Source: Phlegmacium glaucopus
Taxonomy: Eukaryota; Basidiomycota; Agaricomycetes; Agaricales; Cortinariaceae
Length of the DNA: 64,000 nt
Direction of reading: 5' to 3'
Assembly: GCA_015039465.1 (NCBI GenBank)
Contig: MU130381.1
Coordinates: forward strand, 254,312-318,311
Within the stretch, counting starts at the first letter, position 1, and every line of letters begins with the position of its first letter. Shown in pieces: positions 1 through 64,000 of this stretch. The notes under the pieces are model-generated. The model ran no database searches, had not been told where the DNA came from, and saw only the letters and a list, made by a program, of their open reading frames with translations. Both the position numbers and the translations under genes were made by a program.

Positions 1-3000
1 AGGGTAAGACGACAACATGCAAAATTAGTTGTCAACTACTTACGCATGGTGTTCCATAACGTGTGGCTAGCTCTTGAAGCTTCCTATCCTCTCGGTCCCT
101 CAGAATAGTTCGTCTCCCCAACCAACACCAAACGGAAGTCGATGCTAAACCGCTTAAATTAGATTTTGTGCGATGGATTATGGCTAGGATTTCAGAATCG
201 TAGAAAACATCAATATCTCGTGGAACTGGAGTTGCGGTGGTTCCAGTGATTACCAAAATTTCAATCGATACTGTCTGGATATCTGGAGATAGTTTGGAGG
301 GTCGGGATTGCGGTTTAAGAAGGCTCGTGAGATCAACCCGAGGTATGACTTCATCGGAGCGATCTTTTTTGGAGGTAAAAATCAACGCTTTGAGCCTGAG
401 ATTTACAAAAATATTTACCGAGGTAGATTATGTCTTTTGTCCTTGCTGCCACTGGTGACCCGATATTGTCGTTCGAGGGTTCGTCCAAATCACCTTGTCT
501 TTCAACCTCAATCGATGGTCGACCCTGGTTTACATTGATGCGAGTCAAAGTGCCTACAGGAGTTTGAGTAGGCGTTGCTTCTTCCTTTAGCGGAGGTAAA
601 ATGATGGCCGAATACTTTTCATAACTTGATTTTCGCTTTTCGGCTTGAATTTGTGAGAGTGCAGTTCGAGAATTCGAAGTGATCTCCACAGGACTAACGG
701 CCTTTGGTGCACAGTTGATCGGTGATGCATGAGATTCCAAGGGATTCTGTGACATCGCAACTTCATTGAGAGACTGTGAGACCTCCATAACAGTTATACG
801 ACTGCCTGTACTTGGAATGCGCGAATGTCTCCTTGGAGAAGGAAGTGCCTTTGTTGCATTCACAGGCGGTGACATAGAAGATGAGGGTTGTGGGGACTCA
901 AGAGGAGGAGTAAAGGATGGAGGTGGATTGATGAATGGGTCGTTCTGGGGAGATGCTACTTCAGTCGCGTTGTTCTCAGATGGAGGCATCATGTCAAGCA
1001 AACGAAGGCGATCTGACGCATGGTGTTGAGGAGTTTCTGACTCTGCAGCTTGCTTCAATGATGACGCCGATGTCCAGGATATAGAAGCTAAATCATCCCC
1101 TTTGTTTGAGGCAGAAGAAACCTTAAAGTCATCAGCAAGAGCTGCTGGTGAGTTCCAACCTCGCAATGCAACCGAATTCACGGTCGCTACAGATTGAGGT
1201 TTGACAACCACTTCCACTGAGGGGTCAGTTTCTGTGGGTCCCGGACATGCTGCATCAACGACGGGTAGTAGATCTTTCATCGTGTCAATCGCATCTTTAG
1301 ACTTCTTGGGTTTTCGTGCTCGAACTTTCGTCGGCTATCACACATCAAAGAGAAAAGGGGAATAGAAAGGGTAAAAAAAAGTTTTTCAGACGCAAAATAT
1401 GTTCACAATGCGGATAAATTCCAGAAAAAAGGGTACAAGATAGAAAAAGCACGAAGGACTAAAGTGAGTAGGTTCCGAGGCAAGGCATCACCAGGATTAA
1501 CGCACATGAATCAATGGCTTCCTTGATGAGGTTGCTTTCTCCGAATGAGGAGAAAAATGGGATCCCTTATCCTGTTTGGAAAAGTTCGTAGGATCATGCT
1601 TCATCCCTAACTCGTCAAGCCTTGGCATTTGCCTGAGGTCACCGGACGACTTGCTGGGTTTAATGACGACCATGGTCGAAGCAGATCCTAGACCTAGAGG
1701 TTTGTCGTGAACTAAACTTTCATCTAACCGCGTTGGTTCAGGGCTAGGAAGGTCGATTTCTTTCGGAGTTGCTGCCTTTGCCAGGGAGGGTAAAGATGCC
1801 ACAGATTTCAAAGTTCGAGAGCTGCCAGTTGCATGTGTGGAAACCTTAAGGCTGTCCGATATCATGTTCGCAGTATTAAGCGTTGTCGACCGTCGCATAA
1901 CATCGGGATAAGAGGTGGTTGGACGCGTCGGCGATGTGTCCGCCTGTATGGGTTGCCAGCGATCCAAAACAGCATTCTTCCTTCCGCTAGCCGGCCGAGA
2001 TTTACCCGGAGATGGAGTAGTTGGAAAGGATGTTTCCAATTCAGCACTGACTTTCACCATGCTTTGGACAAAACCACGTCCTTGAAGTCTACTGATGCTA
2101 GGAGTCGGGTCTTTCTGGCTCAGAGGCTTCTGAAAAGCTGGGGAAGGCATGTATGTGGGAGGAGTTTGAGGTAAGATCGAGGGCACCTTTATATCGGGCC
2201 GAATAGGTTGGGCCAAACCAAGTGCGGAATTCGACGATCTAGAAGGCGTTGGTGAAACTGATGAACGAGATAGTTCATGAGAAGTTCTGATACTACGAGA
2301 GTATGAAGGAGTAGAGGTAGTACGATCTCTTGTCGAGGTTCTTGCGCCAAACTCTTTGGTTGGAGACGGACGGGTATTGACAGAAGGAGAAGATGCAAAG
2401 CTTGATGTCCCTCCTCGTGCAGGATGAGAGGTGCTGTTACTTTCCAGTTCTTTTAGAGTTGGCGTGCTGGTTGTTCGCTCTCGACTACCTGCCTTCTCAT
2501 CACCCCTGATCTGGCCCAATGTTGATGTCGACTTCGAAGCCGTTGGAAGATACGATTCAACACCAACCACGTTGTGTGAATTATTCGGCTTAGTCACCAT
2601 TCCAGGCATCGCAATACCGCCTTTTCCAAAAATTGGATGAGGTGCAGAAAGATCAGGTTGACTAAACTGTGTTGGGTCATGAACATCTTGTTGCGGGGCA
2701 TGACGGTTAAGGCGAGGACCTGTCGCACGACCACCTATGAACGCTGCAAGCGAACTGGCTTCTGATTTCTGAGATGCCTGCGCGGCAGCTTTGTCAGGAT
2801 TATGAATGTTATTGGTGTCCATGAGTTTGCGCAGAGGAGTGTCTCTTGCCCTCTCAGACGAATCTATTCGAGCTGTCAGAGGCTTGACCGGGCTTTGGGC
2901 TCCAACAAATGGTGATGTTGCTTTCGGAGTCACGGAGATCGTTGATATATGGGTGTCAGATTTATTACTATACCCAGCCTTGAGAAGGCCAGCGGAAGAA

Positions 3001-4075
3001 AATGCAGTTGAGACGGAAACTGGTGGCGATCTCGATGTCGAATTCGGGACATTAGATAGAGCACGGTCAGCAAGTTTGTTTGAAACTTTCGAGTCGCTGG
3101 AATACGATTCGTGCTTCTGTCCAGTATCCTTCTTTGTGGGTAGAACTGAAGGTGTCGAAGAAGTAGATTCGGTCGTGCGCAAAGCAGGGCGATTAGATTG
3201 GGGGGTTTCAGTACCCAGATACATGGGACTCTCTTCAACTTTTGCACTATATCTTTCGGCTACTTTTGAGGGGCCCGTAAAAGAGCGCCGAGAGATATTG
3301 ACGGAGCTGAGATTACTCGTCTCAATCTTACTAGATACATTTACAGTGGAGGGCGAGGGCGATTTAGGTTTTGCAGTGAAAGAGGGACGATAGCGTTCAG
3401 ACGATTCAGAGCCCGAGTTCGATCCGTGAACATTGGAGCCTTTCTTGTCCGCCATCCCCGGCATCGCAATGCCTCCTCTTCCAAATATTGGATGCGGATG
3501 ACTGGTATCGGGTTGCACGAATTGTGTCGGATCGTGGGCATCTTGCTGGGGAGCGTGGCGGTTGAGTCGAGGGCCAGAGGCACGACCCCCTATGAAAGCA
3601 GCAAGGGAGGTTGATCCAGGTTTCTCAGTAGTAGAGCGGACAGGAGCTGAAGTTTTATCTGGATTGTAGACGTTATTTGAGCCCATGAGTTTTCGCAATG
3701 CAGTGTCCCTGTCGAGTTGCCGTTCAACACCAGAATTATCGGAATAATTATCTTTGGCGCTGATGGGTAGGTTCAAGTCTTCTTTGTTATTAGCTAGATT
3801 GCGTGTATCAGTTTCGTGCGTAATGCCGTGGAGACTAGAGACATACATGTATCCAAATTGTTGAAGCGGCTCTCTGTGTCCATGCCACTTCTTCTTCGAA
3901 GTCGCGCCTGCCTAGCTGTGACAATCTCATCCTCCAACCTCTTCTGCTCAGCTTCTTCGTCTGCATCGACTTGTTTTTGGAGGGCCTTGATCTTGTTCGT
4001 CCATTCTGCTAGGTCTGTTTCTGGCTTAGACAAGTCAGACGTTGGGTTTAACGAGGCCGAGAATAATGAGGCCAT
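1..4075 (-). CDS. Gelsolin/villin-type actin-binding protein with long N-terminal region (partial, 3' end off window)
   Basis: Four exons can be joined in frame: 4075-3847, 3793-1506, 1334-419 and 363-44. A GTAAGT donor at 43 leads off the left edge, so the C-terminus is missing. The N-terminus has a short charged helix (about residues 20-60, rich in K/E/R). About 1,000 Ser/Thr/Pro-rich residues follow, carrying two copies of a module with LRKLM, NPDK, SLAAFIGGRA, GPRLNRHAPQQD, HDPTQF and GGIAMPGM blocks. The last exon reads as a gelsolin repeat (DIDVFYDSEILAIIHR, then SVWCWLGRR, then RKLQELATRYGT). Fungal gelsolin-like proteins with an N-terminal DUF4045-type region have this order. Expected role: calcium-regulated capping or severing of actin filaments in the cytoplasm. 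The intron at 1335-1505 (171 nt) is unusually long for this window and could hide a small exon. The gelsolin assignment is from recalled family sequence, not a search. Confidence 0.72.
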
Positions 4076-4288
4076 CGTCGATATCTAACCCTGGACTACT
4101 ATTTAAAGTCGGCTCAGGACGAACCGTTATCCCACAAGGCCCAAAAAGGCAGGAAATATAAAAGTCCTAAGTCGGGTAAACAAGTGTAATTTATGTACAG
4201 TAAATGTTTGTGGGGATAGTACTTAGTACTTAGTCCAGATTTTATTTAAATAATGCATTCCCCAAGCTTATGTTGTATAAACTCGGTT

Positions 4289-5234
4289 TTAAGCTAGTAA
4301 GGTGAACCAGGTCGTAACAACGACAAGGCTAGACAGGCTCAAGCCTGTGAAAACACCACGGGATAAAAGGGAGACATCGCCCAGCGCAGCAGAACTAGAA
4401 GATGCAGCGGCTGCAGTGTTAGCGCTTTCGACAATGCCGGATGGAGTCGCTCCATCTATGAGTCGAGAAAGTCAACTCTCTAAATCTTGACTGAAACATT
4501 GAACGGGTCTTACCAGTGAAAGATGCACCGCACTGTGATTGCAGGGCAGGGACAGCAGTAGTGGCTGCGGAAGGGAATGCCTTGTTAATATCGTTATAAA
4601 TTGCCTTGATGCAATTCGTGCAGGTGATATTAGTAGGAATATCGGCAAGACTGGATCCTGTCGCCAAGGAGGAGACAGTGGTGAGGTTGAGCTGGCCGAC
4701 CAGATTCTGGATATTGGTAAGAGTCTGGGTGATACAGTTTGTGCTTCCACTGAGGGAGAAGGGTTAATAAAACTGATATGAATCAAGAAGATGACATACT
4801 CCTTGAGGCAGACCACCTGGCGAACAGTAGGGTAATATTGCTCGACGAGGTTGGTTATGTCGGGGGTAAGGGATGGGGTGAAGCCTAAAGCACTCAAATC
4901 GTCTGCACATCCTGTGGTAATGTTTTGAACGACGGCCGCAAGAGTAGCGTTGCTACATGCTGGAGCGGCGCAAAGGTTTGTCAACCAGTTGTTAATGGGA
5001 CCAATGAGTGAGGCTGATGATGATGATCCTGAAATGACGGGAATGAGAGAAGTTGCGCTCAAGCAAGTTGCAGCATCAGTGTTTTGGACAATGCCTGTGA
5101 TACTAGATAAGCACTGGCTAGAAATTCTATTAGAGGAACATCAGCAAAAAGATAGGGGGTTGGATGTGATCTAGCACTAACGACTGAGCTGAGGCGTAAG
5201 CGACGAGGGCAACAAATGTGACAGCACGGAACAT
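4289..5234 (-). CDS. Secreted Cys-rich protein with predicted GPI anchor
   Basis: Exons 5234-5182, 5126-4800, 4749-4514 and 4455-4289 give 260 residues. The start ATG opens a typical signal peptide (MFRAVTFVALVAYASAQ, cleavage after about residue 17). The mature part has spaced cysteines (SQCLSS, AATCLS, LCAAPAC, TTGCADD, VVCLKE, TNCI, TCTNCIK, SQCGAS) and several N-glycosylation sequons. After a Ser/Ala-rich linker it ends in about 20 hydrophobic residues up to the stop, with no charged tail, as in GPI-anchored wall or plasma-membrane proteins. Introns are 50-58 nt; the first uses a GTTAGT donor. The gene is divergent from the coiled-coil gene at 5765. I do not recognise a named family. Function is unknown; a surface or cell-wall role is inferred only from topology. 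Confidence 0.8.
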
Positions 5235-5281
5235 GGTTACAAAGAGAGAGACGAATGAGTTTTCAACTACGCAGTCTGTCC

Positions 5282-5293
5282 CTTTTTATAAAA
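5282..5293 (-). promoter_or_regulatory. TATA-box-like element of the secreted-protein gene
   Basis: On the minus strand a TTTTATAAAAAGG-type sequence lies about 50-60 nt upstream of the ATG at 5234, followed by a pyrimidine-rich leader. This is a plausible core promoter. It is called from motif and position only. Confidence 0.45.
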
Positions 5294-5764
5294 CATAACA
5301 AATTGATTGACACAGCAATGCTGCCATAATCGCCATGGGCACACTGGCCGCACAGCATGTCAATACCTTCGGTTTACTTGACAGCTGAGCGCTGCATCTT
5401 AGGCTCCACACTTTATACTGTCTCTAGGGACAATTCATTGTTTCAAACCTAAAAATAGAGTGCATCTCTTCTTACTCGTCGAACTCTGCAGAATATTTAT
5501 CCTCCGTCGAGTCAGAGTGCGTTTCATGGCGAATAGTTGTATTTACTGACAGATAATCTCTACCCCAACTTCTGATAGACCGAAGCTATATCCATTTGAC
5601 AACGGGATCGCTGGAGAATCCCTTTTTTTCGTGAAATTCAGTCACTCGGCGGTTGCCCTGAATCTCCAGATTAACCTCAAGAGCGTTCTTGTTTTACCTG
5701 TTCATCAAGGCTCGGTTCTTATCAACCAATACCCCACCGAGAGCCTTGCTGTGTCTATCTCGTC
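5294..5764. other. Divergent intergenic region
   Basis: This is the shared upstream region of the secreted-protein gene (-) and the coiled-coil gene (+). A short plus-strand frame from about 5631 overlaps the next gene's start, but I see no convincing exon, repeat or RNA gene. An upstream exon of the 5765 gene cannot be excluded. Confidence 0.5.
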
Positions 5765-6979
5765 ATGCTGGAGTATTCTACCAAACCTCATGAAAAACTT
5801 GACCGTGAGTATACAACAATGGGCGAACAAAAATATCGCCAAAGTCTTCATCTACCTGTGTCATCAAACAAGGACTTGTTGACAACTGACCTCAGCAAGC
5901 GTGATGCTTCTGGTCATTCATCGAGTAAAGGCGGGACATTAACGTCAAGCAACCGCTCAACTGCCATGAACGACTCTTATCTACCTGAGTTTCAACCTAT
6001 GACTCTCGCTGTTTCTAGCTCCAAGTGTGCCCCACCCGCTTTGACATTCGCCCTATCTCGCGAAACTAGCATCTCGATGAATCTATGCGGACAGGTGGTC
6101 ACCTATAACCTAAAGAGTCTCGGACAAAACCCCCAAGTTATCATCGAACTCCTCAAGGTCACAAAAAGCGAATGTGCAAGTTGGATGATAGCAAGCGCAT
6201 TCTATCGTCGACGCGGAGAGCCAAGAAATGGAATCTCCGTCATGAAATCTTTCATTGAAGGTGAGAGTATTTCGTTACACATGCACCAATGGCCTCTTTT
6301 CTCATCCGGTGCAGAAATGATAGCAGGAGGAATAAAAGATGACTCAGAGGAGCTCAGACCGGCGTTCCTCCTGCTTTCTGGCTGCGAGACAGATTTGGCC
6401 AGGCTGGCGAAAAGTAGGAAAGAACCTGGGTCTGTGGTGCGCGCTCATTATACCGCGGCACAAGATTATCTCCAGAAAGTGTTCGGAAGAGCAGACCATT
6501 TGTGGAGTGCAGAAAGCAAGCACAATTTTTTCGATGCACAAGTCCTACCTGGCTCACTTTCTCAATCAGACGGAAGGATGCAGGTAGAGTTCTCGCCTCA
6601 ATCGAGCCCGAAAAACCCGGAACGAGATAGATCTTTGCGTAAACTACACGATGACCAAGGAGCTGAGATAGCTCGATTAAGGACACTCAAACGCCAAATA
6701 GAAGATGACTACTCTTATGAGCGCGATCTGCGTCGAAAGTATCAACGACGGCTCGACGACCTCGAGAAGGAATGCGAATTGGCCCGTAAAATGGAACGAT
6801 ATGCATTAGATCAGATCAAACGTGAAGTTGCGACTCGAAGAAAAGCTGAGGAAAGAGCTGAATCAGAGAGGAGAATGCGACAGGAGCTGATCCAAATTTC
6901 TGACAAACGGTTTGGCTTTGACGACATCATTAATTTGTGCGAAAAGAAGAAGCAAGAAGCCGAAAATATTTCCCCTTAG
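5765..6979 (+). CDS. Hypothetical protein with C-terminal coiled coil
   Basis: A single open frame of 404 residues, or 386 from the second Met at 5819. Residues 1-75 are Ser/Thr-rich. A central folded-looking region (about 85-255) has alternating hydrophobic and charged segments. The last 120 residues are highly charged with heptad-like spacing (ARLRTLKRQIEDDY, LRRKYQRRLDDLEKECE, KRRAEERAESE-like repeats), predicting a long coiled coil. No enzyme motif is visible. A GTGAGT donor-like sequence just after codon 16 (5801) means the true N-terminus may be spliced. I do not recognise it. The composition suggests a structural or scaffold protein with a lineage-restricted N-terminal part. Confidence 0.65.
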   Translation: MLEYSTKPHEKLDREYTTMGEQKYRQSLHLPVSSNKDLLTTDLSKRDASGHSSSKGGTLTSSNRSTAMNDSYLPEFQPMTLAVSSSKCAPPALTFALSRETSISMNLCGQVVTYNLKSLGQNPQVIIELLKVTKSECASWMIASAFYRRRGEPRNGISVMKSFIEGESISLHMHQWPLFSSGAEMIAGGIKDDSEELRPAFLLLSGCETDLARLAKSRKEPGSVVRAHYTAAQDYLQKVFGRADHLWSAESKHNFFDAQVLPGSLSQSDGRMQVEFSPQSSPKNPERDRSLRKLHDDQGAEIARLRTLKRQIEDDYSYERDLRRKYQRRLDDLEKECELARKMERYALDQIKREVATRRKAEERAESERRMRQELIQISDKRFGFDDIINLCEKKKQEAENISP

Positions 6980-7199
6980 TTGTATTGGTACTTTATTTCT
7001 CTTTTTGGAACTGTATAGTTGTGCGGAAATACCCGACGCCTCAAACCTTGATTTCTTATTCATTGCCAATTATAACAAGTACAAACACCAGCTCGTAAGG
7101 TCAGCCTGTGGACAGACCTCGCTGCTCGTCGTTGAACTTTCTCACTAACAGCCACTGCAGGTCAACCCTTTCCAGTCGCCACATTCAAGTTTTCTTAAA

Positions 7200-8090
<891 letters not shown>

Positions 8091-9736
8091 ACCCTTCTCG
8101 CCAGACCTGGCCTCGTCTTTTCTTGGTTGGTTATACAAGCAAATCTGGAGAGGGCGAACGGATTGTACCAACCTGGCGACGATTCTTATTTCTTTTATTT
8201 TGGCATAGACAGGCTTTTGTCATTCTTCCAAAATGCAACATGCCCTCATGTAATAACTACCCATGCTTGCCTGTTTAAAGCAACCACATTCAAAAACCTG
8301 TCTATACCATTTCCTCGCACTGAAGTATAAATTAAAGGAAAACGTTTGCGGATAAGCTTAGCGTCCTTCCTCTTTACATTTCCGCTGGTATCAATCTAAC
8401 TGGTGCTCGTGATACGTCAAGAGGAGCAGGCAAAACGCATGCCCCTCGGACGCCAATTGCTTTAACTTGATAGGAAACTGCCGACGTTATAGGAAGTTAT
8501 CGAACCATGATAGAGCGCTAACTGTTAACGCTGCGATCTGTTGGGAATTCTAGTTTGACACATTGTCGATGGCTAGAACCGCCCCAGTATTTAGTCTTCG
8601 AATCCAGACGAACAAGTCCTTCTATTTCCATATTGCTTACGGTCACCAGACTTTCCATCATGGATTGACTTGTACAAAAATGTATAAGCAGTTTCCCTGG
8701 CAAAAGCCGTGGTCTGTTAAAGCTTCGCGCACATGTTTCGAACAAGAATCTGTGGGATTTTACAACAGCTCCAACACAACACAAATGGGGAGATAAATAG
8801 AACCAAGTCGAGTCGTGTGTACACGGCCCGAGACGAAGTTTTGTTGCAGAACACACGGGTAGTTTTTAAATATAGGTACAATGCTGGATAGAATGGAAGG
8901 TAGATGTAATAAGTATGATGAAAAGGAGAAATGTTGTAGCCAAGTCACTTCCACCGTCTTTTAAGGAACAGATAATTAACAAGGTAATTGTGTAAGGTAA
9001 AAAGATCACCAAAGGGGATACGAAATTGGGACTCGATCCGGGGGCTATTCAAGTACAAGAGAGGCGGTAGTAGAGGCTGTTCGGCTGACGAGTCAGACGA
9101 ACATTGTGTATATAGGCTCCAGGCGTTTGGTTTCAGTGTTTCATGACAACAACCTCCGGAAAAAAAACCGGGCTAAAGTTGTTGAGGGCAGATAAATAAT
9201 CACGGTTAAATGGAATAAGATCAAATACGAGCACTGCTAGGTATGCGGAAGTCATGCGAGAATACTTTGGTCAAGGTGTGTGAGGTGGTTGGGCAGATAC
9301 GGAATATGGGTGTCGTTATGTATGATGAGTGGAGAGAGTGAGAAAAAGCTTCTCATGTCATTTTTGGTGTGCGTCTAAGGCTACAGAGATGAATATTTTG
9401 CGAAATAATCAAGCGCATTCGTTGCTTGTCGTTTACGATGACTTCGGAAAGTGGAGTAAAGCAGGTGTCCTGTAAAAAAGGGCAGTGCTATCTAGGTGAT
9501 AGATCACTTCCGTAATGCCATGTACGGCGGAAGGCGTCACAGATTTGTTTTTTTGATCCGTTTTCCACACAAGTGGTAAGTTTTGTGAGCGTTAAACATC
9601 CACAGAATGTCTATCCCAGAGGATGAAGAGATGTTCCCATTCCGATGAGGGGATAAACCATAGGATAAATCAACGAGCCCGAATTGCCGAAGAAGTAAAG
9701 ATCCAAGTTTAAGACACAATCAGGTAGCCGGAAGAG
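8091..9736. other. Intergenic region without recognisable gene
   Basis: This holds the 3' flank of RPS5 and the 3' flank of the minus-strand gene at 9737. The longest frames (8518-8856 and 9537-9719, minus) lack family motifs and clear splice context. No tRNA or repeat was seen. Long 3' UTRs are possible. Confidence 0.5.
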
Positions 9737-11653
9737 TCATCTGGGTACCGTGGGTCGTTGAGCTGAATGCGAAGGTACATGGGCCGGTGAAGGTCCGAGG
9801 CGATAGGACGTCGGAGGTTGAAGGTGTGCAGATGTCGGGGGTGCGCCATGACCATGTTCCAAGAGTTCTTCAGGCTTAGGTTTAGGAACAACGCCGTCCA
9901 GTCCCTTGTAGCCATATGCTTTACCGAACTCGTTGATCATGGCCTTTCCCATAAGGCACACCCATCCGATACCTTCGCCGTTTACGCATTGATCGGGCCA
10001 GTATAATTCACCTTCCTCGTCTTCAAAGTCGGGTTCGTGCTCTTCGGTAGGCAGGAGGGTGGTATACATCATTCGCGTCCAGGTCTTTGGAAAACAACGA
10101 CGCATGATTGGAAGCGTGAGCATGTTCTGTGGAGACATGCACCACGCCGTGGCTGAGAATCCCGAGGTCAAATCTTTGAGGCCTTGGACCAGGGTAGGAC
10201 CGATCGGCTCCGTAACGTCAGCCATCGCTTTCATAACATGGTCTGGAATTGGCTGAGGACCATTAGTTAGATACTCAGGAACCAACTTGCTCGGAACAAT
10301 TCCTGTATATTGGGATGCACGTGGCGCAGCCTGGGTTGCTGCAGGAGGTGCGGGTCGACTGGCAGCACTATCCGGCGTACTTTCATCTCGGTTCACAGGA
10401 GTAGAGTTAGCGCTATTCGGAGATGGCAGCATCGGTGGGGGTGGTTTGCCGTGGAGCAGACTAGCATTGATGCCCAGAATGGGATCACCTGCTGCAATGG
10501 CTTCCTCTGCCGCTGCGGCTATTTTATGGGAAGTGGTTGAATGAACTTTCTCCATATCTTTCTCTAGATTATGCCGGACCGAATGCAGCATCTTTCTTCC
10601 TTGAATAAAACCTTCAATCATCCAACTAAAAAAGATAATATAAACTCAAGGACAGAGACAGAGAATCGAAGCGACTTGCATCAAGGAAAGAAACGCCTTC
10701 TCTGCATCACTGCTGCCGCCTTTCTCTTCGTCCTTCCATTTCTGCTTGCACCACAATAGGAAGGCTTCGATGGTCGTCCACGTTTCTCTGTTGCAAATGC
10801 GACGACCATAATCTCTATTCCATATTGAGTATGTGAAACAGATGAGGGCATCTAGAAGTTCCAAGCGGGCAATCAGACCACCATACTTATGGTATGAGGA
10901 GCCAGGTTGAGGGGGATCTGGAAGCGGTCTATATTCCCGATGGGTTGGGGGATAAGTCGACCAAAAGCGAGCATCACCAGAATACTTGAGCATTCGACCA
11001 GCATTATGATACTTGTCATGTAGAGTGTCGTAATGGCGAATGGTGAGCTTTCCTTTCTTAGGTCGACGAATGGGGAGATCAACAGTGGACCCATGTGAAA
11101 CCGAAACGGTTACAGGAGGCTCCTCGCGCACTTCGCCATCTTCGCATGGTTCTGAGCGTAAGTTGGCATGTGGCGTCGGAAGAGGCTTTCGGTTAGATAT
11201 TGAAGGTGCCTCCACTGTCGAGGATTGGTAATGGGGTTGATGAGCTTGCTGTTGGTGCTGTAGGGGATGCTGATGTTGGGATTGTCTATCCGAGGCGGAG
11301 GTAATCTTGGGACGCTTGACAGTGTCAGGATCTGAGGAAGTATCCAACTTCCGCTTGAGGCCGGGGGCCGGTGAGGCGGAGCGAGAAGCTGGTGGCGATG
11401 GCGGTAGGGTGGATGGCAAAGGTGGGGGCAAGTCTGCAAGTATCTGGTATGATAGATATATGAGATGAAATGTGGGAGCAGAGGCAGATATGAAACGAAC
11501 CTCAAGAGTTTTGAGGAGTTGTTCACGAGTCCATCTCCTGTCGGTGATGGGTAAGAAGGATGACATGAGGCATGTTAATAGTACTGACTGTCTTTTGGAC
11601 TTTGCCGACGACGAGGAAGGCTGATTCGATGTTGTCGTGGACGACGATGGCAT
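9737..11653 (-). CDS. Conserved hypothetical protein with helical domain, GC-AG intron
   Basis: Two frames join through an intron with a perfect GCAAGT donor (intron 10626-10679), giving up to 620 residues. In-frame introns with weaker donors are likely near 11432-11488 (GTTCGT to CAG) and near 11548-11598, which would shorten it. The N-terminal third is Pro/Ser/Gln-rich. A helical domain then spans both exons: LHDKYHNAGRMLKYSGDARF, IARLELLDALICFTYSIW, WTTIEAFLLWCKQKW and, across the intron, LSLIWMIEGFIQGRKM. Next comes a Pro-rich linker and a second conserved-looking block (MRRCFPKTWTRMMYTT, EGIGWVCLMGKAMI). I do not recognise the family firmly. The arrangement of the helices loosely recalls the C-terminal homology domain of AF4/FMR2 (AFF) scaffolds, which would imply a nuclear transcription-elongation role, but this is a guess. 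Confidence 0.72.
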
Positions 11654-14245
11654 TGGAGAGGGTGGTAGTGGTGGGAAGAGGACAAGAGGGGGGCGCTCAG
11701 GTCAACGCAACAATGCAATTCACCCAAGTGGGTGTTACCTGGACTGTAACTCTGTCACACGGCATCTCCCCGATCAGGACAGTCTGACAAATCATCAGAC
11801 TCCGGTCAAGGTCTCTCATGATCGTTTTTGTCTATATACCTCCATCTCGGAGACTAGTCAATTGGGCTACTCGGCATATATCCATATCCGATTTCACCAA
11901 AGAAAGATTCTTATACATATGCATGCACCCCCAAATGGTAACTTGTTAATTATCAGGAACAAAAAACAATAAAGTTCCGATGCACAGACTTGGTCTACCT
12001 GATCTACATCAGATCTGTCCATTCACAACCTACTCCTCGATTTTCATACCAAATTCAATCGTCCTTTCCAGTACCAGGACCATTTATACCCACCCCACGG
12101 GGTCAACGCTCGTTTTATGCATATGCCTTCAATCTCCGCCACCCAGAATTATTAACGTTACCGGGAATATAGCACGTTTACTGATTGATTCGAGACCGAA
12201 TGAAAGGGTTTCGTTACGATTGTTCGAGTATAGCAGTAGCATCTGGTCCCCAAGTCACACCAGAACTCAAGTACATAGTTCTACTCGATCCCGAACTTTC
12301 GAAGCCAGTTTCAAAGTACCGCACAAATCGCGGATGATCCCACCTTACGAATGGTCTGGGGTCTCGAAAATCCCAGTGCCGTACCATATGGCATTGACTT
12401 GGTTCCTCGAATCCTCCAGTTTCCAGTCAGGTGTGGCAGACCAGATGAGTGATCTGGGTATGAGCTTAGAGGAATCAGTAATGGTTATATATTGGCAAAA
12501 AAAATAATCGGCTATACAGACATACTTTAAATATGCCCACAATCTCCGAGTCATGACATCCAGAATGTACCAATTTAATAACAGTAACATATGTATGATA
12601 TGAGAAGCCTTCCAAAGCTTCCATATCTAAATTGATAGACGTCTCGATGTCCTGGGGTTTGAACCCATGACCCTAAAGTCAATCAAATGCCGGGTTCGGC
12701 ATATACATGTACTTGGAACGGCCCGCAATATACCAGTGACCCATGCTGAACCATGCCACACATGATGCCCTCGAACTCTTGGCTACTCTTGGTCGTCGGT
12801 CATATATCGGATGGAAGCCTGAAGGATTGTTCGACACCGAGCCGTTAACACAAGAATGGGTCCGATTGACTTCATATTTGAATGCACCGCCGAAGTAGGT
12901 CCTATTCCGAGGCAGTCAATGCCGGCAAACCTCCGAGGATGGCGACCGGTGTAGTGATATTGAAAAACCTGGGAAAATTTAGTTGAAACCAGAGTGGCCA
13001 ACAAATAGAAAAACTCGACAAGTTTTGTACAGCCTCATAGCCGCTCGTTGCGGTCGTTGACTGTTGATCGGATACATACGCAATTTAGATTTGCCGGGTA
13101 TGTCTAGCTCAAAGCAGAAGATTTAGTAAAGCTGTAACCGTGATATCAAATGGTGGCCCAACTCGTACAAAGCTGAGTCAGAAATAGTCCCGTCAACGAC
13201 AGTCATCAAACGGAAAGTAAAACTTACCATTTGATATTCTTATCATCGATGCTGAAAAGGCACACAGGAGTTGATACACAATATCAACCGCGGTTGCTTC
13301 TGCCCATTGCCACAAGTACTAGTATAGTTCACTGCAAGTGTCCAATTGGCTTTAATAACACCGAAACAGGGTCTACACACAGTGGGTAAAACATAACGTG
13401 CTTTCCATCCTAGGGACCAGATTAAAAGTAACGGATGAGCAGCCCCTCATTGACGTATGTTTGTACCTTATCTCTCTGCGATATTACGATTGGAGAGAGC
13501 CCGTGGACGTAATTAATATGAAATTGACAAGTACTCATGTATGCATGTGAAGAAATACAGGTTTCGGTCGGCATCTACCCGGTACCTGACAAAAATCAGT
13601 TAGCGACAAATCTGTGGCTTCAGCAAGAAAGTGGATGTTTATAATTAAGACCGCGGATCGACTCGTAAGGGTAAGTAGCATGTGGGTAAAAAAGATATTA
13701 CTACATACTATGAGGGAAGAACTTGAACAGGAAGCAACCACAGGTGGATTCCGGGAGAGTGTACTAAGGCTTGGAAAGAACTTGTTTGAGATTAGAAAAC
13801 GAAAGTAATAAGTACTAGTATAAGTAGTATCAGTCACTAATAAATCGCAGAAGACCGTGTGACATTCAAGTTCACGAACATTCACGATCACGCGATGTAC
13901 TGGTCACGTTCATGTGACTTAAATGTATCAAAGTCTCGGACGCGTCGACACTCGCCTTCCCGATATCGACGCGTGGGTCTCAAACAGCGACATCTCTTAA
14001 GTGATATAGAGGAAAATAAGCCTCTTCTAAGTAATTTTAACACACACAAAGATAGCTATACAGACAAAAAGTGCAAAATTGGTGGATATCAAGGTGTAAA
14101 ATGTCCCTATAGAGATAGATGCCTTGGAGAAGTTAAAGGTGTACATATTAGTAGTGTACAGATGCAAGAATTTCCCATTCAAGATGAGATATACAAATAT
14201 TTATATGGACAAAAAGTCCTTCGAGGCTTCGTCCCGTATTCAGTA
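11654..14245. other. Long intergenic region with coding-like fragments but no supported gene
   Basis: These 2.6 kb separate two minus-strand genes. Short frames with protein-like composition occur on the plus strand (about 11990-12172, 12279-12430 and 12743-12894), the last ending at a GTAGGT donor-like site. I could not assemble them into one gene or recognise a family. The part around 13100-14200 is AT-rich and empty. A decayed gene is possible. Confidence 0.4.
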
Positions 14246-15612
14246 TTATTTCTTGGCGCGAGATTTCTTAGCTCTTGGCTTAGGCTCCGTCATGGCCTTT
14301 CCCCCTTTCGCTGGAATATTTGACCGAGAAGCGATCGCCACGCTTGTCTCAGCGTTGGTTTCAACCAAACGAAATTTAGAGGCACGACCACGAGTCACCA
14401 TACCCTCTCGCCGATTTAACTCAGGCGTTTCGTCTATGGCTAATTCGAGGCATTCCTCGACCGCTTCCAATTTTCGTTTCCTCGAGAAAGGGGTTTCTAT
14501 AGCCGTTTCCGCGGAGGCAACAGATGCTGAACGCAATTGAACCTCTTCGGCAGATTCTACCAAAGTTTCTGCCGAAGATTGTGAAGTAGATCGATTTCGT
14601 GAATGGGATGACGATGCAGAAGACATGAAACAAGGAACTGGAGCCGTCAAAGTCGTTGATGACAATAAAAGGGATGAAGCAGAGGAGGGGGGAGGTAAGG
14701 AGGCAGGAGGAGGAGACATTGTAGATGGCGTTGTCTTCAGTCGTTTCCGGGAGCTAGCCCTAGTGGCGGGAGGACTATCTTCAGTTACATGAGCATCGAT
14801 CGATGTGACGTCAGATGCAACAGCGGATGGCGAAGGCTTTGATTCTATCTTGGCCCGCTTGGCTCGATCTACTGTATATAGGTCCTGCGTTTCAGCGACT
14901 TTCCTGGCTCCACGACGAGTCCGTTTCAATGGAGGTTCGCCATCTTCTGGAAGATTAAAATAATTGTTGATGGTCTGGTCAACACGACCGCTAGAACTTC
15001 GGAGGTGCCTCTTGGTGCTCGTTTCGGGCTGACCGTCGACAGGGTACCAGCGTTTCCGTACGTGAACGTATTCCCATTTCTCCTGAATGGCAGATATAAC
15101 CCGTTTATATTCTGATATGCCTATCCAAGGAACATTTGTCTTGATTAGCCTTGGGCGATGTACTAGGGCAGAAATGAGCAAAAAAGTGGATGTGCGCGGA
15201 GGCGACTGAACGTACGAGCTATCTTATTAACGGCTTTTGATGTACTCGAAAGATATGCAGCCCCCCAAAACAACCAATGGACCGGATTATGTGGTTGGTG
15301 AAGAACCTCAAGCGCTGCAAGGGCGAACACGATCTCGGTTGGCGCGGGGGCTAGCCTTCTGTTCTTGCTCGTCTCTGAGAGGTACTGCTGCACTGGAGGC
15401 CAATCTGATGAGTGAAGAAGGTCTTCTCCATCTTGCCAAAGGCCTTGTTCGATCCTGACAGGGGAAGAAGGTGGTGTCCAAAGCGGCGGACTGGGCGGCT
15501 GCAGCGATGAAGAGACGATCTGGCGAGTGGATGCAAAAGTGGGCAACGGTTCTGAGCGAGCATTTGATGTAGGATAAAATCGACGAAACTGGTAAAATGT
15601 GTCCTCTTCCAT
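14246..15612 (-). CDS. Hypothetical nuclear-looking protein
   Basis: Exons 15612-15216 and 15162-14246 (intron 53 nt, GTACGT to CTAG) give 437 residues. The N-terminal half has a compact region (DWPPVQQYLSETSKN, ALAALEVLHQPHNPVHWLFW, ending YKRVISAIQEKWEYVHVRKR with WYPVDG) that looks folded. The rest is Ser/Pro/Thr-rich with basic clusters (LKRTRRGARK, SRKRLKTT, FSRKRKLE) and a Lys/Arg-rich C-terminus (PKPRAKKSRAKK), suggesting nuclear localisation. No catalytic motif is visible. I do not recognise it. Confidence 0.72.
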
Positions 15613-16088
15613 TAGATATAAAGACGATGAAGTAAAGGTTGGAGTCGATGGAAATTGGCTAGTGCTCCGAGTCGAGTAAAAGGTTTAGAGAGTTGATGAG
15701 CTAGATGTGTAGAAGATGGCTGTAAGGAGAGAAATGTGCTGGAGGTAAACAGAACGGAGAATTCCGTGGGTTATGTAGATGTATAGGTTCAAAAGCAAGG
15801 TGTTCTCAGTGCCAAAGCGAGGGCAAGTCCTCGACCCGTCGCAGTTTCCTAATCGGGATGGCCAAATCCGATCTGATAGAGAAACAAAGACATCACCAAG
15901 TCGTTGTCATACGCCTCTCATTGATAAAATATTCTGCAAAAAAAGGCTCATTATAAGGGCCACCGAAGGCCTCAATGAACAAAGAGGCTTTGACTTTCTC
16001 AAATCGTACTACTTATCACTTGCACTTGCACGATCACAATCTCTTTGAGTAGCCGGCCGGTCAATTCCGATTATGTAATGTACTAAAA
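15613..16088. other. Intergenic region
   Basis: Promoter side of the 15612 gene and 3' flank of the OB-fold gene. Nothing else was recognised. Confidence 0.5.
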
Positions 16089-16641
16089 TTAATATACAGA
16101 GGACTCTGTACAAACCTCAGGGCCAGAATTACCGTCTTGTTCACTTTCTTCATCCTTAAGCACGGCGTTCCACATATCAAGATCCAACTCAGTAGCAGGA
16201 ATAACCAGGATGGCTCGGAGAACTACATGATTGTTTAACCGAAACGATGGTATATTGGTGGGCATTGGGAGAGGTGTCTGAAACGAGTATCCCAAATATT
16301 AATAAATGGGCAAGGTAATAAGAAGCGGCCTACACTGACACTGGAACGTTCTAACTGTCCAATCACCATGATCGTGCTCAGCCTTTCAGTTGCCCATAAT
16401 CCGGATTGACCATCTAGAGCGTTAGATGTATCAACAAGTAGTCCGTTTGTCTTATCCAGCAATACTATGAGGCCAGTAACAACGTCATAACAGAAAACCC
16501 TGAATATGCATCAAAATACATCTCAAATCGTATATTCAGAGAAAGCACAAACTTGCCGGCAACCCTAACTTTTTCTCCAGCCAAGGACTCATTGACTTTG
16601 CATATCCTTGTTCGCGTTGCAGGATCTGTCTGTTGTGGCAT
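16089..16641 (-). CDS. Small OB-fold-like protein (Ten1/RPA3-like?)
   Basis: Exons 16641-16553, 16499-16334 and 16277-16089 give 147 residues. The sequence has the beta-strand rhythm of an OB-fold: ESLAGEKVRVAGKVFCYD, LIVLLDKTNGLLVDTS, STIMVIGQLE and NHVVLRAILVIP, followed by a helix (DLDMWNAVLKDEE). Size and strand order fit single-OB proteins such as Ten1 (CST telomere complex) or the small RPA subunit. The name is a family-shape inference; no signature residues settle it. The start is the first ATG. Intron donors are GTTTGT and GTAGGC. It lies 185 bp downstream of the velvet gene on the same strand. Confidence 0.68.
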
Positions 16642-16826
16642 ACGATAACAAGGAAATTAAGTTCACAAGTCACACGCGACAGTCAAATTGGTACAATCAC
16701 GTGTATTAAATCCGATATCCAATCGGGATGGTATTACGTAACGAGTATTTACTAATAATAATTCTGAACATAAGATTAAGACGGACATATCATAGTAAGC
16801 GCTGGAAAAGTTGCTGTAATGGAACT

Positions 16827-17986
16827 TTATGATTTTTTTTCTCGTTTCTTCGATTTACGTTCTGCATCTCGGAGGGTCACACGAACACCATATTTCGACA
16901 AATTCTAGAAAGTAATCTCTGAGGCCACAATCAGGCATCGAACAATAGACAAGCGGTAGCTTACCCTTGTCAACTCGGTTGATGGTTCTAAACCGGGAAA
17001 TTCCCTCGTGGAATACACCTTGAAGGCACCCCCATATAATTCTGCCAAGACTGGTGGATGCGGACTTCCAGAGACACCAGAAAATATGTCGAATGCTCTG
17101 TAACGCAGTATAAAGACCCCTTCTCGTCTCACCGCAAGATCCTGTGTTTCTGTGGTCAGTGGCTTATGTCTTGAAGACAATTTCTGTCGCAACTACGTAC
17201 TCCAAAAACGAATACGAGTCCTTTCCTTCCTTTGTGATCCACCAAAGCTGATTCGACACATTTTTCTCCCACTAGCGCCGGGGTGAGTTTGGAAGACTCC
17301 GTAATGAGATGGTTATCAATTTGAAACACCACATCTTGCGGGATTTCGGAGTTGTAAAGATGCCCTAGCATTGGTTGTCTGCGCGGAATCTGAAATGGAG
17401 TGACAGATGCCTGGGTCCCATCAGCATCCAGACTCATGTATGGATGAACAGGGAAGTATGTCAGAGGGTATCTTGTTTGTGTATCCCCAGATCCTGCATC
17501 TTGATGTGCATACGGAGAATACCTGGGAGAAGGAGGAGCATGACTCGTCCGATATTCCGGCACCGGAAATAAGTCGACAGTACAGATCAAACCAACATTT
17601 TGTACATTTCTGCAAGTCAAAATCAGTTGTGAATGGTAAATGGCGGGGTTGTTCCACTTACTCATACGAAAGCTCCCTCTCACAGGGCCTTTCACCCTCC
17701 CCCGACTCAATTAAACGCAGAAGAACAGCAGGCGGTGGATCTAATGGACGTCGATCAACTTTCGCATATCTACCATGTTTGTCGTGTGAGTGGAAACACA
17801 AACCAAAAAGGTATACACTTACTTTCGACCAGATTGAGCCTTTTGAAGTTCTTGGAGCTCGAAACGTATGGTGCGTCCAGCGAACTGGCCAGACACAAAG
17901 GACATCGGATCGCCAATTGCATGACTGGGCTCAGAATGACTGGGACCAGCTGTCTGGCGGTGATGGAGATTCATTGTTAAATCCAT
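16827..17986 (-). CDS. Velvet-domain transcriptional regulator
   Basis: Exons 17986-17823, 17769-17662, 17609-17201, 17141-16965 and 16904-16827 sum to 936 nt (311 residues). The velvet domain opens with RTIRFELQELQKAQ and KVDRRPLDPPPAVLLRL (about residues 33-80) and resumes with KGLVFVFGDLAVRREGVF and ILRYRAFDIF. It closes with PGLEPSTELTRNLSKYGVRV, the usual end of the fold. The two halves are split by a roughly 100-residue Pro/Tyr-rich insertion. The C-terminus is basic (RKSKKREKKS), a probable nuclear signal. Velvet proteins (VeA, VelB, VosA, VelC) are NF-kB-like DNA-binding factors controlling development and secondary metabolism. The subfamily cannot be settled by eye. Two in-frame ATGs lie four codons apart; the first is used here. 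Confidence 0.92.
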
Positions 17987-19003
17987 GGAAATCGATCGCC
18001 AAAGTCAAGCAACTCGGTGGACGTTGACAGGAGGGGTAAGAGGTGTTTAGACGCTCCGAGGATGCGGTGCAAGTCACAAAGTGTTCGTCGAAGGACACAA
18101 AGAAGAGAGATCTGAATAGAGCTGGATAGATTGTGGGTTGAACTAGCAGATTAACACCCTATATATCGCATTCCCTCCAACTTGCTACCATTGTGGCGAT
18201 ACTCGAGAACGGGTCGATCCGTTTCTATCGTTCAGATAGGCTCGAGATAGTACCTCTGTACAAAGGCATGTTGCCGGATACTGTATACTGATTAACTGGT
18301 TACAGACACCTGCAATGAAGCTTACTGGATACATTTATCACGGAACTATGCTTTCGAGTCGCATGACAATCAAAAGCATATCCGATAATGGAGGGACAAG
18401 GATGTTGATTATGACGCAATGACTATACCAGCCTTGCGGATCTTAGCTCGATCACGGAGAATCGGTACACCTGTTCTGACAAGTTAATGAATGGCAAGGC
18501 AAGGCAAGGACCCACTCCTCGAGTTTTGGCCTCAAGGAAGCGAGGATACATCCTTGCTAAGTCCGAGAACCGATGCACAATCACGGAACAGGCGATTACA
18601 AAACGACAATGATCATGCTGTTGAGGTTTGAACATTAATAGCGAGCGGCAGCGAAGAGATTAAAGGGATGCTGTGGCAGCAGATGCAAATGACTGACACG
18701 GTTTCATGGGGGCAATCATTATCCGAGTCCTTGCGTCATATAGTTAGCTACTTTCAGTGGAAGGACCTAAAAAACGAGGAGATGCGCACGTCTCTGGCTG
18801 CAACATCGGACCTCATGACACCATTGGCTGTAAACAACGTGCCTCGATGAGGATTATCAGATGGAAAATTCCGTAAAGATGGTTTTATCAATGACAATAA
18901 TACAATAAACAATGAATCTAATACAACGTTCAGGATTGCCTAGAGGAATAATGATAAGAAGACACACGAGCAAGATATTTCGGCAGGTACCCCATCCAAT
19001 GCG
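17987..19003. other. Intergenic region upstream of velvet gene
   Basis: About 1 kb between the velvet start and the 3' end of the F-box gene. Only short frames were seen; no repeat or RNA gene. It probably holds the velvet promoter. Confidence 0.5.
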
Positions 19004-20776
19004 TTAGATATCAAATCTACGAACGATAATTTTTCCTGCATAAGCCGTTATGATCCGTCTCTCGTCAAATGATACCGTGTTCTTCGTTGATCGCAGATTG
19101 AAATCTTTTGTTGTGATAGAATGATTAGCAGGAGCGACTTCTGCGCCCGTGCCACCTTCTAGATCCCAAACCCAGATGCTGCCATTCAACCCTAGGCTAA
19201 CACATCGTCCATCGGCAAGAGCCAGGGCAGTTACAGGGCTCGTTTGGCCATATAAAGTTCGTATAAAATTCAACTTGGGTGGAGACGCAGAAACGGAATT
19301 GGATTGAGCAGGAAGGACAAGCCGGTAAAGTTGAAGACCCGTTGGAGAATGTAAGCTAGAGGAAACGGAGTTTGATGAAGATGTGTTCGATGGGGGAGAC
19401 GATGACGATGCAGACGCGGGAGAAGAACATCCATATTCTTGTATTTCATTTCCTGGAGCAAGAACTAGCCATTTCCCGTCACTTTGGGCATCCGCGACTC
19501 GAGAAACTTTGCGACTCCACTGCTCACGTATCGCGCGAAGTTTAATTTCGTCTACCCATGCCAAAGGTACGTCAACGGCACGGACTGTCCGAGTCGTTAT
19601 TACACCCATTGAAGATGGTGAAACATGTTTGAATTCCTCGAAAAACGTAGGTGGTGTTAGAAGTGACCGAGAATCCATCGAAAGTGTCAAACTTTTAGAT
19701 ATCATTAGTTCCGTCGCACCAACGGACCAGTGGCCGGGATATACGGGAACTGAATATGCAAGAACAAGTTTGTATGTCGTAGGAGACGGCGTAGACAAGA
19801 CAAGGGAGGCAGGGGGATAGGATGTAAAGGAGCTTAAGGTTTGCGTGAGTCGTATTACACCTGACGACAGGTCGTAAAGGGAGAGTGAGAAGCTCCGAGA
19901 TAATGTTACAAGAAGAGGATGATGATACACAGCCTTGATTATGGGAGAAGCCCTGGAACAGGGTCCTGGCGGTTTATATGAGAACTTGTGCAACAGATCG
20001 AGAGGCGCGTTGTGATTAAATTCAAACACGGAGAACTCGCCGGTAGACAAGAACCCCGCAAGGGACATGTGTCCGGATGTGGGAGGCGACTGGTCTAAAG
20101 CTAACGCTGTGATTGCCGCCACCCCTTGTTGAGAGGATTCAAATGTAAGCGCTTGTTGCCTGTTTGGTGGGAAAGTTATGATTATCGTAGGATTCTGTGA
20201 AGATGAAGAGGTAGCCGTAATTGTTAAGGAACCAGCCAAAACGATATGTGACTGTTGCTCGAACATATAGTCATCATAGTTTAGGTACGGTGGATGTAAA
20301 GGTAGACTCGGGGTAAATAATTCCACCAGACAGCGACCTGGAACAATATTAATGCACAACAGAAAAAACAGAATTCCAAGGACCTTACCTTTCTTCCAGT
20401 TTGAGCTGATACGAAACATCCATTTCCAGTCCTTGAGTTGGTCTGTTTTGGCACGACCTGGTAATGGTTTTACTTCTCGACCATCGGCTCGACTGATAAA
20501 GCCTTTCGAGCCACGTAAACGAGTACGTCCATAGGTTCTCAAATATAGGTTCCTCCACAGTTCGTTATCTGCTGCAAGTCGTGCCCAGTTATGGTTGGTA
20601 GGTTGAGATACGCAGAGATCCACCCAAGAAAGATATGAGAAAATGTAGAGGATGAGTTCATCATATAAACAGTCGTCGAACCTCAGAGGTTGAACTGATG
20701 GACTTTTCGCAATTCTGGTGGTATGAAGGCGCTTTGAAGAGGGCAAGGTTGCTGGAGATAGGCTACGTTTCGACAT
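19004..20776 (-). CDS. F-box protein with WD40-like C-terminal region
   Basis: Exons 20776-20389 and 20337-19004 (intron 51 nt, in frame, GTAAGG to CCAG) give 573 residues. Residues about 31-75 form an F-box (CLYDELILYIFSYLSWVDLC, then NHNWARLAADNELWRNLYLR). A linker with KDWKWMFRISSNWKKG follows. The rest alternates hydrophobic strands and loops, ending in a recognisable WD repeat (GQTSPVTALALADGRCVSLG, then GSIWVWDLEGG). Expected role: substrate receptor of an SCF ubiquitin ligase. Its start is only 100 bp from the divergent WDR83-like gene. Confidence 0.85.
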   Translation of the reverse strand: MSKRSLSPATLPSSKRLHTTRIAKSPSVQPLRFDDCLYDELILYIFSYLSWVDLCVSQPTNHNWARLAADNELWRNLYLRTYGRTRLRGSKGFISRADGREVKPLPGRAKTDQLKDWKWMFRISSNWKKGKVLGILFFLLCINIVPGRCLVELFTPSLPLHPPYLNYDDYMFEQQSHIVLAGSLTITATSSSSQNPTIIITFPPNRQQALTFESSQQGVAAITALALDQSPPTSGHMSLAGFLSTGEFSVFEFNHNAPLDLLHKFSYKPPGPCSRASPIIKAVYHHPLLVTLSRSFSLSLYDLSSGVIRLTQTLSSFTSYPPASLVLSTPSPTTYKLVLAYSVPVYPGHWSVGATELMISKSLTLSMDSRSLLTPPTFFEEFKHVSPSSMGVITTRTVRAVDVPLAWVDEIKLRAIREQWSRKVSRVADAQSDGKWLVLAPGNEIQEYGCSSPASASSSSPPSNTSSSNSVSSSLHSPTGLQLYRLVLPAQSNSVSASPPKLNFIRTLYGQTSPVTALALADGRCVSLGLNGSIWVWDLEGGTGAEVAPANHSITTKDFNLRSTKNTVSFDERRIITAYAGKIIVRRFDI

Positions 20777-20876
20777 TGTTAATGTTATAGAGCTTTATGT
20801 CTAGTAACCTTGTTGAATCAGCGGCCAAGTTGCCGATTTGAATTGAAATCCTGGCCCTGAGCTTGACTCTCATCTC
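20777..20876. promoter_or_regulatory. Bidirectional promoter, F-box gene / WDR83-like gene
   Basis: Only 100 bp separate the two divergent start codons, so both core promoters and 5' UTRs must lie here. No clear TATA box was seen. Confidence 0.6.
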
Positions 20877-22086
20877 ATGGCTCCTTCCCGTGGGTCACAA
20901 CCACTGGCACGAACCCAACATGTCATCTTGGCTGGCCACAGAGGCGCCGTAAATGTTGCCCGTTATTCAAAAGGCTCAGCAAAATACGTTCTAACGGGGG
21001 GTCAAGACAGAACTGTGCGTCTGTGGAATGCAAATTTAGGAACTGAAATCAAAAAATTCGCTTCGCATGGATATGAAGTACTCTCTATCACAGTGTATGT
21101 TCAACTTTCTTTCTGCTTCACGAGGGATATGTCGTGAATCTTGTAAAGCTCTCAGGATAATGCAAAATTCGCGTCGTCCGGTGGGGATCGATCTGTCTTC
21201 CTGTGGGACGTTGCAAACGGCACTACCACGAGGCGTATTGCAGCACACATGAGCAAGATACACGTCGTTGAATTCAATCAGGATGCAACGGTCCTTGCGA
21301 GCGGTAATCACCTTGAAACGTTTTCTTCAATGCTATGCTTATACTTACGTCTAGGTTCATTTGATGCCACGGTGAAACTTTGGGACCTTCGGTATTTCTT
21401 CCTGCTTAAGTTTTATGATCATGAAAGCTGTCTAATTCTTATCATAGCGCACCGCAAGGTCAGCCCATACAAGTCCTTGACGAAGCAGGCGATGCCGTGC
21501 AGACGCTCAGTGTCGGGCCAACATTCATCGTGTCTGGTTCAATAGATGGTCATGTTCGCACTTATGACCTTCGCATGGGAGAACTTCGTTCTGATTTCAT
21601 TGGCCGTGCGTGCAGCATGTACCGATAACCGTCCTACATTTCATAAACATGCTTTTCTGCTAGATCCTGTAACATCGGTCGTGCCAACACAGGATGCTCA
21701 AACTCTTTTAGTAGTTACACTTGACAACCATATCAGACTCATGGACAGTTCCACTGGAAAACTGTTGAATGATTTCACGGGGCATGTGAACGAATCGTAT
21801 CGTTGCCGCGCATGCTTCGGCCATGCTGAGGCGACTGTTGTTTGCGGTGATGAAAATGGGCAGGTATGGGCTTGGGACCTTCTTGACGTATGTCCATTGC
21901 GATCTATCATTTCAACGTATCTCAGAATCCCCACAGGCAAAAGTCTTGCAGCCAAACCCGCCTCCTAAAGCCCATGAAAAGCTTATTACGTGGACCGAAC
22001 ATCATCCGACAGACTCAGGCGAGATGATCACTGCCAGTGCCGATGGGACAGTGAAGGTATGGAGACATCCAGATACACAAAACTAG
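20877..22086 (+). CDS. WD40-repeat protein, WDR83/MORG1 homologue
   Basis: Exons 20877-21094, 21149-21303, 21355-21391, 21448-21605, 21664-21887 and 21937-22086 total 942 nt (313 residues). Seven WD units can be followed, for example GHRGAVNVARYSKGSAKYVL, GGQDRTVRLWNA, SGGDRSVFLWDV, GSFDATVKLWDLR, GSIDGHVRTYDLRMGELRSD, TLDNHIRLMDSSTGKLL, DENGQVWAWDLLD and SADGTVKVWRHP. The phrase HGYEVLSI after the first repeat and the YDLRMG block are typical of WDR83 (MORG1), a scaffold for ERK signalling and a spliceosome-associated protein in animals. Length fits the family. Exon 3 is only 37 nt. It is convergent with LSM2, 117 bp apart. Confidence 0.9.
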
Positions 22087-22203
22087 AATTCTATTTTGCA
22101 AGATCGTTCGCGTCTTCCCTAGGTGGCTACAGAGAACCCCAACCAGATTAAAAGATCTCCGTATAATATACAACTTTTTGCAAGATCGTGGCTATGGCCA
22201 TGG

Positions 22204-22712
22204 TCATCGTTTGTTTTGATTGATTGCCTCTAAAATTTCAAACGACGTAAGTACTCGCACTTATGGACTGGGCCGACTTGAAACGCACCTCTGCGTGTTG
22301 CATCCTCTAGAAGCTGAGTATCAATATGGTCTGCAGGTAGTTGCACGTAGCGGACGACTGAACCACGAATAAAGCAATTCTTAACCGCCATCTGCACAAG
22401 TCAATTAGTTAGAACATATATTATCATATCTCACAGATACAAGCCCACCATATGAGGATGTCTGGTTTCATCTGCGACTTTTATGTTGTCGAGTCGGATG
22501 TTCAAGAACCTAGCAAGGTCAGGTGTGACCAAATTATGAGGATGGAAAGAAAAACATACTGATCTACAGACTTCAATACTCCAGTGATAGAGAGATCGTT
22601 TTTGAGCTCGACAGTGACTTGTTGGTCAGTAAGCGTCTTGAACACGGAGAAAATGAGCTAGCCAGTCTCGTATTAGTGAAAGTAGACATCGAGAGTTTGT
22701 TAAACCTACCAT
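22204..22712 (-). CDS. LSM2: U6 snRNA-associated Sm-like protein LSm2
   Basis: Exons 22712-22710 (the ATG alone), 22657-22560, 22509-22449, 22391-22289 and 22229-22204 total 291 nt (96 residues). The Sm1 motif (VTVELKNDLSITGVLKSVDQ, FLNIRLDNIKV) and Sm2 motif (KNCFIRGSVVRYVQLP) are nearly invariant LSm2 sequence, followed by DTQLLEDATRR. LSm2 is part of the Lsm2-8 ring on U6 snRNA and the Lsm1-7 decapping ring. The start was chosen because LSm2 begins M-L-x-F/Y; the second exon supplies L-I-F-S-V-F-K and an ATG stands directly before a GTAGGT donor. Introns are 50-59 nt. Confidence 0.95.
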
Positions 22713-22989
22713 CGAGGTCCGTCATCGTTGAGACCCTGCAAAAAGAGGAAGTGTTCCAACATTGTTTGTATATGTTGTGCAACAATATTATGTTACTAAA
22801 TACTAAGTATGCTAACGTACTTAGATATACTTAAGTATTGCGGTTTCATAGCGCCTAGAGGCATATATTTTGCAGCATAGGAATTGAGGCGTCGTAGTGG
22901 TAAAAATTGTTTTAAATTTATTGATAGAGGCACAGAATTGACGCTTCGATCAAGTAAACATAGAACGCAGAAATTGGTAAGAAAAGAAA

Positions 22990-23892
22990 TTAAGCATGCT
23001 TTTGTTTTCCGGTCCTTAACTTCCTGACGTAAAACTGTGAAATGGTTGATCAGAATATTGAGTCTTGGACAGCTTCTGACAACCTACTTCAAGCTCCTTG
23101 CCTTCCAGAATGTAGCCATCAGCACGACCCGATTGACCAGGTCGGCTAGCAATGGAAGCGTAAAGGCGACCAGCAGCGAACTGACTTTCAAGGAGAACGT
23201 CGACCTTGGCATCTTTTATGACGTTAAGATAAATGACCGACTTATATAGAGGAAAGGGACGAACCTTTTTTCCTTTCATCGAGATTGCGTTGGGCATGGT
23301 TTGAACGTTTAACAGCTTCGGTGGCGGCAGCGTCCGCGGTGGCAACCTTGCCCCTTTTAGTTACTGGTTGAGCGTACTACAAAATCCCAAGCAGTTTAGC
23401 TGGAGTTATACATAGATAACTTGGTTACATACATGGGATTCATACCACTGGCGAAAGGGAGTAGCATCAACCTGGATGATAGCACTCTTGACAAGCGTGT
23501 TGGTTCGGACAAGTTCGTTGTTTGATGCATTGTAGACCTATGTTGGCTGTGGGTAGTGCATCGGGGAAATGATATAGAAATGCCATACGACACTGATAAT
23601 TCTTGTCTTGCGAGTAACATGCTCCGATCCCCATGCAAAGTTGCCACTATCAAGACGAAGAGCACGGTGTTTCACATTTCCGCCTCGCACACGCACTGTG
23701 TGAACACGCTTAGCACCGAGCTTGGTGGAAGCTGGTTGTCGACCAAGCTCGAATTTTCTCTTCTTGCGATAATGGGCACGTTGGGCACCTGTCTCTGAGC
23801 GTTTGTGGCGAGATGAACGGGAAATACCTTGAAAAAGAAGAGGATTCAGTAAAGAAAAGTATCGGAGGACGACGATTTCAGCACTGACCCAT
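22990..23892 (-). CDS. RPS8: 40S ribosomal protein S8 (eS8)
   Basis: Exons 23892-23889 (ATGG), 23827-23589, 23537-23433, 23376-23265, 23212-23088 and 23034-22990 total 630 nt (209 residues), normal for fungal eS8. Signatures: [108 protein letters not shown] and the C-terminal [10 protein letters not shown]. Introns are 51-61 nt, and the first splits codon 2 (donor GTCAGT). The coding part of exon 1 is only 4 nt. Confidence 0.97.
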
Positions 23893-24348
23893 AATTTGAC
23901 GATGTGGACTGTGCTTAGCGTGCTCAAGGTTTTGTGATGATACCTGCGAATAAGGTTCGCGAAATTTTCATACTCAGTCCGGCAATTACCGCCGATCTCC
24001 GTGAAATGAACTATCACTGTATCAGATATTCTACTTATCTGCCAACTCTCACAAAGGTCTATCTTATCGCTTCATTCGTCTGGTGGTAGTCCCCGTGAAG
24101 CATCTCAGGACGTTTTCAGTTTTTATATTTCTTTCTACGTCCAGTGGCGACTGTTACCCAACTTCCGTTGACTACTGCATCTAAATCTTAAACCATTATG
24201 TCTTCTCTAGTGGTATCTCAATTCCATACACGACAGGCTCTTACATCATCCTTCCAAATGCACAGTCGCCTCGTTTACGGGGCATGGCAGTATGAATACC
24301 CAGGTCATACTTTGACCTTGTCAGAAACAGCTTCAGCCCACATCAGTT
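23893..24348. other. Divergent promoter region, RPS8 / UGPase copy A
   Basis: Pyrimidine-rich sequence upstream of both genes. An ATG at 24198 opens a 78-codon frame that is not in phase with UGPase. It could be an upstream exon or uORF; several CAG acceptors just before 24349 leave room for a spliced 5' UTR. Confidence 0.45.
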
Positions 24349-26559
24349 ATGACTCTTTTCAAGCATCCTATTCGCCGTTTTCGCCGTCGGGGGGTAAAGC
24401 CTTCTGCAGATCTTACCGGCACCCCCTTCTCTAAGCCAATGCGCAACGAACTCGATCGTCTCGTTAATACAGGCCCGGATCCCTATTCCAGGAAGGTATA
24501 CCTAAGCCATGTTTTTTCGCCGCTCTTTTCATAGATATTCTTGCTAGCTATTCCAAGCCGAAATGGATTCGTTTTTTCAATTATACACTCGGTACATCTT
24601 GTCTATATCAAAGGAAGAAGCACTGTAAGTGACTTCGGTTTTATTTCCTACAACATGCACACACGAAACATGCACTTTCACAGCGACTGGCAGAAAGTTT
24701 CCCCGCCTACTGAAAAGCAGGTTGTGGCATATGAACAGTTGCCTCAATATGGCGATACATCGTCTTTAAAGAAGCTGGCCGTTCTCAAGGTCAACGGCGG
24801 CTTAGGTACTACGATGGGTGAGTACTGACTGATATATTTGACTTTGACTTACCACAATTTAGACATGGGTGGAGCTAAGAGTGCTCTTGAAGTACAGAAC
24901 GGTCTTACATTTTTGGATATCATTATCCAGCAAGTGGAACACTTGAATACGACTGAACGTGTAGAAGTGCCACTCCTCTTGATGACATCATTCAATACCG
25001 AAGAGGACACACTGCGTATTGTAAAGAAATATGCTAACCGAGATGTGAAAATCACAACTTTCAATCAATCAAGATATCCACGAATAACGAAAGACTCCCT
25101 GTTACCGCTTGCCAAAAGCGTACAAGATGGGAAAGCGTCGTGGTATCCTCCCGGGCATGGTGATTTGTACAACGCCTTGCACCGTTCGGGCGTCCTTGAC
25201 CGGCTGATCGCCGAAGGCAAAGAATATCTTTTCATTTCCAACTCAGACAACCTTGGTGCTGTGTTAGTATCGTGTTCAAATCTCTGTAGATGCAACCTAA
25301 ACTTTGTGTGTTGCTGTTATTTGCAGTGTGGATCAACGCATTCTTCAATACATGGTTGAATCTGATTCAGAATTCGTGATGGAGGTTACCGACAAAACCA
25401 AGGCAGACGTAAAGGCGCGTCTTTGACTTTTCCCCGCCGATCCTCGTATTGAACGTAATTTATAAAATAACTAGGGTGGCACTCTCATTGGTAATAAAGC
25501 CCTCTCTTGACGAGGTTAGCACTCATGTCTGACGGCGTAGACTATGACGGAACAATCCGACTCCTTGAACTCGCTCAAGTACCCCAGGAATTTTTAGAAG
25601 AATTCAACTCGGGTAGGGTCTATCTCAGGTTTATGTTGAGCAGTGTTTATTCTTTGGAATTCTAGTCCGCAAATTCAAAATCTTCAACACCAACAATCTG
25701 TGGATCAATCTCAAAGGTAGACACAAATGAGGGTTCTCATTGACAATCAGTTTGAAATTCTCTCACCTTTCTCTCAGCCCTCAAACGCGTTGTGGAGAAC
25801 AAAGGCTTAGAGCTAGAAATCATAGCCAACAATAAAACGTTGGAAGATGGACGGTCTGTTTTACAGGTATTGAGCCCCTCGGTCTATGAAAGACTTGCCA
25901 CTTTACTCAACGTCAATAGCTTGAGACGGCAGCAGGATCTGCTATCAAGTACTTCAAGAATGCACACGGAATCAACATTCCTCGTGCACGCTTCTTGCCT
26001 GTCAAGAATTGCTCCGACCTTCTGCTTGTGAGAAGTGACCTTTTCATGCTTTTAAACAGTCATCTCGTCATGAATGAGAATCGCATGTTTGGCACTCTGC
26101 CCGTCATAAAGCTTGGCGATCATTTCAAGAAGGTGCCTACTGTCTCAACTGAGCGTCAAATTCTTGAATAAGACTTTTTAGATTCAACAATTCCGCAAGC
26201 GATTCAAACAAATACCACATATTATCGACCTTGACCATTTGACTGTGACAGGAGATGTCTACTTTGGTCGGAACGTCACTCTGCGCGGTACCGTCATCAG
26301 TAGGTTCCTCTTGAGGCTCCTCACCTGCATGCTCTCAGTAGATATTTCCAGTTATCGCTAGCGAAGGACAGCGCATCGACATTCCGGATGGATGTATTTT
26401 GGAGAATCGTACGTTTGCAGTACTTCGGGAATATTTCTGCCACTCATGATGACCACACGCACTTTCAGGTTTGCTTTCAGGAAACCTAAATATGACTGTC
26501 CGTTACTCTCTACTCTGAAATCTACCGTAAATTGACTACTTCCTCGTCAGGAGCTGTAG
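24349..26559 (+). CDS. UGP1: UTP-glucose-1-phosphate uridylyltransferase, copy A
   Basis: Fourteen exons (24349-24495, 24548-24624, 24684-24817, 24863-25262, 25327-25414, 25475-25490, 25541-25612, 25666-25716, 25778-25866, 25920-26132, 26182-26299, 26352-26408, 26469-26497, 26551-26559) give 499 residues. After merging three extra introns, every exon except the first equals the copy at 28910 in length. It makes UDP-glucose from UTP and glucose-1-P for wall glucan, glycogen and trehalose. Motifs: [44 protein letters not shown] and the C-terminal LLSGNLNM then T-E-L. Oddities: Asp replaces the Gly after GLGTTM in the nucleotide loop; exon 5 needs a GC donor (GCGCGT); the last donor is GTCCGT. 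The start is the ATG that gives an N-terminus of similar length to copy B. Confidence 0.92.
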
Positions 26560-28909
26560 TTCCTTTCCTCCCTCTGTTTCGTCGTCCACATATCTCCTGT
26601 GAATGAAGTAGCCCCAATTATGTTCCACCTAAACTGTGTCAAGTCCACGGTCCTGCTATCTCCCATAGTAACTCTGACCAATAGCTTGCCTTCGTTAGGA
26701 TAGCCACCGAAGTCGTTTCTTCCTACGAGGTTTATACTTGAGCTGTGGGCACTTATCCAGATTCCAGTTTGGCTGTCTTTTTCAGATGACTCTCTTGACC
26801 AACATTTCATTTAGACTGATCCGACAAATTTTGTGGGAAAGTTTGGGAAGCCGCGTTCGACGCGCTCAGCTTGGCTCGATGTGCACGGGCGCGTGATTTG
26901 TTAACCTTTAATCTTGTCTCCCGATTGGCAGCTACAAACTAGATTCGTCCCGGTCGGTTCCTGATTTCTTATTCAAGACGCCTGAAATGTCCTTGATCGA
27001 CAGTCGACAGTCCTGTCAAGTCAATACCGGCGATAGGATTTTCATCTCAGGCTATACCACTCCAGGGGCATAGCATCGAAACAAGTCAAGTTAAGTTTTT
27101 ATGACTTGCCGACAAACATTTCAACAAAAAAAATCAATTAATCATTCTTCTACCCGAAGTCTTCGCCCCATTTCAACGTGGCTAATGTCATTTCGCATGT
27201 CAATGTTGTTCCTCAACTCGGGGAAGTGCCTTTAATATGTCAAAAGACCGGTATTTTTTTCCGTGTTGTGCATTCCCCCCTTCAACGTAGCCAGTTACCT
27301 CACATCCGGTCTCGGACTCCCGGGCCGTTTCCTTCCGCGTATGAACGCAAGTGTAACTTGTGCAAGGTCGTTCGGTGGCTGCGTTAGTACTCCATGGCTG
27401 CGAACTGTTTATGAATTTTCTCGTGAAGAAGGGGAATAGATATAGTAAGCAATGTCGTCTCTACACCATTGATTCATTTTCGCCTAGGTTCTGACTAGAG
27501 ATTTCTTTCCTTAGGAAGCCTCAACTTGCTGTAGAGTGTAATATTGGCCTGCAAACTCACTCGACAATATGACAATCGTGGCTCCGGAACGGCGAGTCGT
27601 TTGACTTTTAATGGGATGGATCTTATCTTGTACGTCGAGTCTGCCCGAGCGTAGGCTCAAGCGTGAACGACTTGCAAGCACATAATTTAAATAAAGCGGG
27701 CTCAACTTACCTCCGACGTTCCTCAAACACATTCTCTGATACCTCGTATGTTTATATTTTCATTTCAGCATCGGCCCTCAGGCCTCAACCACCGTGGTGC
27801 GGAATTTTTTTATATTGCACTTCAAGTTTACGGCAAATTTTTGCAGCCCTATTTGGTCACTTTTACTTGTTTCATGGATTTTTTATAGCTATGTTTTTTT
27901 AAAATGTCAAGCATAGTATATATAGAACTAAAAAAAAGTTACAGTACGCGCTCAGCGGCCTCAGCCACATGCATGCCGACTGGGTCCGTCAACGGTCAAT
28001 CTTCGATCAAGTTCGATGAGATTTGATTGGCTTTCGAAATCTGTATCTTTTAAGTTCCAGGGTCTAGGAAAAGGTACAGTACCTGGTACCCACTAAATGT
28101 AGATCAGAAAATTATCTTCCAGTGTAAAGGCGCACCTGCCATATGCACGCTGAGCCTTCACGTCAGCGAGGATTGATTGATATATCGATCGATGAATGTA
28201 AAATTTTAGGTGGAAAAATAGATCTACTGAGATATTGTCACCATCGACTTGGGAAAGAGGTATATTTTGTTTACAATTAACAGTGGTATAATAAGTACGT
28301 GCACCGGAACGATTCAAAGAAAAGGAAGAGGAACGGAACGGAATTTGGTCCAGCACGGGGGAATTCGAACGCATTGCGTAAACGGTCAAAAAGAGGAACG
28401 GAAGTACGCCCAACGCCAAACTGTCATTGAGGAAAGGATCGGGACGGAGCAGCCAAGCAGTTATCTTTCTTTCTTTCGGGAGAATTCGGGGCTAAGCAAG
28501 CGGATTTGATCATGGACGTCCATTTGCAGGATCTAAAAAAGGAGGGAAGGAAAAAAAAGGAAAGCATTATCAAATAGGTAACCGTAGGTAGTGAGGGTGA
28601 GGGGGGAGGGTGAAGTGGGTAGGTATGCAAAAAAGGTACGTAGGTAGGTAAATAGCTAGCTAATTTGATAAGTCCACAGGAAGAAGAAAAAACAGAAACA
28701 TCCACTAATCGCTGCTCGCTGTAACATGTTTCTTTTTCGAGTTCGCTTCCTGCTTGATCGAAATGTATATGCTGTAGTGAAGAGGACATCTGGTCGCTCG
28801 CTGGCTCCGTTTCGTTCTATTGTACTAGGGAAGGGGAAAAAAAGGTATTGTGTTTTTATGTTTTGCTGTGAAACTGGAGCAAGGAGAAGTTGGATACTGG
28901 ATGGCAGTT
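26560..28909. other. Intergenic region between the convergent UGPase genes
   Basis: These 2.35 kb lie between the two stop codons. Only frames under 125 codons are present, none with a recognisable family, and no transposon ends were seen. The right part is purine-rich on the plus strand (long A/G runs near 28530-28660), probably the 3' UTR of the minus copy. I see no remnant of a third UGPase. Confidence 0.5.
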
Positions 28910-30986
<2,077 letters not shown>

Positions 30987-32755
30987 ACTGGTAAAGGGTA
31001 AGGACTAGTTTTAAATTGAACTGGTTTAAATACCTGTAGCGAGGGGGTCTGTGCCTGCGATGTTTAGGCTCGTCAAAGTCAAAGTCGATGGATTCCGGCT
31101 CCTCTGATATCGGCTGACAAAGCCAGGGACTTGGAGCCTTGGAACCAACGTGCATCCATTTGTCTCCAACGCTTCTACTCTCGGGTTTTATACCCAATAA
31201 ATTCACATTCCTCGTCTAATTTGGGTCAAACCTTCTTATCAGCGTATGATTTCTCACGTAAATGCCCAATTCCGTGATCGCTTGACGCTTGTCATGGTCT
31301 AGATCTATCAGGAACATAGGTCCGTACTCGATACTTGTCATTCGATAGACACACGGATTCTTCAGGCCGTGCACTCGTGTCAAAACATATCGAACAGCCG
31401 CCCCAACAACACCTACGCGTATAATTACGTGATACATTCGTTCTCCACGAAGCAACCCGGCAATACGAACGTGTCCAGTACTCAACGAATACATTGCACC
31501 CCACTTGGAGGTAATCGGAAAAAGTTTACCGACGCCTTCTGCTTCGTGTGTTTGGAAAATCTGTATGTACAAGGGAAGTACCGAAGAGCATTGTTTTCTT
31601 GTTCCTAATGAAGGCGCGTGTTTGAAATGAGGCTTGCACCTGTTAATCCCCGTGTCGGTTACAGAGAGATACGTGTTGTTTACGCAGCGAGCTAGATTTG
31701 AATTTTTGAGTAACCGTTATCCACAATGAATAAACCCACAAAAAACAATAACCTGAACAACCTCCGTCGTATTGCTAACCCCAACCTCTCCGACTACTCT
31801 TCTACGACAAGTATCCTTGTCGCCTCATCTTGGTCTTTCAAGATCAGAGTGGCTTGTGCAGACAATGCTACTTCGATGGAGTTTCTTGGGATGCTTGCCA
31901 GAGCGAGGGGTGTAAACGATCATGTATTCGGTTAGGTTGAGTATGAAGGTGGGAGTGATGGTGAATCTGGGGTGGATATTGTTGATGCAAAGGGACTTAA
32001 GTTGAGGCGGCGGAGTGAGGGATATTAATTTATGTCCGAGTTCTTGACTCTTTTGACTCAGCCGCGACGCAACATCGTGGGGGATAGTGGCGCATAAAAA
32101 GATCTGTTTCCGGTTAAAGCCCTATAATGAAGGTACCTCTATCTCACTCAGGTTTCCCTTACGATACCTTAGGTAGGCGTCCGCGTCTTGACGAGTCACA
32201 TTTCGGGATAGGCCCCATAACCATAAGACACGGGTGTTTGACAAGAATAGAGCTTTCCCTTCGGGGTCGTGACGATCGCGACGCAAGTTCCCAGGTACAG
32301 TGGTCCGCCGATATTACAATAATATTGATCAGCGACTTTGAACAAGGATCGAATTGAATGATCCTGCGCTGTGTGGCCTCATTGACATCAAATTCAGCTA
32401 TAAAAGGATTTTTCAAGTCAAAAATCTTCAACTCCAACATTTGAAAACAAACATCAAAGTCCTCACAGAACGGGGGCCGTATCCATTGTGTGGTGCAATC
32501 GCCGGAGTATAGTCGTCCGTATATACATGCCTTGAACCGTCACTAGTTGATTGAATGAAGACTCGCGATCCCAGACCAAAGCAGAAAAAATTGTCCATAT
32601 TGATCCTCAATGGAAAGTAATGCGACTACAATGACCAAAAAAACAAGTCGTTGAATCTAGACCTCGATATCAACAAGTTAATAGGAGGCAACAACTCACA
32701 AACGAACAGATATCAGAGAAAACCACGCATCATAATTACAGTTGTCACAGTTCGA
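30987..32755. other. Intergenic region upstream of UGPase copy B
   Basis: Promoter side of UGPase B and 3' flank of the metallophosphoesterase. Frames at 31216-31572 (-, 118 codons, no upstream ATG) and 31726-31935 (+, 69 codons) have no recognisable family. I do not call them genes. Confidence 0.45.
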
Positions 32756-34687
32756 TCAAGTTGCAACTATCCACCAAGTGATTATCACAAATAAACCAAG
32801 AGGAAAGACCGCTATATCTCTTATATCTAGGATAGTAGAGATCAACCTGCCTTTCTTCCTCCGATGTTGACGCTGAAAGTTCAGCGGGGATCGTCCAGAC
32901 TGGAAGAAGTAAAGGAGAGTCTTAAAATTGCAAGTGGAAGAGAGATGGAGTCGTCGATTTTGATGTTGGTTTTCTAAAGTAAAGATTCTCCAGGGGTGAG
33001 AACCTCGAGCGCCTCGACGAGTAGCGATTGTCGGGGATGGTAGACTATGATTATGTGATGTGGATGTAGAGGTGTAGTATTGGTTGAGTTCTTCTGAGTC
33101 TTCAGGGTGAAATCCATCATCTTGATCTTCAAATTTCATTGAAGACGAACTTGATGGCGAGGACAACGTGGCGTACTCCATCGAAGATACATTTTCGCGA
33201 AAGGGAGAATCCCAACCCGACAGTGAGAGATTGAGGATATTAGACAGACAAACAAAGATAATGGATACCGCCAGAAGGGGAAGATATATGATTAAATAGA
33301 TTTGGAGTTGATCAGGAAGCAAGCAAGGCACGTCTTTGTATGTTGGAACGTCCTCACGCCGAAGTTGGGCAGGAGCGAGTGATAGGAGCTGGAAACCTGG
33401 CCTGCGTACGTTCATTACCATGGACAAGGTTTTGACAGTTATTTCTGGCATGGACTGATTAGGAGGACCTCCCGGAGGCCCAAAGTGGTGATTATATTCG
33501 CAATAATCGTGATCGTCGCCACTGTCAAACAAAAGGTGAAGTTTGACTAGAATTGGAGACATAAGAGGATGAAATACCTGAAAACAGCCATTGGTTTAAA
33601 TGCTTGTAATAATCGTCGTGAAGGCTGTTCCTCCAGAGTATTTTGATACCCAGGTCCAACGCCAGGCCGTAGCGTGCCTTTTTCTCGCAGAGGACCACAA
33701 CTCTTGCCATCAGGTCTATGCAATGGGATATGACTAAACAGTATGACAGGGTCCGAATGTGCAGCTTCAAATGACGAAATAAGATAACGGCGCCACGCGA
33801 TATATTTTTTTCGGCCGTAAAATAAAACTTACCACTTGCGAATTTCTTCATGAATTCATGTGAACGACCAGGGATAGGAACCCATTCCTCGAAAGACTTC
33901 TTATGGAAATATCGTTTAGAGTCCTCGTCTACGTACCCTGGGGCATCGAACATGATGAGGGTATGGTTGGCGAGTAATATTTCGAAATTGGGTGTTCCGA
34001 AGTGGGATGTATATCGGGTGTAGGCGTGTGGGGAGAAGGATGAGGATAGACCCAGGCTAGTTGAAAGTTTGAGCTGACGGGAGGGATAAGACGGAAAAGA
34101 GAGAACGGACATACCCTATGTCATGGTTTCCAGGTATGAAATACTGCGGCGTGTCTTTGGATACCTTGAAAATGCTTTTAAACCTCTGATAATACGTTTC
34201 GTATCTAAGAACAATTGCTTCATGTTAGAAGAAGTAACGGTAACAAATGTCAGAGACTAACTCTTCATCAGACATCACATAACGGCCATTGTCCATCATG
34301 TCGCCTAGGCATACGATGACGTCTGGTTTATGCTGTAATGACGCTTGCCAGTTCTTGCGCAAGTTTAGGTCAACCACGATCCTCGTCAACCAAGAGAGCA
34401 ATGCCCCACGGGTTGGGTATGAGCGATGATCTATAATTTGTGGGTCGGCTATGAGAAGAACATGGGTAGGTTTTACATGGTCGTCGGTTTTGAGATTGGG
34501 CTTTTTGAATTGTGGGTGAATGACTGCTTGAGAGGGTCTGAGTACATACCGGATACAAAGCCGCGTCTGGCCAAGTACACTTTCCAGCATTTGATATGAA
34601 GATTCCGTACTCATACCAGATGATAACGAGTACCCAGAATATCCTCAGGATATTGACAACCGGCCGCCGTCTAGTGGAGGATGGCAT
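32756..34687 (-). CDS. Cdc1/Ted1/PGAP5-type metallophosphoesterase, copy 1
   Basis: Six exons (34687-34550, 34500-34262, 34204-34115, 34056-33833, 33764-33578, 33521-32756) total 1,644 nt (547 residues). An N-terminal membrane helix (about 12-32) precedes the calcineurin-like phosphoesterase fold: VLLIADPQI, DVIVCLGDMMDNGR, QYFIPGNHDIG, LIMFDAPGYVDED, VILFSHIPLHRP and YCEYNHH. A second hydrophobic segment near residue 350 (IYLIIYLPLLAVSIIFVCLS) and a third at the C-terminus (FPLGLFVIITWWIV) make it a polytopic ER/Golgi-type protein. The family (yeast Cdc1 and Ted1, mammalian PGAP5) removes an ethanolamine phosphate from GPI anchors using Mn2+. The Ser-rich cytosolic loop is typical of fungal members. 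A paralogue lies at 43348. Confidence 0.9.
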
Positions 34688-35057
34688 TTGTGCTATGAAT
34701 CCGAGTCGTGCATGCCCAGGTGTGAAGTCGTGTTATCACGGACGGGTTGGCAGATTATAAGCCGTAAATCTAGTGACTGGTCTAAGAAAGTGGTTATATT
34801 ATTACTTCAACTTGTGATGATGTCTATCCGGGTCACTACGATATTTTATTTGAAAGATTACTGGTGACCGGTGAAATGCGATGAAATAGTCGGTATTTAG
34901 ATGGGTTGAAGGAGACCTCATCTATACAATTCTAGACACAATCTTTTCTCTCGGGTTCGCGCTGAATGTTCAAGTACATGATATGGGCGGGACTGAGACC
35001 TGCTGGCTTATAAAAATGTAGAGAGTTGAAATAAGAATGGAGTAAATTGCATTTCTA

Positions 35058-35414
35058 TCAATGATGTCCTTCGTGTCCATTCCCGTGTCCACCATGGCTA
35101 TCCCATGGATGTTTACCCTACCGTCAAAGGTCAGCAAGAAATACCGCCAAGAAAGAATCAAGTATTACCAGCATTTTTGCTCCATCTTGTCTAATCGGTC
35201 ATGGTGAGCTTCGCTAACATTTACAAGGGCAGACAGACCAACCTAGCACGATAGAAAATGAAGAACCACATTGAAGCACCAAGTGCTTTGGCTAGGAAGT
35301 TGTACCCGGCACCAGGAAGATGTGGATGAAATCCTGGAGCTAGTACAGACACGAATTTAATGAGAATATGCTAGCATAGACGAGACGAAGCAACGTACAA
35401 TGTCCTCCAGCCAT
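35058..35414 (-). CDS. Small mitochondrial complex I subunit (NDUFB2-like)
   Basis: Exons 35414-35399, 35339-35243, 35190-35169 and 35117-35058 give 64 residues. The sequence MAGGHSPGFHPHLPGAGYNF, then AKALGASMWFFIFYRARQDG, then GKHPWDSHGG with a His/Gly-rich end, resembles short beta-subcomplex subunits of NADH:ubiquinone oxidoreductase (NDUFB2 type) with one membrane helix. No frame here is long enough to stand out; the gene shows only after splicing. Exon 1 has 16 coding nt and exon 3 has 22 nt. The family name is from memory of similar fungal proteins, so moderate. Divergent from the 35561 gene, 146 bp apart. Confidence 0.78.
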
Positions 35415-35560
35415 ATTATTGCGTTAGATGAGGAAGACGTATTTACCTCTGTTTGTGACTCCTGGAACGCGGGTTGTCGCGATCACTTCCCAAGCCGCTG
35501 CCTTAATGTGTCCTTAGGCCTCAACTCTGCCTTCCTTCCATTGTTTGCCCTTAGGACGCG
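35415..35560. promoter_or_regulatory. Bidirectional promoter, complex I subunit / Dnt1-like gene
   Basis: 146 bp between divergent ATGs must contain both promoters. No TATA box is obvious. Confidence 0.55.
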
Positions 35561-38500
35561 ATGGAAATCTCCAAGAAGCGCAAACGTGATGTAGATTATC
35601 CCAGAATCACTTATGAAGCCACAACCAAGGTGTTCGACCGTTTATTTAAAGGTACAGACTAGACAAAAAAATCCTGTAAAATTTGGAGTCGCTGAATGGT
35701 TACACGTTTAGAAGAATCATTAGAGGAGATGAAAAATGTTGTGCGCAAGAAACTTGGCTTGTCTTCTTCACTTCCGGTGCATCTTTGTCAACTGCGAGAC
35801 GGAAAAGCGGTCGTCCTGGAAGATGGTATTCGCCTCATCTCACCTATCTGTTTCATTGTAAGAGGCTGAAAAAAGGTTGTCTCTCTGTAAGATGACGACT
35901 TTGACGCGTTTTACGCTTCTGTTAACTCGACTCTGGTGGTTAAAATTAAGGTATATTTCGGCGACGACCAACCTCCACCTGCCATCGGTTCTGGTGCAGG
36001 CTTGACTGGCGGGCCAATGCAATTACTGGAATCTCCGACGGTTTACCATGCAGTTACGGATGACCATAGTCTCTCGAAAAAACGCAAAGTCGCTTTTATT
36101 GAGCCAATTTCGGAGCCACTAGGAGACAGTGGTGGAGAACCGAAGGAAATCCAGCAGACATTGACTTTGGACAATTCGAGTGAACCCTCAGCTAATTCCG
36201 ATGTTCTTCCAGAGGTGCCTGCTACCATTGACGTAATTTCTGTCGATAATCAGGAAGCACGGGGAACGGGCGATGTCGCAACGCAGCCGGGGAATAGGAA
36301 GGAAAGTAAAAAGAAAGACAAAGCCGCAGATCCCACATTGGAGGGTCAGTCTTTGGGGGAGCAGGCTCAGGTTGACGTAGTGGTTAATGAGTCGTCGGAT
36401 TCCAACTTGAAAGGATCAACTAAGAAGACGAAGGGTGAAAATACACCACACGCTACCAAGTCGAAAAAGCGTCCTAGGACAAGCACCGCAGACGATAGTG
36501 TCCAGCCTGTTACCGAGGTGTTAGATGGCACTACAGCTATAGGGACAGACGACACTGAAGACCATCCTAGGTCATCAAAGAAATCAAAACAAAAACATAA
36601 AAATTCGGAAGATCAAGGAAATGCTGCCACGGATCTCACTGACGACGGTCAAGCGACGAAAGTCCCAGAAGCGTCCGAACCTCAGACCCCATCTAATGGA
36701 CAAGCAGATCCTTCAGAGGCTGATGTATTAACTCAGCTGTCAGAGAAGAAGAAAAAGAGTCGAAAAAAAAAAGAAGTGGTCGAGGTCGTGATTGCTAGCA
36801 AGCAGTTCAATGTTGCCTCGAGCACGTCCAAATCAATTAAAGACAAGACTTCGAACAATGCAATAGTGGCGCAGCATGCTAAAAGTAGGTTCTGGAAAAC
36901 ATTCATCTTTTCTCGCCTTTCACAATGTGCTTCAGTACAGGATCTACAACTGCCTGCATCTACTTCAGGATCTGAAACCAGTAGGGGTTTCGTGTTATCG
37001 TATGTGTTAAAATGCAATGCTTAAAGTATCTCCATTAGACCCTAAAGGAAGGACGAAGAATCCAGGACTAAATCAAAACTTAAACATGCCCACCAAACCA
37101 ACTCTGAGTGAGTTTATAAAGTTGGTTATTATCCCTTGTTGATGTGCTCTCCAGATGCGACACAAACTGAGAAGGAAACGACGTCTTCAGCTTCGGCAAA
37201 AAGTTCGTGCCTGTCCAGCTCTTATACCGTCCATGGGCTGATTATGATTGCAAAGGAAAAACTATACCGAAGAAATCCGGGAACAAGGAGGCGCCTGTCG
37301 GCCTAGCCGCAGTGGCCAATAGTGGTGAAGGTCAGCGATATTAGTACCAAGTCGCCTTCGCTTTCTGAGCTGCTTTGTATTTCGGAGATAGATCAGGCGC
37401 TGCGCACTGATGTTACAGCAGCGACCAGAGCCGCAGTGGATGCCATATTGGCCAGAAATTCTTTGGCCAGCAAAGGGAGTAGGGAAACCCCGACCCGCTC
37501 TTCTCCTTTGGTTGATCTTACTGCTCCATCGCCCTTGGCCAGTTCCATCGCGCCTGCAACATCAAATTCTCCCGATAATCAACCGAATAACGCCAGCACT
37601 ACCGCAAAACAGTCTGAAACCGTTTCGAAATGCCCTATATGCGACCAAACACCATCTCACGCTCGGTCTAGGTGTCCTATAATCAAATCTGGTATCAAAG
37701 CAATGCGTCAGCGAATAGCCGAGTTACAGCGAGACACACCTGAGGGTGACAATAAAGAGCGAGAGATGGTTATCGAAGAGTTGGGGCGAATAATCGACAA
37801 GAGAACTCAACGTAAAACGCCTACAGCAGAAAAGAAGTCAACGAATGTTAAATCCACAGCAGACAAACCTGTCGTCTCACCCACTCTTGTTGCTGACAGT
37901 TCTCGTGTTAATCCACGTCCAGGGGCCTCCAAGGCTCCTCAACCTATTAAGCCTACATCGCAGGAGTTGCCCCATCTTGCGGAATCTTTAACATTCAGTG
38001 ATGTTTCATCATACACGGTACGGGACTTAGAAGCCCTTATTCGCGGTCCAGGCATCACGCTGGCTGACGTGCCTTCATCTGATTCAAGCGAAAACGAAGA
38101 AGAGGTCCTGGAAGACGAGTCTGACGAAGTGCAAGAAAAATCCTTCCGGTCTCAGGGTCGCATCCGATACCCAAGCTCGTCAGAGGAGGGAGAAGAGGAG
38201 GAGGAGGCAGAGGAGGCAAGTCCTTTCGTGCCATCAATCATACCCCTGCCGATCAAGTCTGCCAGTGAGCTATCGAATGAGGATGAATTGTCCCGCTCTG
38301 GGGACTTCCGAGGCGGCATCAGTTCCTTCCACGAGGTCAATGACTTAGGAAGCTCCCATGAAATCGATAAAACTGGTGACGCCGCTGTCAACGATGCCCA
38401 CGCTCTTGACTTCTCCCATCTTAGCGGACCAGAAATTTCAGAGAACGGACAGAAGGTCACCAATGATGGTCATATTTTGAGTGCCCTGGATGAACGTCGG

Positions 38501-39664
38501 GTCCTTGAAGAGAGTGAGCCTGAGTCGGTGTCAGACGTGGCTAAACCTCCGGTGACTATTACAACTCCACAATCGGATCCCATCGAGGCATCCGAAAAGC
38601 CATCTTCCCCGCAAAGTCCCATTGAAGAGGATATTCATCCTCTGCAGTCCACTCCCAAGGCTGAGGTTGCTATTCGCACGAGGAGTCAACGAAAGAATTC
38701 TACTTTGGTCAGGAAAACTACCGATTTGACTCCTAAACTCGACAGTGTTTCTAAAACGGGCGTTGATGATGCTAATGGCATCAACAATAAATCCAAGTCG
38801 GCCAAGAAAACGGGAGGTTTGAAGCGCATCACAGAATTACCCATTCCTGTTCCTGCAATAAGAGTGATCAGAGCTGCGGGGATGCAAACCCGTCGGCAAG
38901 CCCGGGAAGGGGAAGAAAAGGCAGATGAGCATGGTCCGACCAAAGCATCTCAGGCTAAGCAAAAAAATGGCAAGTTGTCTGCTTCCACGACTTCACCTAA
39001 TGCGACAAAGACTCCTGCGAAGCTCGCCCGAACCCCTGTCAAAACGCCTGCAAAAGTTCCGGTCTCTTCAAAGGGAGAACACCCACAAACGAAATCTGTT
39101 ACTGTGATTCAAAATGTTCTTGAAACTACGGAGTCCGCACCCAGTAATGAAGAACAGTCACTTGCTTCGTGGGCTGTTCTTCAGGGAAATTCTCAGCTTG
39201 AAAATGAAACATCTGGAATGGTGGACGAGCTAGATTCTAGTCCCAATATATCTATTGGAAAGCCAGCATCTCCAGCAGTAGTGGATGAAGTTTCTGAAGG
39301 ACTAGATCCTTTGTTTCTGGCTTCTGATACCCAGCAGTCGTTCCCCTATTCTCAGTATCCTAACTTCAGTCCAGAAATTCTGGCCTCTGAAGACGAAGAA
39401 GATGAAGTGGAAGCGTCCGTTGTCAAGAATTCATCGAAATTCCGTTCCCTGACTGAAATTGCCAGGCAGCCGACTCTTTTTACACCCACATCACGTCTTG
39501 CTCGAACTAGCAATGCTAAGGAGGAGGTGATGAACTTGTATGGACGTGCTAGGAAAGGTTCAGAAGAGGAGTCGGATTCGGATACTGAGAGTGATTCTGA
39601 GGCAGAAGCAAAGGTGCGGACGTCACATATTCCGATGTCGAGAATAGCAGGTACTAGTAACTAG
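35561..39664 (+). CDS. Large disordered nucleolar-type protein (Net1/Dnt1-like N-terminus)
   Basis: A phase-consistent model joins 35561-35651, 35712-35825, 35892-36884, 36936-36980, 37027-37107, 37172-37330 and 37392-39664 (1,251 residues). The N-terminus (about 30-90) looks like a ubiquitin/PB1-type fold: LEEMKNVVRKKLGLSSSLPV, LCQLRDGKAVVLEDDDDFDA, LVVKIKVYFG. Similar N-termini occur in Net1/Dnt1 Cdc14-binding nucleolar proteins. A middle block (FSFGKKFVPVQLLYRPWADY) looks conserved. Further on is a zinc-knuckle-like CPICDQTPSHARSRCPI. The rest is Ser/Glu/Lys-rich and disordered, with KTPAKLARTPVKTPAK-type basic repeats. Exon 6 uses an unusual acceptor (CTGAG) and intron 6 a weak GTCAGC donor, so 37100-37400 is the least certain part and the unit could be two genes. 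Confidence 0.65.
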
Positions 39665-39819
39665 TAGATGATTTCTTGTTTTGTATCATAGTAAGTTGTA
39701 GCATAGCACGTGGATCGATGGTTTATGTAATCAGTGGGGAGATATAAAAATCCGCAAAAAAAACATTTGTCTCTTCTTCACTGTTTGACTCTTCCAAGCC
39801 TAATCCTGCCTCTTTGTTC

Positions 39820-39945
39820 ATGATATTCACCCAGAACACCAGGGACGAGTATGCTTTCCTCTTATTTCTTTCTCATAATCTCTCTTCTCACCCTTTGACT
39901 CGTAGTTATCTCAGTGACCTCGTATTTTCTCTCCTGAAATTCTGA
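39820..39945 (+). promoter_or_regulatory. Upstream ORF of CPA1, arginine-attenuator-peptide-like, spliced
   Basis: In the CPA1 leader an ATG at 39820 opens a short frame with an intron-like GTATGC-to-CGTAG segment at 39849-39905 (57 nt, with a TTTGAC branch-like site). Spliced, it encodes 22 residues with the core D-D-Y-L-S-D-L-V-F and stops at 39943-39945, 11 nt before the CPA1 ATG. Arginine attenuator peptides of fungal CPA1/arg-2 leaders (known in Neurospora and yeast) carry Q-D-Y-L/I-S-D-H and stall ribosomes at the uORF stop when arginine is high. The matching part is D-Y-L-S-D; the usual H-L/I-W that follows is L-V-F here. The intron is in frame and free of stops, so the unspliced form keeps the same C-terminus. 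Confidence 0.72.
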
Positions 39946-39956
39946 AAAGACAAAAC

Positions 39957-41408
39957 ATGTTTCTTCGCTATATGATCCGTGTCCCCCAACTCTCTCGAGG
40001 ACTCGCTACCCACGTAGGTCCAGCGTTGGCTACGCCAGCTATCCTCCACCTCAAGACTGGTCAATCCTTCTATGGCAAGTCCTTTGGCGCTCCCAAGAGC
40101 ATCTTTGGAGAGACCGTTTTCTCCACCTCGATCACATCTTGTATGTTGTCTGTCCATCTCGACTCCCCATTTTATTCTCATCTTCTTCCTAGATACAGAA
40201 TCTATGACCGACCCCTCTTACCGCGGTCAAATCTTGGTTTTCACCAGTCCTATGATTGGGAATTATGGGGTACCTGTCAACAAGGCGCCTTTTAATTCCC
40301 AGGATGTTGGAGTCATCCTTGAATCGCAGAATATTCAATGTGCCGCTGTCGTCGTTGGTGACGTCGCGGAAAAATTTTCACACTACACCGCCGTCGAATC
40401 TCTTGCCGCTTGGTGTAAGCGTTATGACGTTCCTGGCATCACAGGCGTTGATACTCGAGCTATCACACGACTCCTGCGCGACCAAGGTACCACGTTAGGA
40501 CGTGTTGCCATTGGCGCAGATACATTGCTTCCTTCTCCAGAAGCAGCTCAATATTGGGATCCTTCTGCGGAGAATTTGGTGGATCAGGTGTCAACCAAGA
40601 TGCCTTACCAATTGAACTCCAACGGCAGCATTAAAATTGCTGTTCTCGACTTTGGAGCCAAAGCCAACATTCTCCGCTCTCTCGTCCGTCGCGATGTCGC
40701 AGTCACCGTCCTCCCATGGAACTACGACTTCAATTCTGTACGAGACCAGTTTGATGGTCTATTTTTGACCAATGGGCCAGGTGACCCTAGTCATTGCATG
40801 GAAGCAGCTCTCGAATTACGTCGCACATTGCAAGAATGGAATAAGCCTATCTTCGGTATTTGTATGGGTCATCAGATCATCGGAATGGCTGCAGGGCTCG
40901 ATGCCTATCGCATGACCTTTGGTAACCGTGGCCATAATCAACCGGTACTGGCTTTGGCTTCTGCTGGTTCAATCAAAGCGGGAAGAGTATATGTGACGAG
41001 GTAAGTGTTCTACTTAATGGTTCACAACTATTTTATTGATGATTTTCTTTCAAGTCAAAACCATCAGTATGCGTTGAAGTTGCAGGACCCCTTCCCTCAG
41101 GGATGGGAACCCTTTTTCATCAACTGCAACGATTCCTCTGTAGAAGGCATCAAATCCACTGAGGAGTCTGGAAAGAAGGTCTGGGGTGTCCAATTCCACC
41201 CTGAGAGCGCAGGTGGTCCCCTTGATACGATGGAGGTCAGTTGTGATGTCTGATTTTTGTATACGTAATCTCATCTTCCCTTCCCGTACAGATGTTTACA
41301 GATTTTGTCTCTGAGTGCAAAGCCCATAAGGCTCAGGTTGAATATTCGTCTGCTTACGACAGAGTCGAGATTCCCCTGCAGCGAGTTGCAGTAACCGCTA
41401 CTGCCTGA
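39957..41408 (+). CDS. CPA1: Carbamoyl-phosphate synthase, arginine-specific small subunit (glutaminase)
   Basis: Exons 39957-40140, 40193-41000, 41055-41235 and 41292-41408 total 1,290 nt (429 residues). The N-terminal 25 residues are basic and hydroxylated (MFLRYMIRVPQLSRGLATHV), a likely mitochondrial presequence. The CPSase small-chain domain follows (ILHLKTGQSFYGKSFG, SYRGQILVFTSPMIGNYGVP, GITGVDTRAITRLLRDQGT). The class I glutaminase has IAVLDFGAKANILRSLVRR, FLTNGPGDPSHC, the nucleophile Cys in FGICMGHQIIG, and the His/Glu pair in WGVQFHPESAGGP. It supplies ammonia to the large subunit for arginine synthesis. Regulation through the upstream peptide frame is inferred. Confidence 0.97.
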
Positions 41409-41543
41409 AACCAGTAATCGTTGTACCTTTGAACTTGTACTTTTATCAGTGTTCTATTTTGGTAGTGGATATAACATGTTTTGAATTTGATTGTCACTTT
41501 TGATTGTCAAGTCATCTGCCTCAAGCTTTCGACTTGAACAAGC

Positions 41544-43157
41544 ATGAACTTCTTGGATACTTATGACATATCTAGGTCAGCTACTCCAAATCCCAGTCAA
41601 AACGAACAGCCTTCCTTGAATGAAGAAGTCAATCAAGTGATTAGTCAACTGGGGCATTTCTGGGGTGGCTTCAGGAAACAGGTGTTTCTCATTCATTGGT
41701 GCATGGATTCTCATTATAACTTTACCTCAAAAGAGTCAAACCGCCTTGGAAACCGCCCGAAAGGACTTTAGTGAGGTCGTTGTCCAGGCACAGAAAGAAC
41801 TGTCTAAGTTTACCACCGTCGAGGATCTCAAAGAGCCTGAGACGACTGAAGAAACAGATCCTACGACGTCGGCTACTGGACCTAGCTTAGATGCCCCGAC
41901 TACTGAAGAACCCTCTACGTCTGCTTCCTCTCCCGCCGACAAGGAAACTCCCACCGCATCGACTAGCACGACTACCCTATTTTCCCGTCTCCAATCCGCT
42001 CTTCCGCCCAATATTGTTACAACCGTCCATAATCACCTCCCTGATTCGCTCAAGTCAGCGTCCGAAAGCCTTGATTTCAGCCAATTGGGCACGAATCTCA
42101 TGTCTGAATTCCAACGTGTGCAAGGTGTTACTCGTGCACAGGCGGAGGAATATGTTCTCAAGAGTGAGGTGTTAATACGGGATGCCATGAAGGAAGCTAG
42201 TGAGGTACTTCGCGACGCTGTGAAAGTCATACCCCCAGACCAAGTAGGGTCGAGTGAGAGTGGTTCAGGTGTTATCTGGGACGGCACGGATATGTGGATG
42301 TTACCTGCAGACTCGTCTGATCACACTGGGAGGGAGACAGGAACATCGAGAAATGTAGAGACTCAAACCGCGGTTTCAACTCGTGCTGAAGCACTTCTTC
42401 GACGGCTGAAGCGTGATCCTGCTATTCTGAGGCATGATCCAGAAGCAGATGAAGGGATCAGAGACGAATATCATGCATGGTTGGAAACAGAGGTCAACGC
42501 TAAGGAGGGGGGCATCGACGGACAGGAGTGGACAAGTAACATTGCCGCTGTGCTAGAAGAGCCTCTTGATGGGCCAGCACTGAAGGAACTACGGGATAAG
42601 CTTGGTAAACTCTTTATTTTCTCGATGGTTGTCTAGATATTCAAACACCCATCTGATCCAGCGCCGTCTGAATTGACCTTACCAGGCTTCTGGCTGCGAT
42701 TCTTCTTCCGGACACATCAAATTCGCAAAGAGGAGGAGAAGCGGAAAGCCTTGATACAAAGTTTGTGTTATAGCATCCTAGAATCTTTTTTTAAAACTGA
42801 TAAACATCTTAGGCACTACGGATAACGACGAAGATTTTAGCTGGGAAGACGACGACGAAGAACCCTCTGGAACTCCCGATGGCAAGCCTGTAATAGTGAA
42901 GGCTAGATCTTCGATCGCATCGGTATGACATTTATCTGAGCATTAAAAGAAATGTTAATGAAAGGGTTACCATGTAGTTAGACACCAAGACGATAAAGGG
43001 AAGGATTTCTCCTCCTACTTCACAGCTAAATACTCAAGTTTCGCCGTCGCCTCGTGTAAGCAGCGAAGACAGTTTCGATTTTGTGTCTTCATCAAATGTT
43101 AGTGTCGATGAGATGCCTCGGAAGGTCAAAGACGAGGATGATAGTGACTGGGAATAA
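41544..43157 (+). CDS. BSD-domain protein
   Basis: Exons 41544-41681, 41734-42604, 42662-42760, 42813-42922 and 42978-43157 total 1,398 nt (465 residues). An amphipathic N-terminal region (NEEVNQVISQLGHFWGGFRK, TALETARKDFSEVVVQAQKE) precedes a Thr/Ser-rich linker. The BSD domain has its hallmark F-W pair in PSELTLPGFWLRFFFRTHQI, preceded by LLRRLKRDPAILRHDP and EYHAWLE. The acidic end repeats D-W-E (DEDFSWEDDDEE, DDSDWE). SYAP1-like BSD proteins have this layout and are linked to membrane traffic and TOR/Akt signalling in animals. The acceptor of exon 3 was chosen by phase. Confidence 0.83.
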
Positions 43158-43347
43158 TTTGAATATTATATATATCATTTGATTTATTTTTGTGATGCTT
43201 TGTTTGATGGCAAACATTGGCCAACGGTCTGAGGCCTCCCGATGAGGCGCATTTTTGTTCACAAAAGTCAACTACCAGCTAGCTCGTAGCATTCGATCTT
43301 GTACCCCCCCCAGCTACCTCGGCCAGCTCAGAAGGCCATATGTTTCA

Positions 43348-45643
43348 ATGCTTTCAGAGTTTCAGCCAAAGTTGTCGACCTCAGCTGCGCGAAGGCACCT
43401 CTGTTCTCATGCACTCGTCACTAACGCTCTCCGACTATTGTGGGTGGTCTTCATCATAGGAGGGGAGTTAGGCATCTTCTTCTGGAGTCTATCCGGATGT
43501 CGTTGGCCTTCAATCTACTCGGGACAAGTAGGAACCAATCCCATTCTCCTTTTCTGACAAGTTCAATACTCATAATATATGGCTTGTCTATTTATCATTA
43601 GAAATCCGGTCAAAAATTAAAGGCCACACATGTCTTGCTCCTCGCTGATACGCAAGTACAGCACTCAACTCTTGAGAAGAAACGCAGCTGGTGGGCCCAT
43701 CGCATCTTGTTCGAGTTGAACCTGAGGAAGAGCTGGCATGTTACTTCAAGACTCAAACCAGACGCTGTGATATTTCTAGGGGATATGCTTGCTAATGGGA
43801 AGTCAGCACAATCGTTAGAAGAGTGAGTGCGTCATTTTGGTCAAACACGATCAAAAATTGTTTACGAGAGCGCTAACTGTATCAGGTATAAGCAAGCAGC
43901 TCAGAAATTCAAATCTATATTCTCCGTAGACCGAAGTGTACCTGTCCACTACGTCGTAGGCAACAATGATGTCGGGTGAGTTAGGCCTCGCTTTATGGCC
44001 TTTTAATCTCCTCACCATACTCTCCCTTCAGATTAGGGTTAGCTCCTTCCGTCACTAAAAAAGTACGGTCGTACTATCTGCAGTCGTTTGGGCCTGTCAA
44101 CAAGAATTTCGAAATAGCCAATCACACTTTTATCGGCTTGGATGCTCCAGGCATCGTCGATGAAGATTATCAACGGCACGGGAAATATATCACCTTTGAC
44201 AACTGGAAACCCATTACTGGTGGCCCGGTATCCTTTGTTAATCAGATGGCAGAATGTAGGCATCTCTCAACGTTTCCTTTGCAACGAAACTTCAAGAGGC
44301 TGAGAACCATTTTCAACAGATGAATCACAACATGCCATCCTTCTCAGTCATATACCTCTCTCCCGTTCCGAAACGGCCTATTGTGGACCTCTGAGAGAGA
44401 AGGGTACCATTCGTAGAGGTGCCGGTCCAGGTTATCAGAGCATGCTTGGCAAACAAACGACGAATTTCTTACTCAAAAATTTACAACCTGTGGCTATTTT
44501 CAGGTAGTTTCTGTTGTCTTTCTTTTCTATACCTATACTTGAACCCTGGCTTGTCTTCTCTCCAACAGCGCAGACAATCGAGATTATTGTGAATACGTTC
44601 ATGTGGGTCCGGGAGATTCTGCGGACACAACCAACCCACATGGTCCTATACGTGAAGTGACAGTCAAGTCTTTTTCAATGTCCGTTCACATCAGACAACC
44701 GGGTTTCCAACTGTTATCTCTCGTCGATCCCGCAAAACTTGCCAGTTCAGATTTAAAATCCTTTGCCGATACTCCCTGTTTGCTTCCTGATCAATACCGG
44801 ATATATACATCATTCTACGCGCCTTGCATATTCTTGACCTTCCTCATTCTCGTGGCGCTTAATTTCAGCAGAGCACGATTTCGTACTCTTCGAAAACCTG
44901 AAAATCTATCTCTTACACCACCTACACGCAGCAGCAGTGGACGCGCTAGTCCTAATCCGATGGTGAATCCGGATTCTGCAATGTGGACTGCGACATGGTC
45001 GCCTTACGCCCCTGCGTTATCAGTCAGTCCGCCTGGAACACTTCCGTCGTATATTCGTACCCCGCATACTCCTGCAGGAATAACGAGGATGCTCGAGGCT
45101 TCTCAACCTGGAACACCTAACCCTGCCTCACCTTCTTCTCTCGTCGTTCCAATGTCTTATTCCGATCGAGACGAGGACGAGGAGGATACTTTGTACCCTA
45201 CACAATATGCGGCACGACGAGATATTCATATGCAGCGCGAAGACGATGATTGGTCCTACGCTGGACGGAGCAAGGAGGACGAGGACTATGAAATGATTAC
45301 GGATCAGGAAGCAGGTAGAGGAAACAGTTTGGGGCGTCAGATACATTCAGAGTTTATAACCGCGCCAGATCATGCACGACAACCTTCCTCTTTGAGAAGG
45401 CAAAAGTGGTCCTGGTCTTATACCTTTACGTTCAAAGGACGAGCCAGAAGAATTACGCTCCGTCTCCCGTCTTGGACTTCCGTGTATAATTTCTTTGATC
45501 TCTTTGGATTGAGTGGATCAGACTCTATGGGGATTTCTCCACGAAGGCGGAGAGATCGATGGATGTCAGTAATCTTGGATGCTTTGAGTGTTCTCTGGCC
45601 AGCAGTGATTGTATGGGTAATCATTAATTGGACAATTTTATAG
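43348..45643 (+). CDS. Cdc1/Ted1/PGAP5-type metallophosphoesterase, copy 2
   Basis: Exons 43348-43527, 43602-43822, 43886-43975, 44032-44255, 44320-44503 and 44569-45643 total 1,974 nt (657 residues). All five introns fall at the same positions and phases as in the copy at 32756 (exons 3 and 4 are 90 and 224 nt in both). Motifs: HVLLLADTQV, DAVIFLGDMLANGKS, VVGNNDVGLG, IGLDAPGIVDED, ILLSHIPLSRSE, GPLREKGTIRRGAGPGYQ and DYCEYVH. The metal-site motif GNHD of copy 1 reads GNND here. Membrane helices lie near the N-terminus, after LLPDQYRIY and at the extreme C-terminus. The Ser/Pro-rich cytosolic loop is about 100 residues longer than in copy 1. Confidence 0.9.
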
Positions 45644-45710
45644 ACATTACCAATGTTATGCTACAGATAGTTGATTACATGTGATGGTAAACTCTTCCTT
45701 CGATGTTCAG

Positions 45711-46593
45711 TTACTGGGTACGCTGTTTATGTGAAACTGGCTGTTGCGTCGTAGGGTTGAAGACGGGTAATTGGGTGATTGCAAAGCATGCCACCCCCAA
45801 GACTACGCGTCAAATTATCAAAGGAAGCGTCAAACAGAATGAGATTATACGCACGAAAACCAGTCAATTTCTCAAATGGAGAATGGAAGTAAACAGCAGT
45901 TGTGCCTATTGCGAATAGGGAGATACCAATCATCACGATGCTGGTTCCAATAGCCCATCGATGCAAGGGCGACCACTGCGCAACTCTAAACGAGGGCCGC
46001 AGCTGGTCAAAAAGGAATAACGCCGATAACGTCAACAAGAATACGTGTCCCGAGACGTCATGACCCTTCCTCAAACGCGGCACAGCTCTCCATCCTGGTG
46101 GTTGAATAAAAGTACTCCCGAACAACGTAGGGTTTGTTTCTGGCGTGACCGTTGTTTTTCTATAACAAAATTCATGTGGAACGATGACTGGATCTCCTGA
46201 AGGTAATGCAATGACGCATTGGCCACCTGAAGCGACGATGACGCGTTCAAAAATGGCAGGGCCGAAGAACCAGCTGGTGAAGAGTAGCCAGACGACGACC
46301 ATGGCGAGATATTTGAGAATTCGGTTGACGGTTCGGATTTGAGGTGGGCTGGTCAGCCATGAGAAGAAGAATGCAGCGGTTGTCCATCCCCAAGCTTGCT
46401 TGATAAAATAGACATTTAAAGGGTTTGATTTCGTTGCAAAGTAGTGAGTTTTCGAGAGGGGGTGCGGCAGATGGGTGAGCAGAGGGTTTGAGGTGTCTAG
46501 GTAGGTGTTGTACAGGACGGAATACAATGTACCAAAGAGGAGAATGATTGAAATTACTGAGATAGCGATAAATGTCTGGACTTTTGTGTTCAT
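45711..46593 (-). CDS. FIT/Scs3-family lipid-droplet and ER protein
   Basis: Exons 46593-45855 and 45802-45711 (intron 52 nt, GTGCGT to CGTAG) give 276 residues. Six or so hydrophobic helices alternate with short loops. The family signature GHDVSGHVFLL (about residue 185) and an earlier WLLFTSWFFGP helix mark the fat-storage-inducing transmembrane family (FIT2, yeast Scs3/Yft2), ER acyl-CoA diphosphatases needed for lipid-droplet budding and phospholipid balance. Without splicing the frame would lose the last helix (LTGFLLGVACFAITQLPVF), which supports the intron. It is tail to tail with the metallophosphoesterase gene, 67 bp apart. Confidence 0.9.
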
Positions 46594-46693
46594 GGCAGTT
46601 CAAGTTCAAGATTCAACGTTCCTCGCATCGTGTAGCGACCTTTCACGTGACAGTACATTCTATTTTGTACATTTAGTAGACTTATAATGTTAA

Positions 46694-47950
<1,257 letters not shown>

Positions 47951-49659
47951 GTTTGATTGAAGAATGAGAAAAAGCACTGATAATCAATCGCGACTGAGGC
48001 TCTTTATAACTATCTATCGCCTTTACCGCCGCTTATGGGAATCTGCCTGTTAAACACGAAACGTGTCGACTTCCTAGTTGCTGTGCGATAAGCCCCGGGT
48101 CAACTGCTATCGACTTTGCCTATAGACGCGGTACAATTCAGCGAGTCCGTGTCAGCAGGCACACTCCGGTTCACTTCTGCCGACATTCTCACTCTGGGCT
48201 TATTTCCCTTGTGGCGTTGGATTACGATATGTATGCGAAACGCAGCGCCCACGGCTGTACCGACATAAAGGTCTGTTCTCAGGCAGCAACGCTGCTGGCA
48301 ACGTGCTATACGACGTACGCTGACATGATGTGTCCATCATGGCATTTATGATCAAAGCAAAACCTGCTATAATTTCTTGTCTCGATTTTATTTTAGCACT
48401 TCACCCTTGCATACATATTCTTTTTGTTATATGGTTCATTGTAGAAACTGATGACCTTATGATCATTCGTATTCATTCTGTTTCCTGGCTAGTGAACGGC
48501 CGATATAGTCTTTCTTCCACCTTGCCTTGATTTATTTATTTTCCTTACCTTTTCTTTATCAGGTTTAGATTGTTTGATTATCTTACTTTCTGCTATAAAT
48601 ACGGGCGTAAGTACCGTTAGAGGCTAATACAGGCTAATACGCAAAAAAAAAGTTGTTTGTTTGGCATGACTTGGACAAATCTTGAGTTGCCGGAAGTCCG
48701 ACTCGTCGAGGTGAAGCCCGACTAGCCCCGAACCAGCCTTTCATAATGCTATGATAGTTTTTACAAGTTTCACCCATTTGAGTCGACGTCGAGCACATTG
48801 AAGGAGGCTGGAGATGTGACAATTTGAGATGCTGGAATCAAAGTCACTACGCTGTTGTCAATCAATAATACTCGACCTTTTACCATTTCTTCGGCGAACC
48901 TCGGGCATGAAGTGTCACTACGGCTATCGATCACCTCAGGGCTCTCTTTTGGTTATCACCGACGATATTTTCTGACCGATGACTTGACAGAGTTGTTCGC
49001 ATGTTTTTTTTGTTTGAGTTTCTACTTTGGATTGAGAATTCGGCACCTTCACCGACACTTACAATTATAGCTTGAGAGAAAATTGGAGAGGTTGTGGGGT
49101 AGCAAAGCTATGGAGAGTCTGGGACTTGATGTTTTTGATATATTGCATCGTTGATGCTTCAACCTTGGTGTAGCTGACCACCTGATATATTTATTAGGCT
49201 TACAACTTATTCAGGGACACCAGAACATTCGACAAAAAAAAGAAACTGAGTCAACTGACCTGACACGCTCTGAGCACAGTCGTGAGTAGGTTTCCAGTAT
49301 CTATACTATTGTCCTGTTGGGTAGGTTTCCAGTCATTGTGTAGTTACTGGGCAACAAGTTGAGCATTGTAGTAATAAGAACAAAAGTTGGTACGGACCTG
49401 ATGGCAACGGAACCATTCCTGATTTAGTAAGCGACGCGACCACGTGATCTTGTTGAAGGATCTGCTGCGTGAGACTCAAAAAGATGGCAAAGAGCACTCA
49501 CTTTATTTATTCCCGTAATTGTTTCCCCCCGCCCTCGCTATAGTCCACGACCTTGAACGACATTTTGACATTGAACGATAAAACGTAGATTCTCAACGGT
49601 CACCCTTCCCCCGAAACTTATCCGAAACACGCGTCGTCCTGCTGCACAGCTATTAGATC
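47951..49659. other. Divergent intergenic region, HEM2 / WEE1
   Basis: No gene recognised. Small direct repeats occur: a perfect 10-bp tandem (AGGCTAATAC twice, 48621-48640) and a 13-bp direct repeat (GTAGGTTTCCAGT at 49286 and 49321). The part just before 49660 is C/T-rich, probably the WEE1 5' UTR. Confidence 0.5.
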
Positions 49660-52600
49660 ATGCTCGTGTCTACACCACCTAACAGCATGTCTCCCAATTA
49701 CCACCATCGCCACTATACTCCTCCACGTCCTTCTGCTCAACAATACGATTCTCCAATGCTCACCCCATCTCCACTTCGTCAAACTACAATCAACGCATCT
49801 CTTTACGACCCTTCACAATCTCCTTGCAAGTCCACAGCGCAGGCGCAGCCTTTCAATCCATTTTTCACAAATATGCCACAACCCATCCCTGTCGACGACG
49901 AAGAAGGCTCTATCTTCCTCTCGTCTGCTGCATCTGACTCTCTCACATCATTTTTCTCTTCTACATCCTCCCAGCCTTTGAGAACTCCAGTCAAACAAAT
50001 TCACGGAGCCTGCAGTCGTTCTATTCTGTCGCCCAAGTCTGTGAACACTGTCCCCAGCTTTATTCCACCGTCTGCTGATTTGAAATGTACCACAAGGGTC
50101 GGAGTTGGCACGAAACGAAAATCTACCCCACATGCCACACCCCTTCGTCAACACAATCTCACTCCTCTCAAATTGGCCGATAATAGCAGGTCCCCTTCTT
50201 TTGACCGACTGGCTCCACTGTCCGCCCCAAAGTTTACTGCTCGTACGCCTCAAACTAAGGCCGAAACAGATGCGTATCTCAAACGACAGACAGCGACTAT
50301 GACAAAGTTGAAGATTTCGGATAATAATAACAATATCCTTTCCGATGACGAGTTTGAGGCAGTCCTAAATGATTCTGGCTGCGAGATGGACGACGAGGAT
50401 TCGGGAAATGCACTATTTCTCAATAAGCAGCGACTCAGTATGAAAGGAATCCAGCCCTTTAAATCCTTGGTCTTTCACCCGCCCGTAGGTAAGGGAAAAG
50501 AGAAAGAGGAAGTTGCCGAAGCCATCTCCCCAGGTGGGCATATTGTCAAGCGACGTGCCCGCTCCAGGCCCGTCTCTGCTGAACTGCTGGAATCCAGTTT
50601 TAAACCTCCCAATTCACCAATTAAAGTATGTCTATTCTTCTGTCAGAAAATGTATGCTCATTTCTTTCTTCCTTCCGAAGTCCACAATGTCCATGAAAAG
50701 AAACTCTAACAGTCGACTGCGAAATGCTGTTGCATTTCCAGGAACTGCGCAACGGGGTCACGCTTCTCCTGCCTCCTCTTCTGACGCAGGTTCTCCTCGA
50801 GCAAGACGTCGGATCAGTGGAAATGTGACTCTTGTTCGGCCACAAACGAGTCAATTACCCCAGATTTATCCGCCTCGAGCTCCACTAAGTCGGATAGAAA
50901 GCGCCAGCTCTGCGACACTTTTCTTCGGGCCCGCCATACCCCCCGTACAGACAGCCACTCGTTCACGTACCAATACCAATCTCTCAGCTGCTACGCCAGC
51001 CCCTGTCTTACGTCGCCAGAACATTCATAGCAATTTGACAAATCGGCACAGTTACGCCGGCCCCGAAAGCAGTGCAAATGCCTTGCATGTATGGAGTACC
51101 TTTCAGACACGGAATGTGTCCCCTTCCCCTGGGTCATCGCCCTGTCACGTTGAAGATGGCTCTCATCGTGACACAGATATGGACGAAGATGAAGACATGT
51201 TTTTTGGACCAGAAGACTCCTCTTTCATTTTGAATGTAACAAGTGGAACCCCTTCTCCGCAATCCAAGACAGCTCTGCCGATGAAATTCAAACATCGGAA
51301 TTCTTTATTGGTTAGCGATGAAGACGAAATGCTGTCTACCGGCTCCAGTGCTGCGGGAGACTCTTTGCAAGCTATGCCTAAAGCGTCGACAAGTGTCAGT
51401 TCTTTCTGTTCAGACGACGGCCTCGTGACTCCAGGTGCTGCGCCAGAAGGTTATTCGGGCTGGCCGACTGCTGCTGTTTATAATGGTACAGACGACGCTG
51501 GAGATAATCAACATCCCTATGGCCTTACCAGCGAGGAAGGAGTCGATGTCGACGCATTCATCCTCAGAACACTCGCAGCTGCTTCCAAGGGTCCACAGTT
51601 TCCGCTGAAAAGGATCCCTGGCACGCCTGTCAAGAAAGCCCGAATGAGTTACTTCGGCAATGAGAGGCCCTGGCAGAGTGCCGTGGCATCCAAAGTCGGT
51701 CTTCGGGACGATTGTGATTTCAACAAGCCAAAGCCTAGGAAGAGTCTGCCTGCGGCGTTTCCCCCTACGGAAATTGGAGCGTCCAAGTTGGCTTGTGATC
51801 AGACTACTGATTCAGAGGATGAGCAAGAGAGCCCTATTATGAGACGAGATAAGTATGCTAATCTGGGTCTTGGTCAACCACCTCTTCCTGCTGGCAAGAA
51901 TATCGTATCTGGTATTCCTCGTAGTCGATGGTTGATGAGGCGGAGTAGCAGTGGTGCTTTTTCAAGTGGCAGCGACTCTGCATCTCTTGCAAATACTCCA
52001 ACGAGATCTAAAGGAATAGGTAAGAGCATTGTCTCGGGCCCGCGCTGACTGGGTGTATGTTAACTGACTCTCAACAGATTGGCATCTGTCTAAACCCAGA
52101 ATTCCTCTGCGGCTTTCTCCATCAGGCGATGTCGTCAAGGTATCATCTTCACGATCTAACTCAGGATCGTCCTGTAGCTCTATTGGCATACTCAATTCAC
52201 CTACGAATGGCAAGCGGTCCATCATGCCGTCATCTGGTGCTGTGCCTCGACATCTTGCTCCGAGGCCCACTCTTGTTGCGCGGCGATTATCAGATCCCTT
52301 CGCAGAAGAACAGCCCGGCAGATTTGAACGTGAGTTTATTGAGATCGAGGAAGTGGGAAGCGGTGAATTTGGCAAAGTCATCAAAGTCCAACGAAAAGGC
52401 GGCGACGATGTTGAACTATATGCTATCAAAAAATCTAAGCAATTTGAAGGGACAAAACATCGGTAAGCATTTTGTGTTCAATTCGATCATTTCCGGGGCT
52501 GGCCCCAGGTCCCGATCCAAGATTCCTATCTTTATCTTTGTTGCTAAGGAACATACTGATTACTTGATTACTTGTTTGGTATAGGCTACGGTTGCGAGAA

Positions 52601-53599
52601 GAAGTGAACGTCCTAAAGCATCTGTCTCAAACTGCCTTGTGGACTCACAGCGCAGACGGAAGGCATCCGAATGTTTTAGCGTATATCGACAGCTGGGAGG
52701 AAGAAGAGGCGCTTTACATTCGTACGGAACTGTGTGAATCGGGCAACCTGGCGCGGTTCTTATGGGAATATGGACGGGTATTCCCCCGGCTGGACGAAGC
52801 CAGGGTTTGGAAGGTCATTGTTGATCTGAGTAACGTAAGCATCACAATTTAACTATTCGGTTCCCCTCCACACCAGATAAGAGCCCAGCTAATGTTCGTT
52901 CACACACAACAGGGACTCCGATTCATTCACGATTCCGGAGTGATCCATCTGGATTTGAAGCCTTCAAATGTGTTTGTAACTAAGGAAGGAAGGTTCAAGA
53001 TTGGAGATTTTGGAATGGCGTCTTTGTGGCCACGACCTACCGGTAACGAAGAGTATAATTTTGAACGGGAAGGAGACAAGTTATACTTGGCACCCGAAGT
53101 GCTCCAAGGAATATACGGCAAGGCTGCTGATGTGTTCAGGTAAGTTTTTTTTTGTGGTTGGTCACATGGAGTGATTTTCTCACGTTATATGTAGCTTTGG
53201 AATGATGATCCTGGAAACCGCGTCCAACATAGTCGTCCCTGACCAGTTGAGTTCGATTTTCGCGGGCCGTCGTTATCTTTCTTACTGATTATGTCTACGG
53301 ACAGAGGTGAAGCTTGGCACCGGTTACGAAGGGAAGACTTTTCTCAAGTTGAATTGGACGAGAGTCCTGAACTTGTTGGAATTATCAAGGAGATGATGCG
53401 TACTGATGCCAGTGAGCGAATGAGTGCTGAAGATGTGTGTGTGCATCCTGTTGTTGCTCGAACACGAGAGAAGATGGAGGCGATGTATGAAAATGCTCAG
53501 AGGAATGGGACGAGCGTCTTTGTAGCATCGCCGTTGGCAAGTGTTCCGAGTGGGTTTTTAGAAGATGTACTGTGTAGCCACAAACCCATTTTGAATTGA
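49660..53599 (+). CDS. WEE1: Wee1-like protein kinase
   Basis: Exons 49660-50625, 50681-52019, 52078-52462, 52585-52834, 52913-53139, 53195-53245 and 53305-53599 total 3,513 nt (1,170 residues). The first 790 or so residues are disordered and full of S/T-P sites, fitting Cdk and mitotic-kinase control. The kinase domain follows: IEEVGSGEFGKVIKV, the catalytic Lys in LYAIKKSK, SWEEEEALYIRTELCESGNL, the Wee1-type catalytic loop VIHLDLKPSNVFV (HLD for HRD), KIGDFGMAS, YLAPEVLQG and FGMMILETASNIVVPDQG. Wee1 phosphorylates the inhibitory Tyr of Cdk1 and delays mitosis, in the nucleus. In dikaryotic fungi it is part of the checkpoint that coordinates nuclear division. The start is the first ATG of the open frame. 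Confidence 0.94.
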
Positions 53600-53662
53600 A
53601 CCGGTTTCCTTTTGGTTCGGTTTGATGTGTATTGAAAATTTGATGATAATTGACTTAAAAAC

Positions 53663-56076
53663 ATGCTTCATTCCCTTCCAACTCACACTCCTTCTACACC
53701 CTATTCAGCCCACATGGGCTACCAAAACTCTCCCTACTTGCTCGACCCTTCTATCGACTCGGCAGCAGTCGATTTCAGAGCTTTCTATCCCTATACCCCA
53801 AACGAGGTCAAGCACAGGAAAAGAACAACCAGCGCACAACTCAAAGTCCTAGAGACAATCTTCAAAAAGGACACAAAACCCAATGCTAACCTTCGCAATG
53901 AACTAGCCTCAGAGCTTGACATGTCAGCAAGAGGTGTTCAAGTCAGTCCTTCCTCATCTTCTCTCTCTCTCTCTTTTTCTCATCCACACTGGCGCGTACT
54001 AGGTCTGGTTTCAAAATCGGTGGGTACCTGTGCTCGTTTGGTATTCGCCCTAACTTGTTGTTTCCAGACGCGCAAAAGAGAAACTAAAGGCAGGAAAAAC
54101 CTCAAGAGGCCTAGGATCAACCTCTCCGACTTCTCCCATCGATTTATCCAACCAGGAACTTGGTCCTATCAAAGACGAAATGGTCTCTCCAGACTCTCTT
54201 ATTCCCTCTCCCGACTCCTCAGATCAATTTGACGCGTATTCCCAGTCTTCGAGTCCTTCCAACACTTCTCCGCCTCATCTGCACCTCATTACCGACCCAT
54301 CCAGCTTTAGTTGGAATAATTCCCCCGTGGAGCCGCCTGACAGTGCTACTTTTATCACCCGTCCAAATCTATTCCCTGCTATAAGCGATTTCTACTCTCA
54401 TCGACGAGGCTCCCTTCCTGTCAATGCATTCCCCCCTGAACCTTCTTCTGGGAGTCCACAACTTGATTGTCCCGATACACTTGTTCGCCGTCGTTCAATT
54501 GATACAAGCTTGCACCGTCTAGCCTCAAACCCGTTTGCAAGCCTTGCAAGGGCAAAAAACAGTGCGCTCTATGGTCCAGGCTTTGGTGTCTCACTACCGG
54601 GCCGTCATCATCTTAACCATTTGCCTTATGGTCACCCTTCTCAGAGGCGTGGCCTGTCACAGTTGGCCGCGATGCCACAGCATGCGAGCTTGCGTCGTCT
54701 CTCTATGGACTCGAGATCGACTCGCGTACCGTCGAGGTTGAACCATTCCCCGTCACCCTCGCCCCTTACACCCTATAACGCTGTTGTCAGGGCATCTCTT
54801 CCAGACCACCTCTTTGCTGCTACACCTCGTGCAGTTGTTTCTCCCATTCCTGGTCCACTCCCTTCACCCGGTTTCTCATTTGGCGCTGCCAGCACCCCCT
54901 CCATGACCTCTCCTAGCTCTGGAGATAGCGAGCGGAACTCTCCTGATTCACTTCAGTCATTCACCTTCCGTAGCGAAGATAACGATGAGGACGGAGCCCT
55001 ATCCCACTATGAAGTTTATTCTAGATTCGGTTCTATAGCATCCATCGCGACCAGCGACTCGAGTATCAATAGTTCTTACTTTTCAGAGTTAGGCGGTTCG
55101 GCCGTCGACCATTTGGCCACAGGTGATGTCCGCGCGGAAGATAGACGACCTTCTTGGTATGTATACTTCAATTTATTTATTTATCTCATGTCTCTTAACC
55201 TTTCTTGCGTAGCTCGACTGGTCGATTCTTAGGATTAATGTCCGGACTGGATGTTAACGGCCAGGTTGAGCACATGCCGAACTCTTTGAATCATGGGAAC
55301 TATTCGCCTCACGAAGACTACTCTTACGGGAGAACGAATGATGGCGTGGAATTGATCAACTCTCGCGAGATGCATCACCACCAACAGCAACAGGCGGAGG
55401 GTTCATATCCCTCCCCTGCATCGACGATCTCACCGGCTGGCACCCCCCACTCCCGAGACCCGCCAGTACCTGCTGTGCCAATTTCTACATCTAGTGAGCT
55501 CGCTTTCGCACTGGAGAACAAGCCAACCGATCAGGTATACTTCCTTTCCTCTTCCTTTTTCATTGTCACATCTGCTCCCGTTCTGATCGAGATACTTTTG
55601 GTAAACAGACACCTGGAAGCAGGCAAGAATCATATATGGCGTATGGTGACCATCACCATCAGAATCACCACCTCTCTGCTGCTGCTGCTGCAACAATTGC
55701 CACTTCACACGCACTTGCACACAGTGTTGTTGACCGGAATACTACCGATCACGACAAGGTGGATTATTACACTTCACAGCCTCAACATGAAACCGATGGG
55801 ACCCAGCCTGCAGATGAAACTAGCGTGTATCAACAGGAGACGGATTGTAATGTTTTGAACTCCCACGGCCATTACATCGCATCTTCGTACTCATCCTTGT
55901 CTGATGCTTATCCTGGTTCGACTGATCATCAGATGAACTACGCACACTGTGTCGGGGCTGACGTTGTGTCTGCGTATCCACCATCAGCCTATGATGAAAC
56001 ATCTGCTCTTGGAAATACTTCTAGTTTGAACGGCGTTATACAGCCAGTGGAGGCCTTTGCTTCCTATTCGACTTAA
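53663..56076 (+). CDS. Homeodomain transcription factor
   Basis: Exons 53663-53941, 54003-54019 (17 nt), 54068-55156, 55213-55534 and 55609-56076 total 2,175 nt (724 residues). The homeodomain spans about residues 51-110: HRKRTTSAQLKVLETIFKKD, KPNANLRNELASELDMSARG, then VQVWFQNRRAKEKLK with Val47, Gln50, Asn51 and Arg53. It is a typical 60-residue (non-TALE) domain. The remainder is Ser/Pro/His-rich with poly-Q and poly-A runs, as in basidiomycete developmental factors of the hom1/hom2 kind, some of which control fruiting. The start ATG lies just 63 bp past the WEE1 stop on the same strand, so its promoter may overlap the WEE1 3' end. Confidence 0.92.
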
Positions 56077-58742
56077 ACTCTTAACGGTAACCGCGACTTA
56101 TACGCCCTTCCGATATCACTCTTTTGAACCCACGTTCATTTTCCTGTAAATTTTTTTTGTCCTTTATAACGTCTCTCCTTTTTTTGTAACACTCATCCGT
56201 AATCGTCGTCTTATCGCAGCTGTCCATCATTCTTTTCTTGCCAGGTTTATCAATCAAAGAAGAAAAAAATATTCTTATCCTCCTGCCTCACACATACTGC
56301 TCTTCGTTTTTTGTTCTTGTTGTCTAAATCCCAACTGTCCTTTTTATATCATCGTCCGTCCAAAGTCGAACTCTTCTTACTACTTCCTTGATTGGCACCT
56401 TGCTTTTCCTTCGTTCTTTCTCCTGGTCGGTTCCCGCTTTATTTTTTGTGTTACTTTATATGATTCTGTAGTTGTAACTTCCTATACATTCCTTTGTTGT
56501 TCGAACTATTTCTTAACCTGTGTTTTAACATACAATTCCCAGTATATAGTTGTTTTTTTTTCAAATACTTACCATAATGATAGTTCTACCTATAATACCG
56601 ATTTTTTCTCACCTCGAACGTAAACCAACCAATCAAATGTCATATATTCATGTACTTGTTGTGCTCTGTAAACTAGTTCCATCATCACATTCAATCAGAG
56701 GAGACACTCTTCTGTGTGGTATTTCTATAAATATTACATCTGGAAATCTTTCAACTGACTATCAAAGGGAACTTTTCAACGACAAAGGGGCAGCTCACAT
56801 ACGTAAACCCACTCATCTTAGTCAGTCAGTTTGGAATGTGGAGTCCAGATAACGTTATGTATATTATGTACAGTAGTGAAGTGAACTTCCCTGACTCTGT
56901 GCGGACTCCGGACAAAGGGATTCTTCTTGGACATCGGGAGTATACGGAATAGAATATGGTTTCCGTTCTGTTCGGCCGTTCAGGCTGTGGAATGCGGCGT
57001 TCCCCCCCGCCTCCCATGTCAGGCTGTGGGTCATGACCTCGACTTATTGGTCAAGTCAGGTGCCAATATGCTTATCTCTTTTCTTTTTTTGTTTTTGTGT
57101 TAGTTTTGACCCCTGCACTGCAATGACGTCCGTCAATATATACCGAGATCGACAACTGGCACAGATTGCGTATGGAAGCAATAAAAGATTGGCAGACAAG
57201 TTGTATAGACGTATGTTTTTGTGTTGCAGTCACTGAATTGTTTGAAAAAAAAAAAAAGTCACATTGCCAAGACCAAAGCAGACCAAAAGCGCCAAGAATA
57301 AAAATCAATATCATTTCAGGCACTGCGAAACTAGGCAATGTATGTACCGCTTTTTTATTTTGGAAATACTAGAGATGGCAATGTGAGACACTGGAACGCG
57401 GGTGAAGGTTTGGTTTGGCAGTGCGGCTCGAACCAGGTCGTATACATAGAACAAAACAATATCCAATTGGGCCGGCACCGGCTCCGTTGGTTATTTTGAG
57501 CTAAGATGATACTGTGACCAATTGCCGGATCAACCCACAGTCCGATGTCCTTTCAATGGTTCAACTCAAGGTTCACTTGGCATTCCAGTCCAAATCGCCT
57601 TCAATTCCTACGACGCACCAGCCTTGAATGTCATCCGTACTCCTCTATACTGGTCTTTCACGTCAATAAGTTGCATATCTTAACGAGCTCCAGGGGGTTT
57701 CACCAATGGATGTAGTGAGACCCGAGTCCCGACTATGGCAACCTGATAGCAACACGACTGAAAGAAATCTTTCAAAAGTACACCGCCAACCACAATTCAT
57801 GATAATTGAACAATCCATCGTCGCCGCTAACAACCAACTAACAATCTCTTTCTTTCAGGTTGACAACGGCCTAGCGCTCATCAGGTTGCATAGTACCAAA
57901 AAAAATCAAACAGTCTTGAACTACTTTCTTCTTTGGCAGATTGACAGACAGAGTTATCCCCCCAAGTCTTTCTCAGCCTAGCAACGCTGTTGTTTACTTG
58001 AAAGCTTTTGCCTAAGCAATTTTACCTGGCTCTTACCATTCTTACATGCTACGCTGACGGCAATCTGAAGTCTTGTATTCTTGGCCTGATGTCTATCAAA
58101 CTGAACTTGTTTCTGATTCGCTCTATTATTAAGTCAAGTCGCGCAAACTCACATCCTATATGCTCTCATTATAAAATCACCACTTCTTCGGCTGAAGAAC
58201 GACGCTTTTGCCTATCTTCAAGACTCAGATTGACTACTCTAAAATTCTTGCTCTTTTGCGTTCACTCGTTTACAAAGTGCTACTTGCCACGCTCCTTGAA
58301 AACCTTGGTTCTTTCATTATTATATCTGCCAACTTTCTCCTCTGGACTGTGGCAGAAACCAGTCTAATCAAACTGGTTCTATATTGTCCAGGCATGATTG
58401 CAAAGGACTGTTGACTAGCCAGAAACTATAATAAGACTCAGCATCTCAAACGTGTCGAATTAGCCCATGCGCTGCTTTAAGTTGTGACAGCTGGCCTTCC
58501 CTGCAGTTGTGTGGGCGATTCTCCTAAACGTATGACAGTTTTTTTTAAAAAAACTCTATGTGGATAGGTCTAGACCATGGTCCAATGGCGGAACATCTAC
58601 ATGGGAAGTTTCTTCCCACCAAGGAATGGATACAATCTACAGTCGAGACATGCTCTTGGCTGTTCGAAAAAATAGAGAATTTAATAGCGCACTAACAAGT
58701 TGCTCTTGCTGTGAACAAAAATAAATGGGATTACTATTCGAC
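56077..58742. other. Long intergenic region without recognisable gene
   Basis: These 2.7 kb follow the homeodomain gene. The first 500 bp are strongly T-rich on the plus strand, probably 3' UTR. The remaining frames are all under 120 codons, without motifs. No transposon termini, rRNA or tRNA were recognised. Confidence 0.5.
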
Positions 58743-60137
58743 TCAAAGTTTGGTTTTACTATCATCCACCAGATTTTCTGGAGGTTCTGTAGTAATAAAA
58801 GTTCCTGTATCCTTGTGTTCAGATGCCAAAGCCACACTTGCTCTTTTTTGGGCTGCAATCTCCTCTTCGCTCGTAACCCTACCCCCTACTTCCTTTTCCA
58901 CTTCTCGTGCGACGTCAGCAAGCCAGATCTTTTCTGCGCCTTCATTAATATTATCTCTGCCAATTAAACTGACGAAGACGCCTTTGTACAACACAGGATA
59001 AGATCCCACTTGGATTCCGTGAGGTTTAAAGCGTGCTTGAAGAGAAGCTAAGTAAGGAGCAATCATTGATTCTGGACGTCTAAGTAAACGATATGAGAGA
59101 TATTGGATAGCGGCAGAGGTTATCGAACGTACTCAGTAAAAATTTGTATTCTCAGAGGCCGTTCCTGCTTTGGTGGAAGTGGGAGAAAGGGCGTCAGTCC
59201 ATACAACATCTTCTGGAATAAGGCTGGGATTCCAGGAAAGACGCATAATTTTCCTTCGAGGCGTACTACAGGCTAAGGGGATTGGTCCGGTTGAAGTAAG
59301 CATGGGGCGCATCTCCGGACGAGGACAAGGATATTTGCGTACCACCCAAACATCCTTCTCCACGTATATGACTTCGGCACTCTCGGGAAACAATGCCATA
59401 CGATGTGTTGCGGCAAGTTGTTGAGGATCTTTTGTCCCAACCCACTTGCGATATCTGTTGGTTTCACTCATACGTCTGATGGTTTCTTCATGATGAGCTA
59501 GTTTCTGATTGAAAGATTTGGCAAGGGATTCGTAAGTGATATCTGTGGTACTTAGAGGTGTGAGAGAGATAAGGGTGTCAACTGCAGAATGACGTACCAT
59601 CATGCGTAGGCCCAATGCCACCGCTTGTTACTACAAAGTCATATTTACTAACAAGCCTTCTGCTCGCTTCGATTCTAAAATAGACAGTAAGACAATGCAA
59701 CATGGCAGCAGATAGACAAAAAGCAAACATTTCTCCTTCATTATCCGCGATCACCTCTATCCGCTTTCTAAATTTCACGCACTAGATTTGTTAACGAAAG
59801 CCATTGGCTTAACCAATGACGGAGGCGTACAGGTCTATCCCTTGTTCGAAGCAATACTTTGCGAAGCAGTGGGAATTCCGGTCAAGAGTTTTTCCGTTTA
59901 GTATTTCATCTCTAATGAAATGTCTTTCAAAGCTGGAAGAAATGATATCAAACAAACATACCCAATGATAAGAGCTGCAGCTGTTCGTATGTGCTTTCCT
60001 AAATTTCCCTGGGGTATTGGTGAAAGAGGGAAGGTAACCGCTGTTGTTGACATGGTTCGATGACCTATAAGGATAGGCACGATGGGATTTCGAGAGACAG
60101 ACTTTGAATGTGCGATGAATGGTCTGAGGATTCGCAT
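58743..60137 (-). CDS. MoaB/Mog (molybdopterin-binding) domain protein
   Basis: Seven exons (60137-59962, 59911-59831, 59767-59729, 59674-59598, 59542-59339, 59265-59133, 59079-58743) total 1,047 nt (348 residues). The MoCF-type domain begins RTAAALIIGDEILNGKTLDR and carries the signature VVTSGGIGPTHDDITYESLA. A region like the N-terminal half of fungal FAD-synthase relatives follows (LCVFPGIPALFQKMLYGL, RPLRIQIFTERPESMIAPYL, GSYPVLYKGVFVSLIGRD). Fungal proteins of this type lack the PAPS-reductase half. Substrate not certain. The basic N-terminus before a second Met at about 60017 could be a mitochondrial presequence. The intron at 59266-59338 has a GC donor (GCAAAT), required by phase. Confidence 0.88.
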
Positions 60138-60299
60138 GCTAAAAGTAGAGTCTGTTTGAAGAAAGGATTTCACTCAGAAAATCAGGGTCCGACGGTAACT
60201 CCGGAACGGGGATGCTTTATTCACTCCACCTCGTGTATCCCTCGTTGACTCTAATGAAGTCCTGCCCTCTTTTCCTCACCCCACCACTATCAACACGCT
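60138..60299. promoter_or_regulatory. Bidirectional promoter, MoaB/Mog gene / coiled-coil gene
   Basis: 162 bp lie between divergent start codons, C/T-rich toward the plus-strand gene. No TATA box was seen. Confidence 0.5.
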
Positions 60300-61746
60300 A
60301 TGGGAGGAAAAAACAAAAAGTCTAAACAACCCGTTTCTACTGCGCACCGCAGTCCTGGATCCAACACTACTGATTCCTCGAGAAGCGCCCAGGATCCCCA
60401 ATCTCTCCTTTCGCCTTTAGAGACTCCACCGACTTCTCCATCTTCGCCCTCGATGAACCCACATGACCAACTTCCGCAAACCTTCTCTATATCTGCCGAC
60501 GACGTTATCTCGAAAGATATTGTCGCCATCGCAGATGTATTTGCTACGATGAAGAAGACCATGTTACTCATGACAAATGCTTTTGACCGGCTTGGGATCC
60601 AAACCGAGACATTTACCTCCCTCAGTTTGGATATCAAGGCGGCGGAGCAGGTTTGTCCTCATCTCCTATCGTAATCACAGTACTTTGTCGTTTAACCCCA
60701 TATTATTATCTAGCTGAATCAAGTGCGCAAAGCCTTGGATGATCAAATCGCAAGGCAGAAATATGAGATTGAGGCTTTGGCTGATACACTCAAGACCAAA
60801 ATCAAAGAGGTAGTGAAAGAAAAAATGAAGTCTCAACTACATGATATAGTGAAAGCCTCCATCAGAGAGAAGGTGGCAGAGAAAGTCAGGAATGAGGTGA
60901 AATGTTTCGTCAACCTCGAAATCTCACAAATCTCACATCTCCACCTTAGCTCTCTACTCAGATACCCGGAGATCTACACCAGCAAATCGTCGAACACAGA
61001 CGGCAAATCTTGGAAATCAAGACAAACCTCCACAATTCGTGAGTACCCCCCTGACAATCGTTTATATATTTCTAAAGCTTGCATATAGAGAAGCACGACG
61101 ATATAACGCTAGTCTTCAGTCCTCCTCAACTGCTCGTCTTCGCCCTCTCCTTCGCCCTCTTCCAACCCCGGAACAATCACCAACCATCATAGTCATAGAA
61201 CACTCAACTTTAAATAGTCCTGTGTCTGCTATGCCCAATATAAAGGCGCCTGCACCTTCGCCAATCAAACGATCTATCTCCAATTCGTTTTTGGAAACAC
61301 CAACTCCGACGCCGTCAGACCTTTTCCCTCGCGATCTCAAAGCCCTCTTCAATCTTGGTTTTGATGAGGCCAGAACGCTTTTGCAACAATATGGGTTAGT
61401 CAGTGGAGCGCCTTCCCCTGTCACACCAAAGCCGAGGGGACTCGCAAGTGTGAATGAGAATGAAAGCACAAGTGGCTCTTCGGCTGCGAACGCTGAGACA
61501 AATGACCCTACCGCTTGTCACGTAGAAGACATGAACAAATTCATGGCACATATAGGGGTATGCCATTCTGTTGGCATACGAGTTTCGAATAGCCGCTGAC
61601 CTATATATTTATTTTTTAAGGTTCCATTCTTGATGATCCCGCCGCCAATAAGCAAAGAACCTCAGTCTCCCACAATGTCACCGACCAGCCGACGGCGGAT
61701 GCTGGCACCACTGATCATCAATGCTACGCCAAAGATTTTTTATTGA
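60300..61746 (+). CDS. Hypothetical coiled-coil protein
   Basis: Exons 60300-60650, 60714-60896, 60962-61038, 61089-61557 and 61621-61746 total 1,206 nt (401 residues). A Ser/Pro-rich N-terminus precedes a predicted coiled coil (about 75-205: FATMKKTMLLMTNAFDRLGI, RKALDDQIARQKYEIEALAD, LKTKIKEVVKEKMKSQLHDI, QQIVEHRRQILEIKTNLHNS). A Pro/Thr-rich C-terminus follows, with a helix FPRDLKALFNLGFDEARTLL. No named family recognised. The heptad pattern suggests dimerisation. Confidence 0.75.
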
Positions 61747-63939
61747 ACATGTTTTTTTTTGAGTAAACGTTTCACCGTTTTCGAGATCTTACGTTGCTGG
61801 GAAGGGTAGCTCTCGAACTTCCTTTGTATTATAGTTACACGTGTTAGTAAGCAGATTGTCTTGCCACGCTCTCGAGCGCTTATTACCATGGACATTGAAA
61901 TAATTGATAGGTGTGTTTATGTAATATATTTTAGGTTTGAGCCGTCTTCGCTGAGCGCTCAGAGAGGAATACCAAGGCACGAGTCCGGACCGTAACTGAT
62001 TCCCTATTAATTCGTATCCACCTCCATTTCCATCTGATATTGTCTTCCGCTCCATCTTCTCCGAGCGTGATATCTCCCTTAATGAGACTGCCGCAACTGG
62101 TGGACTTGATGCAAGGGATGTCAATCTGTGAAAGCGCGGATAGCATTGTTGGCATGAGGGTCAGTCCAGCTGCGCCGGTTACACAGTCGTTAACAAACTC
62201 TCCACAAGCATTAGAGCAATAAGAGAGGATTCGAGTTCGAGACTTGCAAATACATCATCAAAGCGCTCCAAGCCACAGAAACACGTCACCTTTGCTGAAC
62301 AAGCTACAGTCATAAAAAGACAATTCACGAGGCTTCGTGGCAAGAAGGTGGAGGCAGTTCGAGAGGCATTTCGCCGCTGCGCCATCGGTACGTCAAGATG
62401 GATACTATACGATCCTAATCGAGAACCAGTAGAACCATGTATTCATCACAAGTCGAAGAAAAACTCAGGTGGAGATTAGACTACTGTCAATCTGAGACTG
62501 CTAACCACCCTCAAACTCATCCCTAACAAGAATGTACTTTAACAGCCACCGGCGCGCTCCCTCTGGAAGGCAGATTAGCCAACTTTTACCCAAGAAACGA
62601 GAAATCCGAACCTATTTTCAGCTATTATATCCTGAAGATCATTAAAACCATCGGTCTTGCCAGTCGCAAGTACCAGCGCACCTGCCGGTTTTCCTTCCGG
62701 GTCGGCAGAAACTATACTTCACATGGAGTCTGCTACTAAACACGCCCTTGATACTGGCGTAAAAAATTTCCACGCTCTTTATTCTCACGATCCATACCTT
62801 TTCATCATGTGATCCCATTAGTTTGACGCGACGCGTTGTTTATAAGTTACCTTGCTGTAAAGCAAGGTTTCTCCCAGGTCTAAATTCAACATTTGTTGAT
62901 TTACAACGTCATGGTATAACACAAATAAATACAATACGATTTCATTCATGTTCTAAATTTCTAAAGCCCCCGAAATGTTGTACCCTTTTTTTGTACATGT
63001 TTGGTCTTCAAGAACATGTAGTCACATAAGCTACCGTTTGTTGTCGTTTCAACATCTTCGGGCCTCAAAAATCTCACCTTTTGCCTACCTCTTCCCCAAC
63101 ATCCCTACCACCCTCATCTGTCGTTCATCCCCGACCATGTAACACCAACATCTCTTGAAAAGAAGAAAGGAAGCAGCCCTTTCAATAGCGGTAAGTTACA
63201 AATACAACGAGAAAGTTCTTCATCCCCTGCCGTTTGCTAGGCATAAGACTCCCTGAAGCTGGGCCGAAACAAATACGTGGTAGGTAGGCTCCTGAACTCC
63301 GCCCTCTACCACTCCAACCTTGAAGATCTAGCATTCTGTTTCTACCTCGTGCTCGCAGTACTTACTTCATCACTAACATCCAGCTGCCTCCCTAAACTCC
63401 TATGGTCATTGTTGTCGTCGTTCTCCTGCTCACACAACCTAACCCGCTTTCTAGACTTACTTATCATATGGTCATTGATGCCGTCGCTCTCCTGTTCACC
63501 CAACTTAATCCGCTTTTTAGATTTGCTTATTACTAAATAATCGTCCGTTACTCCTGAAAACCCTTCCAATTTGAATTGCCTACCGTACCTTACTCGCGTT
63601 TGTAAAGCGTGTTTTTTCCTTCTCTTGCGCTTTCGCCCACCATTGAAAAATAAAACTCCCACCCATCATTCAATATACATATACAATGATAGTCCTTCTA
63701 ATTGAAACTGGCGAACCAAACCTTCCTCACGTCTGTAATGGCCACTGGCCCTCGTATTCTCAGATTCACCATCTGAGATAAACTCAGACAGATCGCTCAA
63801 TCTCCATCCGCAGACTTATGTGTCCCTCGCCGACAGCTTTTTTTCGCTGCTCCCTCTCTCTCCCTATCCCAACCCACCCTACCATTTAAACTCTCGTTCG
63901 CTCTCGTCCTCCATTCCCAAATCCCAATACGTTATTGTT
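61747..63939. other. Intergenic region with two coding-like pieces
   Basis: Mostly empty. A plus-strand stretch at about 62040-62396 reads as two adjoining frames, the second basic (KPQKHVTFAEQATV, RQFTRLRGKKVEAVREAFRR) and ending at a GTACGT donor-like site. I could not join them or find a start. A minus-strand frame at 63342-63662 contains a tandem repeat. The last 250 bp are C/T-rich, likely the leader of the gene at 63940. Confidence 0.4.
63401..63532. repeat. Imperfect 66-bp tandem repeat, two units
   Basis: Units 63401-63466 and 63467-63532 start with the same TATGGTCATT and differ at 11 of 66 positions by direct comparison. The period is 22 codons. On the minus strand each unit reads I-S-K-S-(K/R)-K-R-(I/V)-(K/R)-L followed by an acidic stretch, with mostly conservative differences. 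The repeat may therefore lie in a coding exon, but no complete gene model was found. Confidence 0.75.
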
Positions 63940-64000
63940 ATGCCTCACCGGTCGGCAGCTATTCCCATGTCCTCTCTTGCGGCACAGTCCACTACAGGAA
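63940..64000 (+). CDS. Probable start of a gene running off the right edge
   Basis: An ATG at 63940 after a long C/T-rich leader, typical of highly used fungal promoters, opens 20 codons (MPHRSAAIPMSSLAAQSTTG) to the end of the window. Too little is visible to name it. Confidence 0.4.
   Translation, partial: MPHRSAAIPMSSLAAQSTTG

What the first reader, a model, noticed from the sequence alone, without database searches (positions are those of the whole stretch)
39820..39945. Intron-containing arginine attenuator peptide uORF in a basidiomycete CPA1 leader
The uORF sits in the expected place (stop 11 nt before CPA1) and has the expected length (22 codons when spliced). It matches the attenuator core at D-Y-L-S-D. 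The His-Leu/Ile-Trp that follows in the Neurospora and yeast peptides is Leu-Val-Phe here. A 57-nt intron interrupts the peptide just before the core Tyr, and since it is in frame and stop-free, splicing changes only the N-terminal half. That gives two possible peptides with the same stalling end, an arrangement I do not know from described systems.
Basis: partly seen in the sequence, partly recalled or inferred. Interest (0 to 1): 0.8.

Follow-up and report, generated by a model that had tools for sequence, protein, structure and literature searches.

The report
Splicing-built arginine sensor peptide in mushroom
In a mushroom-forming fungus, the short peptide that probably shuts off an arginine-making enzyme when arginine is plentiful is interrupted by an intron, and removing that intron creates the amino acid this kind of sensor depends on; related database sequences share the arrangement.

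Summary
In detail: a uORF (39820-39945, +) ends 11 nt before CPA1 and contains a 57-nt intron candidate (39849-39905). Spliced, it reads MIFTQNTRDDYLSDLVFSLLKF. The decisive Asp codon (GA|T) exists only after splicing; the unspliced frame has Ser (R-S-Y-L-S-D). Asp-to-Asn at this place abolishes arginine-dependent stalling in the yeast peptide (PMC7969011, passages). An open frame through such an intron is expected about 1 time in 5. Protein searches gave nine unnamed relatives: one in joined form (MLFTQNTRDDYLSDLVFSLINL), five read through an intron at the same place and phase, two (weak E) with introns of 65 and 53 nt, one (weak E) that stops inside. So intron position and TRD-D-YLSD-[LY]-VFSL recur; the open frame does not. 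Most likely this is a diverged arginine attenuator peptide made by ordinary splicing, with Leu-Val-Phe where ascomycetes have His-Leu/Ile-Trp. It does not match the Pfam AAP model. Splicing and arginine response are untested here, and the relatives could not be linked to CPA1.

The parts
39743..39749 (+). TATAAAA, likely TATA box of CPA1; begins 77 nt before the uORF ATG
   Evidence: Sequence. Transcription start not measured. Three further ATGs (39668, 39718, 39725) lie before it.
39820..39848 (+). uORF exon 1: ATG ATA TTC ACC CAG AAC ACC AGG GAC GA (M-I-F-T-Q-N-T-R-D plus first two bases of an Asp codon)
   Evidence: MIFTQNTRDE recurs in P0129, P0130 and P0136; MLFTQNTRD in P0128.
39849..39905 (+). 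57-nt intron, phase 2, GTATGC...TTGAC...CGTAG
   Evidence: Best of 9 GT-AG pairs in the leader. Same position and phase in relatives read through it; absent in P0128, which has the joined peptide. Splicing in this species not observed.
39906..39945 (+). uORF exon 2: [T] Y-L-S-D-L-V-F-S-L-L-K-F stop TGA; the first T completes the GA|T Asp codon
   Evidence: Y-L-S-D is present in all 8 relatives whose exon 2 is visible.
39851..39898 (+). second ATG frame (15 codons plus stop), present only if the intron is retained
39906..39914 (+). nine nt lost if a second AG (ending at 39914) were the 3' splice site; would give TRDD-D-LVF, without Y-L-S
   Evidence: Pair 39849-39914 scores 18.63. P0128 shows the upstream AG's product in a relative; use here unknown.
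39946..39956 (+). 11-nt spacer between uORF stop and CPA1 ATG
39957..41408 (+). CPA1, carbamoyl-phosphate synthase small chain, exons split by introns 40141-40192, 41001-41054, 41236-41291

Best explanation
The leader encodes a diverged arginine attenuator peptide. The pre-mRNA is spliced in the ordinary way; joining GA and T creates the Asp that precedes Tyr-Leu-Ser-Asp. Ribosomes that start at the poorly placed uORF AUG (T at -3) translate 22 codons. With arginine abundant, the nascent peptide would stall the ribosome at or near the uORF stop, block scanning to CPA1 11 nt downstream and expose the mRNA to nonsense-mediated decay. With little arginine, leaky scanning gives CPA1. Shown here: the frame, the splice signals, the peptide, and recurrence of peptide and intron position elsewhere. 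Inferred: splicing in this species, translation, arginine response, stalling site and decay. (The 'splicing switch' rival below is an addition to this reading, so the odds overlap.)
For: Frame, position and joined peptide. Thr at -3, Asp, Tyr, Leu/Ile, Ser, Asp and 13 residues from the first Asp to the stop coincide with Neurospora and yeast AAP without gaps on that side. Core in 1 of 20000 shuffles, with the Thr in 0 of 20000. Joined form in P0128 on a 1191-nt contig; P0129-P0133 share T-R-D-E-Y-[VI]...S-Y-L-S-D, which is what GA|GTAY...AG|TTAY gives when read through. Implied introns differ in length (66, 48, 54, 51, 54, 65, 53 nt) and sequence while the flanks are nearly invariant. Asp-to-Asn (D13N) abolishes regulation and stalling of the AAP (PMC7969011, passages). 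In Cryptococcus, also a basidiomycete, the CPA1/arg-2 orthologue has a strongly ribosome-occupied uORF described as an AAP, and the C. deneoformans mRNA rises 5-fold in a upf1 deletion (PMC7049704, passages).
Against: Trp19, reported critical in Neurospora (PMC3130931, passage), is Phe here and in all 8 relatives with exon 2 visible. Neither form matches Pfam PF08252; the spliced form scores only 8.5 bits on an ascomycete profile, reached by 4 of 5000 shuffled peptides. P0129 and P0130 run 9 and 12 residues past the Phe instead of 5. No RNA or arginine data for this species were available, and none of the nine relatives could be linked to a CPA1 gene. Three of the nine have E-values above 0.3 (P0134-P0136).
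Confidence: 0.8

Rival explanations
1. Splicing switch (an addition to the best explanation): regulated retention of the intron yields an attenuator without its Asp, so CPA1 escapes arginine repression; cells tune arginine feedback through splicing.
For: The Asp codon exists only after splicing here and, by the same reading, in the relatives that show D-E-Y...S-Y-L-S-D. A retained intron also adds a second, overlapping uORF (39851-39898). The position splitting this codon recurs while the intron sequence does not.
Against: The splice sites look strong and typical (18.84 against 12.7-20.4 for 14 training introns), which suggests constitutive removal. No RNA data. An intron kept by descent alone would look the same.
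Confidence: 0.12
2. The uORF is a conserved repressor that acts by diverting ribosomes and through decay, without sensing arginine, having lost the Trp and the His of the arginine-responsive form.
For: Trp19 and the neighbouring His are replaced here and in the 8 relatives with exon 2 visible; Pfam's AAP model does not match.
Against: TRD, YLSD and VFSL are nearly invariant while the residues between Met and Thr drift, which a sequence-independent uORF would not need; the Asp, Tyr and Leu reported as critical are kept.
Confidence: 0.15
3. Two peptide isoforms with the same stalling end.
For: Both frames end Y-L-S-D-L-V-F-S-L-L-K-F and the intron is 57 nt and stop-free. Five of 8 intron-bearing relatives are also open through the intron, though open frames are what such a database can show.
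Against: The unspliced form has Ser for the Asp; 2 of 8 relatives imply introns out of frame and 1 of 8 stops; an open 3n intron is expected about 20% of the time.
Confidence: 0.03
4. Chance resemblance; no attenuator.
For: Short peptide; no match to Pfam's AAP model; 4 of 5000 shuffled peptides score as high on an ascomycete profile.
Against: 1 of 20000 leader shuffles has the core, and relatives recur in the database, the first new one at E = 1.2e-5 (P0128).
Confidence: 0.02

Closest known systems
Arginine attenuator peptide of Neurospora crassa arg-2 and Saccharomyces cerevisiae CPA1 (PF08252, Leader_CPA1)
   Same: uORF before the same enzyme gene; T-x-x-D-Y-[LI]-S-D; 13 residues from the first Asp to the stop; similar length (22 against 24 and 25 aa).
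   Different: Intron inside the codon of the essential Asp; Leu-Val-Phe-Ser-Leu in place of His-[LI]-Trp; Arg-Asp before the Asp instead of Ser/Cys-Gln; no match to PF08252.
uORF of the Cryptococcus CPA1/arg-2 orthologue (PMC7049704; passages seen)
   Same: Basidiomycete; same gene; ribosome-occupied uORF and decay-sensitive mRNA; stated there to encode an AAP verified to repress a reporter in Neurospora extract, citing Hood et al. 2007.
   Different: Peptide sequence and any intron were not in the passages read, so it is unknown whether it shares the LVF type or the intron.
TgApiAT1 uORF of Toxoplasma gondii (PMC8370653; passages seen)
   Same: Arginine-dependent uORF with a conserved Asp that is needed.
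   Different: Different gene (a transporter), 33 aa, described as possible convergence; no intron in the uORF mentioned in the passages read.

Membership tests
Fungal arginine attenuator peptide (AAP) | uORF in the leader of the arginine CPS small-subunit gene | tested here: met
   That the uORF lies in the transcript was not observed.
Fungal arginine attenuator peptide (AAP) | Core Asp-Tyr-Leu (N. crassa positions 12-14) with Ser-Asp | tested here: met
   Met by the spliced form only. Critical residues as named in PMC3130931 (passage), which prints Lys14 where P0121 has Leu.
Fungal arginine attenuator peptide (AAP) | Trp19 | tested here: not met
   Phe here and in all 8 relatives with exon 2 visible. 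So it is filed as AAP-like, not as a proven member.
Fungal arginine attenuator peptide (AAP) | Match to PF08252 above its cut-off (18.5 bits) | tested here: not met
   No match to it, spliced or unspliced, nor for P0128-P0131; positive controls P0121 and P0122 score 56 and 58.8.
Fungal arginine attenuator peptide (AAP) | Distance of core to stop as in known AAPs | tested here: met
   13 residues from first Asp, as in P0121 and P0122. Of 8 relatives with exon 2 visible, 6 have 5 residues after the Phe and 2 have 9 and 12, taking the database ends as real stops.
Fungal arginine attenuator peptide (AAP) | Arginine-dependent ribosome stalling | not testable with these tools
   Needs toeprinting or ribosome profiling.
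Spliceosomal intron | Consensus splice sites, typical length, recurring position | tested here: met
Spliceosomal intron | Removed in mRNA of this species | not testable with these tools
   No RNA data; P0128 shows the joined form in a relative.

The most novel reading that the evidence does not exclude
A splicing-gated arrest peptide: the residue on which arginine sensing depends is encoded across an exon junction, so only spliced mRNA can be arrested by arginine, and intron retention lets the gene escape feedback. The split Asp codon would have been kept in these fungi for that reason.
Probability: 0.12. Interest if true: 0.75.

Novelty: new variant of a known kind. Interest (0 to 1): 0.52.

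Why it matters
Arginine attenuator peptides are a textbook case of metabolite-sensing nascent chains, and Trp19 has been counted among their critical residues. In the window and the eight relatives whose second exon is visible that position is Phe, followed by Ser-Leu; this group would offer a natural second solution for how the peptide senses arginine in the exit tunnel. The intron through the Asp codon, together with the diverged tail, helps explain why plain genome translation and the Pfam model miss these peptides, and it gives a cheap test of whether splicing can gate a ribosome arrest peptide.

Tried and rejected

A second copy of the attenuator in this genome: the exon-2 pattern TAYYTNAGYGAYYTNGTNTTY hits 3 places in 60.5 Mb, control 0, one being the window. 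C24 (L003) reads F-Y-L-S-D-L-V-F with no AG just before the T of the Tyr codon, and C131 (L004) reads Y-F-S-D-F-V-F; by eye neither has the TRD exon nearby. Rejected as unrelated. This pattern would miss copies with other codons or residues. The second CPS small-chain match in the genome (C181) was not examined beyond the first 200 bases of its locus; that it is the pyrimidine enzyme is recall.

Papers: Hood et al. 2007 and Spevak et al. 2010, the two most likely to have described basidiomycete AAPs, are not held. Ten paper searches listed no paper whose title or shown abstract start tells of an intron in an AAP uORF. Of the listed papers I looked into ten, by passages only. Prior description, above all in the two papers not held, cannot be excluded.

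The training introns were 12 of the 17 candidate rows plus CPA1 introns 2 and 3; I dropped three alternates sharing a splice site and two weak rows by eye. Only the three CPA1 introns rest on protein homology; the others are unsupervised. The filter excluded in-frame open introns, so the 2 of 14 multiples of 3 say nothing about how common such introns are. The branch-point weights are my own choice, not trained.

Full report
What is there. The window comes from an agaric close to Phlegmacium (Cortinarius): its CPA1 is 99% identical over 92% to the Phlegmacium glaucopus protein, and the next named hits (Crassisporium, Psilocybe, Cyclocybe, Crepidotus, Pholiota) are Agaricales by recall; the 120 hits shown, of 7976, also include other Agaricomycete orders. 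CPA1 starts at 39957, has four exons and 429 aa and matches TIGR01368 at 390 bits. Between the stop of an upstream open frame (39664) and CPA1 lies a short stretch with TATAAAA at 39743; after it the only AUGs before CPA1 are that of the uORF at 39820 and one inside the intron at 39851. The uORF stop is 11 nt before the CPA1 AUG. The uORF AUG has T at -3, the CPA1 AUG has A.

The intron. The pair 39849-39905 (57 nt) is the best-scoring of 9 GT-AG pairs of 45-75 nt in the leader, 18.84 bits, within the range of 14 training introns (12.7-20.4, leave-one-out); 63 of 14702 such pairs on both strands of the window do as well. Removing it gives MIFTQNTRDDYLSDLVFSLLKF. A second AG nine nt downstream scores nearly as well (18.63) and would delete Tyr-Leu-Ser; the relative P0128 has the product of the upstream AG.

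The correction. The intron splits a codon: GA before, T after. Only the spliced mRNA has GAT, Asp, before Tyr-Leu-Ser-Asp. The unspliced frame has AGT, Ser, at that place, and the AG of that codon is the splice site itself. Asp-to-Asn (D13N; the yeast entry P0122 has Asp at 13) is reported to eliminate arginine-induced regulation and stalling (PMC7969011, passages), and Asp12, Tyr13, residue 14 and Trp19 are reported critical in Neurospora (PMC3130931, passage). I saw no test of Asp to Ser. A profile of seven ascomycete AAPs scores the spliced peptide 8.5 bits, the unspliced 1.8 and the form from the second AG not at all; 4 of 5000 shuffled peptides reach 8.5 and 245 of 5000 reach 1.8. Joined forms of the relatives score 7.8-11.4, their read-through forms -1.5 to 1.9. 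So the retained-intron form is not a second attenuator with the same end but probably a dead one.

Relatives. An alignment of the window's two forms with two known AAPs found 11 proteins of 16 candidates: seven AAPs marked PF08252, all ascomycete by name, and four unnamed ones from the jgi, lgn and ena sources, P0128-P0131 (E 1.2e-5, 9.9e-5, 4.5e-4 and 2.8). A second round, with the four in the query, returned 9 of 4599 candidates, five of them new: P0132 (3.5e-6), P0133 (4.7e-5), P0134 (0.34), P0135 (0.64), P0136 (2.0). P0128 (38 aa, 1191-nt contig, no start codon at its 5' end) ends MLFTQNTRDDYLSDLVFSLINL, the joined form; many jgi hits to CPA1 are about as long as the query and uninterrupted on contigs of 1.4-1.7 kb, so this source seems to hold transcript assemblies, and P0128 may be one. 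That is inference; intron loss is the alternative. P0129-P0133 show T-R-D-E-Y-[VI], a variable stretch, then S-Y-L-S-D: what GA|GTAY...AG|TTAY gives when read through. Implied introns are 66, 48, 54, 51 and 54 nt. P0134 and P0135 read exon 1 in another frame; the shifted reading is compatible with MIYNK[FL]TRDEY (0 of 200000 random 12-mers are, at M, T, R, D, E, Y), and the implied introns are 65 and 53 nt, not multiples of 3. P0136 has MIFTQNTRDE and then a stop inside the intron. These three rest on weak E-values plus the exon reading. Because short proteins are called from genomic DNA only where the frame is open, the five open introns are an ascertainment effect. A shuffled 57-nt intron is stop-free 60% of the time, so with the 1-in-3 chance of length the window's open frame is expected in about 20% of cases.

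What is conserved. In the window and the eight relatives with exon 2 visible: Tyr-Leu-Ser-Asp, then Leu (Tyr in P0133), Val-Phe-Ser-Leu. Thr-Arg-Asp precedes the junction in the six relatives P0128-P0133 and in P0136. The residues between Met and Thr vary. Five residues follow the Phe in the window and in 6 of 8 relatives, as five follow the Trp in Neurospora and yeast; P0129 and P0130 have 9 and 12. Stalling need not be at the stop in known AAPs (recalled; the title of Fang et al. [quoted passage not shown]

How it most likely works. As in Neurospora and yeast: leaky scanning past the uORF at low arginine, ribosome arrest by the nascent peptide at high arginine, less CPA1 and faster mRNA decay. 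In Cryptococcus the orthologous mRNA has a strongly ribosome-occupied uORF, and in C. deneoformans it rises 5-fold without Upf1 (PMC7049704, passages). The three downstream CPA1 introns could leave exon-junction complexes after the uORF stop and strengthen decay; that is inference. Splicing is probably constitutive, judging by the sites alone.

Filing. It should work like an AAP, but two of the tested marks of the family are not met: Trp19 and the Pfam model. I therefore call it a diverged, AAP-like peptide and not a proven member. The variant (split Asp codon, LVF type) was not found in what I could read; Hood et al. 2007 and Spevak et al. 2010 were not available and may already contain it.

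Noticed in passing
window 39905-39914: Two acceptor AGs nine nt apart; the downstream one would remove Tyr-Leu-Ser in frame (TRDDDLVF) and destroy the core while keeping the stop.
   Followed up: partly
L003 1501-1521 (G000:C24, - strand): Tyr-Leu-Ser-Asp-Leu-Val-Phe coding match in a 52-aa ORF upstream of, and on the same strand as, frames that look by eye like a sugar transporter; no attenuator exon 1 seen, so likely chance, but the pattern hit 3 places where about 0.1 would be expected from base frequencies (my estimate, no call; the tool's backward control gave 0).
   Followed up: partly
window 37322-39664: 780-aa open frame just upstream of CPA1, rich in acidic and Ser/Thr stretches by eye, no Pfam match.
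   Followed up: no
window 19004-20776, - strand: Open frame matching F-box-like and pof12-type beta-propeller families.
   Followed up: no
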